A DNA stretch of 64,000 nucleotides from Halobacteriovorax sp. GB3 (GTDB taxonomy: Bacteria; Bdellovibrionota; Bacteriovoracia; Bacteriovoracales; Bacteriovoracaceae): positions 248,001 through 312,000 of the forward strand of contig NZ_JAQSLN010000003.1 of NCBI RefSeq assembly GCF_028649655.1, given 5' to 3'. Position 1 is the stretch's first letter. Every line of letters begins with the position of its first letter. Below are positions 1-64,000 of the stretch, in pieces. Below the pieces are notes generated by a model, which saw only the letters and a list, made by a program, of their open reading frames with translations, was not told the origin of the DNA and did not search any database. The position numbers and the translations under genes are program-made.

Positions 1-1472
1 TTCCAGGCCTTGTAATCTTTCTCTTTAAGCGAATCTAAGAAATCAAACATCTCACCTAGACTTAAAGGCGCCTTATTGGCCTTTTCTTTCTGATCTAACT
101 CTTTGTAAAAATATTCTCCAACTTCATCTAGAACGAGAAAGAGTCTCATTTGTTTGGCCGTCATATTTTTTGGAAATTCCTTCGAGATGTCTCTATTTAA
201 TAGATATTTCCACTTCAAAATCTTAACCATTGTATCACTCTTTCTTGCAAGAGTTGAAAAGCGAGACATAAGTTTCGTTCCAACGGTTGGGTGAAAGCGA
301 TAATTCTCATCTTCCATCCAAAGAAAGAGTTTTGTTAAAATGGCGTCTTTAAAGCGTGAATCTCTAAGTTTCTTTGGGTTTCTCCATTCAGAGACGATAT
401 CAAAGCGCGAATCAAATTGAATGTCTCCTGGTCCAAACGTATCAAACGATGAAACACTCTCTTTGGTTACTTTAATTCCTAAATCTCGTAAAAAAGGAAC
501 AAGTCCTTTGTTAAAGCGAGTCTTATATTCAGGGATATCAACTTCTTCCATTCCAAGTTTTTTTGAAGCGTGCTTATAACCAAAGTAAACAACCTCAGAA
601 CAAAATAGTCTCGACTCATCTTTATAATCCATTCCAAAGTCGTACTCGATATTGCTACCAGCAACTTGGGCCTTCTTAACGTGGTTAAAAGTTATTTTTC
701 CCGCTAACTCTGAAAGCTTTTTATCGCTATGCCTAAAGACAACTGTTCTTGCGTTCTTTTGTTCTAAGTGGACATCAATTGGCGCGACAACGTTTCCAAT
801 CTCAATATGCGCCTCAGATGTAAAAATTTTATCTTTCTCTTTGTGGACAAGACTTAAATGAGAAAACTGAGTATCAGTCTGACCAATACGAGCAATGGCC
901 GCAGAAGAAAAAGCGTTCCCTCTTGAAAGAAGAACATCTCCACCATTTAAATCCTGCCAGCTTTTGAATCCAGAGTACTTAGGATTGACAAGAAAATGGC
1001 CTCCATCACCAGTTAAAGTAACAAAGTGATCATCAGATTTGTGCTCATTTTGATAACTATATTCAATTAAATAATCTTCAACGTAACGCAAGGCCATGAA
1101 GGCCCTTTTAATAGAAACTAAACATTTCTTATCATCACTAGTCTCTCGCTCTAGATCCTTGAGTCTCTCCTTGATTCCAAGTCGTATATAGAAAGAAGAG
1201 CGTATGTACTCATCCATATCCTCTGGACTCATTGACTGTAGTGCAACCGTTTTTGAATCTAACTCATAAAGTTTCTTCCAGTAATATTCAATTGAGTCGT
1301 GACACTCACGAGCTCCCATATCTCTACTAAGAGTCACTTGAACTTCATCGAGAATTTCAAATAATTTATTCTTATGAACACTGGCAGGCCCACGCCATGA
1401 AAAATCTTGATGCGTAGAGCACGATGTCAAAGTTAGAGTAACGAGGGTGACAAAAGCTAGATTTCTTTTCAT
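1..1472 (-). CDS. Lipoprotein with YiiX-like permuted NlpC/P60 cysteine-hydrolase domain (3' end outside window)
   Basis: The frame is open from the ATG at 1472 to the left edge (490 codons seen). It starts with a lipoprotein signal (MKRNLAFVTLVTLTLTSCS, lipobox LTSC), so the product should be anchored in the envelope. Around residues 175-300 it has the order typical of permuted NlpC/P60 (YiiX/YaeF, DUF830) enzymes: GDVLLSRG, then FSHLSLV carrying the probable catalytic His (about residue 202), then LFCSEVVYFGY carrying the probable catalytic Cys (about 289). Such enzymes act on amide or ester bonds of lipids or peptides. The first 170 residues are Glu/Lys-rich and presumably helical, with no recognised domain. 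The region after residue 300 is also unassigned. Fold assignment is from motifs only; the substrate is unknown. It is divergent from the recombinase gene at 1729. Confidence 0.75.
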   Translation of the reverse strand, partial: MKRNLAFVTLVTLTLTSCSTHQDFSWRGPASVHKNKLFEILDEVQVTLSRDMGARECHDSIEYYWKKLYELDSKTVALQSMSPEDMDEYIRSSFYIRLGIKERLKDLERETSDDKKCLVSIKRAFMALRYVEDYLIEYSYQNEHKSDDHFVTLTGDGGHFLVNPKYSGFKSWQDLNGGDVLLSRGNAFSSAAIARIGQTDTQFSHLSLVHKEKDKIFTSEAHIEIGNVVAPIDVHLEQKNARTVVFRHSDKKLSELAGKITFNHVKKAQVAGSNIEYDFGMDYKDESRLFCSEVVYFGYKHASKKLGMEEVDIPEYKTRFNKGLVPFLRDLGIKVTKESVSSFDTFGPGDIQFDSRFDIVSEWRNPKKLRDSRFKDAILTKLFLWMEDENYRFHPTVGTKLMSRFSTLARKSDTMVKILKWKYLLNRDISKEFPKNMTAKQMRLFLVLDEVGEYFYKELDQKEKANKAPLSLGEMFDFLDSLKEKDYKAW

Positions 1473-1636
1473 TTACAACTCCTATTCCCTACTCTTTTCG
1501 TCGTCTTTAGCAAAAACCTTAATGCCAAACAAATTATGGCAATTTCCCCTAGGTTAGACCAAGGACTACTCCTTAGAATCGATTCTAGACCCATTTATGG
1601 ACTTTCTCTTTTATTTCAGTAAGTTATGGACATTTT

Positions 1637-1664
1637 TTTTCATATAATATAAATTATAAGACAT
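1637..1664. other. dif-like sequence (ATAA-N6-TTAT) upstream of xer gene
   Basis: The 28 bases have the 11-6-11 layout of a Xer recombination site with the most conserved core (ATAA, TATAAA, TTAT at 1644-1657). The outer bases match known dif arms poorly, and the same bases contain TATAAT, so this may simply be the promoter of the downstream recombinase. Confidence 0.25.
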
Positions 1665-1728
1665 CGATGCGCGAGGATTCACGCAAATTGAAAGGGCCTA
1701 GCCAAGGTATCGGTTTTTTAAAAAAATT

Positions 1729-2769
1729 ATGAAAGGATTCATGACCAAAATGAACGAAAGAATTTCTCTTAATAAAAAAAATCAGCAGTGGTTTGAAAAT
1801 TATCTACACGCTTGTAAAAGACAGAATAAATCTGAGCACACCATCAAAAATTACGAAGCTGATCTTAGAAAATTTATTTTGTGGTTTGAGTTTCAAACTA
1901 ATAAAACGATCGATGCCGTTGATCAGGATGACATCATGGAGTACAAGAATTTCCTCACTCATGGTGGCACAATTACAAAAACTCTTTCACTAAAAGAAAA
2001 AATGGCTCTCTTTTTAGTCAATTTTTGTCGCCTTCTCTTACTCAAAAAGACTAAAAAGCAAAAAATTCAAATTATCGAGCAGCGTCCCTTGGCCATAAGT
2101 TCACAAAAAAGACACTTATCAAGCCTTAAAAATTTCTATGAATTTCTCAATCAGGCCTATTCACACAAAGAAAAGCGCTTTAAAGAGATTCCCATAAGAC
2201 CAAAGATACATGGGCTTAAGTTAAAAGAGGCCGATGTAAAAAACACGCGCATGCTCTATGTAGAAGAGTGGGTGGCACTTCGAGAGTCGGCCTGGCGAGT
2301 GAGAGAAAAACTGGCCATTTCGCTTCTCTACTTTGGAGGGCTTCGTATTAGTGAACTTTGTTCGTTAAAATTTAGTGATTTCGATGAAAAGAATAAGTGC
2401 ATCACAGTTATCAGAAAAGGAGGGTATCGACACGATCTCTACTTGATGAAATTCAATGAGATTTACAAACTTCTTTTGGCCCATGAAAAAAAGACTCTGG
2501 GTGAATATCTTTTTAGTGGAAACTCCCTTCGTCCCCTTAGTACCAGGGCCATGTATCGCCAATTGATGAATCTTTTTAAAAAGGCTGGACTAACAAGTGA
2601 GCTTGGACCACATAGTTTTAGAAAGGCCTGTGCAACAAATCTCTATCGTCGAACAAAGGATCTTCTCTTAGTACGAGACTATCTCAATCATAATGATGCC
2701 AAGGTTACTCAGACTTATATTGATAAAAAACTCATTCAAAGAGATTTAAAAAATGCTCGGCTTCATTAA
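1729..2769 (+). CDS. Xer-type tyrosine recombinase
   Basis: Site-specific recombinase with an N-terminal SAM-like core-binding domain (about residues 20-150) and a C-terminal catalytic domain with the full set of active residues: R206 in GGLRISELC, K230, H295 and R298 in PHSFRKAC, H321 in LNHNDAK, and nucleophile Y330 in TQTYID. At 346 residues it is longer than XerC/XerD (about 300), with extra basic sequence between residues 85 and 115. It could be a chromosome dimer resolvase or an orphan integrase. No attachment repeats, cargo or phage genes lie around it, which favours a housekeeping or stranded enzyme. The start is uncertain: ATGs at 1729, 1741 and 1750 are all in frame, with AAAGGA at 1732-1737. 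It ends one base before the convergent methyltransferase gene. Confidence 0.85.
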   Translation: MKGFMTKMNERISLNKKNQQWFENYLHACKRQNKSEHTIKNYEADLRKFILWFEFQTNKTIDAVDQDDIMEYKNFLTHGGTITKTLSLKEKMALFLVNFCRLLLLKKTKKQKIQIIEQRPLAISSQKRHLSSLKNFYEFLNQAYSHKEKRFKEIPIRPKIHGLKLKEADVKNTRMLYVEEWVALRESAWRVREKLAISLLYFGGLRISELCSLKFSDFDEKNKCITVIRKGGYRHDLYLMKFNEIYKLLLAHEKKTLGEYLFSGNSLRPLSTRAMYRQLMNLFKKAGLTSELGPHSFRKACATNLYRRTKDLLLVRDYLNHNDAKVTQTYIDKKLIQRDLKNARLH

Positions 2770-3417
2770 CTAAGACTTCTTTAAAAGGTAAGACTTAAAA
2801 AGACCACCTAAAAGAAGATTTCTCTTATCTAGAATCTCAAGATTGAACTTTTTAAAGATGCCATCGAGATAAACGTTAATCGAGGTGGCAACGAGTGTTG
2901 TGAAGAAATTAATGATAGAAATAAAAAGACCAGGTCTTCTAGAGTCAATTGATTTATCAAAAACGCTAATGAGTCCACCGCTTTTAAGTACTCGACGAGC
3001 TTCTCTTACGACCGCTTCGTGATCAGAGACAACAGTAATAATGAGATTTAAAATCACAACATCGAAGCTATCATTTTCAAATTGAAGATCATCAGCACTC
3101 ATGGTTTTTGCATGGATATGAGAAAATCCATAACCTTTGGCCCTCGTCGTAGCCTTATCGAGCATGACCCTTGAAAAGTCAGTTAAATAGATATGGTGAT
3201 CATATCTTAAAAACTCCAAATCCTGACCATCCCCACAACCGACGATTAGGACCTTTTTAGAAGGGTTTGAATTGTTGATCAGCTCATTTAATGTGCTTAG
3301 AGAGCGACTTCTGGCCTTTTTAAAGAAATATCTTGTTAGAGGGTATAGAGGAGCATAGAGACTATAGCGGAATGCATTAAGTCTATTAGCTAATTTTCGC
3401 AAAACTTCTCTGTTCAT
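2770..3417 (-). CDS. Class I SAM-dependent methyltransferase
   Basis: Rossmann-type methyltransferase of 215 residues. Motif I is VLIVGCGDGQ (residues 56-65). The acidic residue ending strand 2 is in YLTDFS, motif IV is FDVVILNLIIT, and ARRVLKSGGLISVFDKS follows, the pattern of the UbiE/Methyltransf_11 group that modifies quinones, lipids or small molecules. The C-terminal 45 residues are hydrophobic (an FFTTLVATSINVYLDG stretch), suggesting membrane association or a lipid substrate. The ATG at 3417 has GGAG six bases upstream. The gene is divergent from plsC with a 50-base gap and abuts the recombinase stop. The substrate cannot be inferred from the sequence. Confidence 0.8.
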   Translation of the reverse strand: MNREVLRKLANRLNAFRYSLYAPLYPLTRYFFKKARSRSLSTLNELINNSNPSKKVLIVGCGDGQDLEFLRYDHHIYLTDFSRVMLDKATTRAKGYGFSHIHAKTMSADDLQFENDSFDVVILNLIITVVSDHEAVVREARRVLKSGGLISVFDKSIDSRRPGLFISIINFFTTLVATSINVYLDGIFKKFNLEILDKRNLLLGGLFKSYLLKKS

Positions 3418-3469
3418 CTATGCTCCGAGCACTTGGCATCTCGCTCTTATAACCCTAGGATTGTTAGCG

Positions 3470-4186
3470 ATGATCTATTTAATTCGAATCTTCTTTATTG
3501 CAATACTTACCGTTCTTTTTGGAATCCTAGGACTCCTCATTGGTTTGGTTCGCCCTAAAAACCCAAAAAACACATGGCTGATTGCTAGGTTCTATTCTCT
3601 GGGACTCATCATTCTCAATATTAAACTAGAATTACGAAATAAAGAAGGCTTCAATCAAAATGGGCCAACTGTTTATATTTCTAACCATCAACACAACCTC
3701 GATGTTTTTCCTCTAGGACGTATTGTTCCTAAAAACACAGTGAGCGTTGGAAAAAAGGAAATTCTTTGGATTCCTTTTTTCGGTCTGGCCTATTGGCTTG
3801 CAGGAAATGTTCTCATCAATAGAGGGAATCGTTCCAAGGCCTGGGCAACGATGGACAGTGCCGTTGAAGCTCTTAAGGCCAATAAGACTTCTCTTTGGAT
3901 AATGCCAGAGGGAACTCGATCAAAAGGTCGCGGTGTTCAGCGTTTTAAAAAGGGTGCCTTTTACACAGCGATAAAGGCCCAAGTGCCCATCGTTCCAGTG
4001 GCCATTAGCTCATACCATACAAATTTAAATTTAACGAAATTTAAAAGTGGAAAGATCGTCGCAAAAGTTCTCGATCCCATATCGACTAAAGGACTTACAC
4101 ACGATGATATCACAGAACTTTCCGTAAAGTGCCAAGAGATCATCGCCAAAGAAGTCGAACTTCTAGATCGCGAGCTTCAGGCCTAG
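3470..4186 (+). CDS. plsC: 1-acyl-sn-glycerol-3-phosphate acyltransferase
   Basis: Transfers an acyl chain to lysophosphatidic acid to make phosphatidic acid at the inner membrane. The 238-residue protein has an N-terminal hydrophobic anchor (residues 5-27) and the four acyltransferase blocks in order: NHQHNLD (the H-x4-D pair, H73 and D78), the INRGNR block near 117-121, MPEGTRSKG (145-153) and VPIVPVAI. An in-frame TTG at 3461 extends the frame, but AGGA at 3457-3460 sits nine bases before the ATG at 3470, which is the likely start. The last four bases overlap the end of the convergent receiver gene. Family assignment is firm; acyl specificity is not readable from sequence. Confidence 0.92.
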   Translation: MIYLIRIFFIAILTVLFGILGLLIGLVRPKNPKNTWLIARFYSLGLIILNIKLELRNKEGFNQNGPTVYISNHQHNLDVFPLGRIVPKNTVSVGKKEILWIPFFGLAYWLAGNVLINRGNRSKAWATMDSAVEALKANKTSLWIMPEGTRSKGRGVQRFKKGAFYTAIKAQVPIVPVAISSYHTNLNLTKFKSGKIVAKVLDPISTKGLTHDDITELSVKCQEIIAKEVELLDRELQA

Positions 4187-4941
4187 GCCCAGTCTTTAAT
4201 TGTCGAGAGAATCTCTTCACGCATATGGGGCTTATAAATATAAGCATCAAAGCCATCTTGTGGTCCACACATATGATAAAATCTCTCTTTTTCAACCCCG
4301 CTTAAAGCGACAATAGGCCTTGGAGATAAACCGTTATCCTTTTCATATTCTCTCATCGCCCGACAGGTTTCCAATCCATTAAGCTCACCCATATCCAAAT
4401 CAAGAATAATGATATCAATAGGACTTCCTTGACCTAACAACTCTTTATAATCTTCAAGTGCATCCTTGCCGGTAAACGAATGAACGATATTGGGCCCAAG
4501 GTCTTTAAGAGTCACTTCCATGAGAAGATGGTTGTCATCGGAATCATCTGCATAAATAATCGTTGGATTAATTAGCTTTTCGTGGGCCTTTAAATTGTTA
4601 ACAAAGGCCTTAGAGATAACATTACTAACATCGCTAAATTGGCAAATGGGTTTTCCTTCAATTGAAAAAGTCCCATGATTTTCATAGAGTTTCTTTGCAT
4701 TATAAAAGACGACCGGAATGTCGTAACTTTTCTCATGAAGCAATCGCGCTAAATCAAAATGAAACTCATAGGCACAGTTGTAATCACAAATAATCATATC
4801 GATGACTTTAGAATGGATAAATGAGAAAACATCCTCAATTGTAGAGGCCTTATAGAAATGACATTCATATCCATCAAATTCTTTTCCTATGGCCACACAA
4901 TCTTCATTACTATGACCAATGACAATAAGATGCTTTTCCAT
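4183..4941 (-). CDS. Tandem-receiver response regulator without output domain
   Basis: 252 residues forming two receiver-like halves. The first (residues 1-115) keeps the alternating strand/helix pattern and a CDYN block but lacks a clear acidic pocket, so it looks degenerate. The second (about 125-252) is canonical: acidic pair in YADDSDD, phospho-acceptor D181 in LDLDMGELNG, Ser in ALSG and Lys in YKPH. There is no DNA-binding or enzymatic domain, so it should work by protein contact or as a phosphate sink. SD GGAGAGGG precedes the ATG at 4941. No kinase gene is adjacent. Its 3' end overlaps plsC by four bases. Confidence 0.85.
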   Translation of the reverse strand: MEKHLIVIGHSNEDCVAIGKEFDGYECHFYKASTIEDVFSFIHSKVIDMIICDYNCAYEFHFDLARLLHEKSYDIPVVFYNAKKLYENHGTFSIEGKPICQFSDVSNVISKAFVNNLKAHEKLINPTIIYADDSDDNHLLMEVTLKDLGPNIVHSFTGKDALEDYKELLGQGSPIDIIILDLDMGELNGLETCRAMREYEKDNGLSPRPIVALSGVEKERFYHMCGPQDGFDAYIYKPHMREEILSTIKDWA

Positions 4942-5087
4942 ATCCCTCTCCTATTTTGACTATTTTAATCAACAGTTCCTAGTGACCATAATTCCGTGAC
5001 ATGGCCCGATTGAAGCATTAAAATTCATTCATACTCAAGGCCAATATATTCAATGTGACACAGAAGTGTTGCAAAAGAGGAAAACGC

Positions 5088-7295
5088 ATGAAAATCAAAA
5101 AAACCTTTAGTTTGAATCGACTGGGAAATGAAATTCTCTTTGAGAGAAATCAAGAAACAGGCCTAGTCCACATTGAAGCTTTAACACAGAATGATTTCTC
5201 ATACGGCCTTGGCTATTTGCATGCTCATGAGCGATTTGTTCAAATGGAAATGCTTCGTATTATCAGCAAGGGAGAACTTAGCGAACGCTTTAAAGATAAC
5301 GATGAAACTTTTTCGATTGATTGCTTTATGCGACAACTTGGTCTTTCCCACGAAGCAAAAAAAGAAGTCTCAAAACTCTCTCATGACGAACTTGAGTACC
5401 TCAATGACTATTGTGAAGGGGTTAATTACTTTCAAGAAACAAATAGACGCCCTCTAGAGTTTATTCTCATTGGTCACAATCCTAAAAAATGGGAGCCTGA
5501 AGATACTCTTTCTACCATCAAAGTGATGTCTTATGTAGGCCTTGCACAAACACAACAAGATATTGAAAAACTCATCATAGAACTCGTGAAAGAAAATGCT
5601 GATTTAGAAAAATTAAAATCCATTTTCTCTCCTCATCTCGATGAGCTTGATCAAAGTAAGGTCAGCCTTATAAAGAAGCTAAGAATAAAAGAGAGAACTC
5701 TTCCTAAAGAGATTCGCCTTTTAAAGGCCCTTCCAAAAATAATGGCCTCGAATAACTGGGTCATTTCAGGGGAACTTTCAAGCTCAAACTCTCCTATTCA
5801 ATGTAATGATCCACATCTTGAGTGTAATCGCCTTCCAGCTATTTGGTATGAATTTTCGGCCAATGTAAAAGAGCTTGAGAGTTTTTGCGGAATTAGCATG
5901 CCAGGGGTTCCAGGGCTTATCATGGGAAGAACAGAGCATCTTAGTTTTGGCTTCACCTATGGCTTTATGGATATGATTGACTATTTCATTGAAGAAGTTC
6001 GCTCCAATACTTATCGCAGTGAAGATGCTTTTATTCCCTTCAAGATGAGACGAGAAATGATTAAAAGAAAATCGCATCACGATGTTGAGTTCTTTATCCG
6101 TCAAACTGACAATGGCGTATTAGAGTGTGATGGTACAAACCCTATTTTATCAAAAGGTCACTACCTCTCCTATGCATGGAGTTGTTATAAAGATGGTGCC
6201 GCCGATTCTCTGCGTGCCATTAAAAATCTCCTTACTTGTAAAACAGTCGAAGACTTTCAAAACGTTGCCTCTAAAGTGACCATCTCCTGCAATTGGCTAG
6301 TCGCGGACAATATGGGTAATATCGGTTATCAGCAATCAGGAAGACTTCCTGTGCGAAAAGGTTCAGGTCTTTGCGTCAGTCTTGGATACAAAAAGGAAGA
6401 ACAGTGGCAAGGAATCCACGAAGCTAACAGACTCTCTCGTTTTACAAATCCATTCGAGAAAATGATCGTAACAGCTAATAACTATATTCACTCTGAAGGG
6501 GCCGCTCGCGCCATCAATATGCCTATGGGTGATTATAGAAAGAGGCGAATCGAAGAGCTTTTAGAGCAAATGAAACCGCTAGATAGTAAAAAGATGCAAA
6601 TCATTCAAAATGATCTGGTTTCCATTCAGGCCCGAGAATTTATCGATATTATTAAAGAAGAAAATATTCATCTAGAAGATGAGAATTTTAAAAATCTCCT
6701 CCTTTGGGATTTACGCTATAACAAAGAATCTAAAGAAGCTGTTTTCTTTGAAAAGTTTTATTCACTCCTTCTTGAAGGTGTTTTTACAGAGTCTTTTTTA
6801 ACAGAAGAGTCATTTCAATATTTAAAAACTGAATGTTCTCTGTTTGTCGATTACTACAAGAATTTTGATGATTTAATTTTTAACGAGAATCCTTTGTGGT
6901 TTGAGAACAAGTCGAGAAAGGAATTTTTCTTAAACGCGCTTCAAATGACAGTCGAATATTTTAAAGAGAATGAACTTCTCCCTTGGGGTCAAGTGAATAA
7001 ATTAAAAATGACCAATATCTTTTTTGATGGAGCTCTTCCCGAGTTTTTAGGCTTTGACTCTAAGGAAATCCAAATCGAAGGAAACCGAGCAACAATCGTA
7101 CAAGGAGCCGTCTATCGCGCTCACGGTCGACAATCAAGTTTTTGCCCGAGCTATCGTATGATTAGTGACCTTAGTACAAAAGAAATGCAAACCGTTCTAG
7201 CGGGCGGAGTTAGTGGTAGTCGTTTTTCGAAGTATTATCAAAGCGATGTTGAGATGTGGCTTAGTGGAAAATACAAAACATTAACTTTAAAATAG
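5088..7295 (+). CDS. Penicillin acylase family N-terminal-nucleophile hydrolase, no signal peptide
   Basis: Self-processing amide hydrolase of the penicillin G acylase / acyl-homoserine-lactone acylase family. The key landmark is SNNWVISG, where S221 would become the N-terminal nucleophile of the beta chain after autocleavage, followed by NDPHL as in other members. The N-terminal block DFSYGLGYLHAHERFVQMEM is the usual alpha-chain signature. At 735 residues it is normal for the family. The longest frame begins at a GTG at 5055, but AAGAGG lies just before the ATG at 5088 and this start is preferred. Neither start provides a secretion signal, although most family members are periplasmic; this one may act in the cytosol on imported N-acyl compounds. 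Substrate unknown. Confidence 0.88.
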   Translation: MKIKKTFSLNRLGNEILFERNQETGLVHIEALTQNDFSYGLGYLHAHERFVQMEMLRIISKGELSERFKDNDETFSIDCFMRQLGLSHEAKKEVSKLSHDELEYLNDYCEGVNYFQETNRRPLEFILIGHNPKKWEPEDTLSTIKVMSYVGLAQTQQDIEKLIIELVKENADLEKLKSIFSPHLDELDQSKVSLIKKLRIKERTLPKEIRLLKALPKIMASNNWVISGELSSSNSPIQCNDPHLECNRLPAIWYEFSANVKELESFCGISMPGVPGLIMGRTEHLSFGFTYGFMDMIDYFIEEVRSNTYRSEDAFIPFKMRREMIKRKSHHDVEFFIRQTDNGVLECDGTNPILSKGHYLSYAWSCYKDGAADSLRAIKNLLTCKTVEDFQNVASKVTISCNWLVADNMGNIGYQQSGRLPVRKGSGLCVSLGYKKEEQWQGIHEANRLSRFTNPFEKMIVTANNYIHSEGAARAINMPMGDYRKRRIEELLEQMKPLDSKKMQIIQNDLVSIQAREFIDIIKEENIHLEDENFKNLLLWDLRYNKESKEAVFFEKFYSLLLEGVFTESFLTEESFQYLKTECSLFVDYYKNFDDLIFNENPLWFENKSRKEFFLNALQMTVEYFKENELLPWGQVNKLKMTNIFFDGALPEFLGFDSKEIQIEGNRATIVQGAVYRAHGRQSSFCPSYRMISDLSTKEMQTVLAGGVSGSRFSKYYQSDVEMWLSGKYKTLTLK

Positions 7296-7318
7296 GGCCC
7301 TCATAAGCTGAAGGCCCA
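7295..7318. terminator. Hairpin between convergent genes
   Basis: GGGCC (7295-7299) pairs with GGCCC (7313-7317). The minus-strand transcript has only a short T-rich stretch after it and the plus strand none, so termination is plausible but weak. Confidence 0.4.
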
Positions 7319-7324
7319 CATTAT

Positions 7325-8149
7325 TTAATAAACTGTAGCTTTTGCTTGAATGTATGAATAATAGAACACAGCATTTGGATCATTGGCCACTTGCTGTAAC
7401 TCATCTTTGGCCTTTTCTACTGTCTGCTCATCAACATATTCTTTTTCAAGTAATTGATCTGCGGCAGAAAGAAGAAGTTCGTGCCAAAAATCGATATACT
7501 CTTTTCTCTTTTGTGGGCGCCTATTATCTAAGTGCCACGTCTTAGTTTCAACTTTAATATCTCTAAAGCCTTGCTGTAAAAGAATATTTCCTAGCTTTGC
7601 GCCAATAAAAGGATCACCTTTCATGTCGTATTGATAGTCGTTAAAGGCCATCCAATACTTCCAAACATTCGGACTATAAGGCTCTAGAAAAAACGATGAA
7701 TTGAGAACCTCCGTAATATAAACACGACTCCCTGGGCGAAGAACTCTTCTAACTTCTGAGAGGACTTTTGCAGGATCAGGAATATGTTCGAGGACCCAAC
7801 AAAGAAAAGCGCCATCAAATTGAGACTGCGCAAAATTAAGATTGGTTGCATCCATTTGAAGAAGATCAAAACGATCCTTTGCATAAGGCAAGGTGTTTAA
7901 ATAATCCGTGGCCGTTTGAAGTTGTGCCGTTGAACGATCAATTCCTGTTACATGAAGATCGGGAAATCTTCTAAGAAGAATTTCCGTTTGGGCACCAACC
8001 CCACATCCAACTTCAAGTAATTTTTCAACGCCAGAAAAATTAATTCCTTGATAGACAGAATACTCTGTAAAACGTGACTGCATTCGAAGTCGATCTTGTT
8101 CTTTTTGATTAAAGCCATGCAAGTAAGGAAAGTCCGTCTTTTTATTCAT
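7325..8149 (-). CDS. Class I SAM-dependent methyltransferase
   Basis: 274-residue methyltransferase. Motif I is LLEVGCGVGAQT (about residues 44-55), the acidic residue binding the SAM ribose is in VTGIDRS, motif IV is FDGAFLCWVLEHIPD and post-motif is RVLRPGSRVYITEV. The C-terminal third (about 180-274) is a helical cap that probably shapes the substrate pocket. The start is ATG 8149, with AAGAGG five bases upstream; a GTG at 8155 is too close to that site. A promoter-like pair TTGAGA (minus strand, 8192-8197) and GATAAT (8169-8174) with 17 bases between lies upstream. Family is clear, substrate is not. Confidence 0.82.
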   Translation of the reverse strand: MNKKTDFPYLHGFNQKEQDRLRMQSRFTEYSVYQGINFSGVEKLLEVGCGVGAQTEILLRRFPDLHVTGIDRSTAQLQTATDYLNTLPYAKDRFDLLQMDATNLNFAQSQFDGAFLCWVLEHIPDPAKVLSEVRRVLRPGSRVYITEVLNSSFFLEPYSPNVWKYWMAFNDYQYDMKGDPFIGAKLGNILLQQGFRDIKVETKTWHLDNRRPQKRKEYIDFWHELLLSAADQLLEKEYVDEQTVEKAKDELQQVANDPNAVFYYSYIQAKATVY

Positions 8150-8168
8150 TTTCACCTCTTATTTAGAA

Positions 8169-8213
8169 ATTATCCGCTATTTCCTAATTTCTCTCAAGCA
8201 TATTGACGTCAAT
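8169..8213 (-). promoter_or_regulatory. Promoter for the 7325-8149 methyltransferase with adjoining perfect palindrome
   Basis: On the minus strand TTGAGA (8197-8192), a 17-base spacer and GATAAT (8174-8169) form a good sigma-70-type promoter. Immediately upstream is the perfect 12-base palindrome ATTGACGTCAAT (8202-8213), in the gap shared with the divergent maf gene, a possible operator or overlapping -35 element. Confidence 0.5.
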
Positions 8214-8278
8214 CCCTAAGATTGTTAATTATTTTCCTAGTATAAGAAATGAACGCAAATAACAAATAAGGAATATTG

Positions 8279-8857
8279 ATGCCAAAAATTATCTTAGGGA
8301 GTTCCTCGGCCTTTAGGAAAGCTCAACTTGAAACGCTCAACCTTGAGTTTGAATGCTTTTCTCCTGATATCGATGAAGATGCCATCAAAGACCAAGGGCT
8401 AACTCCAAGAGAAGTTTCAATTGAACTATCAAAGCAAAAAGCTCTCAAAGTAAAAGAGAAATATCCAAACGATATCATTATTGCCGGCGATCAAGTCTTA
8501 AACTTTAAAGGTGAAATATTTAACAAACCTTTAACAAAAGAAAAAGCTATCGATCATCTCTTAAAGCTTCAAGGTCAAACACACGAGCTCATTACAAGTG
8601 TCACTATTGTTTTAAATGAACAAATAATCGAACACACAATTGTTGCGACAATGAAGATGAGAGAGTTAACAAGAGAACAAATTGAGGCCTATGTTACTAA
8701 GGATGAGCCACTATGGAGTTGTGGAGCCTATAAATTGGAGACAATGGGAATTGCTCTCTTTGAGAGCATTGATTGTAATGATCACTCTTCAATTATTGGC
8801 CTGCCTCTTTTGAGTGTCTCAAGTTCACTCATGAAATTAGGTGTAAAGATCTTATAA
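8279..8857 (+). CDS. maf: Maf-like nucleotide pyrophosphatase
   Basis: Maf/HAM1-fold house-cleaning enzyme that hydrolyses non-canonical or selected nucleoside triphosphates to monophosphates. The N-terminus IILGSSSAFRKAQL is the Maf signature (SSSxxR), followed by the conserved acidic cluster SPDIDE, the SKQKA helix, AGDQVL and KPLTKEKA. The C-terminal YKLETMGIALFESIDC and HSSIIGLPL blocks are also family features. Length, 192 residues, is normal. A TTG at 8276 gives a slightly longer frame, but the ATG at 8279 with AAGGA upstream is preferred. A strong terminator follows directly. Substrate subtype (dTTP/UTP versus CTP/pseudo-UTP) cannot be decided by eye. Confidence 0.85.
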   Translation: MPKIILGSSSAFRKAQLETLNLEFECFSPDIDEDAIKDQGLTPREVSIELSKQKALKVKEKYPNDIIIAGDQVLNFKGEIFNKPLTKEKAIDHLLKLQGQTHELITSVTIVLNEQIIEHTIVATMKMRELTREQIEAYVTKDEPLWSCGAYKLETMGIALFESIDCNDHSSIIGLPLLSVSSSLMKLGVKIL

Positions 8858-8887
8858 AAAAAGGCCAATAAAATTGGCCTTTTTTTT
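8856..8887. terminator. Bidirectional rho-independent terminator between maf and folA
   Basis: AAGGCCAAT pairs with ATTGGCCTT around a short AT loop, with a run of T on the plus side and of A (T on the other strand) on the left, so it can end both the maf and the thyA-folA transcripts. It overlaps the folA stop codon. Confidence 0.85.
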
Positions 8888-9374
8888 ATTTTTCTAAAAT
8901 TTTAAATGTCCAAGGATGGGAGTTTTTCTCATCTTGCACTTGAAAGCTCTCTTGGACAAGTCGCCAAGATGAAAGATCAACTTTAGGGAAAAAGGCATCT
9001 CCTTCCACATCAGCGTGAACATCAGTTAAATAGAGTCGATCGACTAAATCAAAAAAAGAAGCATAAACTCCAGCACCACCGATAATAAAAAACTCGCTCT
9101 CTCCTCGCTCACGGGCAAAGTCGATGGCCTTTTCAATGTGATCGAAAGTAAAAAGATTTTCATCTGAAAAAGTGGCCGTTTTAGAGAGAACTAAACTCGT
9201 TCTTCCAGGCAGGGCCTTTCCAATTGATTCAAAAGTCTTTCTACCCATCAGCATATGATGGCCCATTGTGATTCGTTTGAAATTTTTCAAATCACCACTA
9301 AGTCGCCATGGGAGCTGGTTATCTTTGCCAATACAATTATTTTGAGCTTTCGCTACAATCATCGAAATTATCAT
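8886..9374 (-). CDS. folA: Dihydrofolate reductase
   Basis: Reduces dihydrofolate to tetrahydrofolate with NADPH, regenerating the cofactor consumed by the thymidylate synthase encoded just upstream. The 162 residues show the family landmarks: [19 protein letters not shown] at the N-terminus, the catalytic acidic residue in SGDLKNFK, the [15 protein letters not shown]-binding block, PGRTSLVLS, and [12 protein letters not shown]. Length is typical of chromosomal DHFR. Its ATG overlaps the thyA stop by four bases, indicating translational coupling in a two-gene thyA-folA operon, an arrangement common in bacteria. Confidence 0.95.
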
Positions 9375-10210
9375 ATTGCTATTGGCGCCTTAATCGTTGG
9401 GTGTGGTTCGTAGCCTACAAATTCAAAATCTTCTAATTCGTAGTCAAAAATGCTATCTGGTTTTCTCTTGATCACAAGCTTTGGAAGAGCACGTGGTTCT
9501 CTTTTTAATTGTTCGTATACAATCTCATCCGTTAAGTGATTTTGATATAAGTGACAATCGCCAAAAGTATGAACGAAGTCTCCAACTTCAAGATCACATT
9601 GCTGGGCGATCATATGAGTTAGAAGAGAGTAAGAGGCAATATTAAAAGGAACCCCTAAAAAGAGATCCGCACTTCTTTGGTAGAGCTGACAAGAAAGTTT
9701 TCCATCGGCCACGAAGAATTGAAAAAGACAATGACAAGGGGCCAAGGCCATTTTACCATTCTCAACATTTTCCTGCGGGGAAATTGTTTCATCAGGAAGA
9801 TCAATTGGATTCCACGCAGAGATGATTAATCGGCGTGAGTTTGGTTTTGTTTTAATTTGTTCGATAAGGTTTGTGACCTGATCAACAACTTCACCGTTAG
9901 GACCGGCCCAAGAGCGCCATTGCTTTCCATAAATTGGACCGAGGTCACCATTTTCAAGGGCCCATTCATTCCAAATAGAAACCTTTCTCTCTGTGAGCCA
10001 ATTATTATCCGTGCTTCCTTTTAAAAACCAAAGGAGTTCTTGGATGATGCTTCGAAGGTGAACTTTTTTCGTCGTCACAAGAGGAAACCCCTGCGATAGA
10101 TCAAAGCGCATTTGTCTTCCAAAAACAGAGCGCGTTCCAACCCCTGTGCGATCTCCACGATCGTTACCATTCTCACTAACGTCCTTGAGTAAGTCTAAAT
10201 ATTGTTTCAT
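9371..10210 (-). CDS. thyA: Thymidylate synthase (ThyA type)
   Basis: Methylates dUMP to dTMP using methylenetetrahydrofolate. The 279-residue sequence contains the active-site Cys in [10 protein letters not shown] (C159), the dUMP-binding [17 protein letters not shown] block, the [10 protein letters not shown] block and the N-terminal [12 protein letters not shown] loop with its phosphate-binding Arg. It heads the thyA-folA pair. Having both enzymes agrees with ThyA, which produces dihydrofolate, rather than the flavin-dependent ThyX. Confidence 0.97.
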
Positions 10211-10293
10211 TAATTTCTCCGTGTGTTATCTCTACAGCTCATTTTGGCCTTAACGCAAGGAGCTTGTCTATATTCACTGCCAAATTAAGAAGA

Positions 10294-10689
10294 TTATTTA
10301 GAAACGTGTCGGTAAATAAATTCTAGGAGTTCTTTTTTAGAAAAAGGCTTTTCTAAAAATGAGGTCACATTGAGATCAGAATCGCTTAAAAGCTCCTCTT
10401 TTTTATTGGAATAGCCTGAGCAAAAGGCCCAAGGAACATTAGAGCCGTGCGACCTTATACGTCGTAAAAAGTCGATTCCATCACTACAAAGCTCTTCGTC
10501 ATCACAAAAGCCAATATCGCATACCACTAAACTTAATTGATCAGACTCATTGAGAATCAACTGCTCGGCCTGATCCATCGTTGTAAAGTAGTGCATCTTT
10601 AAATTGGTAATACGGCTCAAATAAATATCCACAAGATCGAGGATATCTTCTTCATCATCTATAAATACGATATTTACTTTATTTGCCAT
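10294..10689 (-). CDS. Single-domain response regulator
   Basis: A stand-alone CheY-like receiver of 131 residues: acidic pair in FIDDEED, phospho-acceptor D58 in VVCDIGF, Ser in FCSGYS and Lys in LEKPFS. The loop after D58 is lengthened (CDDEELCSDGIDF) and has two Cys, which is unusual. No output domain and no kinase next to it. It lies upstream of thyA on the same strand but separated by 83 bases, so it is probably its own unit. AAAGG is 11 bases before the start, a weak ribosome site. Confidence 0.85.
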   Translation of the reverse strand: MANKVNIVFIDDEEDILDLVDIYLSRITNLKMHYFTTMDQAEQLILNESDQLSLVVCDIGFCDDEELCSDGIDFLRRIRSHGSNVPWAFCSGYSNKKEELLSDSDLNVTSFLEKPFSKKELLEFIYRHVSK

Positions 10690-10813
10690 GTCTTGATTTG
10701 CCTTTCAAATAGAATAAGTTCTCCCGCTTTGCAGGTCAACAAATCTTTGAAATAATAGACTCTTCGTAACTTAGACCCTACAATTATTCCAAATTAACTA
10801 AGGAAGGTTAAAC

Positions 10814-11998
10814 GTGTCCTCGACAATTATTGGACTAGAACGTCTTTTAGATTCAAAAGAAGAACAAAGTAAAATTAAAGGCAATATCGCCTACTTGTGC
10901 CACAGTGCTTCAGTTGATCGAAATTACAATATCGGTATCATCGGTCTTAAAAAAGTTTTTGGTGATCGCCTAAAAAAAATTTTCGGTCCACAACATGGAC
11001 TCGTAAGTGATGTACAAGACAATATGGTCGAAACAGACCACTATATTCACCCGTTTTTCCAACTACCAGTCTATTCACTTTACAGTGAGACAAGAGTTCC
11101 AACTGACGAGATGCTCGAGGGAATCGACACTTTTATCGTAGATCTTCAGGATGTGGGAACTCGCGTTTATACTTATATCTCAACAATGACTTATACAATG
11201 GCGGCCTGTGCAAAAAAAGGAATTCGCCTCGTCATTCTCGATCGTCCCAATCCCGTTGGTGGACAAATGATCGAAGGAACTGTTTTACAAGAGGGTTACG
11301 AATCTTTTGTTGGCGTACTTCCCATTGCTCAACGCCACGCAATGACCATGGCCGAAGTCGCTCTCTTTGCAAAAGAGCAGCAGAAGATCGATGTCGATCT
11401 TGAAATCGTACAAATGGAACACTGGAACAGATCAATGCATTGGATTGAAACGATGAGAGATTGGATCAACCCCTCGCCCAATCTTCCAACCCCACAAAGT
11501 AGTCTCACATTTTGTGGAACCGTTCTCTTTGAGGGAACAAATATCTCAGAAGGTCGTGGTACAACGAGGTCATTAGAAGTCGTTGGTCACCCAGCTCTTG
11601 GTCCCTACCAGTTTTTAGATAAAAGAGCTGATCTCTTTTCTAAGTTTGAAGGAATTTCTCTTAGACCCCTAGTTTTTATGCCGACATTCCAAAAGCACGC
11701 GGGCTCTCCTTGTGGCGGTCTTCATATCCACCTAACAGAAAATTCAAAGGCGCAAACATGGAGACTTGGTCAGGTGCTTATGCGAGAGCTCTATCATGAA
11801 CTTGGCGAAAAGTTTGAATGGAATAAAAAACCATACGAGTACGAATTTGATAAAATTGCCATTGATTTAATTAACGGTACAGATTCGCTTAGAAAGTGGA
11901 TTGAAAAAAATGGATCACTCGAAGAATTAAGTGCGCTAGAGGCCCTTGGGCTTGAGCCTTTCTTGAATGTGAGAGAAAACTCGTTGATTTATAAATAG
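10814..11998 (+). CDS. namZ: DUF1343 / NamZ-like exo-beta-N-acetylmuramidase
   Basis: A member of the family typified by Bacillus NamZ (GH171), which releases MurNAc from the non-reducing end of peptidoglycan fragments. Family blocks are present: FGPQHGLVSDVQDN, VPVYS-like LPVYSLYSET, DLQDVGTRVYTYISTM, ILDRPNPVGG, the NPSPNLPT region and GTNISEGRGTTRSLEVVG. Length (394) is typical. The start is GTG 10814 with AAGGAAGG upstream. There is no signal peptide, so the enzyme would act in the cytoplasm, for instance on imported prey or own wall fragments. It is a single-gene unit between the receiver gene and the liv operon. Family assignment is firm; the reaction is inherited from the family. Confidence 0.87.
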   Translation: MSSTIIGLERLLDSKEEQSKIKGNIAYLCHSASVDRNYNIGIIGLKKVFGDRLKKIFGPQHGLVSDVQDNMVETDHYIHPFFQLPVYSLYSETRVPTDEMLEGIDTFIVDLQDVGTRVYTYISTMTYTMAACAKKGIRLVILDRPNPVGGQMIEGTVLQEGYESFVGVLPIAQRHAMTMAEVALFAKEQQKIDVDLEIVQMEHWNRSMHWIETMRDWINPSPNLPTPQSSLTFCGTVLFEGTNISEGRGTTRSLEVVGHPALGPYQFLDKRADLFSKFEGISLRPLVFMPTFQKHAGSPCGGLHIHLTENSKAQTWRLGQVLMRELYHELGEKFEWNKKPYEYEFDKIAIDLINGTDSLRKWIEKNGSLEELSALEALGLEPFLNVRENSLIYK

Positions 11999-12082
11999 CT
12001 AATATTTCTAAAGAGAAAACCTTTACAAAGCAATCTCCCTTTCCTAAACTTTATATGTTTTAAACATCCAAGGAGAGGGAAA

Positions 12083-13225
12083 ATGAGAAAGTTTTTAGGG
12101 AAAACTCTTTTATTGTCATCGCTGCTAATGCCTTCAATTATTGGTCAAGCGCATGCACAAGAGAAAGAAACTGAAATTAAAATCGGAACTGTTTTTGCTA
12201 TGACAGGTGGCATTGCTACTTATGGTCAAGAAAGCTTAAACGGAATCAAGCTTGCGCTAAAAGACATCAACAAAAAAGGTGTTCTTGGAAAGAAAATTAA
12301 AATCATTAGCGAAGATAACAGAAGTGAGCCGACTGATGCGGCTTCAGCAGTAAAAAAACTTATTGAAGTTGATAAAGTATCAATCGTTATTGGCTCTGTT
12401 GCTTCAACAAATACACTCGCTGGTGCACCTATTGCACAGAAAGCACAAATTCCTCTTCTTACTCCCGCTTCGACAAATGAGAAAGTCACACAAGTTGGAA
12501 ACTTTGTTTCAAGAACTTGTTTCACTGACGAATTTCAAGGTGTCGTTATGGCGAAATTTGCAGCAGAAAATCTTAAAAAGAAAAAAGCCGCTATCATCAT
12601 CGACACTTCTTCAGACTATTCAAAAGGTCTAGCTCGTGTCTTCAAAAAAGAATTTACAAGACTTGGTGGAGAAATCATTCCTGATGAGTTCTCTTACATT
12701 CAAAAAGACACAGACTTTCGCTCACTTCTAAGAAAAGTAAAAAGAAGAAAGCCTGATGTTATTTTTCTACCAGGATACTATACAGAAGCAGGTCTTATCC
12801 TAAAGCAAGCTCGTAGTATGGGAATTGATCTTCCATTCCTTGGTGGTGACGGATGGGACTCTCCAGACCTTCAAAAACTTGCAGGAGATGCTGTTAAAGG
12901 TAACTACATTAGTTCTCACTTTGCAGCAGATGATAGTGATAAACTCGTTCAGTCGTTTGTAAAAAACTACACAGCAACTTTTGGTAACAAGCCAGGGGCC
13001 ATGGCCGCTCTTGGATACGATGCCATTCTCGTTGTAGCCGATGCTCTTAAAAGGGCCGGTTCAACAGATCCTAAGGCCCTCAATGCCGCGATTGCTGCGA
13101 CAAAGGGTTTTCAAGGAGTCACTGGACTCATTACAATTGACTCAAATAGAAATGCTAGAAAGAGTGCTGTTGTTCTCGAAACAACTCCTGCCGGAAACAT
13201 CTTCAATTCTAAAGTTAATCCATAA
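12083..13225 (+). CDS. Branched-chain amino acid-type ABC transporter, periplasmic binding protein
   Basis: Type I periplasmic binding protein (Peripla_BP_6, LivJ/LivK group), 380 residues. A cleavable signal peptide (hydrophobic residues 7-22, ending QAHAQE) is followed by the classical KIGTVFAMTGGIATYGQE start of the mature domain. Ligand-contact regions include VIGSVASTNTLAGAPIAQ and ASTNEKV. FLPGYYTEAGLILKQAR and GGDGWDSP are typical of this group. It is first in an operon with two permeases and two ATPases. A strong hairpin lies in the 63-base gap to the permease gene and may raise the ratio of binding protein to membrane parts. The ligand could be branched-chain amino acids or related amides; the sequence does not settle it. 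Confidence 0.93.
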   Translation: MRKFLGKTLLLSSLLMPSIIGQAHAQEKETEIKIGTVFAMTGGIATYGQESLNGIKLALKDINKKGVLGKKIKIISEDNRSEPTDAASAVKKLIEVDKVSIVIGSVASTNTLAGAPIAQKAQIPLLTPASTNEKVTQVGNFVSRTCFTDEFQGVVMAKFAAENLKKKKAAIIIDTSSDYSKGLARVFKKEFTRLGGEIIPDEFSYIQKDTDFRSLLRKVKRRKPDVIFLPGYYTEAGLILKQARSMGIDLPFLGGDGWDSPDLQKLAGDAVKGNYISSHFAADDSDKLVQSFVKNYTATFGNKPGAMAALGYDAILVVADALKRAGSTDPKALNAAIAATKGFQGVTGLITIDSNRNARKSAVVLETTPAGNIFNSKVNP

Positions 13226-13238
13226 AAAAGACATCCTC

Positions 13239-13267
13239 AAAAGGGCGAGTTCATAACTCGCTCTTTT
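13239..13267 (+). terminator. Intercistronic hairpin after binding-protein gene
   Basis: AAAAGGGCGAGTT pairs with AACTCGCTCTTTT around a three-base loop (13 pairs, one G-T), ending in a short T run. Placed between the binding-protein and permease genes, it would act as a partial terminator or a 3' RNA stabiliser. Confidence 0.7.
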
Positions 13268-13288
13268 GTCAATTGATAGGAGATCAAT

Positions 13289-14221
13289 GTGACTGGAGAA
13301 GAGATTCAATTCTTTTTTTACGATCTATGCCAATTCCTACTTAACGGAATTGCTCAAGGTAGTATCTACGCCCTCATTGCCCTTGGTTACACCATGGTTT
13401 ATGGGATCATTAAATTAATCAATTTCGCCCACGGTGAATTCTATATGATCGGAGCTTTTATTGGCTATTACATATGCCGATATCTTATCTCCGTCGATAT
13501 GGACCCAGCGCTGGCGCTTTTAATAGGTCTTCCACTTGCCATGATTGGAAGTGGAACCATTGCTGTCATTGTCGAAAAACTTGTTTATAGACCAATTCGT
13601 GGCCACGGACGCATTACTCCCCTGATTACCGCACTAGGTGCTTCCCTCTTTTTTCAATACCTAGGACAAGGAACAGTAGGAGCGGAACCTAAGGCCTTCC
13701 CAAGCCTCATCTCATCGGATGGAATTGGTTTTTTTGATGACAATATTTTTATTTCCTATGTTCAAATACTCATTATGGCCCTGACTCTTTTAATCATGAC
13801 TTTTCTATGGTGGCTTGTTACCCACACTAAAATAGGAAAGGCAATGAGAGCGACAAGTTATAATAGAAACGCAGCTGAACTTATGGGTATTGATACAGAT
13901 AAAGTTATTAGTTTCACATTCTTCTTAGGTGCTTCCCTTGCGGGAGCAACCGGTGTTCTCGTTGGAATGTATTACAACACAGTTGAACCGATGATGGGAC
14001 TCATTCCAGGTCTAAAGGCCTTCATCGCCGCCGTCCTTGGCGGAATCGGAATTATCCCAGGCGCTGCCCTTGGTGGACTCGTGCTCGGAATTGCTGAAAA
14101 CCTCGTCGTTGGTTTTTGGATTTCTACTTATCGTGATGCTGTTGCCTTTGCCATCCTCATTCTCATCCTGCTAATTAAACCGGCCGGACTACTAGGGAAA
14201 AACGTTAAGGAGAAAGTTTAA
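13289..14221 (+). CDS. livH: ABC transporter permease, LivH type
   Basis: Inner-membrane permease of the branched-chain amino acid ABC family, 310 residues with about eight hydrophobic segments. The N-terminal block GIAQGSIYALIALGYTMVYG followed by INFAHGEFYMIGAF is the LivH signature, and the late cytoplasmic loop GLKAFIAAVLGGIGIIPGA is the ATPase-coupling region. The start is GTG 13289 with TAGGAGA upstream; the overlapping ATG two bases before reads straight into a stop. The stop codon overlaps the livM start by one base. Confidence 0.95.
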   Translation: MTGEEIQFFFYDLCQFLLNGIAQGSIYALIALGYTMVYGIIKLINFAHGEFYMIGAFIGYYICRYLISVDMDPALALLIGLPLAMIGSGTIAVIVEKLVYRPIRGHGRITPLITALGASLFFQYLGQGTVGAEPKAFPSLISSDGIGFFDDNIFISYVQILIMALTLLIMTFLWWLVTHTKIGKAMRATSYNRNAAELMGIDTDKVISFTFFLGASLAGATGVLVGMYYNTVEPMMGLIPGLKAFIAAVLGGIGIIPGAALGGLVLGIAENLVVGFWISTYRDAVAFAILILILLIKPAGLLGKNVKEKV

Positions 14222-15105
14222 TGAACTTAGAATATATTGCTCACCTGGCAGCGATCTCAGGAATCTTTATCATCCTCGCTGTGAGCTTGAATTTAATTAA
14301 TGGAATCTGCGGAGAGCTCTCTCTTGGTCACGCTGGTTTTTGGGCCGTTGGTGCCTATGTTGGTGGCGCCTATGGTGTTTTTATGCCACTGCCAATTCCA
14401 GACTTTATGAACCTTTTTATTTCTTGTGGTCTAGGCTTTGTCGGCGCGGCTCTTGCTGGACTTGTTATTGGTGTTCCTTGCCTGCGTCTTCGAGGCGACT
14501 ACTTGGCCATTGCCACCCTGGGCTTTGGGGAGATCATACGAATCATCATTATGAATATGGATATTGTTGGAGGACCTAGAGGTCTTACGGGAATTCCAAA
14601 ATGGACCAATCTTCCCCTACTTTATTTCATCATTGCCCTAACGGTTATTTTCATGGCCAATCTCATTCGTGGAACTCATGGCCGTGCCATCATCAGTATT
14701 CGTGAAGATGAAATTGCAGCTGACTGTATGGGAATTTACACTTTCAAATACAAAACCCTTGCCTTTGTCATTGGCGCTGGGTTTGCTGGTGTTGCTGGAG
14801 CACTATACGCTCACTATCAAGAATTTATTAGTCCAAACTCATTCACATTTATGTGGTCAGTTATTATTTTGATTATGGTTATTCTTGGTGGTCTTGGTTC
14901 AATTTCAGGATCTATTGCTGGAGCAATTATCTTAACTGTACTGCCGGAGTTGTTACGTTTCTTTGGAGAGACAATCTCCCAGTGGCGTATGCTCATTTAC
15001 TCAGTACTTCTTATTGTTCTCATGCTTGCAAGACCAAAGGGAATTTTTGGTAAAAAAGAATTTAACCCTCTCGCACTCTTTCAAAAGAAAGGAACAAATT
15101 CATGA
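14221..15105 (+). CDS. livM: ABC transporter permease, LivM type
   Basis: Second permease of the transporter, 294 residues, about eight membrane segments. LSLGHAGFWAVGAYVGG, LRLRGDYLAIATLGFGEIIR and the coupling loop SIREDEIAADCMGI are LivM landmarks. Later GLGSISGSIAGA matches the family. It starts within the livH stop and ends overlapping the livG start by four bases, so translation is coupled along the operon. It lacks the long N-terminal extension of enterobacterial LivM, as in most other bacteria. Confidence 0.95.
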   Translation: MNLEYIAHLAAISGIFIILAVSLNLINGICGELSLGHAGFWAVGAYVGGAYGVFMPLPIPDFMNLFISCGLGFVGAALAGLVIGVPCLRLRGDYLAIATLGFGEIIRIIIMNMDIVGGPRGLTGIPKWTNLPLLYFIIALTVIFMANLIRGTHGRAIISIREDEIAADCMGIYTFKYKTLAFVIGAGFAGVAGALYAHYQEFISPNSFTFMWSVIILIMVILGGLGSISGSIAGAIILTVLPELLRFFGETISQWRMLIYSVLLIVLMLARPKGIFGKKEFNPLALFQKKGTNS

Positions 15106-15887
15106 GTTCTGTATTACAAACAAATAATATAACAATGCGCTTTGGTGGTCTGGTTGCCGTCAACAATTTTAAAATGGATATTGGTGCCAATGAATTGGTT
15201 GGGATTATCGGGCCTAATGGTGCGGGAAAGACAACGATCTTTAACATGATTACTGGCGTCTATACACCAACGGAGGGAGATGTTCTTCTAGATGGGAAAT
15301 CGATTGTTGGTGAGCACGTGGCCCACATTACACAAAAAGGAATTGCCAGAACATTTCAAAATATTCGTCTCTTTAAAGACCTAACGGTTCTCGACAATAT
15401 CAAACTCGCCTGCCACTACAGAACTGAGTACAACCTTCTCCAATCTATATTTAGAACAAGGAAGTATCACTCTGAAGAGGAGCGTATTGAAAAAGAGGCC
15501 ATTGAACTTTTAAAGATCTTTGGACTTGAGAGTAAACTCCATACGCTCGCAAAAAACCTCCCTTACGGAGAGCAGCGACGACTAGAGATCGCCAGGGCCC
15601 TTGGAACAAAACCAAAAGTCCTTCTTCTCGATGAACCGGCAGCTGGGATGAACCCAAAAGAGACGGCCGATCTAACAAAACTTATTCGTTGGGTTCGCGA
15701 CACATTTAATATTGCAATTCTTCTTATTGAACACGACATGAAACTCGTTATGGAAGTTTGTGAGAGAATCTATGTGGTTGATCATGGCGAAGAAATTGCT
15801 GTGGGTGGGCCAAAAGATATTCAAAACAATCCAAAAGTTATTGAGGCCTATCTAGGAACAAGTGATGAAGAGGAGTTGGAGGCATAA
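15102..15887 (+). CDS. livG: ABC transporter ATP-binding protein, LivG type
   Basis: Cytoplasmic ATPase of 261 residues: Walker A GPNGAGKTT (about residues 36-44), Q-loop region ARTFQNIRLF, signature NLPYGEQRRLEIARAL, Walker B VLLLDEPAAGMNP and switch His in LIEHDMKLVM. The AAGMNP sequence after Walker B is typical of LivG as opposed to LivF. It overlaps livM by four bases and shares one base with livF. Confidence 0.95.
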   Translation: MSSVLQTNNITMRFGGLVAVNNFKMDIGANELVGIIGPNGAGKTTIFNMITGVYTPTEGDVLLDGKSIVGEHVAHITQKGIARTFQNIRLFKDLTVLDNIKLACHYRTEYNLLQSIFRTRKYHSEEERIEKEAIELLKIFGLESKLHTLAKNLPYGEQRRLEIARALGTKPKVLLLDEPAAGMNPKETADLTKLIRWVRDTFNIAILLIEHDMKLVMEVCERIYVVDHGEEIAVGGPKDIQNNPKVIEAYLGTSDEEELEA

Positions 15888-16606
15888 TGAGTACACCATT
15901 ATTAGAAGTTAAAGGAATGCATGTTCACTATGGAAATATTCATGCCATCCACGGAATTGATCTCCATATTAATGAAGGTGAAATCGTCACGATTCTCGGT
16001 TCCAATGGAGCGGGAAAGACGACAACACTTCACACAATTTCAGGCCTGTTAAAACCAAGTTCAGGACAAATACTTTTTAAAGGCGCACCCATAGAAAGCC
16101 TCAAGGCCTTTGAGATTGTTAAGAAAGGTATTGCTCAGTCACCAGAAGGAAGAATGGTCTTTCCCGATCTTACGGTAAAGGAAAACTTAGAAATGGGTGC
16201 TTATCTTCGTGATGATCATGAGCAAATAAAAAAAGATTACGAGTATATGTTCAAGCTCTTCCCTCGTCTTGAGGAAAGAAGTAAACAATTGGCAGGAACA
16301 CTCTCTGGAGGAGAGCAACAGATGGTTGCCATTGCTAGGGCCTATATGAGTCGCCCTCAGCTTCTGCTACTCGATGAACCAAGTCTTGGGATCGCGCCAA
16401 TTCTCGTACAAAATATTTTCTCAGCAATTAAAGAAATTAATAAGCATGACAAAATGACAATACTTTTAGTTGAACAAAATGCCTTTGCGGCCTTGAAGAT
16501 CGCTCACCGTGGTTATGTTTTAACCACTGGAGAAATCGCTATGCAAGGTGATGCAAAAGAATTAATATCAAATGAAGAAATTCAAAAGGCATATTTAGGT
16601 CATTAA
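15887..16606 (+). CDS. livF: ABC transporter ATP-binding protein, LivF type
   Basis: Second ATPase, 239 residues: Walker A GSNGAGKTTTLH (about 35-46), the LivF-typical PEGRMVFPDLTVKENLEMGA block, signature TLSGGEQQMVAIARAYM, Walker B LLLLDEPSLGIAP and switch LVEQNAFAAL with Gln-Asn after the Glu as in LivF proteins. It pairs with LivG to power the transporter. A short open frame follows 13 bases later, apparently in the same transcript. Confidence 0.95.
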   Translation: MSTPLLEVKGMHVHYGNIHAIHGIDLHINEGEIVTILGSNGAGKTTTLHTISGLLKPSSGQILFKGAPIESLKAFEIVKKGIAQSPEGRMVFPDLTVKENLEMGAYLRDDHEQIKKDYEYMFKLFPRLEERSKQLAGTLSGGEQQMVAIARAYMSRPQLLLLDEPSLGIAPILVQNIFSAIKEINKHDKMTILLVEQNAFAALKIAHRGYVLTTGEIAMQGDAKELISNEEIQKAYLGH

Positions 16607-16619
16607 GATAGGAGTAATC

Positions 16620-16826
16620 ATGAATATTACTTTTGATCAAGCTGTTGAGCTGTTAAAAAACGCAGTTAAGTACTCAACGATTGAAAACCAAAAGCACCTT
16701 GACCTCTCACTCGTCAACGCACCAGAGAGAGTAAAATATCAAGAGGCCCTCATGGTCGTTCAATCAGCTGTCAAGCGCGGAGAAATCTCTGATCAAGAAT
16801 TAAAAAGTCTACTAGGTCTAGTTTAA
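16620..16826 (+). CDS. Small hypothetical protein at the end of the liv operon
   Basis: A 68-residue acidic/basic helical protein with no signal peptide or membrane segment. I do not recognise a family. It starts 13 bases after livF with a good ribosome site (AGGAGT seven bases before the ATG) and has codon use like its neighbours, including GCC after G, so it is very probably translated. A long hairpin overlaps its last codons. Its position suggests co-expression with the transporter, but nothing in the sequence shows a role in transport. Confidence 0.7.
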   Translation: MNITFDQAVELLKNAVKYSTIENQKHLDLSLVNAPERVKYQEALMVVQSAVKRGEISDQELKSLLGLV

Positions 16827-16842
16827 AACTAGACCTTAGTAG
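16809..16842 (+). terminator. Long hairpin overlapping the stop codon of the last liv-operon gene
   Basis: CTACTAGGTCTAGTTT pairs almost perfectly (one bulge) with AAACTAGACCTTAGTAG. A strong stem, but only scattered T follow, so it may end the transcript weakly or protect its 3' end. Confidence 0.5.
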
Positions 16843-17017
16843 GTGTCACTTTGTCCTAATTTTCTCTAATTCACTAAAAAATCATTCATATTCGTCTCAT
16901 TTTGCTGTTAGAAACTAAGAGTTTTATTCACTCTTCATATCCTTTTTACTCAATTATCATTTTAAGTGAGTTTTGATCCATGAAAGGATCGTTAACTAAA
17001 AAAAAGGGAGCAAGGGA

Positions 17018-18499
17018 ATGACCAAAAGACATGGAGTTCTTCTCGTTTTACTACTAACCCTCTTCTCTTGTGGAAAAAAGGACCACACGGAAAACTCGGC
17101 AAAACTAATGAATTCAAGCATCATTATTGGAAGCTTGGATTGGAAAGAAGTGACGACCCTCTTAGAGACAGATATTAAAAGAGTAAAGTCAAAGGCCGTG
17201 GCCACAATCGATCTGCCCGCTATGGGTTCACGTTGTACAGGTTTTCTTATTAGTGAAGATCTCCTTATGACAAATCATCACTGCATTCCAACACCGGCCC
17301 ACGCAAGTGGTGTAACGGCAACATTTAATCGCTTACACGGCGTTTCTGCAACAGAGTACATCCCCTATGATTGTTCTGAATTTGTTCTTAACAATCAGGC
17401 ATTGGATTTTGCAATTCTTCGCTGTACGAGTTCACCTGGTCTTGAATACAACACAGTAGAGTTAGCAACACAAGAAGTCTCTGTTGGAGAGCCAATCTAT
17501 GTCGTTCAACAAAATTGCGATTACTACAATCAACGCTCTTGTAACTGGACAAAGAAATTTAGCGAAGGACAAATCACAGAAGTTGCATCGATCTACGCCC
17601 ACAATGCCGACACACTTGGAGGAAGCTCAGGAAGCCCTGTTCTAAGTCAAAATTCAAATACTGTTGTCTCAATTCATAATGCAGGATCAGGTAATAATGG
17701 TATGGGTCGAGGCTTTATGAACTACAGTGTGCCAATGAGCAAAATCACAAGTTTTCTTCAAAGCGCACACCCAGATATATATGCACAGATAATAAGTGAT
17801 GATGCAGATACTGATCCCAGGCCAAGTGAACCAACAGATCCAAGCGATCAAAGCAACACATCAATGAGTAGTGCTCTTGTTCTTACCAAAGAAAGAGAAA
17901 CTCATTCAATGAGTATCAACTCGAGTGGAGAAAAACGCTACTTCAAAATGATTATTACTGGGCCAACACCCCTGGAGGCCACTCTTTCATTCACTCATTC
18001 CCAAGGTGATCTCGACTTGGCCCTCGTTAGTGAAAGTGGCGAGAAGATTAAGGTTTCACAAGGAACAAAAGATAGTGAATCAATTTCAAATGAACTCGAA
18101 GCTGGGACATACTTCTTAGTTGTCTACGGCTACTCTAGTGCAACTGGAAAATTTAGCTTAACAACAAAAGTTGAAACTCAAAATCCGACAAGTAACGACA
18201 CGATGGAAAGCGCTAAAAAAATAAAATCTCCATCTATAACAAGCGCGAGCATAGAATCAGGAGTTGATCTCTACTACAAAGTTGATATAGGGATTAGTGC
18301 CAATGCTACTTTAGAATTTGTTCATGCCAATGGCGACTTAGATCTCTTCGCGCTTGATGCAGCAGGAAATGTGGTAAGAAAAAGTGAGGGAATTAAAAAT
18401 ACAGAGTCTATTACCCTTACGCGCTCATCTAATATTCGCTACCTCGTCGTCAAAGGATACAACGGAGCAGCAGGTGATTTCAAGCTATCATTAAATTAA
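17018..18499 (+). CDS. Trypsin-like serine protease lipoprotein with two PPC domains
   Basis: Envelope-anchored S1-type protease of 493 residues. The signal ends in lipobox LFSC (C18). The catalytic domain (about 50-260) has H88 in TNHHC, D130 in ALDFAIL and S204 in GGSSGSP; cysteines flank the pocket as in bacterial trypsin-like enzymes. After an Asp/Ser/Pro-rich linker (about 262-285) come two copies of a roughly 100-residue beta domain with GDLDLAL and GDLDLFA motifs, matching bacterial pre-peptidase C-terminal (PPC) domains, which bind or present substrate and are often removed on maturation. Expected outside or in the periplasm. Monocistronic, followed by a terminator. Confidence 0.87.
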   Translation: MTKRHGVLLVLLLTLFSCGKKDHTENSAKLMNSSIIIGSLDWKEVTTLLETDIKRVKSKAVATIDLPAMGSRCTGFLISEDLLMTNHHCIPTPAHASGVTATFNRLHGVSATEYIPYDCSEFVLNNQALDFAILRCTSSPGLEYNTVELATQEVSVGEPIYVVQQNCDYYNQRSCNWTKKFSEGQITEVASIYAHNADTLGGSSGSPVLSQNSNTVVSIHNAGSGNNGMGRGFMNYSVPMSKITSFLQSAHPDIYAQIISDDADTDPRPSEPTDPSDQSNTSMSSALVLTKERETHSMSINSSGEKRYFKMIITGPTPLEATLSFTHSQGDLDLALVSESGEKIKVSQGTKDSESISNELEAGTYFLVVYGYSSATGKFSLTTKVETQNPTSNDTMESAKKIKSPSITSASIESGVDLYYKVDIGISANATLEFVHANGDLDLFALDAAGNVVRKSEGIKNTESITLTRSSNIRYLVVKGYNGAAGDFKLSLN

Positions 18500-18500
18500 A

Positions 18501-18525
18501 AAAAGGCTCCCAATGGGAGCCTTTT
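18501..18525. terminator. Bidirectional terminator
   Basis: AAAAGGCTCCC / GGGAGCCTTTT with a two-base loop, symmetrical A and T tracts. It serves the protease gene on the plus strand and the small membrane protein gene on the minus strand. Confidence 0.9.
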
Positions 18526-18711
18526 CTAATCTTTGATGACAGTATATTCAGCTTCAAAAACATCCGACTGATTAGCATTCTTATAACCATTCTTTGGCCC
18601 AGGTGTCGTTTTTTCAAAAGTTTTAGACAGGAGATAATAGCGAACACCATAACGGATGAGACGATAGATACAATAGAAAATAACAAACTTTACAAGACCT
18701 GCAAGAAACAT
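18526..18711 (-). CDS. Small membrane protein, unknown function
   Basis: 61 residues: one hydrophobic N-terminal segment (about residues 3-20), a basic stretch, then a soluble tail ending DVFEAEYTVIKD. The tail resembles the ends of small DUF4834-type membrane proteins, but I cannot confirm this by eye. A very good ribosome site (AAGGAG six bases before the ATG) and a terminator at the end support a real gene. It lies 50 bases downstream of the FAD oxygenase gene and may be the last, weakly linked member of that operon. Confidence 0.65.
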   Translation of the reverse strand: MFLAGLVKFVIFYCIYRLIRYGVRYYLLSKTFEKTTPGPKNGYKNANQSDVFEAEYTVIKD

Positions 18712-18761
18712 AAATTCTCCTTGGAAGGAGATTACTTGATTTCCTACTTTTCGGCAAACCT

Positions 18762-19850
18762 TTAGGAAAATTGACGCTTCAAATAAGTATAAAACATCGA
18801 AATCTTTGAGAAAAAGAGTTCGCCAAGAAGACTTGTGCGAGAATAATTAGAAGAGAAAAAGAGCATAAACTCACAGCCTAACCTATAAATAAAAATGTTT
18901 AATGAGCTTAAAAAAAGATAGCTTAAAAGACTTCTTGAGCCAGTTAAATGACTTGCAAGAGAGCGCGCCTGAGAGAGACCTAAACTAACGCCTTCACCAG
19001 TGATCCCATCTTTAAATTGACAAGCATCACCGACAAAGTAAACCCCCTCTTTTCTAAGGACAGGAGACCTGCTTAGAGGGCCAAGAACTTTGAAATCTAA
19101 GAGTGATCTTCTCGAGTTCAGACCTAGTCCTAGTCTCAAAAACTCATGTTCAAATAATTGATAGAGTGATTCTTTATTCTTTAAAAATTCTTTGTGATTC
19201 GCATTTTCTTGATGCCAAAGAAAACAGAATTCAACTTGATCCTTCGATACAGGAGTTAAATAACATTCAATCTGCTCATGATAAAACACGTGAACCCGCC
19301 CTAGTTCTTTTTCAACGACAAAATGCTCTCTTGCACCAAATCGCTTTAAAGATGATTTATTCAAAACCCCAAGTAGGCGTCTCATACTTGAATTAATTCC
19401 ATCGGCAGCGATAAGTTGATGATAAGTAATCTCTCTTATCCTCTGATCTTGACTAATTTTTATTTTCTTAGAATGTAGATCAACACTTCTTACAAGTGAG
19501 GATTCAAGAAGTGTCACTCCCATTAATCTTGCTTTTAAGTACAATTCATTTGAAAGATCACTTCTTTTAATTCCCCTAAATTTTGATCCGGCCTTTAAAA
19601 GAAAATCTCTTTCTTTAAAATGAATTTGTATTCCTTCAAGACTAAGACCAAGATTTTTTATTCCAACTTCCTCTAAACACGAAACACCTTTTGGAAGAAG
19701 TCCTTGGCCACAAACTTTATCCTTTGGCCATGAGCTCTTCTCGATGACACAGACACTTTGGTTGGGAGACAAAGTCTTTATATAAATTGAAAGATAAAGC
19801 CCAACAGGACCCCCTCCAACAATGACAATCAAATTAGGATCGCTTGTCAT
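18762..19850 (-). CDS. FAD-dependent oxidoreductase / monooxygenase (geranylgeranyl-reductase-like group)
   Basis: 362 residues with the flavoprotein aromatic hydroxylase layout: dinucleotide-binding VIVGGGPVGLYL at the N-terminus (about 9-20), IEKSSWPKDKVCGQGLLPKG (a C-G-x-G block like those of geranylgeranyl reductases and related oxygenases), LIAADGINSSMRRLLG (the DG motif) in the middle and YFVGDACQFKDGITGEGV (second FAD motif, GD) near residue 270. In this operon, with a type III polyketide synthase and an ICMT-family methyltransferase, its best guess is hydroxylation of a phenolic lipid, as for SrsC in Streptomyces. Overlaps the FAAL gene by 17 bases, so co-translated. Reduction of an isoprenoid chain is an alternative. 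Confidence 0.8.
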   Translation of the reverse strand: MTSDPNLIVIVGGGPVGLYLSIYIKTLSPNQSVCVIEKSSWPKDKVCGQGLLPKGVSCLEEVGIKNLGLSLEGIQIHFKERDFLLKAGSKFRGIKRSDLSNELYLKARLMGVTLLESSLVRSVDLHSKKIKISQDQRIREITYHQLIAADGINSSMRRLLGVLNKSSLKRFGAREHFVVEKELGRVHVFYHEQIECYLTPVSKDQVEFCFLWHQENANHKEFLKNKESLYQLFEHEFLRLGLGLNSRRSLLDFKVLGPLSRSPVLRKEGVYFVGDACQFKDGITGEGVSLGLSQARSLASHLTGSRSLLSYLFLSSLNIFIYRLGCEFMLFFSSNYSRTSLLGELFFSKISMFYTYLKRQFS

Positions 19851-21564
19851 AGGCCATCTTCTTTTTTAATGGATAAAATACAAAGAGTTTAAAAAGGGCA
19901 ATATACTTAGAAAAGAAATCTACAACGGGCCCTCCTTCTAACGATAAATACTTTCCACTCTCATAAAGCTCCTTGGCCTTTACACGCATAAGCTTGCCTG
20001 AACTTGTACGAGGAAGAGAAGATTTTTTAAAGACGTGAATTTCACTAACTGTCAGTGCCACTTCTTTTAGAACATCTTTTTTTATTTCATTTTTTAAGTT
20101 CGAAAGACCCTTGTCACTCATGGAATGAGCTTGTTCTAGAAAGACAATAATTTCTTCGCTGTCTTTTTGATTCTTTGTTGAGCTGAAGGCCATCACAGTT
20201 CCTTCACGAACACCAGGAATCTTCGAAGCTACTTGCTCGATTTCTACAGGATCTATATTGCGACCGTTAATAATGAGGACTTCTTTTTTCCTCCCTAAAA
20301 TAAAGAGTTCTCCCTCATAGAGAAGGCCAAAGTCACCTGTTCTAATTCTCCCAAACGAGTCGCGCTTTACATTTGCACACATTGAACTTCCAAAAAAGGC
20401 CACCTCGCCAACATGAGCTTCACCAAGAGACTCTCCACAATCATCTAAGATCTCTATTTGAGTTCCTTCCACCGGAAATCCAACACTAAATAGCTCTCGT
20501 CCATGATCAGTAGCGATGGCGATTTTATCAACTTTAAGGGCGGCCTCATCAAAGTACTTTGCTTTGGCTACAGAGCTTGCCTTAGAAAATGTCGCAGCAA
20601 GAGTATTTTCGGCAAGTCCATAAACGGGAGTAAAGGCGAGCTCACTCAGTCCGTATGGAGAAAAAAAACGATAAAACTTAGAATAGGTTTCATTGCTTAT
20701 ATGCTCGGCCCCACACATGAGAACGCGAAGGCTAGACAGGTCGACTCCCTCATAATCACTTTCTTTAAATCGTTTTGAAAGAAGACCAAGCGAAAAATTA
20801 GGCGCCACACTGACAGTGGCCTTCATTTTAGAGATGGCCTTAAACCAAAGTGAGGGGCAGGCCAAAAACTGAGAAGGTTCAATAAGTGTGAGAGAAGCCT
20901 TTGCATAGATGGCACAAAGAAAACCACCAACAAGGCCCATATCATGGTACAAAGGGAGCCAACTCACGCAACTCTCGCTCGTTCCTTCCTTAATATTAAG
21001 CGCTTTAATAATGGCCTTAATATTGGCATAAAGAGCAGAAAATGGAATTTCAATTGGTCTAGGACTTCCGGTTGAGCCAGAAGAGAATTGAATAAAGGCG
21101 ATTTCCTTATCATTAATTTCAATTTCTTTAAGAGAAAAAGAGCTAGGATAAGATTCAAACGAATCAATCTCTTTTAAAGACACTGAAAAATGCTCAATAG
21201 GCAATGAATTACCCGTCATTTTTAAAATATCGTGCAAGATGAGAAAACGGGCGTCTACTTCTTTCAAACAGTGCTTCGTTTTTTCTAGCCAAAAATCAAT
21301 TTTTCCTAGCCTAATAGGAGGATAAAGAAAAGTTGGAGTGGCGCCGATCTTCCAAAGAGCAAAGAAAGTCGCAACAAGTTCTAGACTAGTTGGGAACATC
21401 AAAGCGACAACATCACCTTTTTTAATTCCCCTATTTTTAAAATCTGTCTCCAAGTAATGAATCGACTGAATAAGACTAGAATAAGAGTAGGAATTGACGC
21501 CTTTTTTAGAATAAAAGTGAATTTTTCGCTCATTGTCTTTATGCCAATTTAGTATAGAGAACAT
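19834..21564 (-). CDS. Fatty acyl-AMP ligase (FAAL)
   Basis: Adenylates a fatty acid and passes it to a carrier protein instead of CoA. 576 residues. Adenylate-forming motif FSSGSTGSPRP at 160-170, then SWLPLYHDMGLVGG (201-214), a sequence characteristic of FAAL rather than fatty acyl-CoA ligases, YGLAENTLAATFS, RTGDFG and LGRKKEVLIINGRN. The FAAL-specific insertion is not something I can score by eye. The next gene upstream (12 bases) is a stand-alone ACP, the obvious acceptor. It probably primes the type III polyketide synthase of the same operon with a long acyl chain. Overlap with the FAD oxygenase gene supports one transcript. Confidence 0.88.
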   Translation of the reverse strand: MFSILNWHKDNERKIHFYSKKGVNSYSYSSLIQSIHYLETDFKNRGIKKGDVVALMFPTSLELVATFFALWKIGATPTFLYPPIRLGKIDFWLEKTKHCLKEVDARFLILHDILKMTGNSLPIEHFSVSLKEIDSFESYPSSFSLKEIEINDKEIAFIQFSSGSTGSPRPIEIPFSALYANIKAIIKALNIKEGTSESCVSWLPLYHDMGLVGGFLCAIYAKASLTLIEPSQFLACPSLWFKAISKMKATVSVAPNFSLGLLSKRFKESDYEGVDLSSLRVLMCGAEHISNETYSKFYRFFSPYGLSELAFTPVYGLAENTLAATFSKASSVAKAKYFDEAALKVDKIAIATDHGRELFSVGFPVEGTQIEILDDCGESLGEAHVGEVAFFGSSMCANVKRDSFGRIRTGDFGLLYEGELFILGRKKEVLIINGRNIDPVEIEQVASKIPGVREGTVMAFSSTKNQKDSEEIIVFLEQAHSMSDKGLSNLKNEIKKDVLKEVALTVSEIHVFKKSSLPRTSSGKLMRVKAKELYESGKYLSLEGGPVVDFFSKYIALFKLFVFYPLKKKMAYDKRS

Positions 21565-21575
21565 GACAGGCCCTT

Positions 21576-21815
21576 TTAAATCGATTTTTTTATTAAACTA
21601 ACAATATCTCCCACCGTTTGCGGTGGATCGAAGGTATCTTCAATTACCATTTGAAAGTGATTTTCTAGGGAGCTTAAAAGAGTGAGTTGATTAATCGAAT
21701 CTAAAAAAAGATCATCAATGAGTTTTGATTGCTTAGAAATCTCTAAACTGCTATCAACGAGACACTCGTTCTTTAAAATCTTTTCTACAATATTAAAAAT
21801 TTCAGTTTCGCTCAT
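21576..21815 (-). CDS. Stand-alone acyl carrier protein
   Basis: 79 residues, helical, with the phosphopantetheine site in LFLDSINQLTLLSSLENHF (S40). The residue after the Ser is Ile, not the Leu/Met of housekeeping AcpP, and the net acidic character is milder, so this is a specialised ACP. It sits between the ICMT-family gene (four-base overlap) and the FAAL gene, and very probably carries the activated fatty acid to the polyketide synthase. Confidence 0.85.
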   Translation of the reverse strand: MSETEIFNIVEKILKNECLVDSSLEISKQSKLIDDLFLDSINQLTLLSSLENHFQMVIEDTFDPPQTVGDIVSLIKKSI

Positions 21816-22366
21816 GAAGGATTTCCTTTTCCATTATAGAGACTTGCTCTTTCATAATATAATTTATTTTCCACACTGATTCTATGAAAGACAAAGAAGA
21901 GATTTAAAAGCGAAAAGACACCTGCAGTAAAATAGAGTTCAAAGGCCAGTGGAAGGGCAACAAACTCTAAAATGACACCTAAATAATTAGGATGGCGAAT
22001 AACTTTATAGACACCACTAGCAATGGGCATCGCCCCTTTCATATCGATTACCTTAGTACACCATCTCCCCTTTAATTCAGTAATGGCCAGATAGCGAAAG
22101 AGTTGACCAAGAAAAAAGAAAAAGATAAATGGTGCAAAAATAACGATATCGAATTGAACGACTTTCATATTGAATTCGACTAGAAGAGAAACAAACCAAA
22201 GGGTATGCAGGGCCATCATAAAAGGAATATCCTTTTTATAAATCACCTCCCCTCCACTTGCGATCATCGATTTCTCATTTTTCTTTGATAAACGTAATTC
22301 AAATAATCTTTGAATCACTGTGGCAAGGAAGATGACATAAAATAGAACGATCATGAATCTCTCCAA
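21812..22366 (-). CDS. ICMT-family membrane methyltransferase
   Basis: 184 residues with four to five membrane segments. The C-terminal SAM-binding block GVYKVIRHPNYLGVILEFVA with a later E-N-K (SVENKLYYERA) is the isoprenylcysteine carboxyl methyltransferase / phospholipid methyltransferase pattern (RHPxYxG ... E). Bacterial members next to type III polyketide synthases O-methylate phenolic lipids (SrsB in Streptomyces griseus). It overlaps the polyketide synthase gene by 16 bases and the ACP gene by four, tying all three together. The product would be an alkylresorcinol methyl ether or similar; that is inference. Confidence 0.85.
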   Translation of the reverse strand: MERFMIVLFYVIFLATVIQRLFELRLSKKNEKSMIASGGEVIYKKDIPFMMALHTLWFVSLLVEFNMKVVQFDIVIFAPFIFFFFLGQLFRYLAITELKGRWCTKVIDMKGAMPIASGVYKVIRHPNYLGVILEFVALPLAFELYFTAGVFSLLNLFFVFHRISVENKLYYERASLYNGKGNPS

Positions 22367-23421
22367 ATAAAATGAGACAGCTCAACACAAAAGGCCGGCC
22401 CCATAGCAAGAGCAAGACAGTCTTCTCCATCATTTTTAACTGAGCGAGAAAAGAATTCTTTAAGAACAAATAAAACGGAAACAGAACTAAGATTGCCATA
22501 TTCTTTTAATGTTTCATAACTCAGGCACAAAGCTTCCTGAGAAAGTCCCAGTCCCTCAACAAGTGCCCCAAGAACCTTTGGACCTCCAGGGTGAGCAATA
22601 TAGTGGCGAATCTGATCCTTTGAAAGATTTTGATCAATTAAAAACTCATTTACCACAGGAGGGACCATTTCTTTAGAGATCGTAGGAACATCACTACTTA
22701 AAACAACTTTCATTCCTGAGTTTACAAAGTCCCATCCCATCACTCTTTCAGTATCAGAAAAGACCTCACTTCTCGATCCTTGGTAATCAAGCCCTGGGCG
22801 ATTTGCCAGAGGGTGTTCGTCACCGACAACTAAAACACAAGCGAGTCCATCTCCAAAGAGACCACTTGAAATGATATTGGCCATACTCAAGTCTTCTTTT
22901 TGCATTGTTAAACTGCAAAACTCGATTGAAAGAAAAAGGGCCGCACTCTTAGGTGATCCTTTTAAGAAATCACATACTCTGTTTAAACCAGCTATTCCCG
23001 CCAAACAACCTAATCCAAAGATTGGTAGACGAATCGTACTTCTTTTTAGACCAATCTCATTTATGATGATTGATTCAATCGAAGGAACACTTAATCCCGT
23101 TACACTATTGCTACAAAAGAGATCGATAGAATCAGTATCAACGCCAGAATTTTCAATGAGCTTAGTAACAAGTTTTGGTGCAAGCCTTCTAGCAGCTTCT
23201 TGCCAAGCATTGTTCTTATCTTCAAAAGTATCGAGAGTTTTATATCTTGATAGTTCAACAGGAAAATAGCGCTTTCCCACACTAGTATTTTCAAAGATCT
23301 TTTCAATCCGATCGAGATTAAAATACTTCTCTTTCCAAAGATCTTTTAAAACATCGAAGACTTCTTTTTGATCGTATTCGTGTTCACTTAAAAGAGTTTC
23401 CACATGGATTATTTTTGGCAT
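22351..23421 (-). CDS. Type III polyketide synthase
   Basis: Chalcone/stilbene-synthase-fold enzyme, 356 residues, normal for the family. The catalytic triad is visible: C139 in FGLGCLAGIAGL, H277 in YIAHPGGPKVL and N310 in YGNLSSVSVLFVL. The C-terminal AMGPAFCVEL corresponds to the family's GFGPG loop. It would extend a fatty acyl starter with malonyl-CoA and cyclise to an alkylresorcinol or alkylpyrone. It lies nine bases after a YceI gene and overlaps the ICMT-family gene. A methyltransferase, FAD oxygenase, ACP and FAAL follow on the same strand. The ring type cannot be decided from sequence. Confidence 0.92.
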   Translation of the reverse strand: MPKIIHVETLLSEHEYDQKEVFDVLKDLWKEKYFNLDRIEKIFENTSVGKRYFPVELSRYKTLDTFEDKNNAWQEAARRLAPKLVTKLIENSGVDTDSIDLFCSNSVTGLSVPSIESIIINEIGLKRSTIRLPIFGLGCLAGIAGLNRVCDFLKGSPKSAALFLSIEFCSLTMQKEDLSMANIISSGLFGDGLACVLVVGDEHPLANRPGLDYQGSRSEVFSDTERVMGWDFVNSGMKVVLSSDVPTISKEMVPPVVNEFLIDQNLSKDQIRHYIAHPGGPKVLGALVEGLGLSQEALCLSYETLKEYGNLSSVSVLFVLKEFFSRSVKNDGEDCLALAMGPAFCVELSHFIWRDS

Positions 23422-23430
23422 AATTTCCTC

Positions 23431-24012
23431 TTAATGTTGAAAGTGAAATCTAATTGTAATTTCATCAGAAAGTTTAGCTACGGCAATACTAGGGTCTGGA
23501 ATGGAAAGTTCTTTTAAGCTAAAGAGTCCCGATCCAGAAATTTCATAACGTCCTTTTTCAAGTTCATTTATTTTAAGAGTCAATTTAACTCTTTTTGACT
23601 CTCCCCTTATGTTGAGAGTCCCCTCAACTATGTGCTCTTTCCCATTAAAAAGAACCTCATCCGTGATAACAAGACTAATCGTTGGATGATCTTTTTTTGC
23701 CAGACAAAAGTTATGCAATTTTTCATCGCGACTTTCACTATTAGTGTCCATCATCTCGACGGGAAATTCAACTTTCATATTCTTAGAAGAAATTAGATCT
23801 CCCCTTTTTGAAATGACTGCCTCAGTGTTAAATTTTTTAACATGACCGATAACCTTATCAGACCAAAGACCTATTTTAGTTGAGACGACTTGAAACTCTA
23901 GAAAATTAGAACTCTCTTTCGCCTTTTCAAAATCTTTGAATTCATATTCTTTCGCACTCGTCCCTAGACAAAGGAGAACAATCCCAAATGACAAGAAAAT
24001 TATATTTTTCAT
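23431..24012 (-). CDS. YceI-family periplasmic lipid-binding protein
   Basis: 193 residues with a signal peptide (MKNIIFLSFGIVLLCLGTSA). The mature part has YceI features: F-x-V-x-x-T/S start (LEFQVVSTKIG), alternating beta strands, a D/E-rich SRDEKLHNF helix region, the VEGTLNIRGESKRVKLTL strand pair and a late SGSGLFSLKELSIPDPS segment. YceI proteins form a lipocalin-like barrel that holds polyisoprenoid or fatty compounds. Being inside the phenolic-lipid operon, it may carry the product or a quinone across the periplasm. The start is ATG 24012 with AGAGGAG upstream; the longer frame to 24033 is unlikely. Four-base overlap with the preceding methyltransferase gene. Confidence 0.87.
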   Translation of the reverse strand: MKNIIFLSFGIVLLCLGTSAKEYEFKDFEKAKESSNFLEFQVVSTKIGLWSDKVIGHVKKFNTEAVISKRGDLISSKNMKVEFPVEMMDTNSESRDEKLHNFCLAKKDHPTISLVITDEVLFNGKEHIVEGTLNIRGESKRVKLTLKINELEKGRYEISGSGLFSLKELSIPDPSIAVAKLSDEITIRFHFQH

Positions 24013-24806
24013 AAACGCTCCTCTACCTTCCATTTTAAAGGAAAGACTTTTGAAATTTCATTGTAAAAAGGAATCATCGAGACTTCTTTTTTGTATTCTT
24101 GAAAAAGTTTCGACTTTTGCAATCTCTTTTCTTTAAGAAGCATCCCTACATAAAGATAAACACTCCAATAAACGCTTAAAATTAATTGATCCAAGCTCAT
24201 TGAAGGTCTAATCCAAATCATTAGAAAAAATGATATCAAAATTGGATGTCTCATATAGCGATAAGGACCTTGAAAGGGCTTAATTTTTTCATAATTTTTC
24301 TTAAAGACGTAACTTGTCCACTGAGCGATACCAGCATGGTGAAAAAGTCCAGAAAAATGCAGTGATACACCCATAAAAAGCCAACTCAACAACATAAAGA
24401 AGATCACTATGACTTGGCCTGGGCCAAAGTGAAAATTCCAAACCATTGCTGAGCTCGAATTCCAAAAGAAATACATTAAAATAAGGGTACTCGTTGCATG
24501 AAAACTATAAACACTCATAAATATTTTAGCTGGAAAAATTTTAGCAACCCACTTTCTTGGCCCTTTCTCCAAGAGCAGGCTGTGGGGAAGAGTAAAGAGT
24601 GTCAAAAGAGACAGATTCACAATCCACTGTCTACTACTTAGAACACCTTGATTCATCCAAGGTAATAGTTGATTCAAAAAGAGAAAAAGACCTGCGATGG
24701 CAACGAAGTAGAAGGCCGTAACAAGGAGACCAAAAATAAAGATGAGAGCTCGCCCTGAAATGAGTGCACGCTTTTGATTTTTGCTCTTTTCTATTGTTTG
24801 ACTCAT
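24009..24806 (-). CDS. MddA/NnrU-like membrane methyltransferase
   Basis: 265 residues with about six membrane segments. After an N-terminal pair of segments it shows HSLLLEKGPRKW and PAKIFMSVYSFHATSTLIL, then GPYRYMRHPILISFF and a late K-E-K-R-L/Y-K-K-E tail, the order seen in NnrU and methanethiol S-methyltransferase (MddA) proteins of the ICMT superfamily. The start is ATG 24806 with GGAGAAA upstream; a longer frame to 24833 lacks one. First gene of the polyketide operon, so it may methylate an intermediate, giving two membrane methyltransferases in the pathway. Thiol methylation is an alternative. The substrate is not determinable here. Confidence 0.72.
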   Translation of the reverse strand: MSQTIEKSKNQKRALISGRALIFIFGLLVTAFYFVAIAGLFLFLNQLLPWMNQGVLSSRQWIVNLSLLTLFTLPHSLLLEKGPRKWVAKIFPAKIFMSVYSFHATSTLILMYFFWNSSSAMVWNFHFGPGQVIVIFFMLLSWLFMGVSLHFSGLFHHAGIAQWTSYVFKKNYEKIKPFQGPYRYMRHPILISFFLMIWIRPSMSLDQLILSVYWSVYLYVGMLLKEKRLQKSKLFQEYKKEVSMIPFYNEISKVFPLKWKVEERL

Positions 24807-24933
24807 GATTTTCTCCTTCACTAGAGATATCATCGCAAATAAAGATGAATTTTCGCTAATCCCAAGATGAAGATTTGATGAAATCTAAAAAACCTTATGT
24901 TTTCAAGGTGATATATAATGGTAAACTATCTTT

Positions 24934-25620
24934 ATGAAACTTTTAATTATTGAAGATCAGGAAAAATTGGCCCATTTTCTCATAAAAGGGCTCAAAGAAG
25001 AAGGCCACGTCGTTGAATATGCTCCCGATGGAGCGAAGGCCATTGAATTTACAAAAACCCATCAATTTGATGTGATTATCAGTGATATTATGATGCCCTA
25101 CATCGATGGTATGACATTTCTAAGCTCTCTTAGAAGTTATGATAAGAAAACGCCAGTTCTCTTTTTAACGGCAAAAGATGATATCGATAGCAAGTTGAAG
25201 GCCTTTAGAGAGGGAGGTGATGATTACCTAACCAAGCCCTTTGCCTTTGAAGAATTGCTGGTTCGTATCGAGGCCCTCGCTAGAAGATCGATTAACGATA
25301 TTAGTGAAAAAAGAGAAGAACAATACCTTGTTCACGATAATCTGAAAGTTAGTATTGATTCACATAAAGTCTATTTGAATGAAGAGATCATTGAATTAAC
25401 AAAAACTGAATTTGATTTACTCGTTTATTTACTTCAAAGAATTAACAAAGTCGTTACACGCTCTCAATTTCTTGAAAATGTAAAAGGCTACAATTTTGAT
25501 AGCGCCACCAATATTGTCGATGTTCATATAAAATCACTTCGTAAGAAGATTGATCAGGGAAGAGAGAACTCCCACATCAAAACGATTCGCGGCTTAGGCT
25601 ATATGATCGAGCAGGATTAA
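24934..25620 (+). CDS. OmpR-family response regulator
   Basis: 228 residues: receiver domain with acidic pair IIEDQ, phospho-acceptor D51 in ISDIMMPY, Thr in FLTAKD and K101 in LTKPFAF, then a winged-helix DNA-binding domain (about 130-226) ending KTIRGLGYMIEQD. It is divergent from the phenolic-lipid operon across about 127 bases and is followed six bases later by its probable partner kinase. The geometry makes the operon a natural target, but no binding site was identified. Confidence 0.92.
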   Translation: MKLLIIEDQEKLAHFLIKGLKEEGHVVEYAPDGAKAIEFTKTHQFDVIISDIMMPYIDGMTFLSSLRSYDKKTPVLFLTAKDDIDSKLKAFREGGDDYLTKPFAFEELLVRIEALARRSINDISEKREEQYLVHDNLKVSIDSHKVYLNEEIIELTKTEFDLLVYLLQRINKVVTRSQFLENVKGYNFDSATNIVDVHIKSLRKKIDQGRENSHIKTIRGLGYMIEQD

Positions 25621-25625
25621 TACTT

Positions 25626-27353
25626 ATGCGAAAACTTCAGCTTTTTATTTACTCACTTATTCTCTTCATTATCTTCTATGGCATCAAGCACTATGGCCAT
25701 ATTAATGAAGCCAGTATTCAAGCAGAGTTTTATCGTGAAAATTATAAAAAGCTCATTCTCACCCGCTCCCAGATAGAAAGACACTTCGAACACATCTATC
25801 TTGGACTTAGATCAATTAGTGTCTCACTAAACTCCCCTTCAGAAGTTAAATATCGAAAAGAGCTCTATGAGAGTCTCTATGCTAATCTTGAAGAGAAGAC
25901 GAAAATTTCTGAAATGTACTACACTCCCGTTTCTACCGATTTCAATCAATGGGATGATTCGACAAAGCTTCCTCGAGGTATCGTTAAATTTGAAAACGAA
26001 CAACACCACGAGCACGAAGAAAAGGCCCACAAAAGCGATCACGGTAGCAGTGAAGTTGAAATCTACGAAATGAATGACATAAAAAAGCAATTGTCATTTT
26101 TTAAAGAAAAATTCCCAAAGTCTAACTCCTTTGAAAAACTCGACTACCCTGCAACCAGTGGAGATGAACTCATCACTTGTGACAATACTAAGAGTGAGAG
26201 CCCCCATTTTGATAAAATTAGAACAGATGATCGTCTCGGTATTATCTACTCAATTCCAACTTATGATAAACGAGGTGAACTTCATGGAATTTTATCGGCA
26301 GTCATTAAAATAGACTCCCTTATAAAAATCTTTGATGGACCATTTTTCACTCTTACACGACCTGATTCTTCGTTTAATCTCGATTTAACTAAGCTTGGAC
26401 AATGGTCAAAAAAAGAAGAGCAGTATTTTTTCTATACCGACAAAGTTAATATCCACGACAATCGCCCATGGCACCTAGAAATGAAAATTCCAATGACCAT
26501 CTATCAAAAATCTCCTTTTTACAAAGAGATTAAGCGCGGAGAGCATATAAAGATTGTCTTTGCCGTTGGCATTTCCATTCTCTTTGTCATTACCTTCTTT
26601 TTACGATCGGGAATCGAACAGCAGCGCGATCTCAATAAAGAACTACAAGAAGAAATAGAAAAAAGGCGCCAATCCGAAGAACGCCTCGCTCAATTTACAA
26701 GTGATGCCTCTCACGAACTTCGAAGCCCTCTGGCCGCTATTCGCGGCGAGGCCGAAGTTGCCCTTCGAAAGGATCGCCAAGCACAAGAGTACAAAGAAAC
26801 CATTCAACAAAATCTCGAGAGTGCTATAGAGCTTCAAGAAATTCTCGATCATCTGATGATGCTTGCCCGCTTTGACAAAAATAAGGCCAGTGAAAATCTA
26901 GAGACTCTTCATGCAAAAACTATTTTTGATGAACTCAATTCCATTTATCAAACACAATTGGAAGATAGGTTTCATTTTGAAGGCGACAATATTAATTTTC
27001 TAGGCCACGAGAAATCTCTTTATATGGCCTTTAAAAATATTATTGAAAATGCCATCAAATATGCTGGTCCCGAGTGCCAACTGACTATGACATGTAAAAA
27101 ATCAAATGGAACAATCAATTTTAGTTTTGTTGATAATGGTCAAGGAATGAGTGAAGAAGTTCTCTCCAAGGCCATCGATCGATTTTATCGAGATGACAAG
27201 ACAAAACATTTGGCCAAAGGATTTGGACTAGGCCTTAGTCTTGTCCACAAAATCGCAAAAAGTCACGACGGGAATCTTGTTCTTAAGAACTCTACGCCAA
27301 AGGGGCTCATTGTCGAGCTTACAATTAGAGATTACTTACATTCACAGAGCTAG
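25626..27353 (+). CDS. Sensor histidine kinase with His-rich periplasmic loop
   Basis: 575 residues. Two membrane segments (about 6-20 and 303-325) flank a 280-residue periplasmic sensor region that contains a His cluster at H127, H128, H130, H135 and H139 amid Glu and Lys, suggestive of divalent metal binding. A short coiled linker (EIEKRRQSEERL) leads to the HisKA box with H363 in DASHELRSPL. The ATPase domain has N-box IIENAIKYA, G1 VDNGQGMS and G2 GFGLGLSLV. It is complete and should be active. Pairs with the regulator encoded immediately upstream. The signal is unknown; metal sensing is inference. Confidence 0.9.
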   Translation: MRKLQLFIYSLILFIIFYGIKHYGHINEASIQAEFYRENYKKLILTRSQIERHFEHIYLGLRSISVSLNSPSEVKYRKELYESLYANLEEKTKISEMYYTPVSTDFNQWDDSTKLPRGIVKFENEQHHEHEEKAHKSDHGSSEVEIYEMNDIKKQLSFFKEKFPKSNSFEKLDYPATSGDELITCDNTKSESPHFDKIRTDDRLGIIYSIPTYDKRGELHGILSAVIKIDSLIKIFDGPFFTLTRPDSSFNLDLTKLGQWSKKEEQYFFYTDKVNIHDNRPWHLEMKIPMTIYQKSPFYKEIKRGEHIKIVFAVGISILFVITFFLRSGIEQQRDLNKELQEEIEKRRQSEERLAQFTSDASHELRSPLAAIRGEAEVALRKDRQAQEYKETIQQNLESAIELQEILDHLMMLARFDKNKASENLETLHAKTIFDELNSIYQTQLEDRFHFEGDNINFLGHEKSLYMAFKNIIENAIKYAGPECQLTMTCKKSNGTINFSFVDNGQGMSEEVLSKAIDRFYRDDKTKHLAKGFGLGLSLVHKIAKSHDGNLVLKNSTPKGLIVELTIRDYLHSQS

Positions 27354-27481
27354 GGCCGATAAATTCTTTAGAGGCCCTCTGATTATATGAATCAAATAAT
27401 TTACTCATAGCATTTTCCCTGTTAAAATCGCCCTTTGTAACCCCTATTTAACTATAAATAACATTCATAAATGAGGTCGAA

Positions 27482-29068
27482 ATGACTGAACAAACGAAAA
27501 AACCACTCATTCACTGGGCCGATATTACGGCCGACCGTATCATTCGCCAAAAAGGTGATAAAGACTCTTACGTCGTCGCTAGTGGAATTACACCTTCTGG
27601 TGTTGTTCACTTTGGTAACTTCAGAGAGGTCATTACTGTTGATCTCGTGGCAAGAGCTCTAAGAGAGCGCGGTAAAGAAGTTCGTTTCATCTTTAGCTGG
27701 GATGACTACGACACATTCAGAAAAGTGCCACTCAATCTTCCAAAACAAGATGAACTGAAAGAATATCTCTTTCAACCAATCGTCGATACTCCAGATCCAT
27801 ATGGAGAGCACGAATCATATGCTGCTCACCACGAGCATTCATTCGAAGCACAACTAAAGAAAGTTGGAGTTGCGGTTGAGCCAATTTATCAAGCAAAGAA
27901 ATATCGCGCCGGTGATTACAAAGAACAGATTAAGCACGCTCTCAATAAGAGAATTGAAATTAGAGATATCCTAAACCAATACCGTACAACTCCTTATGGA
28001 GATGACTACTATCCAGTTTCAGTCTACTGTGAAAAATATAAAACAGATCAGACAACAATCACAGGGTGGGACGGAGAGAGCATTCTAACTTACAAGCACA
28101 ATGAAACTGGCCATGAAGGTAAGATCGATCTCAATGACACTTCTCTAGCAAAACTTCCATGGCGAGTTGACTGGCCAATGAGATGGGCGTTTGAAAAAGT
28201 TGATTTCGAACCAGGTGGGAAAGACCACTCTTCTCAAGGAGGATCTTTTACAACGGCAAAAGACATTGTAAAGATCTTTGACTGGGAAGCACCAATCTAT
28301 GTGCAATACGACTTTGTTTCTATCAAAGGTCTCGGTGGAAAGATGAGCTCTTCTAAAGGGAACCTCATCACAGTTAACGATGTCCTAAAGATCTATGAGC
28401 CAGAAATGCTAAGATGGATCTTTGCCTCATATAAAACAAATGTTGATTTCGCAGTAAGCTTCGATCTCGATGTTTTAAAAACGTATGAAGACTTTGATCG
28501 CCAAGAAAGACTTGCTTATGGTGTTGAAACAGGAAACGAAAAAAAGGTCAACATGGCCAAGAGAGTTCTCGAACTTTCACAAATTGGTGAAATGCCAAAA
28601 GAGTGCCCAATTCAACCATCATTTAGACACCTTTGTAACGTTCTTCAGATTAATGAAGGAAATATTGAACAAACAAAGAAGGCCTATGAAGCCGATATTA
28701 AAAATGATAGAGATCTTCGTCGTTTTAATGAGCGCTCAAATTGTGCCCTCTTCTGGCTAGAAAACCATGCTCCAGAAGAATTTAAGTTCCAAGTTAATAA
28801 AGAACGTCCACAAGTTGAAACAGATGAGCTACAAGAGAAGTTTCTTGCTGAATTTGCTCAATATATCGAATCAGATGAGTGGAGCGAACTAGAGTCGGAC
28901 AAAGATCTTCACGAAAAAATGTATGAAATCATCCATGCTGTTGAAATCACGCCAGCAGATGCCTTTTCTATTCTCTACAAGATCTTAATCTCTAAAGAGA
29001 AAGGGCCAAAACTGGCCGGATTTATTCGCACTATCGGTCGCGATAAAGTACTCAACCTCATCAAATAA
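27482..29068 (+). CDS. lysK: Lysyl-tRNA synthetase, class I
   Basis: Charges tRNA-Lys. This is the class I (Rossmann-fold) form: SGITPSGVVHFGN contains the HIGH-equivalent HFGN (43-46) and GGKMSSSKGN at about 285-294 is the KMSKS-equivalent. FSWDDYDTFRKVP and the AAHHEH block are typical of class I LysRS. The C-terminal half is the helical anticodon-binding region. Length (528) fits. Class I LysRS is found in archaea and a scattered set of bacteria, including spirochaetes and alphaproteobacteria. No class II LysRS is present in the window. Monocistronic, with a strong terminator. Confidence 0.95.
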   Translation: MTEQTKKPLIHWADITADRIIRQKGDKDSYVVASGITPSGVVHFGNFREVITVDLVARALRERGKEVRFIFSWDDYDTFRKVPLNLPKQDELKEYLFQPIVDTPDPYGEHESYAAHHEHSFEAQLKKVGVAVEPIYQAKKYRAGDYKEQIKHALNKRIEIRDILNQYRTTPYGDDYYPVSVYCEKYKTDQTTITGWDGESILTYKHNETGHEGKIDLNDTSLAKLPWRVDWPMRWAFEKVDFEPGGKDHSSQGGSFTTAKDIVKIFDWEAPIYVQYDFVSIKGLGGKMSSSKGNLITVNDVLKIYEPEMLRWIFASYKTNVDFAVSFDLDVLKTYEDFDRQERLAYGVETGNEKKVNMAKRVLELSQIGEMPKECPIQPSFRHLCNVLQINEGNIEQTKKAYEADIKNDRDLRRFNERSNCALFWLENHAPEEFKFQVNKERPQVETDELQEKFLAEFAQYIESDEWSELESDKDLHEKMYEIIHAVEITPADAFSILYKILISKEKGPKLAGFIRTIGRDKVLNLIK

Positions 29069-29070
29069 TA

Positions 29071-29113
29071 AAGCCCCCAAGATCTTGAGATTACTCAGAT
29101 CTTGGGGCTTTTT
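29071..29113 (+). terminator. Rho-independent terminator after lysK
   Basis: AAGCCCCCAAGATCT pairs with AGATCTTGGGGCTT across a short loop, followed by TTTTT. Confidence 0.9.
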
Positions 29114-29203
29114 ATAATCTTGATTCATTCTTAATTAAATATTTTGGCCCAAGATTCGATAAAATCTTAAGTAAATCATTTTCAATTACTTTGAGAGGCC
29201 TAA

Positions 29204-29611
29204 GTGAAGACATTAAAAATTCTAATTGCTGAAGACGAATCGATGCTAAGTGAGTTTTATCAAGAATTTTTAGAAGATTACTTCTCTCAATTTTTTGAAA
29301 TACAATTTGATATTTACGATAACGGAATGGAGGCCCTTAATACTTCATTCAACGAAAAATATGATCTCATCATTAGTGATGTAAACATGCCTTATATGAA
29401 CGGTCTCGACTTCACAAAGAAATTAAAGTCCGCTTCAAACCCTAATTCAGAGACACCACTGATCCTCATCACAGCTGTCCCTCAGGCGCTCAACTTTACT
29501 CAAGACAATCTTTGTTATGTCATGAAAAAGCCTATGGATCCGAGCCGTTTTGAAAAAGTTTGTAAAATTATTCTTGCTGAGGATATCAAAGCAGCTCAAA
29601 AAGCTGCTTAA
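29204..29611 (+). CDS. Single-domain response regulator
   Basis: 135 residues of receiver domain only: acidic pair in LIAEDES, phospho-acceptor D59 in ISDVNMPYMNG, Thr in LITAVP, Lys in VMKKPMD. The tail AEDIKAAQKAA is short and charged, with no output domain. GTG start at 29204 with GAGAGG upstream. No kinase is adjacent. A perfect small hairpin (GCAGCT/AGCTGC, 29591-29607) lies in its last codons. Confidence 0.88.
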   Translation: MKTLKILIAEDESMLSEFYQEFLEDYFSQFFEIQFDIYDNGMEALNTSFNEKYDLIISDVNMPYMNGLDFTKKLKSASNPNSETPLILITAVPQALNFTQDNLCYVMKKPMDPSRFEKVCKIILAEDIKAAQKAA

Positions 29612-29779
29612 TCCAGGGACAAACTGCGCCCCATAGTCAAGAAATCTCGCAAAAAGTAAATTTGTTTTCTTACAAATTATTACAAACAGCGCCTTTTTTT
29701 GAAAATATCACCACCTCTCCTAGTCTTATGGTCAGCTCTTTTCTATTTTGAACTTAAGCAACCAAAAAGGAGAGACCAC

Positions 29780-30403
29780 ATGATGAAAGCATTAGTAACA
29801 GGAATCGTTTTAGCAGCTTCAACATACGCAAGTGCTAATTGTACAGCTAGACTAGAGTCGAGAACAGGTGCAGTAATCGACACATATAGAGCTTATAATT
29901 GTCGTGACGCTAAAAGAGAATGTAACAGAGATCTTGCAAGAAGGAGCAGGAGGGGTACAGATAGAGGCCTAAGGTGTGTTTCAAATGGCGATTACAACCC
30001 ATATCCAACTCCATCACTTGATTACTGTACAGTTAATTTAAGAAGAGGAAATGGAAATATTATTGATTCTTTCATCGGTGAAGCCTACTCACAAAGAGAA
30101 GCTTGTCGTGAAGCGCAAAGAGAATGTGAAAGAGACCTAGATCGTAGACAGAGAAATGGAAGAAATCCAAGAGCATACTGTGACGGTAACGGAAGAGATA
30201 ATGGTAACCCTGACTACGGTCAACGTGTTACAAGAACTTGTACTGTAGAGAGATACAACTACAGAACAGGAAGATTTGTTGATTATCACACTGCAACAGT
30301 TACTGGTAGACGTGGAACTGGTGTTGAGGCCAAGGCCTGTCAAGAAGCTCTTCAAGACTGTAACTACTCTTCAGGGTTTTACCAAAGCTGTCGTCAACTT
30401 TAA
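29780..30403 (+). CDS. Secreted cysteine-rich protein with three imperfect repeats
   Basis: 207 residues: signal peptide (about residues 1-19, ending YASA), then three copies of a roughly 50-60 residue module. Each begins with Cys and a short strand (CTARLESR, CTVNLRRG, CTVERYNY), runs through an Ile/Val-Asp turn, and contains a helix with two spaced cysteines (NCRDAKRECNRDL, ACREAQRECERDL, ACQEALQDCNY) and a last Cys. Cys spacing implies two disulphides per module. It is rich in Arg, so strongly basic. No family recognised. Start chosen at ATG 29780, since AAAAAGGAGAG precedes it; the long frame from TTG 29699 is unlikely. Monocistronic with its own terminator, suggesting substantial expression. 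Confidence 0.8.
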   Translation: MMKALVTGIVLAASTYASANCTARLESRTGAVIDTYRAYNCRDAKRECNRDLARRSRRGTDRGLRCVSNGDYNPYPTPSLDYCTVNLRRGNGNIIDSFIGEAYSQREACREAQRECERDLDRRQRNGRNPRAYCDGNGRDNGNPDYGQRVTRTCTVERYNYRTGRFVDYHTATVTGRRGTGVEAKACQEALQDCNYSSGFYQSCRQL

Positions 30404-30443
30404 TAACAAGACGCGACATACTCAGACAACACTTATATCATCT

Positions 30444-30467
30444 AAGGGCCCAAACTGGGCCCTTTTT
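30444..30467 (+). terminator. Rho-independent terminator
   Basis: AAGGGCCC / GGGCCCTTTTT stem with a short AAACT loop, about 40 bases after the Cys-rich repeat gene. Confidence 0.88.
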
Positions 30468-30529
30468 CAATTCTTACCAATGTGTATTTAACGTGATAAT
30501 TTAGTTAAAAATACAAAAACGGAGTAAGA

Positions 30530-31858
30530 ATGCTTACAACAGATTTCAAAAAAAGAAGAGAAACACTCAATGATATGATCGCCAAAGGAATCGCCATTAT
30601 TCCTTCAGCAGAGTTAGTGACAAAAAGTAACGATACAGAATTTCCTTTTCGCCAAAATAGTAATTTCAAATATCTTACAGGATACCCTGAGCACGATGCC
30701 ATTTTAGTACTCACAACTTATCCAGAAAAAAAACAGATCCTCTTTGTCAGAGAGCGCGATCCTTTTATGGAAATGTGGACCGGACGAATCATAGGCCCTG
30801 AACGTGCTCTAGAGATGACGGAAGTTGATGAGACCTACCCGATCAATGAATTTGAAAAGCGCATTGGCGACTACCTCGTTGGTCATGAGTCTCTCTATAT
30901 GGATATGTTTGATAACACGGACCTCTTTATGAACGTTCGCAAAGTTTGTCAGGGGCTCTTTAAAAAGAAGAGAACAAAAGAAACGGCACCTCCACTTAAT
31001 TTCTTTCATCTTAATCCATTCATTGAAAAAATGCGCTTAATCAAAGATCAAACAGAAGTGCAATTTATGAAGCTTGCGATGGAAGCAACAAACAAGGCCC
31101 ATCGTGCGGCCATGGCCTTTGCAGCACCTGGAAAAACAGAAAAGCAGGTCGAGGCCTTAATGCAATATATATTCAATAAAGACCGCTCAGAAGGAAATGC
31201 CTACGACAACATTGTCGCCGGTGGCGATAATGCCAATATTCTTCACTATATTGAAAATAATCAAGAGCTAAATGATGGTGATCTTCTGCTTATCGATGCA
31301 GGGAGTGAGCTTAACCTTTATGCTACAGACATCACCAGAACCTTCCCTATCAATGGAACATTCACTGGTATGCAAAAAGAAGTGTACTCAATTGTCCTTG
31401 AAGCGCAAAAAGCATCACTTGCAAAGTCAAAGATTGGTTCATCACTAAAGACAATTCACGAGCAGTCTTGTCGTGTTTTAGCGCAAGGTCTTATTGACTT
31501 AAAAGTCCTCGATCAAACACTTGAACAAGCACTAGAGACACAAAGCTTTAGAGAGTTCTATCCACACGGAACAGGGCACTGGCTCGGACTTGATGTCCAT
31601 GATCAAAACCCTTACCAAACAGATGAATTTGAAGAAACGAAATTCGAGCAAGGAGTCATCTTCACAGTCGAGCCAGGTCTCTATTTTCCTAAATCTAACG
31701 CAAAAATTCCAAGTGAATTGCGCGGAATTGGTGTTAGAATAGAAGATAATATTCTTATCACAGATAAGGGTTACGAGAACCTTTCAAGCATGATCCCTAA
31801 AGAGATTAAAGATGTTGAACTCGCTTGCAAGGAAGATTATCGCGACTTCATTCTATAA
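30530..31858 (+). CDS. pepP: Xaa-Pro aminopeptidase
   Basis: Metallo-aminopeptidase (M24B) that removes N-terminal residues preceding proline. 442 residues: N-terminal creatinase-type AMP_N domain (about 1-150, including FPFRQNSNFKYLTGYPEHDA), then the pita-bread domain with the five metal ligands, the two Asp in LLIDAGSELNLYATDITR, His in YPHGTGHWLGLDVHD, and Glu in TVEPGLYF and RIEDNILIT. No signal peptide, so cytoplasmic. In a predator it would help digest imported peptides. Followed closely by a small secreted-protein gene and mgsA on the same strand. Confidence 0.95.
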   Translation: MLTTDFKKRRETLNDMIAKGIAIIPSAELVTKSNDTEFPFRQNSNFKYLTGYPEHDAILVLTTYPEKKQILFVRERDPFMEMWTGRIIGPERALEMTEVDETYPINEFEKRIGDYLVGHESLYMDMFDNTDLFMNVRKVCQGLFKKKRTKETAPPLNFFHLNPFIEKMRLIKDQTEVQFMKLAMEATNKAHRAAMAFAAPGKTEKQVEALMQYIFNKDRSEGNAYDNIVAGGDNANILHYIENNQELNDGDLLLIDAGSELNLYATDITRTFPINGTFTGMQKEVYSIVLEAQKASLAKSKIGSSLKTIHEQSCRVLAQGLIDLKVLDQTLEQALETQSFREFYPHGTGHWLGLDVHDQNPYQTDEFEETKFEQGVIFTVEPGLYFPKSNAKIPSELRGIGVRIEDNILITDKGYENLSSMIPKEIKDVELACKEDYRDFIL

Positions 31859-31893
31859 TTGTTTTGGTGGTGAGAAACTTAAGGGAGATTGCA

Positions 31894-32325
31894 TTGAAAT
31901 ATTTTATCTCATTTTTTCTACTTCTAAGCATACAGGCGAGTGCTCAGTACTATAAAGTACGTCACCAAAGCTGCAACTTAAAAGTCTATGAAAAAACAAA
32001 CGACAATGCCCTTCTCTATCAACAATTTATCGATTTACTTAAAGAGAGGAACTACAATGTTTCTCTCTTTAATAACGAAAAAGAAATTCGACCAGGGGAT
32101 CTCTACGCAAACCTAACCCAAATCATTCGAGGTACAGGTTTCAAAGAGTGCTATGTTGAGGTTGAAATCCTTAAAGCAAAGAATAATTTTCCCGCGGCGG
32201 ATGATAAATCAATGTTCAAAGAATATGTCTTAAGAAAATTCCCTAGACATTCCCCTAGTGCGAAAGATCGCTGTAAGATGGCCTTTAAAGATATTTCATT
32301 TCGCGTACCGACTTGTACGAAATAG
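31894..32325 (+). CDS. Hypothetical exported protein
   Basis: 143 residues starting at a TTG (31894) with AAGGGAG upstream, which gives a clean signal peptide (KYFISFFLLLSIQASAQ). The longest frame starts inside pepP and is less likely. The mature part has four cysteines, a strand-helix pattern (QQFIDLLKERNYNVSLFN) and a conserved-looking IRPGDLYANL segment. I do not recognise the family. It sits between pepP and mgsA, eight bases before the latter's ATG, so they may be co-transcribed. A periplasmic location is inferred from the signal peptide. Confidence 0.68.
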   Translation: MKYFISFFLLLSIQASAQYYKVRHQSCNLKVYEKTNDNALLYQQFIDLLKERNYNVSLFNNEKEIRPGDLYANLTQIIRGTGFKECYVEVEILKAKNNFPAADDKSMFKEYVLRKFPRHSPSAKDRCKMAFKDISFRVPTCTK

Positions 32326-32333
32326 GAATTAAT

Positions 32334-32780
32334 ATGAGTACAATGAACGAGCAGAAGAAAATAGCCCTCGTTGCCCACGACCAAAGAAAGAAAGACCTTA
32401 TTAATTGGGTTAATCGCCACAAAGAAAAGCTTAAACACCACCAACTTTTTGCCACTGGAACAACTGGTGTACAAATTGAAAAAGAAACGGGACTTAAAGT
32501 CATCAAGTATAAAAGTGGGCCAATTGGAGGAGATCAACAATTAGGGGCCGCGATTGTTGAAGAGAGGCTCGATGTTCTTGTATTTTTTTGGGACCCTCTT
32601 ACTTCCCAGGCCCACGACCCAGATATCAAGGCACTCTTGAGAGTTGCCACTCTTTGGAACACGGTTCTCGCTTGTAATGAAGCAACTGCCGACTTTGTCG
32701 CTGAAAGTGAGATGCTTAGAAAACCTTATAAAAAAGATCTCCACTTAGTTTGGAATTACACAAGAGATAGAAAAATCTAA
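32334..32780 (+). CDS. mgsA: Methylglyoxal synthase
   Basis: Converts dihydroxyacetone phosphate to methylglyoxal and phosphate, a bypass of lower glycolysis under phosphate limitation. 148 residues with the family blocks: IALVAHDQRKKDLINW, LFATGTTG (phosphate binding), KSGPIGGDQQLGA with the catalytic Asp, and FFWDPLTSQAHDPDIKALLR. The start is ATG 32334 with TAGGA upstream, not the TTG at 32313 inside the previous gene. Its end overlaps the convergent polyprenyl synthase gene by four bases. Confidence 0.96.
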   Translation: MSTMNEQKKIALVAHDQRKKDLINWVNRHKEKLKHHQLFATGTTGVQIEKETGLKVIKYKSGPIGGDQQLGAAIVEERLDVLVFFWDPLTSQAHDPDIKALLRVATLWNTVLACNEATADFVAESEMLRKPYKKDLHLVWNYTRDRKI

Positions 32781-33754
32781 AATTTTCTCTTTGCGAGATA
32801 TTCTAGAATCTTTAAAAGAGGAAGTTTGGCCTGCTCGTAGTGAGCACTACCTGCTTCATCAAGATCAAGTTTTTCTTTCATTGAATCAAGTAGCTCTCTG
32901 GCCTCTCTTAGAAGATCAAGCGCTCTATTTTCAACGATTGTACAAGACTCGGCGATATCACTTGAATCAAAGACCTGGGCCATAGATTCTCCGGCCTCAA
33001 ACTTCGCTTTCGCCTCTGGGTGAGACTCGAGCCACTCGAAGAGAACGGAATTGATAATGCCGTTTTGAACATCTAATAAACTATCTTTCTTTGAGTCTTT
33101 AGAAAAATCTAAGGTATCGTCCATCAACTGAAATGCAACTCCAACTTTCTCACCAAAAGTCTTTGCATCCCTTTCCAATTCAGATCCCTTCTGTGCCTTA
33201 TAAGCACCTACCCAACAGCACCAACCCATAACACTTGCCGTTTTTTTCATAGCAATCGTTTTGATTAATTCACGAGTATATTTTTTTGAACCTGAGGCAT
33301 CAAGCTGTATCCACTCACCTTCGGCAAGGGCCTGAATGACGAGACTCATATTTTGAACAATTGTCAGATCACCTTTATGAGCAAGAGTATAAATGACATC
33401 TGCAAGAAGATAATCTCCAGCGAGAACTGCCTTTTGATTCGAAGCTAGCGCATTAATTGAAGGCTCGCCACGACGTGTACTCGCATCATCAACAACATCA
33501 TCATGAGCTAGACTTGCAGCATGAACTAACTCAATGGCCTTTGCAAAAGGAGAAAGCTCACTCGCACTAACCTGAAATAGGTTACCCATCAAGTAAGTAA
33601 GAAGAGGACGAAGTCTCTTTCCACCGACAAGAACAGACTGTTGAAGAAGTTCTTCAATGGCCTTGTTGCAGTTTTCAGACTCAATATCAAGATTTAAGTC
33701 TTGAACTTCATCGAGGACACTTTCTGGAATGGATGCTAAAAAATCTTGAAACAT
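32777..33754 (-). CDS. ispB: Polyprenyl diphosphate synthase (octaprenyl-type)
   Basis: Trans-isoprenyl diphosphate synthase of 325 residues that builds the isoprenoid tail of quinones. First Asp-rich motif HDDVVDDAS (D85-D89), second MDDTLDF (212-217), and GGKRLRP at 45-50. Small residues (Ala-Ser) precede the first motif, as in long-chain synthases. Divergent from the men genes (190-base gap), which fits a role in making the menaquinone side chain. Exact chain length cannot be read. Confidence 0.88.
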   Translation of the reverse strand: MFQDFLASIPESVLDEVQDLNLDIESENCNKAIEELLQQSVLVGGKRLRPLLTYLMGNLFQVSASELSPFAKAIELVHAASLAHDDVVDDASTRRGEPSINALASNQKAVLAGDYLLADVIYTLAHKGDLTIVQNMSLVIQALAEGEWIQLDASGSKKYTRELIKTIAMKKTASVMGWCCWVGAYKAQKGSELERDAKTFGEKVGVAFQLMDDTLDFSKDSKKDSLLDVQNGIINSVLFEWLESHPEAKAKFEAGESMAQVFDSSDIAESCTIVENRALDLLREARELLDSMKEKLDLDEAGSAHYEQAKLPLLKILEYLAKRKF

Positions 33755-33944
33755 AAATAATTTCTAACGAGTTAATGATGTAATATTGGAAAGTTGTAAC
33801 ATTTTAGTTGGGCCTTTGTAAACTTAGGAAATGCATGGGGCCGCGACAATTTATAGACCTTAACGCATATGGAGATTTCAACTTGAAAGAGGGCCAAAAT
33901 AAGGATAAAAAGCATTAAGTATTCATAAGATAGAAGGATAAGAC

Positions 33945-34658
33945 ATGGCCGATACTCTGGATAACAGAAAGAAAGAATCCTATAAAATTTTTGACGAGAT
34001 TGCAGGAACGTACGATTTTCTCAACCACCTGCTTTCTTTTGGAATTGATATTTATTGGAGAAATAAGATTAAGAAAAATCTTCCAATGAAAAATGATTTA
34101 GAAGTTTTAGATCTTGCCACAGGAACAGGTGATGTTGCCTTAACTCTTATTAAAGATAAAAAAGTAAAAAAAGTAACGGGACTTGATCTTTCTAAAGGAA
34201 TGGTTGAGCTTGGTAAGAAAAAAGTTGCGGCAAAAGGTCTAACAGATAAAGTTGCCCTTCATATTGGTGATGGCGTTGAGATTCCTGCGGCCGATGAAAC
34301 TTTCGATGTAGCGACAATTTCATTTGGAATTAGAAACTTCCCAGACCCACAGAGATCCCTTGTGAATATTGAAAGAGTTCTAAGACCTGGTGGTCGCTGT
34401 ATGATTATGGAGTTTTCACTACCAAAGAATGCTTTAATTCGCGCGATCTATTTTTTCTACTTTCGCCATCTTCTACCATTCGTAGGAAATATACTTTCAA
34501 AACACAAAGATGCTTATAGCTACCTCAATGAGAGTGTTGAAGACTTTCCTTATGGCGATGACTTTGAACAACTTATGAGAAATGCAAATCTTAAAAATGT
34601 TCACCGTTATGAATTAACATTTGGAATTGCCACACTCTACATTGGAGATAAGCACTAA
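33945..34658 (+). CDS. menG: Demethylmenaquinone methyltransferase
   Basis: SAM-dependent C-methyltransferase (UbiE/MenG/COQ5), last step of menaquinone synthesis. 237 residues: the family signature YDFLNHLLSFGIDIYWR near the N-terminus, motif I VLDLATGTGDVALTL, and RNFPDPQRSLVNIERVLRPGG, with a C-terminal GIATLYIG close to the usual G-I-x-x-x-H end. It is first in an overlapping operon with menF, menD, menA and menC, so it acts on menaquinone; whether ubiquinone is also made cannot be seen here. Confidence 0.94.
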   Translation: MADTLDNRKKESYKIFDEIAGTYDFLNHLLSFGIDIYWRNKIKKNLPMKNDLEVLDLATGTGDVALTLIKDKKVKKVTGLDLSKGMVELGKKKVAAKGLTDKVALHIGDGVEIPAADETFDVATISFGIRNFPDPQRSLVNIERVLRPGGRCMIMEFSLPKNALIRAIYFFYFRHLLPFVGNILSKHKDAYSYLNESVEDFPYGDDFEQLMRNANLKNVHRYELTFGIATLYIGDKH

Positions 34659-36040
34659 TGCTTCACTTGATTGATCTTAAGGCCCGCGTCTTAAATGCTA
34701 TTCGCGACCTAAGTAAAGAGAGTTTTGACGAGTCTTTTCTAAAGAAGATTAAGGCCAATGAATACATCAGCATTGATCTTCCTCTAGCAAATCTTGATCT
34801 TATTGAGCTAACTCAATTTGCGAAGGCTTCTCCTCGTATGTTCTTTAAACAAAGAGGCTTCGATCAAGGATCGAGAAAAGAAGTTCTAGGACTTGGTTCA
34901 AATATAACATTCACTAAAAAAAGTGATTATAATAAAATTCTCGATATCACTGAGAAGTGCTCAAAGATTCACATTATTGGAGCGCAACGTTTTGATACAA
35001 ACTCAAGTCGCGACACTGAATGGGGCGATCTTGGCGAATGTTTTTTCTTTGTACCAAAAGTTTGTCTCATTAAAGAAGCTGAATCGACACTTGCACGCAT
35101 TCAATTTCCAAAGAAAATTTTAAGTAATCCAAGAGAGAAGGCTAAATACTCCTTCGCTCTTAACCACTGCTTAGAATTTGAAACACATGAAGACATTATT
35201 GAAAGAAGAAGCCCTTCTACACTTGAAGTAATAGAGACCCCAGGCAAACAAACTTGGGATCACATGATCTCAACAAGCCTTGATTTTTTTACAAGAGATA
35301 ATCTCGACAAGGTAGTGTTAGCGAGAAAAAAAATTGTTATTTGTAACGATCAAGTAAACTCTCTCACTCTTTTAAAAGAGCTTCATGAAAAGGCCAATGA
35401 AAGCTATTTAGGCTTTATCCAAATAGATGAACAAAGATCATTCTTAACTCTAACTCCTGAGAGACTCTTTCTAAAAGAACATCACTCTTTAAAAATTGAC
35501 TCTATCGCAGGAACGAGAAAGAGAAGTCCAAACGAAGCAGAGGACAAACTTCTTGAGAACGATCTTAAGAGTTCGCCAAAAGAAATCAAGGAACACCGTT
35601 TAGTAACGAATACAATAAAAATGAAGATGCAAAACTTAGGTCTAAGACCTGAAGTTAAGCAAATTGAAGAAGTCCTCAAACTTCATTACGTACAACATAT
35701 TCATTCAAAGGTTGAAGCCTACACAACAAAGAAGGATAACTTTGCTGTGCTCATTAATACATTTCACCCTACTCCTGCTGTTGGTGGACTGCCAGGTCAA
35801 AAGGCCCTAAGTCTTATCAATGAGCTAGAGCCTTTTGATCGTGGCCTCTATGCAGCACCGATGGGATATATAAGTGGTGATTCGACAGAATTTGCCGTGG
35901 CCATCCGATCGGCCCTTTTTGAAAATGATCGCATTCATATCTACGGCGGAGCAGGAATTGTTACAGGCTCAAATTCTGAACAAGAATGGGAAGAGACAGG
36001 CATAAAGATGAATCACTTCATCTCCTATCTCCAAAGTTAA
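34658..36040 (+). CDS. menF: Isochorismate synthase
   Basis: Converts chorismate to isochorismate, the first committed step to menaquinone. 460 residues with the chorismate-utilising C-terminal domain: VVLARKKIVI, the SIAGTRKRSP block, the EHRLVTNTIK segment, FHPTPAVGGLPG, and YGGAGIVTGSN near the end with Mg-binding acidic residues. The lysine of VVLARKK is the position expected in isochorismate synthases. The first base of its ATG is shared with the menG stop, so translation is coupled. Confidence 0.93.
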   Translation: MLHLIDLKARVLNAIRDLSKESFDESFLKKIKANEYISIDLPLANLDLIELTQFAKASPRMFFKQRGFDQGSRKEVLGLGSNITFTKKSDYNKILDITEKCSKIHIIGAQRFDTNSSRDTEWGDLGECFFFVPKVCLIKEAESTLARIQFPKKILSNPREKAKYSFALNHCLEFETHEDIIERRSPSTLEVIETPGKQTWDHMISTSLDFFTRDNLDKVVLARKKIVICNDQVNSLTLLKELHEKANESYLGFIQIDEQRSFLTLTPERLFLKEHHSLKIDSIAGTRKRSPNEAEDKLLENDLKSSPKEIKEHRLVTNTIKMKMQNLGLRPEVKQIEEVLKLHYVQHIHSKVEAYTTKKDNFAVLINTFHPTPAVGGLPGQKALSLINELEPFDRGLYAAPMGYISGDSTEFAVAIRSALFENDRIHIYGGAGIVTGSNSEQEWEETGIKMNHFISYLQS

Positions 36041-36063
36041 TCTCCTTTCCAAAGAGAAATGCT

Positions 36064-37797
36064 ATGAAGAACTTTGAAAACATTAATCGTCTCTGGTGTG
36101 CCCTCATTGTGGAATCACTCACGCGCCAAGGAATCACTGATTTCTATGTTGCCCCTGGCATGAGAAATGCACCAATGATTGCGGCCATCACATATAATTC
36201 AAAGGCCAATATAATTGAGGGTATCGATGAAAGATCTCTCTCATACAGAGCTCTTGGTTATTCGAAAGCAACCAATCGAGCTGCCTGTTTAGTTTGTACT
36301 TCAGGTACGGCCATGGCCAATTTCTATCCGGCCTTCATTGAAGCAAAAAGAGATAAGCTTCCCCTTATCGTCATCTCTTCAGATAGACCAAAAGAGCTCT
36401 CGCTCGTTGATGCTAACCAAACCATTGACCAGCAAAATCTATTTGGAAAATACTCACTGTATAATCTTAACCTTGATGCACCAAGTGACTCTTTTCCAGT
36501 TTCTGCGCTGACAAAAGCAATTGATCAACTAGTTCACAGAGCACATGCTCCTATTTTTGGACCGGTACATTTAAACCTTCCTCTTAGAGAGCCTCTCGAT
36601 AAAACGAAGGGACCTATTGGAGAAACGTTTAAAAAGCATGCTCAGTCCTATTTTGAAAACGATTCCCTTGAAACGACTTATCACAAAAACTATCTCACAG
36701 TTGATGATTCGGCCGTTAATTTATTAAAAGAGAAAATTCAAAGAGCGAACTCTCCTCTTTTTATTGTTGGAAAAAATACGGCCAAGGCCAAAAATGAAAT
36801 TCGATCTTTTTTCGAAGAGAATCAATTTGATGCATTCTTCGATGTTTCAAGCTCAGTGAAATATCTCTTTCCATTGAAATCAATGGAGAGGACAAGAGGT
36901 ATTCCCAGCATGGATCACCCAGAGGTCTATGAATACTTTAACACTCACCTGCCCGATTTAATCATCCATTTAGGAGGGCGTTTAACAGGTAAGCACTACT
37001 ATCGATATCTAAAAGAAAATCCGCAAATTGAATCAATTCTTATTAGTGAATCAATGGATTTAGAAGATACCGGTTTTTCTTATCATGAACGCTATGAGTG
37101 TGAATTAGGAAGTTTTCTTTCCTTATTAAGAAAAGAACTCACTTATTCTCATCAAGAAAAAGAATCATGCCCTTGGATAAATTTTGTCGAAACAAAAAGA
37201 GAGCTCATTGAAAATGGCCCTCTAAGTTTTCCATCGATCAGTAAAACACTCATTGAACAAATCCCAAGTAAGGAATCCGTTTTTATCGCCAATAGCACGG
37301 CCATTCGATCTTTTGACAGCTTCATTCATCCAAGTGAGAAAAAAGAATTACAAATTTTTTGCAATCGAGGCGTAAGTGGCATAGAAGGAATGGTAAGTAC
37401 AACCCTTGGAATTAGTGATGCTCTTGAAAAAGAAGTCACTCTCGTTACAGGAGATGTCAGCTTATTTCACGATTTAAACGCCCTTCATTATTTCAAAGAG
37501 CATAAAAAAAACAACTTAATTATTTTAGTTAATAACAAAGGTGGCGGAATTTTCACTCTCTTGCCAATTGCAAGTGAAAAAGAAATTCTTGCGCCAATGA
37601 TCACAGAGCACAATATTAATTTTGGGGCCATCTGTAGCGCCTTTGGTATTCAATATAAGAAAGTTCAAACATCAAATGAATACTCTCAAGCACTCAACAA
37701 TTACTATGAGGACAAAGAAAAAACACTCATAGAAGTAGTCCTCGATAATAATGAGAACATCGAAGTGTACAAGAAGTTAAAAACGGTAAAATTATAA
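36064..37797 (+). CDS. menD: SEPHCHC synthase (MenD)
   Basis: Thiamine-diphosphate enzyme joining 2-oxoglutarate (minus CO2) to isochorismate. 577 residues. The N-terminal pyrimidine-binding part has FYVAPGMRNAP, GIDERSLSYRALGYSKA and CTSGTAMANFYPA; the C-terminal cofactor domain has TGDVSLFHDLNAL (GDx metal motif) and NNKGGGIFTLLP. The start is ATG 36064; the longer frame opens inside menF. Followed by menA after eight bases. Confidence 0.95.
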   Translation: MKNFENINRLWCALIVESLTRQGITDFYVAPGMRNAPMIAAITYNSKANIIEGIDERSLSYRALGYSKATNRAACLVCTSGTAMANFYPAFIEAKRDKLPLIVISSDRPKELSLVDANQTIDQQNLFGKYSLYNLNLDAPSDSFPVSALTKAIDQLVHRAHAPIFGPVHLNLPLREPLDKTKGPIGETFKKHAQSYFENDSLETTYHKNYLTVDDSAVNLLKEKIQRANSPLFIVGKNTAKAKNEIRSFFEENQFDAFFDVSSSVKYLFPLKSMERTRGIPSMDHPEVYEYFNTHLPDLIIHLGGRLTGKHYYRYLKENPQIESILISESMDLEDTGFSYHERYECELGSFLSLLRKELTYSHQEKESCPWINFVETKRELIENGPLSFPSISKTLIEQIPSKESVFIANSTAIRSFDSFIHPSEKKELQIFCNRGVSGIEGMVSTTLGISDALEKEVTLVTGDVSLFHDLNALHYFKEHKKNNLIILVNNKGGGIFTLLPIASEKEILAPMITEHNINFGAICSAFGIQYKKVQTSNEYSQALNNYYEDKEKTLIEVVLDNNENIEVYKKLKTVKL

Positions 37798-37805
37798 GAG
37801 GATAT

Positions 37806-38684
37806 ATGAGTAAAACTCAGGCCTGGCTTTTGGCCTCAAGACCAAAAACGTTATTTGCTGCAGCTTCACCTGTCATACTTGCAGCGGCTGCAGCGTATTA
37901 TGACAATAAGACTCTTCCCGCACTCATCTTTTTTCTAACGATCATCTGCGCTGTCCTCTTACAAATTGCCAGTAATCTTATCAATGATTATTACGATGGT
38001 ATTCGAGGACTCGATGACGAAGATAGACTTGGGCCAACTCGTGTTACAAGTTCAAATCTTCTAAGTTCTAACGAGGTTAAAAAAGGCTGTCTCTTTGTTA
38101 TGACATTAGCACTCCTAGTTGGAATCTATCTCATGATTCAAGGGGGGCTTCCTATTGTAGTCATCGGCCTTAGCTCGCTCTTTTTTGCCTGGGCCTATAC
38201 TGGTGGACCTTTTCCACTAAGTTACTACGGGCTTGGTGAAGTTTTTGCTTTTCTCTTTTTTGGACCAATCGCACTTTGGGGTGCAGGTTATCTTTTTGGA
38301 TCGACCAATCACGAGCTGCTTTTAACTCTAGGATTAGGTCCAGGATTTATCTCTGCAACGATTATGGGAATTAATAATCTTCGTGATCTTTATAGTGACA
38401 AGAAAAAGGGTAAGAAAACCATTGCAACTTTTTTAGGAGAAAAGAAAGCACGCCTTTTCACGGTAGGACTTGCTTGGGTTTCTAGCTTTGTTCCTTTTAT
38501 GGTTTATGCAAGACTACAAAAGAACTCAGTGCTAATTGCAACGCTTCTCTTTTATGCCTTTATTCTCGTATGGAATCATATTCTTACTAAGCCTATAGAT
38601 AAGAAGTTAAACGATTGCCTGGCCAATACGGGGAAATATCTCTTTTTCTTTTGCTTAGTCCTCTCTGCTGGACTGGTTTTTTAA
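37806..38684 (+). CDS. menA: 1,4-dihydroxy-2-naphthoate polyprenyltransferase
   Basis: Integral membrane UbiA-type prenyltransferase attaching the isoprenoid tail to dihydroxynaphthoate. 292 residues, eight to nine hydrophobic segments. The first Asp-rich motif is NLINDYYDGIRGLDDED with TRVTSSNLLS after it, as in MenA; the second is NNLRDLYSDKKKGKKTIAT. SD AGAGGA precedes the ATG. It uses the diphosphate probably produced by the divergently encoded polyprenyl synthase. Confidence 0.95.
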   Translation: MSKTQAWLLASRPKTLFAAASPVILAAAAAYYDNKTLPALIFFLTIICAVLLQIASNLINDYYDGIRGLDDEDRLGPTRVTSSNLLSSNEVKKGCLFVMTLALLVGIYLMIQGGLPIVVIGLSSLFFAWAYTGGPFPLSYYGLGEVFAFLFFGPIALWGAGYLFGSTNHELLLTLGLGPGFISATIMGINNLRDLYSDKKKGKKTIATFLGEKKARLFTVGLAWVSSFVPFMVYARLQKNSVLIATLLFYAFILVWNHILTKPIDKKLNDCLANTGKYLFFFCLVLSAGLVF

Positions 38685-38691
38685 AAGACCT

Positions 38692-39621
38692 ATGACTCAT
38701 TTAAGATTTAAAGAAATTGATTCACTTCTCTTTAAAAATCCAATGACCATTGGTAAAAAAGTTCTAACTGAAAAAGAGTTTCTTCGCTTTGAATTTGATC
38801 ATAAAGACGGAGTTTTAATGGGTGAACTCTCCTCTCTTGAAGGACTTCACACTAAAGGCCTTAAAGATCTAATAGAAGAACTGGGGCAACTTTCAAAGGA
38901 AGAACTTTATCAACTCGATGAATTATCAATCAGTGAATTAGATGTGAGTTGCCAATTAAAAGTCGCTCTCCAATGCTGCTTTTTATTTCAAAGAAAAGAG
39001 CGCTATACAAATATTCCCATTCAAATTAACTCTCTTCATGTTCCAGGTTTTAATAATAAAGAGCTCCTAAAGGCCAAAAGAATAAAAGTAAAAATTGGTC
39101 GCGATGAACTTGAAAAAGAGATTCACGACATCAACCAAATCATAGAAAATTGCTCTAAGGACACGCTCTTGCGTTTAGATGCCAATCGATCACTTTCTAA
39201 GAGACAGCTTGAACAATTTTGGAATGGAATTACTAAGAAAGAGTTTATTGAATACTTTGAAGAACCATTGTCTAATTTTGAAGAACTTTTTGCCATAAAC
39301 GATATCCCTATTGCACTTGATGAAAATCTAGAGAAATCTCTTCGTGAAAAGAGAATCCCCTCTCAAGTGACAAGTTTTGTCGTAAAGCCAGGGCTTAATT
39401 TCGATCTTAAACAAATTAAAGAGTTGAAAAAAAGTCAAAAAAATATCATTCTCTCCTCCGCCTTTGAGGGCCCGTTTACGCTAGCTTGCTACTGCGTTTT
39501 TATCCATGAAAACGAAGAGTTAAAAGGTCAGTTTCATGGACTCGATACGATGAGCGCCTTTTTCATTCAAGAAAACCTATTTACGCGTACAACATGTGGG
39601 TCAATTTTTCTTATTCCATGA
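38692..39621 (+). CDS. menC: o-succinylbenzoate synthase
   Basis: Enolase-superfamily dehydratase in menaquinone synthesis. 309 residues and divergent, but the catalytic set is in place: Lys pair in RIKVKIGRD, metal ligands in RLDANRS, YFEEPL and ALDENL, and the second base Lys in FVVKPGLN. The N-terminal capping domain is short. Last gene of the men cluster. menB, menE and menH are not in the cluster, so that part of the pathway must be encoded elsewhere. Confidence 0.87.
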   Translation: MTHLRFKEIDSLLFKNPMTIGKKVLTEKEFLRFEFDHKDGVLMGELSSLEGLHTKGLKDLIEELGQLSKEELYQLDELSISELDVSCQLKVALQCCFLFQRKERYTNIPIQINSLHVPGFNNKELLKAKRIKVKIGRDELEKEIHDINQIIENCSKDTLLRLDANRSLSKRQLEQFWNGITKKEFIEYFEEPLSNFEELFAINDIPIALDENLEKSLREKRIPSQVTSFVVKPGLNFDLKQIKELKKSQKNIILSSAFEGPFTLACYCVFIHENEELKGQFHGLDTMSAFFIQENLFTRTTCGSIFLIP

Positions 39622-39673
39622 ATTCAAATATATCCTAAGATATAATAAGGCCAAACTTAACAAAGGAAACGAC

Positions 39674-39901
39674 ATGAAATTAACAACACTTCTCTTTGCT
39701 GGAATGCTTGTACTTTCAACATCTTGTTCACATTTTGGTGGAAAGCACTGTAATAAAGACAAGAAACAATGCTCTTCAAAGCAATGTAAAATGAAGAAAG
39801 AAAAATGTGCCAAGGCGAAAAAAGACGGGAAACAGTGTAGTCTAGAAAAGAAGAAAGACTGCTGTAAGGGTGAAAAAAAGGCAGATTCTAAGAAGTCTTA
39901 A
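39674..39901 (+). CDS. Small Cys/Lys-rich lipoprotein
   Basis: 75 residues with a lipoprotein signal (lipobox LSTSC, lipidated C18) and eight further cysteines in a Lys-rich tail, ending in KKADSKKS. The spacing (HC, QC, QC, KC, QC, CC) has no simple zinc-finger pattern. A metal- or thiol-active envelope peptide is possible but not shown. It starts 53 bases after menC at an ATG with AAAGGAA upstream. No family recognised. Confidence 0.68.
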   Translation: MKLTTLLFAGMLVLSTSCSHFGGKHCNKDKKQCSSKQCKMKKEKCAKAKKDGKQCSLEKKKDCCKGEKKADSKKS

Positions 39902-39976
39902 TCAATTCCTTACAAATGACCTATCAAGTTTGTCAGTCTTTTGCCGATAAGATGAATAATTCATCAGGAGAGCAAC

Positions 39977-40132
39977 ATGAAAAAAACACTATCTGTCTTC
40001 TTTTTCTTAGCACTGGCAACTTTAGCATCTTGTTCTACAACGAATAGGAAACCAGCATCTTCATGTGAGGAACCCTATTTTGTCGATCAATACCACTATT
40101 TTGATCAATACGAACGCTGTAACGGTTATTAA
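39977..40132 (+). CDS. Very small lipoprotein
   Basis: 51 residues read directly from the sequence: signal MKKTLSVFFFLALATLASCS with lipobox LASC, then a short Tyr/Asp/Gln-rich tail with two more cysteines (YFVDQYHYFDQYERC). AGGAGAG precedes the ATG by six bases and a strong terminator follows, so it is likely a real gene. Possibly co-transcribed with the Cys/Lys-rich lipoprotein 75 bases upstream. Function unknown. Confidence 0.65.
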   Translation: MKKTLSVFFFLALATLASCSTTNRKPASSCEEPYFVDQYHYFDQYERCNGY

Positions 40133-40139
40133 GAAATAC

Positions 40140-40164
40140 GGGGCCATAAGGCCCCATTTTTTTT
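40140..40164 (+). terminator. Rho-independent terminator
   Basis: GGGGCC, ATAA loop, GGCCCC, then A and eight T. Confidence 0.93.
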
Positions 40165-40297
40165 CTCTCAGATTGTAAGAAGTCCACAAATCCTTGCAAT
40201 TTCCAATCTTTATAGAATCCTAACAAAACAATTCATGGCCAAACTAAAGACACTCTGGTAAATCCGAGGGGCACTATCAACTTTCCTGGGAGACACC

Positions 40298-41521
40298 GTG
40301 AAACATTTGGCTTCTTTATTAGCGCTTCTTTCTGTAAGTACTTCTGTACTTGCAACTGACTTTGACGTTAAGGGCTTTATCGTTATTGATGCACTAAGCG
40401 TATCAAAACAAAAAAAGTTCGACACAGACAACAGAAACCTAACTGAAACAAAAAAAGACATTGAAGAAGTCTCAACTGAAATCATCACACTCGACTTAAA
40501 ATTCTATTTCCGTCACGAAGACTGGTCAGCAAAAATTAAGCTTGATCTCGATGGCGATCTCTCTGAAAGAAATAACATCTACGAAGAAGCACTAATTAGC
40601 TGGCGTCCACAAAAGAACTTCAAGCTCTCAGCAGGTAAAGGAAAAGTTCCTTTTCACCAAATGCACTTTGGGGCCGCAAGACCAACTTATATCGATGGTG
40701 GATCGATCCTTAATTCTTCAAACTCTTGGAGAGATCAAGATAAGAAAATCCTTTTTACTGTTCAAAACGGAAGTTACAGATCAGGTTTTATTAACCAATT
40801 CACATACTACGGGAACTCTCTTTCTCCACTTTACACAAGAGAAGATGGGCCAGACTTTGGACGTGATAACTTCGGTACAATTAGCTACGAAACAACTGAT
40901 ACACTGGACAATAAAAAACAAAGAGGTTTTGCCAACAAATTCACTTACACACCTGCTTATGGTGTAAAGTACTCTATCGCTGGTATCTACCTTTGGCGTG
41001 ATATCGATCCGCACGCAGACTGGGCCCTAGATATCGCTATGACTGATGCAAATGATGAAAGAGAAATCTGGTTTGAATATATGTTTGGATTTGTTTCAAA
41101 GCACGAAAACGATCGCTTCACAGCTAAAAAGCAATGGGAACAATACATTCAATTAGGTTACGAATATCGCTTCAACGAAACATTCTCTGTAGCAACAAGT
41201 GCTTCAGCTATTCTTGTTAAGGCCCTTGCTCACGATAAAGGTGATTACTCAACAGCAGATGCGAGAGATGGTGGTTCTGGTCAAGGCGATTACAACAATG
41301 GACAGATCTTTAAAAAGAATAACTACATGCTAGAAGCGGCACTTAAGTGGAGACTCGCTAAGAGAGTAAACTTTAAGTTAGGTCTAACACATGAGAGAAA
41401 AAGTGTGGAAGAGCCTCGCTTTCCAGGAGCAAGATCACAATCTAGCTATACACGTGAAGTTGTAGAGAAAGGTTGGGAACACGCTTGGCAAATTAATTCT
41501 GGAATATCTTACTGGTTCTAA
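40298..41521 (+). CDS. Outer-membrane beta-barrel porin-like protein
   Basis: 407 residues: signal peptide (about 1-19, ending VLA), then alternating amphipathic strands throughout and a C-terminal strand ending in SYWF, the aromatic last residue recognised by the BAM machinery. Segments such as EEALISWRPQKNFKLSAGKGKVPFHQ and WRDQDKKILF resemble phosphate-selective porin O/P-type barrels. GTG start at 40298 with GGGAGA upstream; the leader is about 130 bases without other genes. Terminator downstream. A barrel is likely; substrate selectivity is unknown. Confidence 0.8.
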   Translation: MKHLASLLALLSVSTSVLATDFDVKGFIVIDALSVSKQKKFDTDNRNLTETKKDIEEVSTEIITLDLKFYFRHEDWSAKIKLDLDGDLSERNNIYEEALISWRPQKNFKLSAGKGKVPFHQMHFGAARPTYIDGGSILNSSNSWRDQDKKILFTVQNGSYRSGFINQFTYYGNSLSPLYTREDGPDFGRDNFGTISYETTDTLDNKKQRGFANKFTYTPAYGVKYSIAGIYLWRDIDPHADWALDIAMTDANDEREIWFEYMFGFVSKHENDRFTAKKQWEQYIQLGYEYRFNETFSVATSASAILVKALAHDKGDYSTADARDGGSGQGDYNNGQIFKKNNYMLEAALKWRLAKRVNFKLGLTHERKSVEEPRFPGARSQSSYTREVVEKGWEHAWQINSGISYWF

Positions 41522-41535
41522 TTATACATTTCCTT

Positions 41536-41563
41536 AGGCCACTCTTAAGAGTGGCCTCTTTTC
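41536..41563 (+). terminator. Rho-independent terminator after the porin gene
   Basis: Eleven-base perfect stem AGGCCACTCTT/AAGAGTGGCCT followed by CTTTTC. Confidence 0.85.
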
Positions 41564-41663
41564 TTCCCGCTCTTTTTTCCCTATCTCATTTTCTCAATAA
41601 AAAAATTTAATTCTATTGTAAAATACCGAAAGTAGAGAAATAAAATTAAAAATAGAGGGAATC

Positions 41664-43613
41664 ATGTCACTTCAGGGAAAGTCTTTAAAATTTAAAATCC
41701 TATTTAGCGTCATCGTTGGAATATTTATTCTTGCGGGATTGGTTATTTCAATTTCAGGAAAAATAAATCATGACCTCGCTTTTGAAAAGGCCGTGGCCGT
41801 TGCTGAGAGTAATGCCAGAGAAAGTAATAGAGAAATTGAAAAGATTCTTAATGAGAATATGAAAACCATGAAAAACCTTGCCCATACAATGGAGGCCGTT
41901 GTTAGCAAGGAAAATAATATGACCATGTCCCGTCACTCGGCCATTGATCTTTTGAAGAAGATCATTACAGAGCACGAATACCTTGTCGGATCTTATGTTG
42001 GATTTGAAGCAAATCAATATATCGACGAAGATAGCTTGTGGATTGGAAAAGAAGGGAATCAAGAAACAGGACGCTTCACTCCCTATTGGAATAAGGCCTC
42101 TGATGGAAAACTCGCCTTTAGTTCTCTAAGTGATTTTTCAGGAGAATGGTATCAAAAACCAAAAGCAACGCTAAAAGAAGTCTTCTCTGAACCGGCCGTC
42201 TATCCTATTCAAGGCGTAGATGTTCTTATGACTTCATTAACGGTTCCCATCATAAATGAAGGAAAGTTCGTCGGTCTTGCTGGTGGTGATATTGCTCTTA
42301 ACGATCTTCAAAAAATTACAGATAAAATTGATCTCTATGAAGGTCAAGGGAAGATGCTCATTATAAGTGCAAAAGGAATCATTGCCGGAAAGACAAAACA
42401 AAAAGATTTAGTTGGGAAAGACATTATAAAAACAAATCCGATCTATAAAAAAATCTTTGAAACACTGACTAAGAATAGAAATAAAACATATATTCATGAG
42501 ACAGAAAAGTTTCTACGCGTATTTCAACCAATCAGTCTTGGAGCGAATAATAATCCTTGGTATACAGAGATTGAAATCCCAAAAAGTATTATCAATAAAG
42601 AAATTGTCGCTTCAACAATTAAACTGGTGGCCATCGGTTTAATTCTTGCTATCGCAATTACAATTGTTATTTGGCTTATTATCAATAAGAGTTACGTGAA
42701 ACTCATCGTTGTTGAAAAGCAACTTGGCGATACTGTTCAAGTAACGAATAGAAACTCAGTTAAGCTTCAACAAAGTTCAGAGAGTGTAGCCAGCTCAGCG
42801 ACAGAACAAGCAAGCTCAATTCAAGAAACGGTTTCAACTCTCGATGAAATCAATGCCATGGCACAAAAAAGTGCGCTAGGAGCAAAATCCTCTTCAGATA
42901 AGGCCGATGAGAATTTAAAGATTACAAATGAAGGAAAGGAATCTATCGAAGAAATGATTCACGTAATTGAAGACATCCGCCTTAGTAACGATCAAGTCGT
43001 TAAACAAATTGAAAATAGTAATAATGAGTTTCAAAGAATTATTACCATTATTAATGAGATCTCTCAAAAAGCACAAGTCATCAATGATATCGTATCACAG
43101 ACAAAGCTTCTAAGCTTTAATGCCTCAGTCGAAGCCGCCAGGGCCGGTGAGCAAGGAAAAGGTTTTGCTGTTGTTGCCGAAGAAGTTGGTAACCTCGCTC
43201 AGTCTTCAGGCGATGCGGCCACAGAAATTGGTTCCATGCTTGCTGAAAGTGTTGAAACAGTTCAACGAATTATTAGAGAGACAACTGATCAGGTTAACTC
43301 GCTCATTCAAGAAGGCCAAAAGAAAATTGATCGAGGGGTCAATGTGGCCAATCGCTGTGGTTCGACTTTAGATGTAATTCTTGGCAACGTTGGGGAGATG
43401 ACAGGTGTTATGAGAGAAATTTCGGAGGCCTCTGATGAGCAAGCAACAGGTGTTAATGCCATCACTGATGCCATGAACCTCATTGATACTTCTATCCACG
43501 AAAATTCTACAGTAGCAGAAAATACGGCCAAGCTTTCTACCGAATTAACAGCTCAGGCAAAGAACCTTGAAAAAGCACTCAATGATTTAAAAAGAGAACT
43601 CTACGGAAGATAA
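41664..43613 (+). CDS. Methyl-accepting chemotaxis protein
   Basis: 649 residues. Membrane segments at about 13-30 and 323-346 enclose a periplasmic dCache-type sensor (LVGSYVGFE, FTPYWNKASDGK and EPAVYPIQGVDVLMTSLTVPI are typical dCache stretches). The cytoplasmic part is a long coiled coil whose hairpin tip reads NASVEAARAGEQGKGFAVVA, the highly conserved CheA/CheW contact. I see no clear HAMP domain between the second membrane segment and the signalling coil. No other che genes are nearby. A terminator follows. Confidence 0.93.
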   Translation: MSLQGKSLKFKILFSVIVGIFILAGLVISISGKINHDLAFEKAVAVAESNARESNREIEKILNENMKTMKNLAHTMEAVVSKENNMTMSRHSAIDLLKKIITEHEYLVGSYVGFEANQYIDEDSLWIGKEGNQETGRFTPYWNKASDGKLAFSSLSDFSGEWYQKPKATLKEVFSEPAVYPIQGVDVLMTSLTVPIINEGKFVGLAGGDIALNDLQKITDKIDLYEGQGKMLIISAKGIIAGKTKQKDLVGKDIIKTNPIYKKIFETLTKNRNKTYIHETEKFLRVFQPISLGANNNPWYTEIEIPKSIINKEIVASTIKLVAIGLILAIAITIVIWLIINKSYVKLIVVEKQLGDTVQVTNRNSVKLQQSSESVASSATEQASSIQETVSTLDEINAMAQKSALGAKSSSDKADENLKITNEGKESIEEMIHVIEDIRLSNDQVVKQIENSNNEFQRIITIINEISQKAQVINDIVSQTKLLSFNASVEAARAGEQGKGFAVVAEEVGNLAQSSGDAATEIGSMLAESVETVQRIIRETTDQVNSLIQEGQKKIDRGVNVANRCGSTLDVILGNVGEMTGVMREISEASDEQATGVNAITDAMNLIDTSIHENSTVAENTAKLSTELTAQAKNLEKALNDLKRELYGR

Positions 43614-43616
43614 GAG

Positions 43617-43645
43617 AAAAGGCCCTCATAGAAGGGCCTTTTTTT
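43617..43645. terminator. Bidirectional terminator between chemotaxis receptor and PHB depolymerase genes
   Basis: AAGGCCC / GGGCCTT stem with flanking A and T tracts; the T tract favours the plus strand, the A tract also allows use by the minus-strand operon. Confidence 0.85.
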
Positions 43646-43646
43646 A

Positions 43647-44684
43647 TTAGAAGATTTGTTTTAATGTTCTAATCATTTTCATTAAAGCATCCGGTTGGAC
43701 ACCTCTTTTATTAGCATAATTTGGGCCAGTATAACCCCACCAATCAAAACAACCCATAGGATTAAGAGGAACCATATAAGATCGGCTCGCCGATGGATAG
43801 AGAATGATAATATCGTTGCTCTCTGCCCATTGATTGTAACCAGAATCCCAAATAAAAGCATCACCTACAGTCTGAGGTGTTTGATCACAGCCATGAAGGG
43901 CCATATGAAGATCACATGTTGCGCCTTTTAGACAATTAGAAGGTATATAGATGTGACCATAACTTCCGAGCCCACTAGCAAAGCTAATAAAGGGAAGTTG
44001 AGAGAAAGTAAAAAGATTTGACCTTTTGGCCAGTGTCTTTGCTTTTAACTTTCGATCAACCATCGTCTCAAGAATTTCTCTAGAAAGATCCCGATTACAA
44101 TTTAAAAGCCAAGGTCTATTATCAAGTCCTGTTGCATCACAAGCAGATCCCTGACTCTCTGTGACCATTCCATGACCAGCAGGAAATGAAAAATCGCTAA
44201 TAACGTTAGTTACAGGATAGAGATCAAAAAAATCTTTTAAAAGAAGCATCCCCTTTTCATGAACAATAACATCGTTAGTTCCAGAAAATAAAAAGACGTG
44301 GTCATCTTTTAAGTATTCAAGAGGATCTATAAGACCGTCTCTTTCGTATTCATTAATTTTTTCGAGGGCCTCATTAAAATCTTTTTCAATCAGATCACCG
44401 GCCATGCAACCGTAGATTCCATGAACCATACTTCCATTGGCGCAGCGATAAAAACCTCCTGCAACGATAGCGGCTCCAGAAATTTCTTTTGAATAAGCAA
44501 CCTGTAATTGATGGGCCATATAAGCGCCGGCCGAAAGACCAGAGACAGTAACACGAGAGATCTTTCCCTTAAAAGATTCAAGGTCGATTTCTTTTTCTAA
44601 GGCCACACTCGTATTCAAAACAAGGGGTGATAAAACAAGAAAAACTAGGAATCTGCGTAATTTAATTGCTATAGAATCAGTCAT
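43647..44684 (-). CDS. Poly(3-hydroxybutyrate) depolymerase family esterase
   Basis: 345 residues with a signal peptide (hydrophobic about 11-28). The lipase box VSGLSAGAYMAHQL puts nucleophile S51 near the mature N-terminus, followed by the YRCANGS region; the probable acid is in FLFSGTNDVIV and a His in FPAGHGMV. The C-terminal half (ALHGCDQTPQTVGDAFIWDSG, NPMGCFDWWGYTG) is characteristic of this depolymerase group. Exported, so it would degrade polyester outside the cytosol, for a predator the granules of lysed prey. Start ATG 44684 is uncertain; a TTG at 44699 is in frame and the AAAGGG is close. Last gene of a six-gene minus-strand operon. Confidence 0.87.
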   Translation of the reverse strand: MTDSIAIKLRRFLVFLVLSPLVLNTSVALEKEIDLESFKGKISRVTVSGLSAGAYMAHQLQVAYSKEISGAAIVAGGFYRCANGSMVHGIYGCMAGDLIEKDFNEALEKINEYERDGLIDPLEYLKDDHVFLFSGTNDVIVHEKGMLLLKDFFDLYPVTNVISDFSFPAGHGMVTESQGSACDATGLDNRPWLLNCNRDLSREILETMVDRKLKAKTLAKRSNLFTFSQLPFISFASGLGSYGHIYIPSNCLKGATCDLHMALHGCDQTPQTVGDAFIWDSGYNQWAESNDIIILYPSASRSYMVPLNPMGCFDWWGYTGPNYANKRGVQPDALMKMIRTLKQIF

Positions 44685-44692
44685 AAACCCTT

Positions 44693-46159
44693 TTAGCAAA
44701 ACTCTCTACCTTTGGCCCGCTCTTTTAAACTAACACGGTCGATCTTGCCGTTGGCAAGTAATGGAAATTCCGAGAGTTTTTCAATTGTATGAGGATGTTT
44801 GTAACGAGAGAGTTTATCGCCTAAAAACTTACGAAGTTCATCGATTGAAAGATCTCTCTTAGATTTTAAATAGGCATGTCCGACCTCTCCCCACTTGTCA
44901 CTGGCCTTTGAAACGACAACGGCATCAAGAATACTTGGGTGTGAGAGAAGTTGTTTTTCAACTTCTGCAGGATAGACATTTTCTCCTCCAGAGATATACA
45001 TATCTTTGATTCGACCAACGACATAGAAAAAGCCATCTTCATCAAATTTAACGAGATCCCCCGTCTTAAAGTAACCAAGATAGAGGCTTTCGTGCCACTT
45101 TCTAGAGTCGCGGTAATAGCCTAAACAGAGATGATCTCCTTTAATCAATAATTCGCCTATCACGTGTGGTTCGGTTACGATCTTCTCATCTTTCATGACA
45201 ATCACTTTAGAGTGCTTCATCGCTTGGCCAATTGAACCAAGTTTTGAAACTGAAAACTCTTCAGAAAGTTCAAAGCAATTAGGGCCAACTTCAGTAAGGC
45301 CAAAACCTTGTTTAAAACCAAGATTTTTTTCCTGATACTTTTTAATCATCTCAATAGGTGCTGCGGCACCTCCAGAGAGGAAGAATCGTATTGAACTAAA
45401 ATCGGCCGTCTTAAAAGCAGCAGACTCTTGTAGCATTTGAAACATTGTCGGCACACCAAAATACACTGACAATCTCTTTTGTGTGATTGTTTCGATGACA
45501 TTTGAAATATCAAATTTTGGCGCAATATAACAAGTTCCCCCAACAAAAAGTAAGGGCAAAAGTAAAACATTATATCCACCTGTATGAAAAAATGGTGTTT
45601 CAACTAGTGTCGAGTCATTGTGATCTAATTGCCAATTTCTACATGTTTCAATTTGATTGGTTTTTAGCATGCGCCCATGAAAGAGAACACCCTTGGGGCG
45701 ACCTGTTGAGCCAGAAGTAAAGAGCATGAGAATAGGATCTTCATCTAAGGCATATTTTTTTATCAATAATCCCTTTAATTCGAGATCGATATCACTTAGT
45801 AAAACTTTTTTCGTATGAACAATGAGATTCGTTTTTTCTCTACTGATAAAAATCTTGCAATCAATTCTATCTAAAGTGTCTTGCAACTCCCCTTGCGAGA
45901 GACGAAAATTCAAAGGAACAAAGAGAGCGCGAATTTTAGCACAGGCCAAGAGTATAAGAACGTGTTCAAGACAATTTGTTGCCAAAAAAGCAACTCGATC
46001 ACCGTCGCTTACATTTTGTGATTGTAAATAGAGGGCCCACTTATCGACGATCGCATTTAATTGCTCATATGTATAAGAACGATTTGACTCTTGCTCGATT
46101 ATGGCCTCTTTTTTGGCGTAGGTCTTTGCATTCTCTTCCAAGAAATGTATCCAATTCAT
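44693..46159 (-). CDS. Acyl-CoA synthetase (AMP-forming)
   Basis: 488-residue adenylate-forming ligase: P-loop LMLFTSGSTGRPKGVLF (about 156-172), A5-type GFGLTEVGPN, A7 KTGDLVKFDEDGFFYVVGR, A8 KDMYISGGENVYPAEVE and catalytic Lys in LANGKIDR near the end, so both half-domains are present. Length matches short/medium-chain or MenE-like ligases. It lies between an alpha/beta hydrolase and the PHB depolymerase gene, suggesting activation of a 3-hydroxy, beta-keto or fatty acid to CoA. OSB-CoA ligase (MenE), missing from the men cluster, is an alternative I consider less likely from context. Confidence 0.87.
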   Translation of the reverse strand: MNWIHFLEENAKTYAKKEAIIEQESNRSYTYEQLNAIVDKWALYLQSQNVSDGDRVAFLATNCLEHVLILLACAKIRALFVPLNFRLSQGELQDTLDRIDCKIFISREKTNLIVHTKKVLLSDIDLELKGLLIKKYALDEDPILMLFTSGSTGRPKGVLFHGRMLKTNQIETCRNWQLDHNDSTLVETPFFHTGGYNVLLLPLLFVGGTCYIAPKFDISNVIETITQKRLSVYFGVPTMFQMLQESAAFKTADFSSIRFFLSGGAAAPIEMIKKYQEKNLGFKQGFGLTEVGPNCFELSEEFSVSKLGSIGQAMKHSKVIVMKDEKIVTEPHVIGELLIKGDHLCLGYYRDSRKWHESLYLGYFKTGDLVKFDEDGFFYVVGRIKDMYISGGENVYPAEVEKQLLSHPSILDAVVVSKASDKWGEVGHAYLKSKRDLSIDELRKFLGDKLSRYKHPHTIEKLSEFPLLANGKIDRVSLKERAKGREFC

Positions 46160-46171
46160 AGAATCCTCGTT

Positions 46172-46954
46172 TTATTGTTCGTTTAAAAAATTTAAAATGC
46201 GACGAGCGCTGCGATGGGGATATTCAATTGGAGCCGCATGACCACCATCAATAATCTCAAATTGACTTTCAAGACCTTTTTCAAGGCGCTTTAAGTGCAT
46301 TTTTTCACATAGAAAAGGAGGCGTTAAAAGATCTTCTTTTCCTACGAGAAAAAGAACTCGGCAGCCAATGAGACAAGTATTGATATCCCCTTCTAGTGCT
46401 CCTTTAATAAGTGCACTTACAACATAACTCTCACGCTTTTCGGCCCTCTTGCGATAATAATCGACAAGCTCTGGCTTCTTGGCAACGAGACTCTCACCCC
46501 AAACCCAAGGAGTCGCAATGTCAAAGCGAAGAAGATCCCCACCAACTTCATGGGCCTTTAGCCAACTACCCAATTTCAATTTCAAAAGAGGGCTCGCCAC
46601 ATCAAAACCATCAGCACAAATAACAGCACGTGCGCGAGAGGGAGATTGACAAGCAAATTCCATCGCCACGCGCGCACCATTACTTAAACCAAAAAAACAA
46701 CACTCCTTGATTTTGAGGAAATCAAGAAGAAGAGAAAGATCGCTGACGTGATCTTCAAGGGTATAAATTTCAAGCTTTGGGCAAGGACTCTCTCCCTGCC
46801 CGCGACAGTCATAGCGAAGAAGATTGAATTTCTCACTAAGAATAGGGACCATTTCCTGAAATGAATTTAAATCAGCAAAAAGTCCATTTATCAAAACGAG
46901 CCAAGGAGCATCGTCGTGACAGCGATCAATTTGGTAATTAAGCTCTAACCTAAT
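46172..46954 (-). CDS. Alpha/beta hydrolase with probable ATT start codon
   Basis: Hydrolase with nucleophile Ser in FFGLSNGARVA, acid in VGKEDLLT and His in DGGHAAPIEYP. The first usual start (TTG 46894) would remove the opening beta strand and begin right at the INGLF oxyanion region. Upstream the frame stays open and reads like a normal N-terminus (RLELNYQIDRC, then WLVLINGLF), but contains no ATG, GTG or TTG. ATT at 46954-46952 has a perfect GGAGG six bases upstream, so I place the start there (260 residues, 10-base overlap with the reductase gene). The GGAGG also encodes conserved Gly codons of that gene, so chance is possible. Substrate unknown. Confidence 0.75.
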   Translation of the reverse strand: MRLELNYQIDRCHDDAPWLVLINGLFADLNSFQEMVPILSEKFNLLRYDCRGQGESPCPKLEIYTLEDHVSDLSLLLDFLKIKECCFFGLSNGARVAMEFACQSPSRARAVICADGFDVASPLLKLKLGSWLKAHEVGGDLLRFDIATPWVWGESLVAKKPELVDYYRKRAEKRESYVVSALIKGALEGDINTCLIGCRVLFLVGKEDLLTPPFLCEKMHLKRLEKGLESQFEIIDGGHAAPIEYPHRSARRILNFLNEQ

Positions 46955-47676
46955 ACCAGACCTCCATCAACATTTAGGCAAGTCCCTGTAATAAATCTTG
47001 CATCATCACTTGCAAGAAATGCATAGGCCGCACCAATTTCTTCAGGTTCACCAATTCTTTTTAAAGGAGCTTTTCCCTCCATCATTTCAATAACCTTCTC
47101 AGGCATTTTTCTAACCATATCAGTTCCAATGAAACCAGGAGCAACAGCGTTAACACGAATAGCGTATTTCCCAAGTTCTTTGGCCATGGTTTTCGTCATC
47201 CCAATGACTGCAGCTTTTGTCGCAACATAATTAGACTGACCAAAGTTTCCATAATGGGCAACAACTGAAGCAGCATTTAAAACAACACCTGGTTTAGCAT
47301 TATCTTTCATAATTTTTGTGGCAATTTGTGAGAGCTTCCATACGGCCTTTAAGTTAACATCGATAACAGAATCAAATTGTTCATCTGTCATTTTGTGAAG
47401 AGTCGCATCCCTTGTGATTCCAGCGTTATTGATTAGAACATCAACACCTTGATTCATTTGCGCTTCAATTTTTTTAATATCTTCAGAATTTGTTACATTG
47501 GCCTGAATGTAAGTCATTCTTTCAGGAAATTCACTTTCAAGCTCACTTTCTTTAAGAGAAGGCATATCAATGAGAACAAGCTCACTTCCTTCACTATAAA
47601 ATCGTCGAGCAGTCGCTCTACCAATTCCAGATGCCGCACCTGTAATAAAAACTCTTTTTGTATTTAAACCATTCAT
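46945..47676 (-). CDS. FabG/PhaB-like short-chain dehydrogenase/reductase
   Basis: Classical SDR of 243 residues: cofactor motif TGAASGIGRA (12-21), NNAG in VLINNAGITRD, catalytic Ser in NAASVVAHYG and YxxxK in NYVATKAA, with the C-terminal TGTCLNVDGGLVLG. The acidic residue after strand 2 (LVLIDMPS) suggests that NADH rather than NADPH may be used. FabG-type enzymes reduce beta-ketoacyl thioesters; in this operon (KAS III-like enzyme, acyl-CoA ligase, PHB depolymerase) it may interconvert acetoacetyl-CoA and 3-hydroxybutyryl-CoA or a longer homologue. AAGGAG site before the ATG. Confidence 0.88.
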   Translation of the reverse strand: MNGLNTKRVFITGAASGIGRATARRFYSEGSELVLIDMPSLKESELESEFPERMTYIQANVTNSEDIKKIEAQMNQGVDVLINNAGITRDATLHKMTDEQFDSVIDVNLKAVWKLSQIATKIMKDNAKPGVVLNAASVVAHYGNFGQSNYVATKAAVIGMTKTMAKELGKYAIRVNAVAPGFIGTDMVRKMPEKVIEMMEGKAPLKRIGEPEEIGAAYAFLASDDARFITGTCLNVDGGLVLG

Positions 47677-47688
47677 ATAATCTCCTTC

Positions 47689-48732
47689 TTAATTAAACTT
47701 TAAATCTTTTAAATCTTCTTCTTGAAAAATAGCTTCATCATATCGAAGAGAAACAGCTGACCACGTATAACCAATACCAGCACTTGCTAAAACAATGTGA
47801 TCACCTTTTTTTAGGAGTCCATTTTTCTCAGCAAGTCCAATTGATAGGACCTGATCTGGAGCTCCAAAGTGACCGTAGTGATCCATATAAATACTTTGTG
47901 GGCCTTTCAACTCTAGAGCATCGACAATGGCATCGTGTGCTGATTTTTTCATATGTAAAAGTGCGAGATAATCAATTGGTCGATCGGCCATCGAAGAGCT
48001 CGCAGCATCTTTAATAACATGAAGAAAGTTTTCAATTGAACGATCAGCAAGTCGCTCTCTCATACCAACGATATCAGGACAAGTGAGATAGAATTCATCG
48101 GCCGATGGTTTTTCTCTTAGAGGTTTTTTTGTTCCACCCGCAGGGATGATCACATCTAGACTAAAGTCACCATCAGTTCTCATCGAAGTTTCTAAAACAG
48201 GATTTGACTCTCCTCTTTCTAAAAGAACAGCTGAACCACCATCAGAGAGATTATAGAGAAAACGACTTGTTTCATCTTTGTAATTCACAAGATCACCCGT
48301 TTTATGACCTCCACAAAGAAGAACGCGATTAATTTTTGAATCCGTTTGCATGAGGGATTTAGCAAGCTTCAATCCAAGAACATTTGAAGAACAACGTGCG
48401 GCACAGTCAAAGGCCCACGCATTCTTAAGTCCAAGTTCACGTTGGACAAAAATACCAGCAGACCACACAGGATAGTCTTTATATTCTGAACCAGTCCAAA
48501 TCACCAAATCAACGCTTAGCGGATCAATACCTCTTAGAACTTTTTTCGCTGCTTGTATTGCCATGAATGATGGATCAATCTCACGAGGAGCTCGACACTT
48601 TCTTGTAATTCCCATTTTCTCACGGACAACGAATTCAGGAATTCCCGATTGTTCAGAAATATAGTGAGAGTCTTCAAACTCTTCGGGTAACCATACAGCG
48701 GCCCTTTTTAGTGACATAGAAAAGTCATTCAT
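47689..48732 (-). CDS. KAS III-like ketoacyl synthase with altered catalytic triad
   Basis: Thiolase-fold condensing enzyme, 347 residues, similar to FabH. The probable nucleophile is C114 in FDCAARCSSNVLG and the first base H260 in LALLHMKKSAHD. Where FabH has the catalytic Asn (HGNTSAAS), this protein has H288 in YGHFGAPDQVLS. It retains the glycine-rich C-terminal IVLASAGIGYTWSAV. It may condense acyl-CoAs or act as an acyl transferase or thioester hydrolase; the change makes housekeeping FabH activity doubtful. It overlaps the upstream hydrolase gene by four bases and is followed 12 bases later by the FabG-like reductase gene. Confidence 0.83.
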   Translation of the reverse strand: MNDFSMSLKRAAVWLPEEFEDSHYISEQSGIPEFVVREKMGITRKCRAPREIDPSFMAIQAAKKVLRGIDPLSVDLVIWTGSEYKDYPVWSAGIFVQRELGLKNAWAFDCAARCSSNVLGLKLAKSLMQTDSKINRVLLCGGHKTGDLVNYKDETSRFLYNLSDGGSAVLLERGESNPVLETSMRTDGDFSLDVIIPAGGTKKPLREKPSADEFYLTCPDIVGMRERLADRSIENFLHVIKDAASSSMADRPIDYLALLHMKKSAHDAIVDALELKGPQSIYMDHYGHFGAPDQVLSIGLAEKNGLLKKGDHIVLASAGIGYTWSAVSLRYDEAIFQEEDLKDLKFN

Positions 48733-49523
48733 CTGTTATTCTCCTGTATAAAAGAGAGAAAGGCCTTAGCGCTTTGTGCTGATCTTTCTAAAAAGAAATG
48801 ATGATCGGCCTTTTCAATATATTTTAATTGTGATGTTTTAATTTTTTTATGAAAGACCTCACTGGCCTTTGGGCAGACGAATCGATCCTCTCGTCCAGTC
48901 ATAATGAGGGTTGGACTTTTGATTGTTTCAAGAGGAAGAACTTCATCAAGAAAAATATCCACGGCCTTTTGTTGCTTCACAACTTCTTCGACATCTTGAA
49001 CATTTGAAACTCTAAGATTTACAATGTGATCAAAGATTTCACTACCCAAAAGTTCTGGATGAATTGTCATTGAACAAATCATTCTCTCGCGCACATCATC
49101 AGCAAACTCTCTTCCCTTTCGCACAGATTCTTCCGTCAGCTTTTGAATACTTGGAAAGTCCTCTCCCCCACTTAGGGTACATGCAAGAGTTAAGCTTAGA
49201 ACACACTCACTATGATTGAGCGCTATTTTTTGAGCAATAAAGCCGCCCATACTAATGCCAAAAACATGAAACTTTTCAAACCCAAGCTCTTTCATAAGGG
49301 CCACTGATTCATTGGCCATATCATCAATACGATGACCTTTTGGAATTTGTTCAGAGTTCCCCATGCCACGATTATTAAGAAGGACTAGCTCTACATTTTC
49401 TGCGAGGAGATTTTTTAAAAGATCAAAATTCCAATTTGAACAACCAAAACCAGAAAGACAAAGGACTGGATCACCTTTACCAATACGTTCAAATTCTAAT
49501 CCATTTATTATTGTCATGTTCAT
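48729..49523 (-). CDS. Alpha/beta hydrolase
   Basis: 264 residues: LCLSGFGCSNWNFD (oxyanion region), VLLNNRGMGNSE, nucleophile Ser in HVFGISMGGFIAQ, acid in IMTGREDRFV and His in EKADHHFFLE, all in canonical order, so the enzyme should be active. First gene of the minus-strand lipid-type operon, divergent from a TetR regulator. A TTGACA (minus strand, 49572-49567) lies upstream but its -10 is poor. No signal peptide: cytoplasmic. Substrate probably an acyl ester or thioester, from context only. Confidence 0.88.
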   Translation of the reverse strand: MNMTIINGLEFERIGKGDPVLCLSGFGCSNWNFDLLKNLLAENVELVLLNNRGMGNSEQIPKGHRIDDMANESVALMKELGFEKFHVFGISMGGFIAQKIALNHSECVLSLTLACTLSGGEDFPSIQKLTEESVRKGREFADDVRERMICSMTIHPELLGSEIFDHIVNLRVSNVQDVEEVVKQQKAVDIFLDEVLPLETIKSPTLIMTGREDRFVCPKASEVFHKKIKTSQLKYIEKADHHFFLERSAQSAKAFLSFIQENNR

Positions 49524-49599
49524 TTCCCCAAATTCCCGAGGAGAAATTCTCTTATTTGAGAAGAAGTGTCAACTTTTTTATACGTGCGTACCATTTTTC

Positions 49600-49639
49600 T
49601 TGACCTAGCGTTAAGTTTTAAGCATAGTGCTGTGCACAG
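49600..49639 (+). promoter_or_regulatory. tetR promoter with palindromic candidate operator
   Basis: TTGACC (49600-49605), a 17-base spacer and CATAGT (49623-49628) form a sigma-70-type promoter for the TetR gene. The perfect palindrome CTGTGCACAG (49630-49639) covers the expected transcription start, a natural place for autorepression. Confidence 0.55.
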
Positions 49640-49651
49640 AGAGGAGTTATT

Positions 49652-50266
49652 GTGATTGAGTACTTAGGAAATGAAACGATCTTTGGAAAAGAGCCTAGTA
49701 AGGGTGAAAAGAAGAAGATGGAAATCATTCAAGCGGCCATTGAATGCTTTTCTAGCATTGGATTAGAAAATACCACTTATCAATCAATTGCCGAGAAAAT
49801 AGAAACGAGAAGAGCTCATGTGGCCTACCACTTTAAAGAGAAAGAGCTCATTTTTGAAAGCTCCGTTCGCTATATCCTATGGACTTATCAAAAAATTTCA
49901 CTAGGACATGTTAAGAAGGCAAAAAGTGGTAGAGAAATGCTTCACCTCTATGTTGAGGCCGTTTTCGAGTGGGCCAAGAGATACCCAGAACAAGTAAGCG
50001 TCATGCTTCTTCTTTATTACCAATGTACATTAAACGAGAAGCTTCTCACTCTTCACGATGAATTAAGATCTCTTGGCGAGCAGAGAATCTACTACATTCT
50101 TAGTGAAAAAGTAGAAAATTTTCCAAAAGAAAAGTGCTCTCTTTTTTCTAAACAAATTCAAAACCTAACATCAGCGGCCATTTTAGATAGCTTCACAACA
50201 AAGAGTAAGGGATTAGATCAGGCGAAAAAAGAAACATTGGAGATCATTGATCTCTTATTAAAATAA
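49652..50266 (+). CDS. TetR-family transcriptional regulator
   Basis: 204 residues: N-terminal helix-turn-helix (about 20-68) with IIQAAIECFSSIGLENTTYQSIAEKI and RRAHVAYHFKEKELIFES, the TetR DNA-binding signature; the rest is helical and holds the ligand pocket. GTG start with GAGGAG upstream. Divergent from the 43647-49523 operon, the usual arrangement of TetR repressors with their target. The ligand may be an acyl-CoA or fatty acid, as for TetR proteins of fatty-acid operons, but this is inference. Confidence 0.92.
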   Translation: MIEYLGNETIFGKEPSKGEKKKMEIIQAAIECFSSIGLENTTYQSIAEKIETRRAHVAYHFKEKELIFESSVRYILWTYQKISLGHVKKAKSGREMLHLYVEAVFEWAKRYPEQVSVMLLLYYQCTLNEKLLTLHDELRSLGEQRIYYILSEKVENFPKEKCSLFSKQIQNLTSAAILDSFTTKSKGLDQAKKETLEIIDLLLK

Positions 50267-50296
50267 AAAAGGCCCCGCTTTACGCGAGGCCTTCTG
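50267..50296. terminator. Terminator between convergent tetR and subtilase genes
   Basis: AAGGCCCCGC pairs with GCGAGGCCTT with one mismatch; the A tract on the left gives a T run on the minus strand, so it mainly serves the subtilase gene. Confidence 0.8.
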
Positions 50297-50299
50297 ATA

Positions 50300-51697
50300 T
50301 TAGAATTTAAACGGTGATGGCAGAGGTAAGATGGCCTCTTGAACAAATGGAAGATCCATCATGAGACCTTTATCTTCAAATGTTTGAACATCAGAGACAC
50401 TTGAAAGAGAGTCACTAATGGCCGAATCAACAGATTGAGTTCTCGATAATTCGGCAGCGTAGACAGCACGCCCTTCATTAACAACACCAGAAGTTTTAAC
50501 CTTTCCACCAAGCCAAGATTTAAGGTCAACTGTTCCCATAATGATCTCTTTAATCTGTTTTGGAGTTAGTGAGTTATTTTCTTCTTTAATTTTAGCAGCA
50601 ACATTGGCCACATAGGGAGCTGCCTGAGAAGTACCAGAGATTCTGATATGCTCATCTCCAGGTGCAGCAGAAAGAATGTTTACACCAGGAGCGGCCACAT
50701 CAACTTCAACTTCACCATAATTAGAAAATGGGGCAAGCTTATTAAACCCAATTGTCGCAGCAACTGAAATCTCGTTGTCTGCTTGAATATTTGTTGGGCT
50801 CGTTGGAAAACGGTCATTATCCATACCGTCGTTACCAGCAGCAAAAACAAAGAGTGTATTTGGTGCTTTTGCAACCATGTCACTTCCCTTATCAATGAGT
50901 GTCTTTAAAAAGTATTGAACATACTCATCAAGTTGCTCTTGTGTTGGCTTAACTTTAATTTGTAAAAGAAGCATTTCAACGAGCGTCTTAGCTTGCTTAT
51001 AACCTGTTCCAAATGAACCGTTTGCAACATCGGCCTTATGTCCATCAACATAGTAAGCGATCTCATTCATTTGAGTCATTTGAGCTGTAGCAAGTTGCTT
51101 AAGACCAAATTTAACAAGCTTTGATCCAAGACCCTTTTCATCTCTTGCATTTTCTTTTCTAAGCTCGTCTAACTGGGCCATGAGCGCCTTTTGCCCTGGA
51201 AGCTTAACTTCAGTAGGTATGAGCTTTACGGCGAACATTTTTGAGTCTTGTAGATTCTTTACAGCAATTCCTGCAACGTGAGTTCCGTGCATGAAATTAC
51301 CATAGATACCAAGAGTCTTTATGAACTCACGATCTTCAACCTTTGAGCGCAACCATGCAAGTTCTTCAGAGTTAACTGTTCCAAGCATCATTTTAGCTTG
51401 AACAGCAAAGAACTTTTTAATCTCATCATTTAATGTTCCAAGGTAACTATAGTCGATGACTTCGTTGTTGCTCTCAGCAAAGTTCCAACCGTAAATATCA
51501 TCTTGGTAACCGTTTCGATCTTCGTCACGGTTGTTATTCGTATTATCAACTGGGTTCATCCAAACATACTCAGAAAAGTCTGTATGCTTCATATCTGTAC
51601 CAGAATCAATAATAGCAATTGTTGCGGCCTGTGCGTTAAGGCCATAGATTGCACCAGCAATCAAAAGAGCACTTTTTAAGTTATTCATGAAATCCAA
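50300..51697 (-). CDS. Subtilisin-family serine protease without propeptide
   Basis: S8 protease with catalytic D31 (AIIDSGTD), H137 (MHGTHVAG), oxyanion N289 (FAAGND) and S357 (SGTSQAAP). AAGGAGG lies five bases before a TTG at 51697 but 14 before the next ATG, so the TTG is preferred: 465 residues. The signal peptide (about 5-24, ending NAQA) is followed at once by the first catalytic strand, leaving no room for the usual I9 inhibitor propeptide. A Lys/Gln/Asn-rich insertion of about 70 residues (160-230) interrupts the core, and a C-terminal extension of about 65 follows it. Calcium-site-like DRNGYQDD at 60-67. Exported. Confidence 0.88.
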   Translation of the reverse strand: MDFMNNLKSALLIAGAIYGLNAQAATIAIIDSGTDMKHTDFSEYVWMNPVDNTNNNRDEDRNGYQDDIYGWNFAESNNEVIDYSYLGTLNDEIKKFFAVQAKMMLGTVNSEELAWLRSKVEDREFIKTLGIYGNFMHGTHVAGIAVKNLQDSKMFAVKLIPTEVKLPGQKALMAQLDELRKENARDEKGLGSKLVKFGLKQLATAQMTQMNEIAYYVDGHKADVANGSFGTGYKQAKTLVEMLLLQIKVKPTQEQLDEYVQYFLKTLIDKGSDMVAKAPNTLFVFAAGNDGMDNDRFPTSPTNIQADNEISVAATIGFNKLAPFSNYGEVEVDVAAPGVNILSAAPGDEHIRISGTSQAAPYVANVAAKIKEENNSLTPKQIKEIIMGTVDLKSWLGGKVKTSGVVNEGRAVYAAELSRTQSVDSAISDSLSSVSDVQTFEDKGLMMDLPFVQEAILPLPSPFKF

Positions 51698-51830
51698 GCG
51701 TGCCTCCTTGCTTAATTTCGCGTATGATAGTTGTTGTTTAACCAAGACTCCAATTATGTCAAAGTCAAAAAGACTCTGTAAACAACTATCTTCTAACATC
51801 GCCTCAAGGGTAACTAAAGAAGGAAGCACC

Positions 51831-52799
51831 ATGAGTAATGTTTTAATTACGAAAGAGATACCAAGTACGGCCAAAAATTATCTTGAAGAAAAAGGTCACA
51901 AAGTCAAAATTGCTTGTGGATTCGAAGACAACAAAGCGCTTTTAGAAGAGGCCAAAAAAGTTGATGCCCTTATAACAATGCTGAGCGATAAAATCGATCA
52001 AGACTTTCTCTCTCATGCGAAGAACCTTAAAGTCATATCCAATTACGCCGTTGGCCATAACAATATCGACTCCAATTTTGCAACCAAACTAGGTATCGCT
52101 ATAGGCAATACACCCGATGTTCTAACTAATGCTACCGCTGAACTAGCAATGACTCTTCTTTTTGCTGTGGCAAGAAACGCCAAGTCCGCCATGAGAAATG
52201 TCAGCGAAGGCAAATGGCAAGGTTGGGAACCGATGGGATTTCATGGCGTGGAACTTAATGCTAAGACAATTGGAATTGTGGGCGCAGGAAGAATTGGACA
52301 GGCCATGGCCAAAATGTGCCATCACGGTCTCAATATGAACATCCTCTATACGGCAAGATCTAAAAAAACTGAATTTGAAAAACAAACAAAAGCACAGCAC
52401 GTGGATTTCGAAAATCTTCTAAGTCAAAGTGACATCGTCTCCGTTCACTGTCCTCTTACAGAGCAGACGGAGCTTCTCTTTAATGATTGGGCCTTTAAGA
52501 AAATGAAAAAAGGTTCCATCTTTATTAACACTGCTCGCGGAGAAGTTCACGATGAAGGAGCGCTTTATGATGCACTAAAGAGCGCTCACCTCTTTGGAGC
52601 GGGCCTAGATGTGACGAACCCAGAACCAATGAGTCCTAATTCTAAGCTCTTAGAGCTAGATAGTGCCATTATTTTTCCTCATATTGGCTCGGCCACAGTG
52701 AAGGCACGAGAGGAAATGGCCCTCGTTTGTGCAAAGAATGTTGATTTAGGACTACAAAACAAGCCCCTTGTAGGTGATGTAAACAACATTTATTCGTAA
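51831..52799 (+). CDS. D-2-hydroxyacid dehydrogenase (glyoxylate/hydroxypyruvate reductase type)
   Basis: NAD(P)-dependent reductase of 2-keto acids, 322 residues. The nucleotide motif GIVGAGRIGQAMA lies near residue 150. Substrate Arg is in INTARGEVHDE, Glu in GLDVTNPEPMS and the catalytic His in FPHIGSAT, in the usual order. The residues after strand 2 (YTARSKK) suggest NADPH preference. Start ATG 51831 with GAAGGAAG upstream; the longer frame overlaps the divergent protease gene. Monocistronic. Confidence 0.92.
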   Translation: MSNVLITKEIPSTAKNYLEEKGHKVKIACGFEDNKALLEEAKKVDALITMLSDKIDQDFLSHAKNLKVISNYAVGHNNIDSNFATKLGIAIGNTPDVLTNATAELAMTLLFAVARNAKSAMRNVSEGKWQGWEPMGFHGVELNAKTIGIVGAGRIGQAMAKMCHHGLNMNILYTARSKKTEFEKQTKAQHVDFENLLSQSDIVSVHCPLTEQTELLFNDWAFKKMKKGSIFINTARGEVHDEGALYDALKSAHLFGAGLDVTNPEPMSPNSKLLELDSAIIFPHIGSATVKAREEMALVCAKNVDLGLQNKPLVGDVNNIYS

Positions 52800-52945
52800 T
52801 TTTTATTTATTCTTTATTTACAATCATGTAATTTAGAGTAGTTATAATGAAAAATAACAAAATATTAAGGTTCTTTTTTTATTGGGCCAACTGATATTCA
52901 TTTATAATTTAATTGTACTATTAACATTTACCAAGAGCTGCTTAT

Positions 52946-53626
52946 ATGTTGAAATCCAAAATTTTAGTCGTAGACGATAATGAGGATATTAGAATTCTCG
53001 TAAAAAAAATTCTCGATCCGAGCTACTTAGTAGAAACAGTGAGCACGGCTGAAGAGTGTTTAGAGAAGGCCTGGGAATACAAACCAAACCTTATCATTCT
53101 CGATATTATGCTTGAGGATGCCAGCGGTTATGAACTTTGTAGTCAATTAAAGTCCAATGATGATCTCAAGCACACACCGGTCATTTTTCTCTCAGCTAAG
53201 ACTGGGTCCAATTCACGTATAACCGGTTACAAGCTTGGGGCCGTTCACTACTTAGAAAAACCTTTTGAACCAGAAGAACTTAGAGAAATTGTGAATACGG
53301 TTTTAAAGAATCTTAAAATTGATAGTCAACTCGAAGTCGTCGACTACAATGACATAACACTAAACATTCCCTCGCAAGAGGTTTCCATTCGCGGCGACAA
53401 AATTCACTTTACTTCAAGTGAATTTAAAATCATTCACCTTCTTCTTAAGAATGCTCAACGAGTTCTTTCGAGAGAGAAGATTCTCAATCACATTGCTCCT
53501 GGAAACGAGAGAGTCAACGATAGGATGATCGATACCTACATAAGTAGTATTCGCCGAAAAATTAAGCAATCAAGCTTTGCCATCAAGTCTGTCTATGGAG
53601 AGGGTTATAAAATTGTAACCCTCTAA
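52946..53626 (+). CDS. OmpR-family response regulator
   Basis: 226 residues. Receiver: VVDDNED, phospho-acceptor D53 in LDIMLED, Ser in LSAK, Lys in LEKPFE. Winged-helix output from about 125, ending SVYGEGYKIVTL. The linker carries a clear beta region (LNIPSQEVSIRGDKIHFTSSEFKI) as in OmpR/PhoB. No conventional kinase next to it; two further signalling genes follow on the same strand, 100 bases later. The 146-base upstream region is very AT-rich with TATAAT at 52843-52848. Confidence 0.92.
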   Translation: MLKSKILVVDDNEDIRILVKKILDPSYLVETVSTAEECLEKAWEYKPNLIILDIMLEDASGYELCSQLKSNDDLKHTPVIFLSAKTGSNSRITGYKLGAVHYLEKPFEPEELREIVNTVLKNLKIDSQLEVVDYNDITLNIPSQEVSIRGDKIHFTSSEFKIIHLLLKNAQRVLSREKILNHIAPGNERVNDRMIDTYISSIRRKIKQSSFAIKSVYGEGYKIVTL

Positions 53627-53730
53627 GATCTTGTTTTCTTAAAACACTGAACAAGTCTTTACATTTCTTCACACAGGCCTCAGCTTCTTATCGTTAAATA
53701 ATAAGTGTTACCAATGAGAGGTAAACTATT

Positions 53731-54366
53731 ATGAAGAAGTTGATAATGCTGGTCGATGATGATCTAGATTATGTAAAACTTTTCTCACACCTATTAAGTG
53801 CTGAGGGATACGATGTCCTTTGCTATGGAAGTTCTAGTGATGCTCTGGCCTATCTAGAGTCTAATTCTAAAATGCCCGATCTCATTCTCTCAGACATTAT
53901 GATGCCGGCCCACGATGGATTAGAATTCTTAAAGGTCCTTAAATCAAATGAACGCACAAAAAACATCAGTATTTGTATTCTTAGCGCCTATTCAAATGAA
54001 AAAGTTCTCTATGACGCCTTTCAACTAGGGGCCAATGACTATATCTTAAAAACTCAAAATAAAGTTTGCCTGTTAGAGAGGATCAATCAAAACATCATCA
54101 CTCCCAAAAAATCCAGTGAATGCTATATCGCACTACTTGAAGTAACAGATGTCATTAGTGATTTTAAAATTGCTAATTTTGATGAAAAGAGAATTGAACT
54201 TATCACAAGCAGTGAACTCCCCATTAATGCCCAAATAAAAATAAAAAGCCGCTCTCTTAGACCCTACACCGGAAATAGTGACCAGTTGGACTGCATCGTT
54301 GATCAGTGTCAGCTAGAAGATGAACAAGTACGCATCATCTGTCGCCACAAACTCAAAGCGGCCTAA
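53731..54366 (+). CDS. Response regulator with unassigned beta-rich C-terminal domain
   Basis: 211 residues. Receiver 1-120: LVDDDLD, D55 in LSDIMMPAHDG, Ser in ILSAYS, Lys K107 in YILKTQ. The last 80 residues (CYIALLEV to the end) alternate predicted beta strands and resemble a PilZ-like barrel, but lack the RxxxR and D/NxSxxG c-di-GMP motifs, so I leave the domain unnamed. Thirteen bases separate its stop from the ATG of the kinase-like gene, indicating one operon. Confidence 0.82.
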   Translation: MKKLIMLVDDDLDYVKLFSHLLSAEGYDVLCYGSSSDALAYLESNSKMPDLILSDIMMPAHDGLEFLKVLKSNERTKNISICILSAYSNEKVLYDAFQLGANDYILKTQNKVCLLERINQNIITPKKSSECYIALLEVTDVISDFKIANFDEKRIELITSSELPINAQIKIKSRSLRPYTGNSDQLDCIVDQCQLEDEQVRIICRHKLKAA

Positions 54367-54379
54367 CCAGGAAAGAGAC

Positions 54380-55468
54380 ATGCAACATAATGTAATGATC
54401 ATTGATTCTAGAAATGACTACCTTGATGACTATCTTGAGAAGTTTAAAATTATCAATCAAGATATTAATACCAATGGTATTTCCTTTCATGAAAGTTATA
54501 TGCCCTATTGCGTGAACTCTCTGGAAAATGCAACCGATCTTCTCTTCGAACTAGAAAGGGAAGGAATAGAAATCGAAATTTTAATTCTAAATACGCAAGG
54601 ACTAACAAAAGATGATCAAGATGCCTTAAAAGAATTGAAGGCCATGAATACCTTGTTAGAAATCGTGCTCGTAACAAACGAGAGACCTGAAATTTTGGAG
54701 GAATTTATCAATGCTTTAGCAATTGGTGGTCAAATGACTTATCTTCCCTCACCTCTCGATTACCTAACACTCAAACAGCAGCTGTTAAATCTTGGAGAAA
54801 AATATAATGTCGAGAAGTTAAAAACAAAAATTTTAAACCGCATTTCAAATGAATTTAAAACTCCGCTCACGGCCATTTTAGGATTTGCAGGGCTCTCAAA
54901 AGAGCGAGGGGCCTCCTCAAGTGAGGTCATTCACAATAGTGATGTCATCATAAAGAATGCTAGACAAGTCAATGAGCTTGTTGACGATCTCATTAAGGCC
55001 ATTCAGCTTGAAACGGGCGCCATCAATTTAAAAATGAGAGAGATTACGGTTTCAGATTTTATCCAAAACTTGAAGCCAGACGCTTATCGATTAGTGGCCA
55101 CAAGTAACAAACATATTAATTTAATTTTTCGTGAAAATACACTAAACCACACAATCAATATTGACCAAGATCATTTTAAAATGTGCTTTCTTCAAATTCT
55201 AGGAAATACCATAGGTCAGACTGAGGAGGGAACAATTTATATAGGTTTTCAAAAGAATGAACTCTTTAATAAATTTATTATAGAAGATTATGGCATAAAC
55301 AAATTTTTAAATAATGATAAAAATATTCAAGACAAGGGAACTCTTCTATCAGGCCACATGGGCATTGGAGAAACCATAACAAATCTGCATCATGGCCAAA
55401 TTGATATCCAAACAGATGAAGATAAAACGACGATATCCATTAATCTTCCTAAGCTGCAAGCGGCCTAG
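54380..55468 (+). CDS. Histidine-kinase-like protein lacking the phospho-acceptor His
   Basis: 362 residues. Residues 1-140 look like a degenerate receiver (VMIIDSRNDYL, ILILNTQG, VTNERPE, YLPSPLD) without the acidic pocket. A HisKA-like helix follows: RISNEFKTPLTAILGFAGL, in which N157 stands where active kinases have His (SHELRTPL). The ATPase-like part (about 260-362) keeps ILGNTIGQTEEG and MGIGETITNLHHG but lacks a clear DxGxG box. Probably a pseudokinase acting as a scaffold or signal sink for the two regulators encoded before it. The start is ATG 54380 with AGGAAAGA upstream. Confidence 0.82.
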   Translation: MQHNVMIIDSRNDYLDDYLEKFKIINQDINTNGISFHESYMPYCVNSLENATDLLFELEREGIEIEILILNTQGLTKDDQDALKELKAMNTLLEIVLVTNERPEILEEFINALAIGGQMTYLPSPLDYLTLKQQLLNLGEKYNVEKLKTKILNRISNEFKTPLTAILGFAGLSKERGASSSEVIHNSDVIIKNARQVNELVDDLIKAIQLETGAINLKMREITVSDFIQNLKPDAYRLVATSNKHINLIFRENTLNHTINIDQDHFKMCFLQILGNTIGQTEEGTIYIGFQKNELFNKFIIEDYGINKFLNNDKNIQDKGTLLSGHMGIGETITNLHHGQIDIQTDEDKTTISINLPKLQAA

Positions 55469-56961
55469 AGAGATCGTTTTACTCTCAAGCGTCCAATCAC
55501 CGTAGCAATAAGCCCAACAAGGAGTAGAAGCCCTAGAGCACCCTTTGGATCATCGTCTTTTGAAAATGCGACACTTCCACAAAAACCACTACTAGAAGAG
55601 GTTTGCATAATTTTGGACTCTCCACTTAAAGGCTCTCTTTGAACATTTGTTTCATCTTCTACAGAAGAGTCGGCCACTTCATTTTGTGCCATCAAAATGG
55701 CCTGGTAGGCATCAATGATTCCACTACCACATCCTTTTGAACCACACGTTATATCCGTATTGGCACTCTCTTTTATGATCGACTTATATTGGTTTGGATA
55801 AAGAGTATCGTTTTCACTCATCATCAGTGCGACAACACCAGAGACATAAGGAGCGGCCATACTCGTTCCCGAATAAGAAACATAAGACTCACTTTCAGAG
55901 GTTGTCGATCCCGTGTTTGAAAGAGAATAGATCCCCTCTCCAGGGGCAGAGATATCAATTCTTTGTCCGTAATTTGAAAAAGAACTTAAAGAGCCAGAGC
56001 GATTTGAGCTTGCGACACGAATGACGCCATTACAATTGGCCGGAGCAACATCACTTGAGTCGAGATCAAGAGATTCATTACCTGCAGCAACGACAATCAC
56101 ACTCCCTCTAGATCTAGCGTAATCGATGGCCGATTGAAGATATTGCCCACAACTACCTTGCCCGCCAAGACTAAGATTGATGACCTTTGCAGGGTTTTGG
56201 TTTGAGGGAACACCAGAGACTTCTCCCCCAGCGGCCCAGCGAATGGCATCGGCAATATCAGAAGTATAACCCCCACACTTTCCAAGTACGCGAATAGGAA
56301 GAATTTTTGAATGCCATGCCGTTCCAGCAATACCGATTCTATTGGCCGTTTTAGCGGCGATAATTCCCGCCACATGACTCCCATGCCAGCTGCTTCTTTC
56401 AAAGCTTCCCTGATAGCATGAATCCCCACTTTGCACCCAATCACCAACATCTGTTGGGTCATTATCTCGTCCATCTCCATCAACGGCAAAAGCGGGATCA
56501 GAAATAAAGTCATGACCCTGAACAAGTTGATCGTTAATATCTTGATGAGCGACGATTCCCGTATCAATAACGGCCACCACAATATCAGAGCGGCCTGTTG
56601 TTATGTCCCAGGCATCCACAGCGTTTATACCGTAACTTGAAGAGCCTAAGGCCCATTGGTTGTAATAGTAATAATCGCGAGTGCCCCCGAGATCCCCAGG
56701 GATTGCACTATGTCTAACAATGATATCTTCTTCAACGTATTCAATATCATCTTGGACCAGAGAACTTTCAGTATCTGAGCTCATCGTTTTGGCGATGCTA
56801 TTTTGATACATGAACTTTCTAGGGTCTTGATTCATGCGAAGAGCATGTTTTTTACTTTTGTACTTAACAATGAATTTCTTGGAGGAAAAAGAATTGGCCT
56901 GCGAGAGAACAGGCCAAATTCCTAAAAGGAGAAGTGCTGAAAACACTTTGAGTCGGTTCAT
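55465..56961 (-). CDS. Subtilisin-family protease with Cys-containing C-terminal sorting-type tail
   Basis: 498 residues: signal peptide (ending SQA), short I9-like propeptide (KKFIVKYKSKKHA to about 80, VEEDIIV), catalytic domain with D133 (VIDTGIVAHQ), H193 (SWHGSHVAG), oxyanion region VAAGNESL and S367 (SGTSMAAP). Cysteine pairs suggest disulphides. After a Ser/Glu-rich spacer the protein ends with C461 (GFCGS), a hydrophobic segment at 474-490 and a basic tail (RLRVKRSL), the three-part form of C-terminal sorting signals such as MYXO-CTERM. A sigma-54-like promoter lies 46-61 bases upstream of the ATG. Four-base overlap with the convergent kinase-like gene. Confidence 0.88.
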   Translation of the reverse strand: MNRLKVFSALLLLGIWPVLSQANSFSSKKFIVKYKSKKHALRMNQDPRKFMYQNSIAKTMSSDTESSLVQDDIEYVEEDIIVRHSAIPGDLGGTRDYYYYNQWALGSSSYGINAVDAWDITTGRSDIVVAVIDTGIVAHQDINDQLVQGHDFISDPAFAVDGDGRDNDPTDVGDWVQSGDSCYQGSFERSSWHGSHVAGIIAAKTANRIGIAGTAWHSKILPIRVLGKCGGYTSDIADAIRWAAGGEVSGVPSNQNPAKVINLSLGGQGSCGQYLQSAIDYARSRGSVIVVAAGNESLDLDSSDVAPANCNGVIRVASSNRSGSLSSFSNYGQRIDISAPGEGIYSLSNTGSTTSESESYVSYSGTSMAAPYVSGVVALMMSENDTLYPNQYKSIIKESANTDITCGSKGCGSGIIDAYQAILMAQNEVADSSVEDETNVQREPLSGESKIMQTSSSSGFCGSVAFSKDDDPKGALGLLLLVGLIATVIGRLRVKRSL

Positions 56962-57006
56962 CCTGAATCCTTCAAAAAGATCTTCCTGATCTTTTGTTAT
57001 TCTATA

Positions 57007-57022
57007 AGCACAAACCGTGCCA
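57007..57022 (-). promoter_or_regulatory. Sigma-54-like promoter for the subtilase gene
   Basis: Minus-strand TGGCACGGTTTGTGCT fits TGGCACG-N4-TTGCW with GG and GC exactly 12 bases apart and one deviation. The start would fall about 35 bases before the ATG at 56961. GCAC/GTGC also makes it a short inverted repeat, so an operator is an alternative. Confidence 0.45.
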
Positions 57023-57063
57023 AAAATGGACCCTAGGATTTAAAGGCTTTAACACATTGCGGA

Positions 57064-57099
57064 GTCAAAATGTCTACGCTCTTTTGTCGTTATTTTGAC
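57064..57099. repeat. Spaced inverted repeat in intergenic region
   Basis: GTCAAAAT (57064-57071) and ATTTTGAC (57092-57099) are exact inverted copies 20 bases apart, upstream of the sigma-54-like site; a possible activator site. On the minus strand the first copy also contains TTGAC, so a -35 element is possible. Confidence 0.4.
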
Positions 57100-57124
57100 A
57101 CTAGAGCGCTTTAGCCCCAAACAT

Positions 57125-57152
57125 AAAAAAAGCGGCCACTTCGGACCGCTTC
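57125..57152 (-). terminator. Terminator of the trypsin-like protease gene at 57183
   Basis: On the minus strand AAGCGG pairs with CCGCTT with an inner loop, followed by seven T. Confidence 0.82.
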
Positions 57153-57182
57153 TACAAGAAATATTTAAGTTTATTTGTTACT

Positions 57183-58055
57183 TTAAAGATTTTTCAAAGA
57201 GTTGATGATTGTGATTCTCGTAACGTCTTCACCGCGGCAAGCACCCATTTCACATTTTTTTGGTTCGCGACAACCTTTCTCTTTATTATAAACATAATCA
57301 TCTTCACCGCGAACTAAGATCCCTTCAACAACTCCTGTTTCTGAGTTGAAAACGGGTGATCCAGAATTTCCTTGGAAAGAGTCTGTATTAGCTTGAAAGA
57401 AAACTGGGCTGTGATTTGCGCGAACATAAGCTCCATCAGCAACCTTTGTTGGTAGACCCGTTGGGTGACCGATAACTGTTAGTGGATCACCTACTTCTAC
57501 TTTACCTTCTGTTCTAAGCTTAAGTGGCTCTCTTCCTACAACTTCTCTGTCCAGACGAATAACCGCGTAGTCCATTTGAGTTTCGCGATCTAATTTTCTG
57601 TCGATGATTTGCTTACAGTTATAAACATCATTCTTTGTTACTTCAATTTTTTCCCCTGAGTTATTCTCAGTGTGAGCATATCCAAAAACCCAGCTTTGTG
57701 AGTTACAGTCCCACTCGGTGCGAACACAGTGACCAGCTGTTACAAGAACGTCTGGTGCAACAAGAAATCCTGTACAAGAAGGAGCTGTTTGTTGGTTAGC
57801 AAACTTATCATCACTACAAATTCCTCTTTGAGAAAGTGTGCGACTTCTTAGTTTTACTTTGTCTGAATTCGGAGTAAATAGCAGTGATCTTTTAGAAACC
57901 ATTCCCGCCGTTGACTTAGCAAGGTCGAGGTAGAGGTTGTCACTGACCTCGTAGAGATCTTGGCGAGCATCATCACCATAAATAACTTTATTACCGGCCT
58001 GAACATCCATACATAGACCAAGTAGTAAAAGTGAAACGATCATCCTTAATGCCAT
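57183..58055 (-). CDS. Trypsin-like serine protease, exported (paralogue of 58637-59551)
   Basis: 290 residues from ATG 58055 (GGGGAG upstream; the longer frame is unsupported). Signal peptide about 1-19 (ending VQA), then a short pro-region starting KVIYGDDAR. Catalytic His in VTAGHC, Asp in MDYAVIRL, Ser in FQGNSGSPVF, order as in V8-like/trypsin S1 enzymes. Six or more cysteines, including CSDD, SCTG, DCNS, NCKQ and GC-x(5)-CEMGAC near the end. The C-terminal CEMGACRGE block is almost identical to that of its paralogue. The EGILVRGEDDYVYN segment after the Ser is shared too. Periplasmic or secreted. Confidence 0.9.
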   Translation of the reverse strand: MALRMIVSLLLLGLCMDVQAGNKVIYGDDARQDLYEVSDNLYLDLAKSTAGMVSKRSLLFTPNSDKVKLRSRTLSQRGICSDDKFANQQTAPSCTGFLVAPDVLVTAGHCVRTEWDCNSQSWVFGYAHTENNSGEKIEVTKNDVYNCKQIIDRKLDRETQMDYAVIRLDREVVGREPLKLRTEGKVEVGDPLTVIGHPTGLPTKVADGAYVRANHSPVFFQANTDSFQGNSGSPVFNSETGVVEGILVRGEDDYVYNKEKGCREPKKCEMGACRGEDVTRITIINSLKNL

Positions 58056-58201
58056 CTTATCTCCCCAGTAATAAGCATTGTGGTGTGTTGCAGGCATTAA
58101 ACCCGAACACTAGTAATTATGGCAACTTACAAGATCTTACATTAGGAAAAGTCAAAGAAAGTAAGAAACAATCACACTTTTTGTGAACAATTACAACAAC
58201 T

Positions 58202-58591
58202 TCACGCTTCGCGATAAGAGAATTTCCACTTTCGCCCATCTGTATCTGTCACGAAAAAGTAAGAAATAACATTGAGATTCTTTATATTACTAACAATATT
58301 TTCTATGCTTTGTTGGGATTCTGTTGGCCTTAAGCGATAAGTAAAGAATTGGGCCTTCTGGTGAAGCTCCTCTAACTCTTCCCTAGACTCTAGAAAGAAA
58401 TCGACCATCATATTATTATTAGTGGCCACAGAGCGAGGCTCTTCAAAAATGATCATCGTAAAATGACCGTGAATAAGTCGAACGGCATTGTCGGCAGGGC
58501 GGAGTTCGGCCTCTAAAAGCTCGGAGAGAAAGGCGGCTAATTCATTAACATTTTTTGAATAAAGTGCGAGTTGTCCAAAATAAAGTCCCAT
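58202..58591 (-). CDS. VOC-superfamily-like small protein
   Basis: 129 residues with two beta-alpha-beta-beta-beta-like halves: FGQLALYSKNVNELAAFLSE at the start, FTMIIFEEP, MVDFFLESREELEELHQKA and YFFVTDTDGRKWKFSY at the end, the pattern of the vicinal-oxygen-chelate (glyoxalase/bleomycin-resistance) fold. Metal ligands are not obvious (the first-strand His/Gln is Gln in GQLALY), so catalysis is uncertain. It sits alone between the two trypsin-like paralogues on the same strand. Confidence 0.6.
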   Translation of the reverse strand: MGLYFGQLALYSKNVNELAAFLSELLEAELRPADNAVRLIHGHFTMIIFEEPRSVATNNNMMVDFFLESREELEELHQKAQFFTYRLRPTESQQSIENIVSNIKNLNVISYFFVTDTDGRKWKFSYREA

Positions 58592-58636
58592 AACAATAGG
58601 TTATAGATAAAAAATGATTGTGACAACATTCTAGAA

Positions 58637-59551
58637 TTACTTAGATTTTTGGAGTGAAGACCAATATTCCTTCATGCTAGGAGCAAGAAGTGGATTGAGC
58701 GAGATGTAACTGGCCTTTTCACCACGGCATGCATCCATTTCGCATCTTTTATAGCGGTTGCAATTATCTTGTTTATCGAAAACAAAGTCGTCTTCACCAT
58801 TGACGAGAATCCCTTCAACAAGACCTGTTCGCTGGTTAATCACGGGAGAGCCTGAGTTGCCAAAGAATGAATCGAGATTGGTTTCAAAGTAGAAATCAGC
58901 TAACTTTCTCACGTAAGCAGCATCAGATATTTTCAATGAAATACCGTTTGGATGGCCAATGATAAAGACATCATCATTGAGATCAGTGAGACCTCTTTTT
59001 CGAACTTTTAAAGGTTCTTTGTGAGCGACCTTGCGATCAAGTCTAATGAGCGCATAATCAATGAAGTTTCGCCCATCATTTTGCATTGTAATCACTTCTT
59101 TACACTTATAGATATTGTCATTTTTAACAGTGATTTCTTTTGTTTTAGAAGAGGAGTCCGTAATGCCAAATACCCAATGGTAACCGCGACACTTGAACTT
59201 ATATGAAACACAATGACCAGCAGTCACAAGAAGATCTTCCCCTACGAGAAAACCCGTGCACTCACCCACAGCAAGTTCGTGCGAGAATGGTTGCACTTCA
59301 TCTTTACAAATGTTTTTCTTAATACTGAGGGGGATACCGCGAATCGATGAAAATGATTCGACCCCTTCGATAGGAGTAATCTGTCGGGCCTTTACCTGTA
59401 GGGCCACGGCCATAGACATGAGTCTGGCATTTTTTGAAACGCGATGATCATCGTAAGAGCGTCTATTATCTTCACCATAAATGGCCTTTTTAACTGCAAA
59501 ACTTGCTGTTGAAAAAATGAGAGAGAATATGATGAGGATGCGCGTAATCAT
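58637..59551 (-). CDS. Trypsin-like serine protease, exported (paralogue of 57183-58055)
   Basis: 304 residues: signal peptide about 1-18 (ending SFA), then KKAIYGEDNRRSYDD, matching the paralogue's KVIYGDDARQDLYE. Catalytic His in VTAGHC, Asp in IDYALIRL, Ser in FFGNSGSPV. Shared features with the paralogue include VFG-I after the first disulphide, IGHPNGISLKISDAAYVR, LVEGILVNGEDDFVFD and CEMDACRGE. It has a longer C-terminus (LLAPSMKEYWSSLQKSK). Monocistronic. Role presumably protein digestion in the prey or surroundings. Confidence 0.9.
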   Translation of the reverse strand: MITRILIIFSLIFSTASFAVKKAIYGEDNRRSYDDHRVSKNARLMSMAVALQVKARQITPIEGVESFSSIRGIPLSIKKNICKDEVQPFSHELAVGECTGFLVGEDLLVTAGHCVSYKFKCRGYHWVFGITDSSSKTKEITVKNDNIYKCKEVITMQNDGRNFIDYALIRLDRKVAHKEPLKVRKRGLTDLNDDVFIIGHPNGISLKISDAAYVRKLADFYFETNLDSFFGNSGSPVINQRTGLVEGILVNGEDDFVFDKQDNCNRYKRCEMDACRGEKASYISLNPLLAPSMKEYWSSLQKSK

Positions 59552-59644
59552 GGGTTTAAACTAGGTCAATTTATCTAAATAAGAAAGCCCCAGTTGCTGA
59601 AATTAAAAAAATTACGGCCATGACATAGAAAGAGAACCAACTAA

Positions 59645-60538
59645 TTAAAGGTACTTAAAGCTATTGATAGAAAGTTGAACAATCAGAGGGTCGTGAACAC
59701 GAAAGAGATACTCCCCTCCCTTAGGTAATTCATGCATCCACTTCACAAGCAGGGAGTGGTGAAGAAACTCACTTCGCCTTTGCTTTTCACTCTTTTCAAT
59801 CTCTTCCCCTTCAAGTGACGTTAGGTTTTGGAGAAATGACTTTTTAGAGATCCCAATGAGCCAACGAAAATTTGTGGATAGACTCTCTTCTGTAAAGCGA
59901 ATCAAATATGGTAACTCTTTTAAAAGCTCTAAATTCTGTTTCTCACTTTTACTAAAGCCAAAACAAGGATCTAAATAAACGCGAGAAAGGACGCCCCATC
60001 CTTTGAGAGTTTCATGAGCTCTTTGAAAAACATCGACAAGGTCACTTATGGCCAGATCCTCTAGAACATAATCCATATGATGACTTGTCAACTCTCGCTT
60101 TGGCACATGAGTATGAGAAAAAACATACTGGGCCCGAGGGCAATTTAAAAGCGTTTGTTTGGCCTGCTCATCAAGCACACCTGAGACATCGTTCCAGATG
60201 ATTTCCTTGTAATCAATATTTTCAAACCATGAGTAAAGAGTTTCAAAAACCGGTGCTTTATAAGTGTCTATCGAAATTCTCTTAGCTTTGAAAACGTCAG
60301 GTTTAGAATCGATAAGTGGTTTTAGAATTTTTTTAAATCGATCGAGCTCTTCAGACTCAGTGATTGATTTATTAAAAGGAGCAGTGCTTTCGGCCCCAAA
60401 ATCGTAAACATCACAACCTAAGGCATCATAGGTCTCAATTGTTTTTAATAATTCATCACTTGAACTAAGGGGCGTTTGGCTTGAAAAAGAATTGGGAGTG
60501 ATATTAATCACTCCCATTATTTGAAATTGTTTAATCAT
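59645..60538 (-). CDS. folP: Dihydropteroate synthase
   Basis: Joins p-aminobenzoate to dihydropterin diphosphate in folate synthesis. 297 residues: GVINITPNSFS (pterin/phosphate loop), DFGAESTAPF (counterpart of DIGGESTRP; the usual Arg is Ala here), RISIDTYKAPV, IIWNDVSGV, and YLDPCFGFSKS near residue 185, then LIGISKKSFL. Divergent in places but complete. Eight bases downstream of ftsH, as in the tilS-ftsH-folP order of many bacteria. With thyA-folA elsewhere in the window it indicates de novo folate synthesis. Confidence 0.9.
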   Translation of the reverse strand: MIKQFQIMGVINITPNSFSSQTPLSSSDELLKTIETYDALGCDVYDFGAESTAPFNKSITESEELDRFKKILKPLIDSKPDVFKAKRISIDTYKAPVFETLYSWFENIDYKEIIWNDVSGVLDEQAKQTLLNCPRAQYVFSHTHVPKRELTSHHMDYVLEDLAISDLVDVFQRAHETLKGWGVLSRVYLDPCFGFSKSEKQNLELLKELPYLIRFTEESLSTNFRWLIGISKKSFLQNLTSLEGEEIEKSEKQRRSEFLHHSLLVKWMHELPKGGEYLFRVHDPLIVQLSINSFKYL

Positions 60539-60545
60539 AGAAAGC

Positions 60546-62474
60546 TTATGCTAAAGACGGCTCGTCTTTTTTCGTCTCTGCATTCTCCTCTTTATTTTCA
60601 GAGTTCTTAACTAACTCCTCTTTTTTTTCAGAAGATTCTTTTGCTTCAACTTTATCAATCAAAGGAACACCAATATCTTTACCCTCTACAAGATCTTGCA
60701 CTTGCTTAAAGTCCAGAGTTTCCCAAACAATGAGCGCCTCAGCGATACGATTAAGAGCATCACGCTTTTCTGTTAGAATTCTTGTGGCCTCTTTATAATT
60801 CTCATCAATAATACGGTGAATTTCAGAATCAATTTCTTTAGCCGTATCATCAGAGTAACCAACTTCTTTCATACCAGGTCCACCAAATGGACTAGCTCCA
60901 GCATTAGCATAATTTCTAGGCCCAAGCTTATCACTCATCCCCCATGAACAAACCATGTGGTGAGCAAGCTGAGTTGCTTTTTCAATATCATTAGAAGCAC
61001 CGTTAGAGATTTCTCCAAAAACGATTTCTTCCGCTACACGGCCACCCATCATAAACGCAATTAGGTTTTCACCTTTCTCTTTTGTTAAATTGAGGGCATC
61101 TTCACTTGGAAGAGTTTGAGTTACACCTAATGCTCCACCACGAGGCATGATCGATACTTTGTGAATAGGATCTGTTTTTGGAAGTTCCATACCAACAAGC
61201 GTGTGACCTGCTTCATGGTATGCTGTTACTTTTTTCTCATGATCAGAAATAACCATCGATTTTCTCTCAGGTCCCATGAGAACTTTATCTTTAGCAAGTT
61301 CGAAATCATTTGTTGAAAGTGACTTCTTATTATAACGAGCGGCCATAAGAGCTGCTTCGTTTACAAGGTTTGCTAGATCGGCACCAGTAAACCCTGGAGT
61401 TCCTTTAGCAATTACTTCAAGATCAACATCTTGATCAAGAGGAGTTTTTCTTGTGTGTACTTTTAGAATTCCTAGACGTCCACGAACATCTGGAGGTCCA
61501 ACAGTGACACGTCTATCAAAACGACCAGGTCTTAAAAGAGCTGGATCGAGTACATCAATTCTGTTTGTGGCGGCAATAAGGATGACACCTTCATTAGATT
61601 CAAACCCGTCCATTTCAACAAGAAGCTGGTTAAGAGTTTGCTCACGCTCATCGTGACCACCACCCATACCATGTCCACGGTGACGACCTACGGCATCGAT
61701 TTCATCGATAAAAATGATACAAGGAGCGTTCTTCTTACCTTGCTCAAAAAGATCTCTTACGCGTGAAGCACCAACACCAACAAACATTTCAACAAAATCA
61801 GAACCTGAAATTGAAAAGAAAGGTACATTTGCTTCTCCGGCCACGGCACGAGCAAGAAGTGTCTTTCCTGTTCCTGGAGGACCTACAAGGATAACACCCT
61901 TAGGTATTTTTCCACCAAGATTAGTGTATTTTTTTGGATCTCTTAAAAAGTCGACGACTTCAGCAAGTTCTTCTTTTGCTTCTTCTACACCAGAGACATC
62001 AGTGAAAGTCACTTTTTTGTCGTTAGCAGAGAGCATGCGAGCTTTTGATTTTCCAAAACTCATGGCCTTTCCACCACCAGCTTGAATCTGTCGCATAAAG
62101 AAGAAGAAAATAATAAGAAGAATGATCATCGGTCCCCAGTTCACAAGAAGTGATTGGAAAAGACCTGGTTTTTCATCTTCTTCGTATTCTGGGTAGATGC
62201 TATTTTTTTCAAGAATCTTGAAGGTTTCATCCCCTGTGCTACCAGTTAAACGAAAACTTTTTCCACCTTCGTAACCTTCTTTGAACTTCCCTTCAATTTT
62301 ATTGTCGCCACGGAAAGTTACACCTTCAACATGACCTTTTTGAACGGCCTGAATAAAGTCTGGGTATTTGATGGCCTTAACATTTTGTGGTTTCTCAGTA
62401 GCGACTTTTGCCACTAGTGCCATCATGAGTACGAGAAAAATCCACAAGAGAACTGTTTTTTGTTGCTGTTTCAT
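60546..62474 (-). CDS. ftsH: ATP-dependent zinc metalloprotease FtsH
   Basis: Membrane-bound AAA+ protease controlling quality of membrane proteins and several regulators. 642 residues: membrane segments at about 8-25 and 112-127 around a periplasmic FtsH_ext domain; Walker [10 protein letters not shown] (near 195), Walker [10 protein letters not shown], second region of homology [20 protein letters not shown]; zinc site AYHEAGH (about 415-421), with a later acidic ligand. The tail is Glu/Lys-rich, long and low in complexity. SD AAGGATA before the ATG. A TTGACA (62604-62599, minus) overlapping the tilS stop may be its own -35. Confidence 0.97.
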
Positions 62475-62599
62475 TATTATCCTTAATTGATTAAAAAATC
62501 TCTTCCTTAAATTTTAACCTGATTTAAACCACTATTGTAAGAATGGTTTCACGAACAATCAAGGTCTTCTCATTTAATTTGGTATCGGTTGAAAAAATG

Positions 62600-63829
62600 T
62601 CAACCATGAGAAGTGTCGGTTTTTAAATAAAAGAAGGTTCTTTTTTCCACAGGGCCCAAGCCCCCTTGTAGATCACGTGATAGAGGAACCAGTTTTCCCG
62701 ACAAATTTACACTTATTTTATTTTTATTCGACAATCGATCGAAGAATGGATGCTCTTTTATGGCACTTTTCTTGTTTTTTGCACTGCTCATGAAAAAAAG
62801 CGGTTGTCCCTCAGGAATCTGCGAAGAAGCCAGAGAGTATGAGAATTCCTTCTTCAAAAGTACTATTGTACGGTGCATGACATAGAGCTCAACCCCACCA
62901 CTAAAGAGCAGAGGTCCCTTTTTGCCATTTTTTATCATCACTTCAACTTTATTAATTTGGGCCCGCGTAGTGCCACGGCCTTTAGAAGAGAGTCTTTTAA
63001 TCTCATTTAAAAGCGAATATTTAAAGTTTTCATTAAAATTCGAGGCAACAAAGAAAGTGAAGTGATCGCCACGATGGAGATTCGAAAGATTCGTTGTATT
63101 ATTCTGAAGTCCTCTGTTCGCCCCTATCTTCGACTCTTCATTTAAAGAATCAATCTTTTGCAAAGACCTCTCAACATAGTGCTTTAAATATTTTGGATAT
63201 TTCGCCTTTATACGCTTAACAATTGTGTTACGAATGAAATTTCTATCGTAACTAATCGATCGGTTTGTTTCATCTTCAAACCACTCAAGCTGAGATTGGC
63301 GCGCGTATTTTAAAATATGATCCTTAGACAAGCACATAAGTGGCCTTCGATAAGGACCATTAATGATTGGAATACCCAAGGCCAAATTAGAAGAGCTTGA
63401 AAATTGCTGCATCAAAGACCACTCAAATGAATCATCCAGATGATGACCTGTTAAAATTTTTGTTGCAGATTTTTCCTTAGCTAGCTTTAAAAATATTTTA
63501 TAGCGCTCTTTTCGTGCGCTAAATTCGATATCGGTCTGCTTTTTAAAATTAAGCCTAAAACTATAGAATTCAAATCCGCGCTCTAGGACAAGTTTTTCTA
63601 ATTGAACTTGTTCGAGGTCTGCTTGTTCCCTAAGACCGTGATGAATATAGACAGCAGATAACTTCGAGAACACTTTTCTCTTTTTAAGAGCATCGAGAAT
63701 ATCCAAAAGAACAATTGAATCAACACCACCACTAAGGGCCAAAAGAAGATGATCATTCTCACAAAAGAGCTTATATTTTTGAATAAATTCAAAAACAAAT
63801 TCAATCACCTCATAGCGATAGCGTTTCAT
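62600..63829 (-). CDS. tilS: tRNA(Ile)-lysidine synthase
   Basis: Modifies C34 of the CAU-anticodon tRNA-Ile to lysidine, allowing AUA decoding. 409 residues: PP-loop LALSGGVDSIVLLD (SGGVDS at 33-38), IHHGLREQADLEQ, TGHHLDDSFEW, PLMCLSKDHILKYA and FEDETNRSISYDRNFIRN, all TilS blocks. The C-terminal region (about 230-409) is divergent but similar in size to the substrate-binding domains of TilS. Its ATG overlaps the stop of the upstream transporter gene (TAATG), indicating coupling, and ftsH follows. Confidence 0.95.
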   Translation of the reverse strand: MKRYRYEVIEFVFEFIQKYKLFCENDHLLLALSGGVDSIVLLDILDALKKRKVFSKLSAVYIHHGLREQADLEQVQLEKLVLERGFEFYSFRLNFKKQTDIEFSARKERYKIFLKLAKEKSATKILTGHHLDDSFEWSLMQQFSSSSNLALGIPIINGPYRRPLMCLSKDHILKYARQSQLEWFEDETNRSISYDRNFIRNTIVKRIKAKYPKYLKHYVERSLQKIDSLNEESKIGANRGLQNNTTNLSNLHRGDHFTFFVASNFNENFKYSLLNEIKRLSSKGRGTTRAQINKVEVMIKNGKKGPLLFSGGVELYVMHRTIVLLKKEFSYSLASSQIPEGQPLFFMSSAKNKKSAIKEHPFFDRLSNKNKISVNLSGKLVPLSRDLQGGLGPVEKRTFFYLKTDTSHG

Positions 63830-64000
63830 TAACTCACCTTCTCACTAAAAACCTCATTAACATCCTTAACAAGGAAACTTGGAAAAATGAAAAGATCAAA
63901 GATAGCGCCCAAAAAGATGATAATGGCCAGATTGAGTCCAAACTCGCCAATAGGAACAAAAGAATTAGAACCAATCAACAAGAAACAAAGTACCAAAACA
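63829..64000 (-). CDS. RND/MMPL-type transporter, C-terminal end (5' part outside window)
   Basis: 57 codons are visible, ending at TAA 63831-63829. The peptide has two hydrophobic segments (VLVLCFLLIG and NLAIIIFLGAIFDLFIFPSF) and a short charged tail (LVKDVNEVFSEKVS). The second segment with its A-x-F-D-L-x-x-x-P-S pattern matches the last membrane helix of RND-superfamily (MMPL-type) exporters. The call is tentative because so little is visible. Its stop overlaps the tilS start. Confidence 0.5.
   Translation of the reverse strand, partial: VLVLCFLLIGSNSFVPIGEFGLNLAIIIFLGAIFDLFIFPSFLVKDVNEVFSEKVS

Follow-up and report, generated by a model that had tools for sequence, protein, structure and literature searches.

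A type III polyketide synthase operon of Halobacteriovorax sp. GB3 with a predicted phenolic lipid product

What does Halobacteriovorax sp. GB3 make with a compact group of seven genes built around a type III polyketide synthase (PKS), and do the seven belong together? We addressed these questions in a 64,000-nucleotide stretch of the genome that carries the genes (hereafter the window). The genome shares its genus with Bacteriovorax sp. BSW11_IV. Neither this organism nor its genus has a known metabolite, and we found no literature that connects a type III PKS product with Bacteriovorax. We consider it likely that the operon yields a long-chain phenolic lipid. An O-methylated alkylresorcinol, subsequently oxidised to the alkylbenzoquinone, is the probable product.

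Organisation and enzymes of the operon

The seven open reading frames (ORFs) lie on the minus strand between 24833 and 18762, and a check of every junction bore out exactly the initial annotation, in which each gene overlaps the next or is at most 11 bases away from it. The listed ORFs are 24833-24009 (gene 1, longest ORF), 24033-23431 (gene 2), 23421-22351 (gene 3), 22366-21812 (gene 4), 21815-21576 (gene 5), 21564-19834 (gene 6) and 19850-18762 (gene 7). Stop-start overlaps of the ATGA type occur at three junctions (methyltransferase-1/YceI, PKS/ICMT and ICMT/ACP), gaps of 9 and 11 bases separate YceI from PKS and ACP from FAAL, respectively, and the FAAL and flavoprotein genes overlap by 17 bases. 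The bounds first given, 18762-24806, located the operon correctly, but 24806 would be an internal start of gene 1, whose longest ORF begins at 24833. A 61-aa ORF past the flavoprotein gene is nearly unconserved (one weak match among 58 relatives) and was not counted in the functional set of the operon. Profile searches agreed with the family proposed for each of the seven genes, the curated Pfam cut-offs being exceeded for FAD_binding_3, AMP-binding, ICMT, chalcone/stilbene synthase, YceI and NnrU. No decay was seen in the active sites of the PKS, FAAL, ACP, ICMT and flavoprotein, whose motifs are all intact.

Gene 3 (22351..23421, minus strand) encodes a type III PKS of the FtpA/Pks11 type, with both the N and C chalcone/stilbene synthase domains of Pfam above cut-off. 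Its best PDB match is Mtb Pks11 (4jao, E 4.6e-65), it is about 43-44% identical to myxobacterial PKSs, and the Cys-His-Asn triad that had been read from the sequence is present as C139/H277/N310. The fatty acyl-AMP ligase (FAAL) of gene 6 (19834..21564, minus strand), the only one found in the genome, is closest in the PDB to EcFAAL (3pbk, E 7.3e-65) and carries the motifs SSGSTG161, YGLAE315, TGD409 and PRTSSGK518. The FAAL-specific insertion, about 30 residues after YGLAE, is shared with ftp-type FAALs, but two acyl ligases encoded in this genome lack it. Between the ICMT and FAAL genes, gene 5 (21576..21815, minus strand) encodes a discrete acyl carrier protein (ACP), which scores 18.8 bits with Pfam, slightly below the cut-off of 20.8, and 44 bits with the NCBIfam ACP model; the phosphopantetheine site D39-S40 is kept, and L38-D39-S40 is invariant in an alignment with ftp-type ACPs.

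Two membrane proteins of the operon are methyltransferase-like. Gene 4 (21812..22354, minus strand) encodes an ICMT-family O-methyltransferase (Pfam ICMT, 73.6 bits) in an SrsB-like position, in which HPNY and E162 are invariant with the ICMTs neighbouring myxobacterial and Streptomyces PKSs; from the ATGA overlap with the PKS gene, its true start is probably the ATG at 22354 and not the TTG at 22366 of the longest ORF. Gene 1 (24009..24833, minus strand) encodes a polytopic, 274-aa protein of the NnrU/MddA family with an RHP motif, in which R195 and P197 are invariant and E235 and R237 nearly so. It exceeds the Pfam NnrU cut-off (32.4 against 24.7 bits), but its 99 bits with NCBIfam MddA are under the curated cut-off of 270, so that it is a relative rather than a member of the MddA methanethiol S-methyltransferases. 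A fold search with its AlphaFold model (pLDDT 86) placed SRD5A and ICMT among the top matches, none of them significant. Because of these two results, a second methylation by gene 1 is proposed only with reserve.

The product of gene 7 (18762..19850, minus strand) is an FAD-dependent hydroxylase of the aromatic monooxygenase superfamily in an SrsC-like position (FAD_binding_3, 43.4 bits; profile matches include CmlS, VisC and PHBH), with GxGxxG at 12 and GD at 274. It can be aligned as one family with the flavoproteins adjoining Streptomyces and Myxococcus PKSs. Finally, gene 2 (23431..24012, minus strand) encodes a YceI-family lipid-binding protein (Pfam YceI, 54.5 bits; cut-off 23.7) with an N-terminal signal peptide, residues 1-22 being hydrophobic. 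Its true start is probably the ATG at 24012, which forms an ATGA overlap with gene 1 and has AGGAG upstream, rather than 24033 of the longest ORF.

Predicted pathway and alternative products

With these enzymes, the operon very probably converts a fatty acid into a phenolic lipid or lipid quinone that is both methylated and oxidised. A free long-chain fatty acid would be adenylated by the FAAL and loaded onto the operon's own ACP, a step that we infer from the Myxococcus ftp precedent and the FAAL-specific insertion. The acyl chain would pass from the ACP to the PKS, which would add three malonyl or methylmalonyl units (a methylmalonyl-CoA mutase is encoded in the genome) and close a resorcinol or resorcylic acid ring. 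The ring would then be O-methylated by the ICMT-family enzyme and hydroxylated by the flavoprotein, with a second methyl group possibly added by the NnrU/MddA-like enzyme. The hydrophobic product would be bound by the periplasmic YceI, and an MMPL/HpnN-like pump would carry it across the envelope. The initial annotation had proposed the same biosynthetic route, from the fatty starter through FAAL, ACP and type III PKS to methylation and hydroxylation, and sequence and synteny agree with it. The loading step, which had been regarded as new, has a precedent, since in Myxococcus xanthus a FAAL was reported in 2011 to feed a type III PKS (Hayashi 2011, ChemBioChem 12:2166).

All seven genes of the first description are confirmed, but it lacked two partners, namely linked regulators and an MMPL-type exporter. 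Divergent from the operon lies the gene of an OmpR-type response regulator (24934..25620, plus strand), its probable regulator, which is paired with a sensor histidine kinase (25626..27353, plus strand; HisKA and HATPase_c) that has a His-rich stretch in the sensor part. Among six relatives searched, G057 has by a wide margin the best match to the response regulator, at 47% and E 2.3e-60, against 8.4e-36 for the next; it lies some 4 kb upstream of the G057 PKS, and a homologue of the kinase (250 bits) adjoins the PKS operon of the same genome. The end of an MMPL/HpnN-like transporter gene lies at 63832..64000 (minus strand) and the gene continues past the window to G000:C3:313916, not adjacent to the operon in this genome. 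Its product scores 578 bits against a profile built from operon-linked MMPLs and is 36% identical to the operon-linked MMPL of G045, for which the genome's next best match scores 64 bits; it is likely the orthologue of the exporter found beside the operon in relatives.

The same chemistry could serve a respiratory role instead of one in membrane structure or attack. It is possible, if doubtful, that the product is an alternative electron carrier, a polyketide quinone (PkQ) like those of Mycobacterium smegmatis and Streptomyces, serving at low oxygen, for example inside prey. The operon contains the PKS-methyltransferase-oxidoreductase core of the srs/PkQ operons, PkQs are reported to be active in hypoxic respiration (PMC9927152, PMC5916927), and the adjoining two-component system suggests conditional expression. 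However, YceI as a carrier and an MMPL/HpnN-like pump repeatedly accompany the cluster in the phylum, which favours envelope export over an inner-membrane carrier. A more speculative possibility is a line of phenolic lipid quinone synthesis and export that is widespread in Bdellovibrionota, in which YceI would receive the product directly from the membrane methyltransferase, which would explain the ICMT-YceI fusions of several relatives, and pass it to the MMPL pump, under the switch of a dedicated regulator, for placement in the predator or prey envelope. In predators, such a lipid or quinone could matter for the envelope, for respiration within prey or for attack; the effect on prey membranes proposed in the initial annotation is speculative. 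YceI ligands vary, and for this family, with few known partners, polyketide lipids are a concrete candidate ligand class; the ICMT-YceI fusions and the MMPL pump linkage make this directly testable.

Which type of ring the PKS forms is not certain, since alkylpyrones too are made by members of the FtpA/Pks11-type family. An alkylpyrone or alkylresorcylic acid, decorated by the flavoprotein and methyltransferases and never becoming a quinone, is nevertheless rather unlikely. The closest solved relative of the PKS bears the name alpha-pyrone synthase, Myxococcus FtpA is reported to make alkylresorcylic acid (Hayashi 2011), and some Bdellovibrionota loci pair PKS and ICMT with no flavoprotein nearby. 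Against this, W230 is present, a Trp reported as conserved in the resorcinol-forming FtpA, SrsA, PKS10 and PKS11 (PMC5916927), and the srs set is complete in the window, with both the ICMT and the hydroxylase.

Distribution, known systems and origin of the gene set

PKS loci in genome contigs were found with an alignment-based query, a single-sequence PKS scan having given no matches; scanning viral sequences with the FAAL gave none either. The Bdellovibrionota comparison set comprises 41 comparable PKS loci. Counted in 29 FtpA-like loci of the phylum with 5 kb on each side, the neighbours are ICMT (25), MMPL (23), flavoprotein (22), YceI (21), the regulator (17), the NnrU-type methyltransferase (6) and ACP with FAAL (3). 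The initial annotation asked whether the seven families recur as one block in the phylum; all seven occur together in none of the 41 loci, their union being seen only in the window. Instead, the five-gene ftp order and the order methyltransferase-YceI-PKS-ICMT-flavoprotein are each conserved separately. Because subsets of the block recur beside homologous PKSs in dozens of genomes, the grouping is not due to chance. It is very improbable that the NnrU-like protein and YceI are just an envelope pair that happens to lie upstream of an unrelated ftp-type unit. Both families occur in many contexts, and outside the phylum they are mostly missing from the ftp unit; however, in 31 of the 41 loci, in several orders, the PKS has YceI nearby, and YceI is fused to ICMT in six loci that were read (L052, L057, L058, L061, L155 and L156; Pfam-checked for L052 and L057), and is also grouped with an NnrU-like protein and PKS in Planctomycetota. 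A phenolic-lipid pathway is thus suggested as a recurrent trait of Bacteriovoracaceae and related lineages, of which we found no earlier description.

Outside the phylum, PKS, ICMT, ACP and FAAL occur together in 31 of 70 PKS loci, mainly of Myxococcota, Acidobacteriota and Planctomycetota and most with the flavoprotein. The order PKS-ICMT-ACP-FAAL-flavoprotein is found in Myxococcota, Acidobacteriota and Candidatus Uabimicrobium, and that of the window equals the order in Corallococcus, Myxococcus and Uabimicrobium loci. The ftp cluster of Myxococcus xanthus, with a counterpart in bacterium Mor1 (PMC5006271), shares the PKS, ICMT-type methyltransferase, ACP, FAAL and FAD monooxygenase, whereas the NnrU-like gene and YceI, both present in the window, were not found in our search of myxobacterial ftp-type loci. 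Streptomyces loci read PKS-ICMT-flavoprotein; the srsABC operon of Streptomyces griseus and the PkQ operon of Mycobacterium smegmatis, arranged as PKS-methyltransferase-oxidoreductase (PMC9927152), share this core with the window and make phenolic lipid quinones, but they use an acyl-CoA starter and are without ACP, FAAL, YceI or a second methyltransferase. The hierridin cluster hidABC of cyanobacteria and its planctomycete counterparts (methyltransferase, oxidoreductase and type III PKS) give a hydroxylated, O-methylated alkylresorcinol (PMC10896814) with three genes only, lacking the FAAL-ACP pair and YceI. A lipid-binding partner is not new either, contrary to the initial annotation, since the five-gene operon of 'Saltatorellus ferox' described in 2024 has a lipid/isoprenoid-binding gene and two methyltransferase genes accompanying a type III PKS, whose products are alkylresorcinols, part of them bearing an additional methyl (PMC10896814). 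That operon is without the ACP-FAAL of the window, and a planctomycete relative that was read has a soluble, class I enzyme as its extra methyltransferase. New here are the union of the ftp-type and methyltransferase/lipid-binding sets, the recurrent linkage or fusion of YceI, and the recurrent MMPL/HpnN-like exporter and regulator.

The operon may be viewed as a Bdellovibrionota five-gene operon (methyltransferase-YceI-PKS-ICMT-flavoprotein) with an ftp-type ACP-FAAL pair that was either retained or acquired at some time. Neither the PKS tree nor the ICMT tree is well resolved near the sequences of the window, and they do not decide between retention of the pair and a recent mosaic, with an ftp cluster pasted into the five-gene operon. 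In the FAAL tree, which samples only FAALs beside type III PKSs, those of Bdellovibrionota make up a single clade (support 97), with Uabimicrobium next to it, and the flavoprotein groups with those of the Bdellovibrionota five-gene operons (support 95 for a set of 11). Given these two groupings, retention of an old ACP-FAAL pair is at least as likely as a recent mosaic.

Organization of the operon and its active sites

The ORF listing places seven genes on the minus strand, from 24833 to 18762, which profile searches assign to an NnrU/MddA-like membrane protein (methyltransferase-1), YceI, a type III PKS, an ICMT, an ACP, a FAAL and an FAD monooxygenase. The tight same-strand spacing claimed in the initial annotation is confirmed, with three ATGA stop-start overlaps, one 17-base overlap and two gaps of 9 and 11 bases, the latter being the largest. 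The probable start codons of YceI (24012) and ICMT (22354) lie slightly inside the longest ORFs. A 61-aa ORF (18526-18711, minus strand), 3' of the flavoprotein gene and with a good ribosome-binding site, has near-nil conservation (one weak match among 58 relatives). It precedes a strong palindromic terminator-like site (18501-18525). On the far side of this site, a convergent gene (17018-18499, plus strand) encodes what is predicted to be a secreted serine protease of the trypsin type, with repeat domains in its C-terminal part and a lipoprotein-like signal.

The PKS triad, previously described as intact, is indeed retained (C139, H277 and N310), and W230 is present, the equivalent Trp being reported as conserved across resorcinol-forming type III PKSs (PMC5916927). 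In the FAAL the adenylation motifs are intact, as is the FAAL-marking insertion, which is missing in two acyl ligases of the same genome; the second AMP-forming acyl ligase of the window (44696-46159, minus strand), a comparator for the operon FAAL, is without it. With D39-S40 of the ACP, HPNY and the C-terminal Glu of the ICMT, and the FAD motifs of the flavoprotein also retained, no decay is seen in the motifs of the PKS, FAAL, ACP, ICMT or flavoprotein. The whole genome gives a single phosphopantetheinyl transferase-like match (G000:C1:897602-897757; PF01648, 26 bits, partial), so that one enzyme may have to charge every carrier protein.

Distribution and history of the gene set

A PKS match (E up to 1e-10) is found in 153 of 369 Bdellovibrionota genomes, and its surroundings were read at about 65 loci. 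The seven families do not recur as a block in the phylum: the window alone has all seven among these loci, where gene calls are simple ORFs, neighbour counts vary with the 6.5 kb limit and the profile thresholds applied, and contig ends hide neighbours (G075, for example, is cut inside the FAAL). Five families (methyltransferase-1, YceI, PKS, ICMT and flavoprotein) occur together at nine other loci, in identical order at eight, including that of G002, which is the one further genome of the genus in the set; the order differs at L046. ACP and FAAL, which in the window lie between ICMT and flavoprotein, are present at the loci read only there and in G057, G075, G039 and G040.

An alignment-based contig scan with the PKS gave 70 non-Bdellovibrionota loci among the best 80. 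The set PKS, ICMT, ACP and FAAL, as in the ftp-type arrangement of Myxococcus, is found at 31 of these 70, and most of the 31 have the flavoprotein as well. The bulk of them belong to Myxococcota (Corallococcus, Myxococcus), Acidobacteriota and Planctomycetota, including Candidatus Uabimicrobium. The planctomycete Candidatus Uabimicrobium amorphum has an ftp-type set (L071:7962-12886), and its PKS (about 50% against the window PKS) is among the closest outside the phylum in the matches listed. At Streptomyces loci the PKS is accompanied by ICMT and flavoprotein. At four Planctomycetota-type loci, YceI and an NnrU-like protein are encoded 5' of the PKS, at L115 with a soluble methyltransferase between them; this arrangement closely resembles that published for Saltatorellus ferox (PMC10896814).

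In a tree sampling only FAALs that adjoin type III PKSs, those of the phylum form one clade (support 97) beside Uabimicrobium. The window flavoprotein groups with those of five-gene operons, and the PKS and ICMT trees place the window with weak support. The simplest history would be an early ftp-like set whose ACP-FAAL pair was lost in most lineages, although this pair may instead have been acquired.

YceI is encoded near the PKS at 31 of the 41 phylum loci having at least 5 kb on each side. At L052, L057, L058, L061, L155 and L156 a single ORF is hit by the ICMT profile as well as the YceI profile, and Pfam confirms both domains in the first two. These fusions and the frequent PKS linkage are good evidence that YceI would act on a molecule that the methyltransferase uses or makes.

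Transporter and regulators

Near 23 of 29 FtpA-like loci of the phylum there is a transporter of ~670 aa with weak HpnN similarity, and near 17 of 29 a LuxR-type regulator of the LIC13292 family; neither type adjoins the window operon. At the right end of the window, about 39 kb from the operon, lies the end of an MMPL/HpnN-like gene (63832-64000, minus strand, continuing at L174:7833-9917). Its neighbours are a LysR-type regulator on one side and a TilS-like gene on the other, and it is likely the orthologue of the pump that most relatives encode next to their PKS operon.

What flanks the window operon is not a LuxR regulator but a two-component system. This system is the probable regulator, since the clearly best match of its response regulator adjoins the G057 operon and the two sensor kinases align over their length, sensor part included. 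The window kinase (25626-27353, plus strand) has in its sensor part a His-rich stretch, QHHEHEEKAHKSDHG, which possibly binds metal; in the G057 homologue it is shorter and less rich in His.

Proposed pathway and precedent

In the most likely order of steps, as read from the genes, the FAAL would convert a free fatty acid to acyl-ACP, from which the PKS would form an alkylresorcinol or alkylresorcylic acid. The ICMT would O-methylate the ring product and the flavoprotein would hydroxylate the ring to a hydroquinone or quinone, with methyltransferase-1 perhaps adding a second methyl group; YceI would then bind the product and the MMPL pump export it. The genome encodes a methylmalonyl-CoA mutase, so the products may carry methyl branches, as in the case of FtpA. 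By its kinship with Bacteriovoracaceae, the organism is presumably a predator.

FAAL-ACP loading and a YceI carrier do go beyond the Streptomyces srs scheme, as initially proposed, but each has precedent: in Myxococcus a FAAL was reported alongside a type III PKS (Hayashi 2011), and the S. ferox operon published in 2024 (PMC10896814) combines two methyltransferases with a lipid/isoprenoid-binding gene. These features, separate there, are united in the window operon. The phylum-wide YceI link, the ICMT-YceI fusion, the MMPL partner and the regulators appear to be new, as our literature search found no paper on any of them. For Bdellovibrio, a T3PKS cluster is noted in one genome report.
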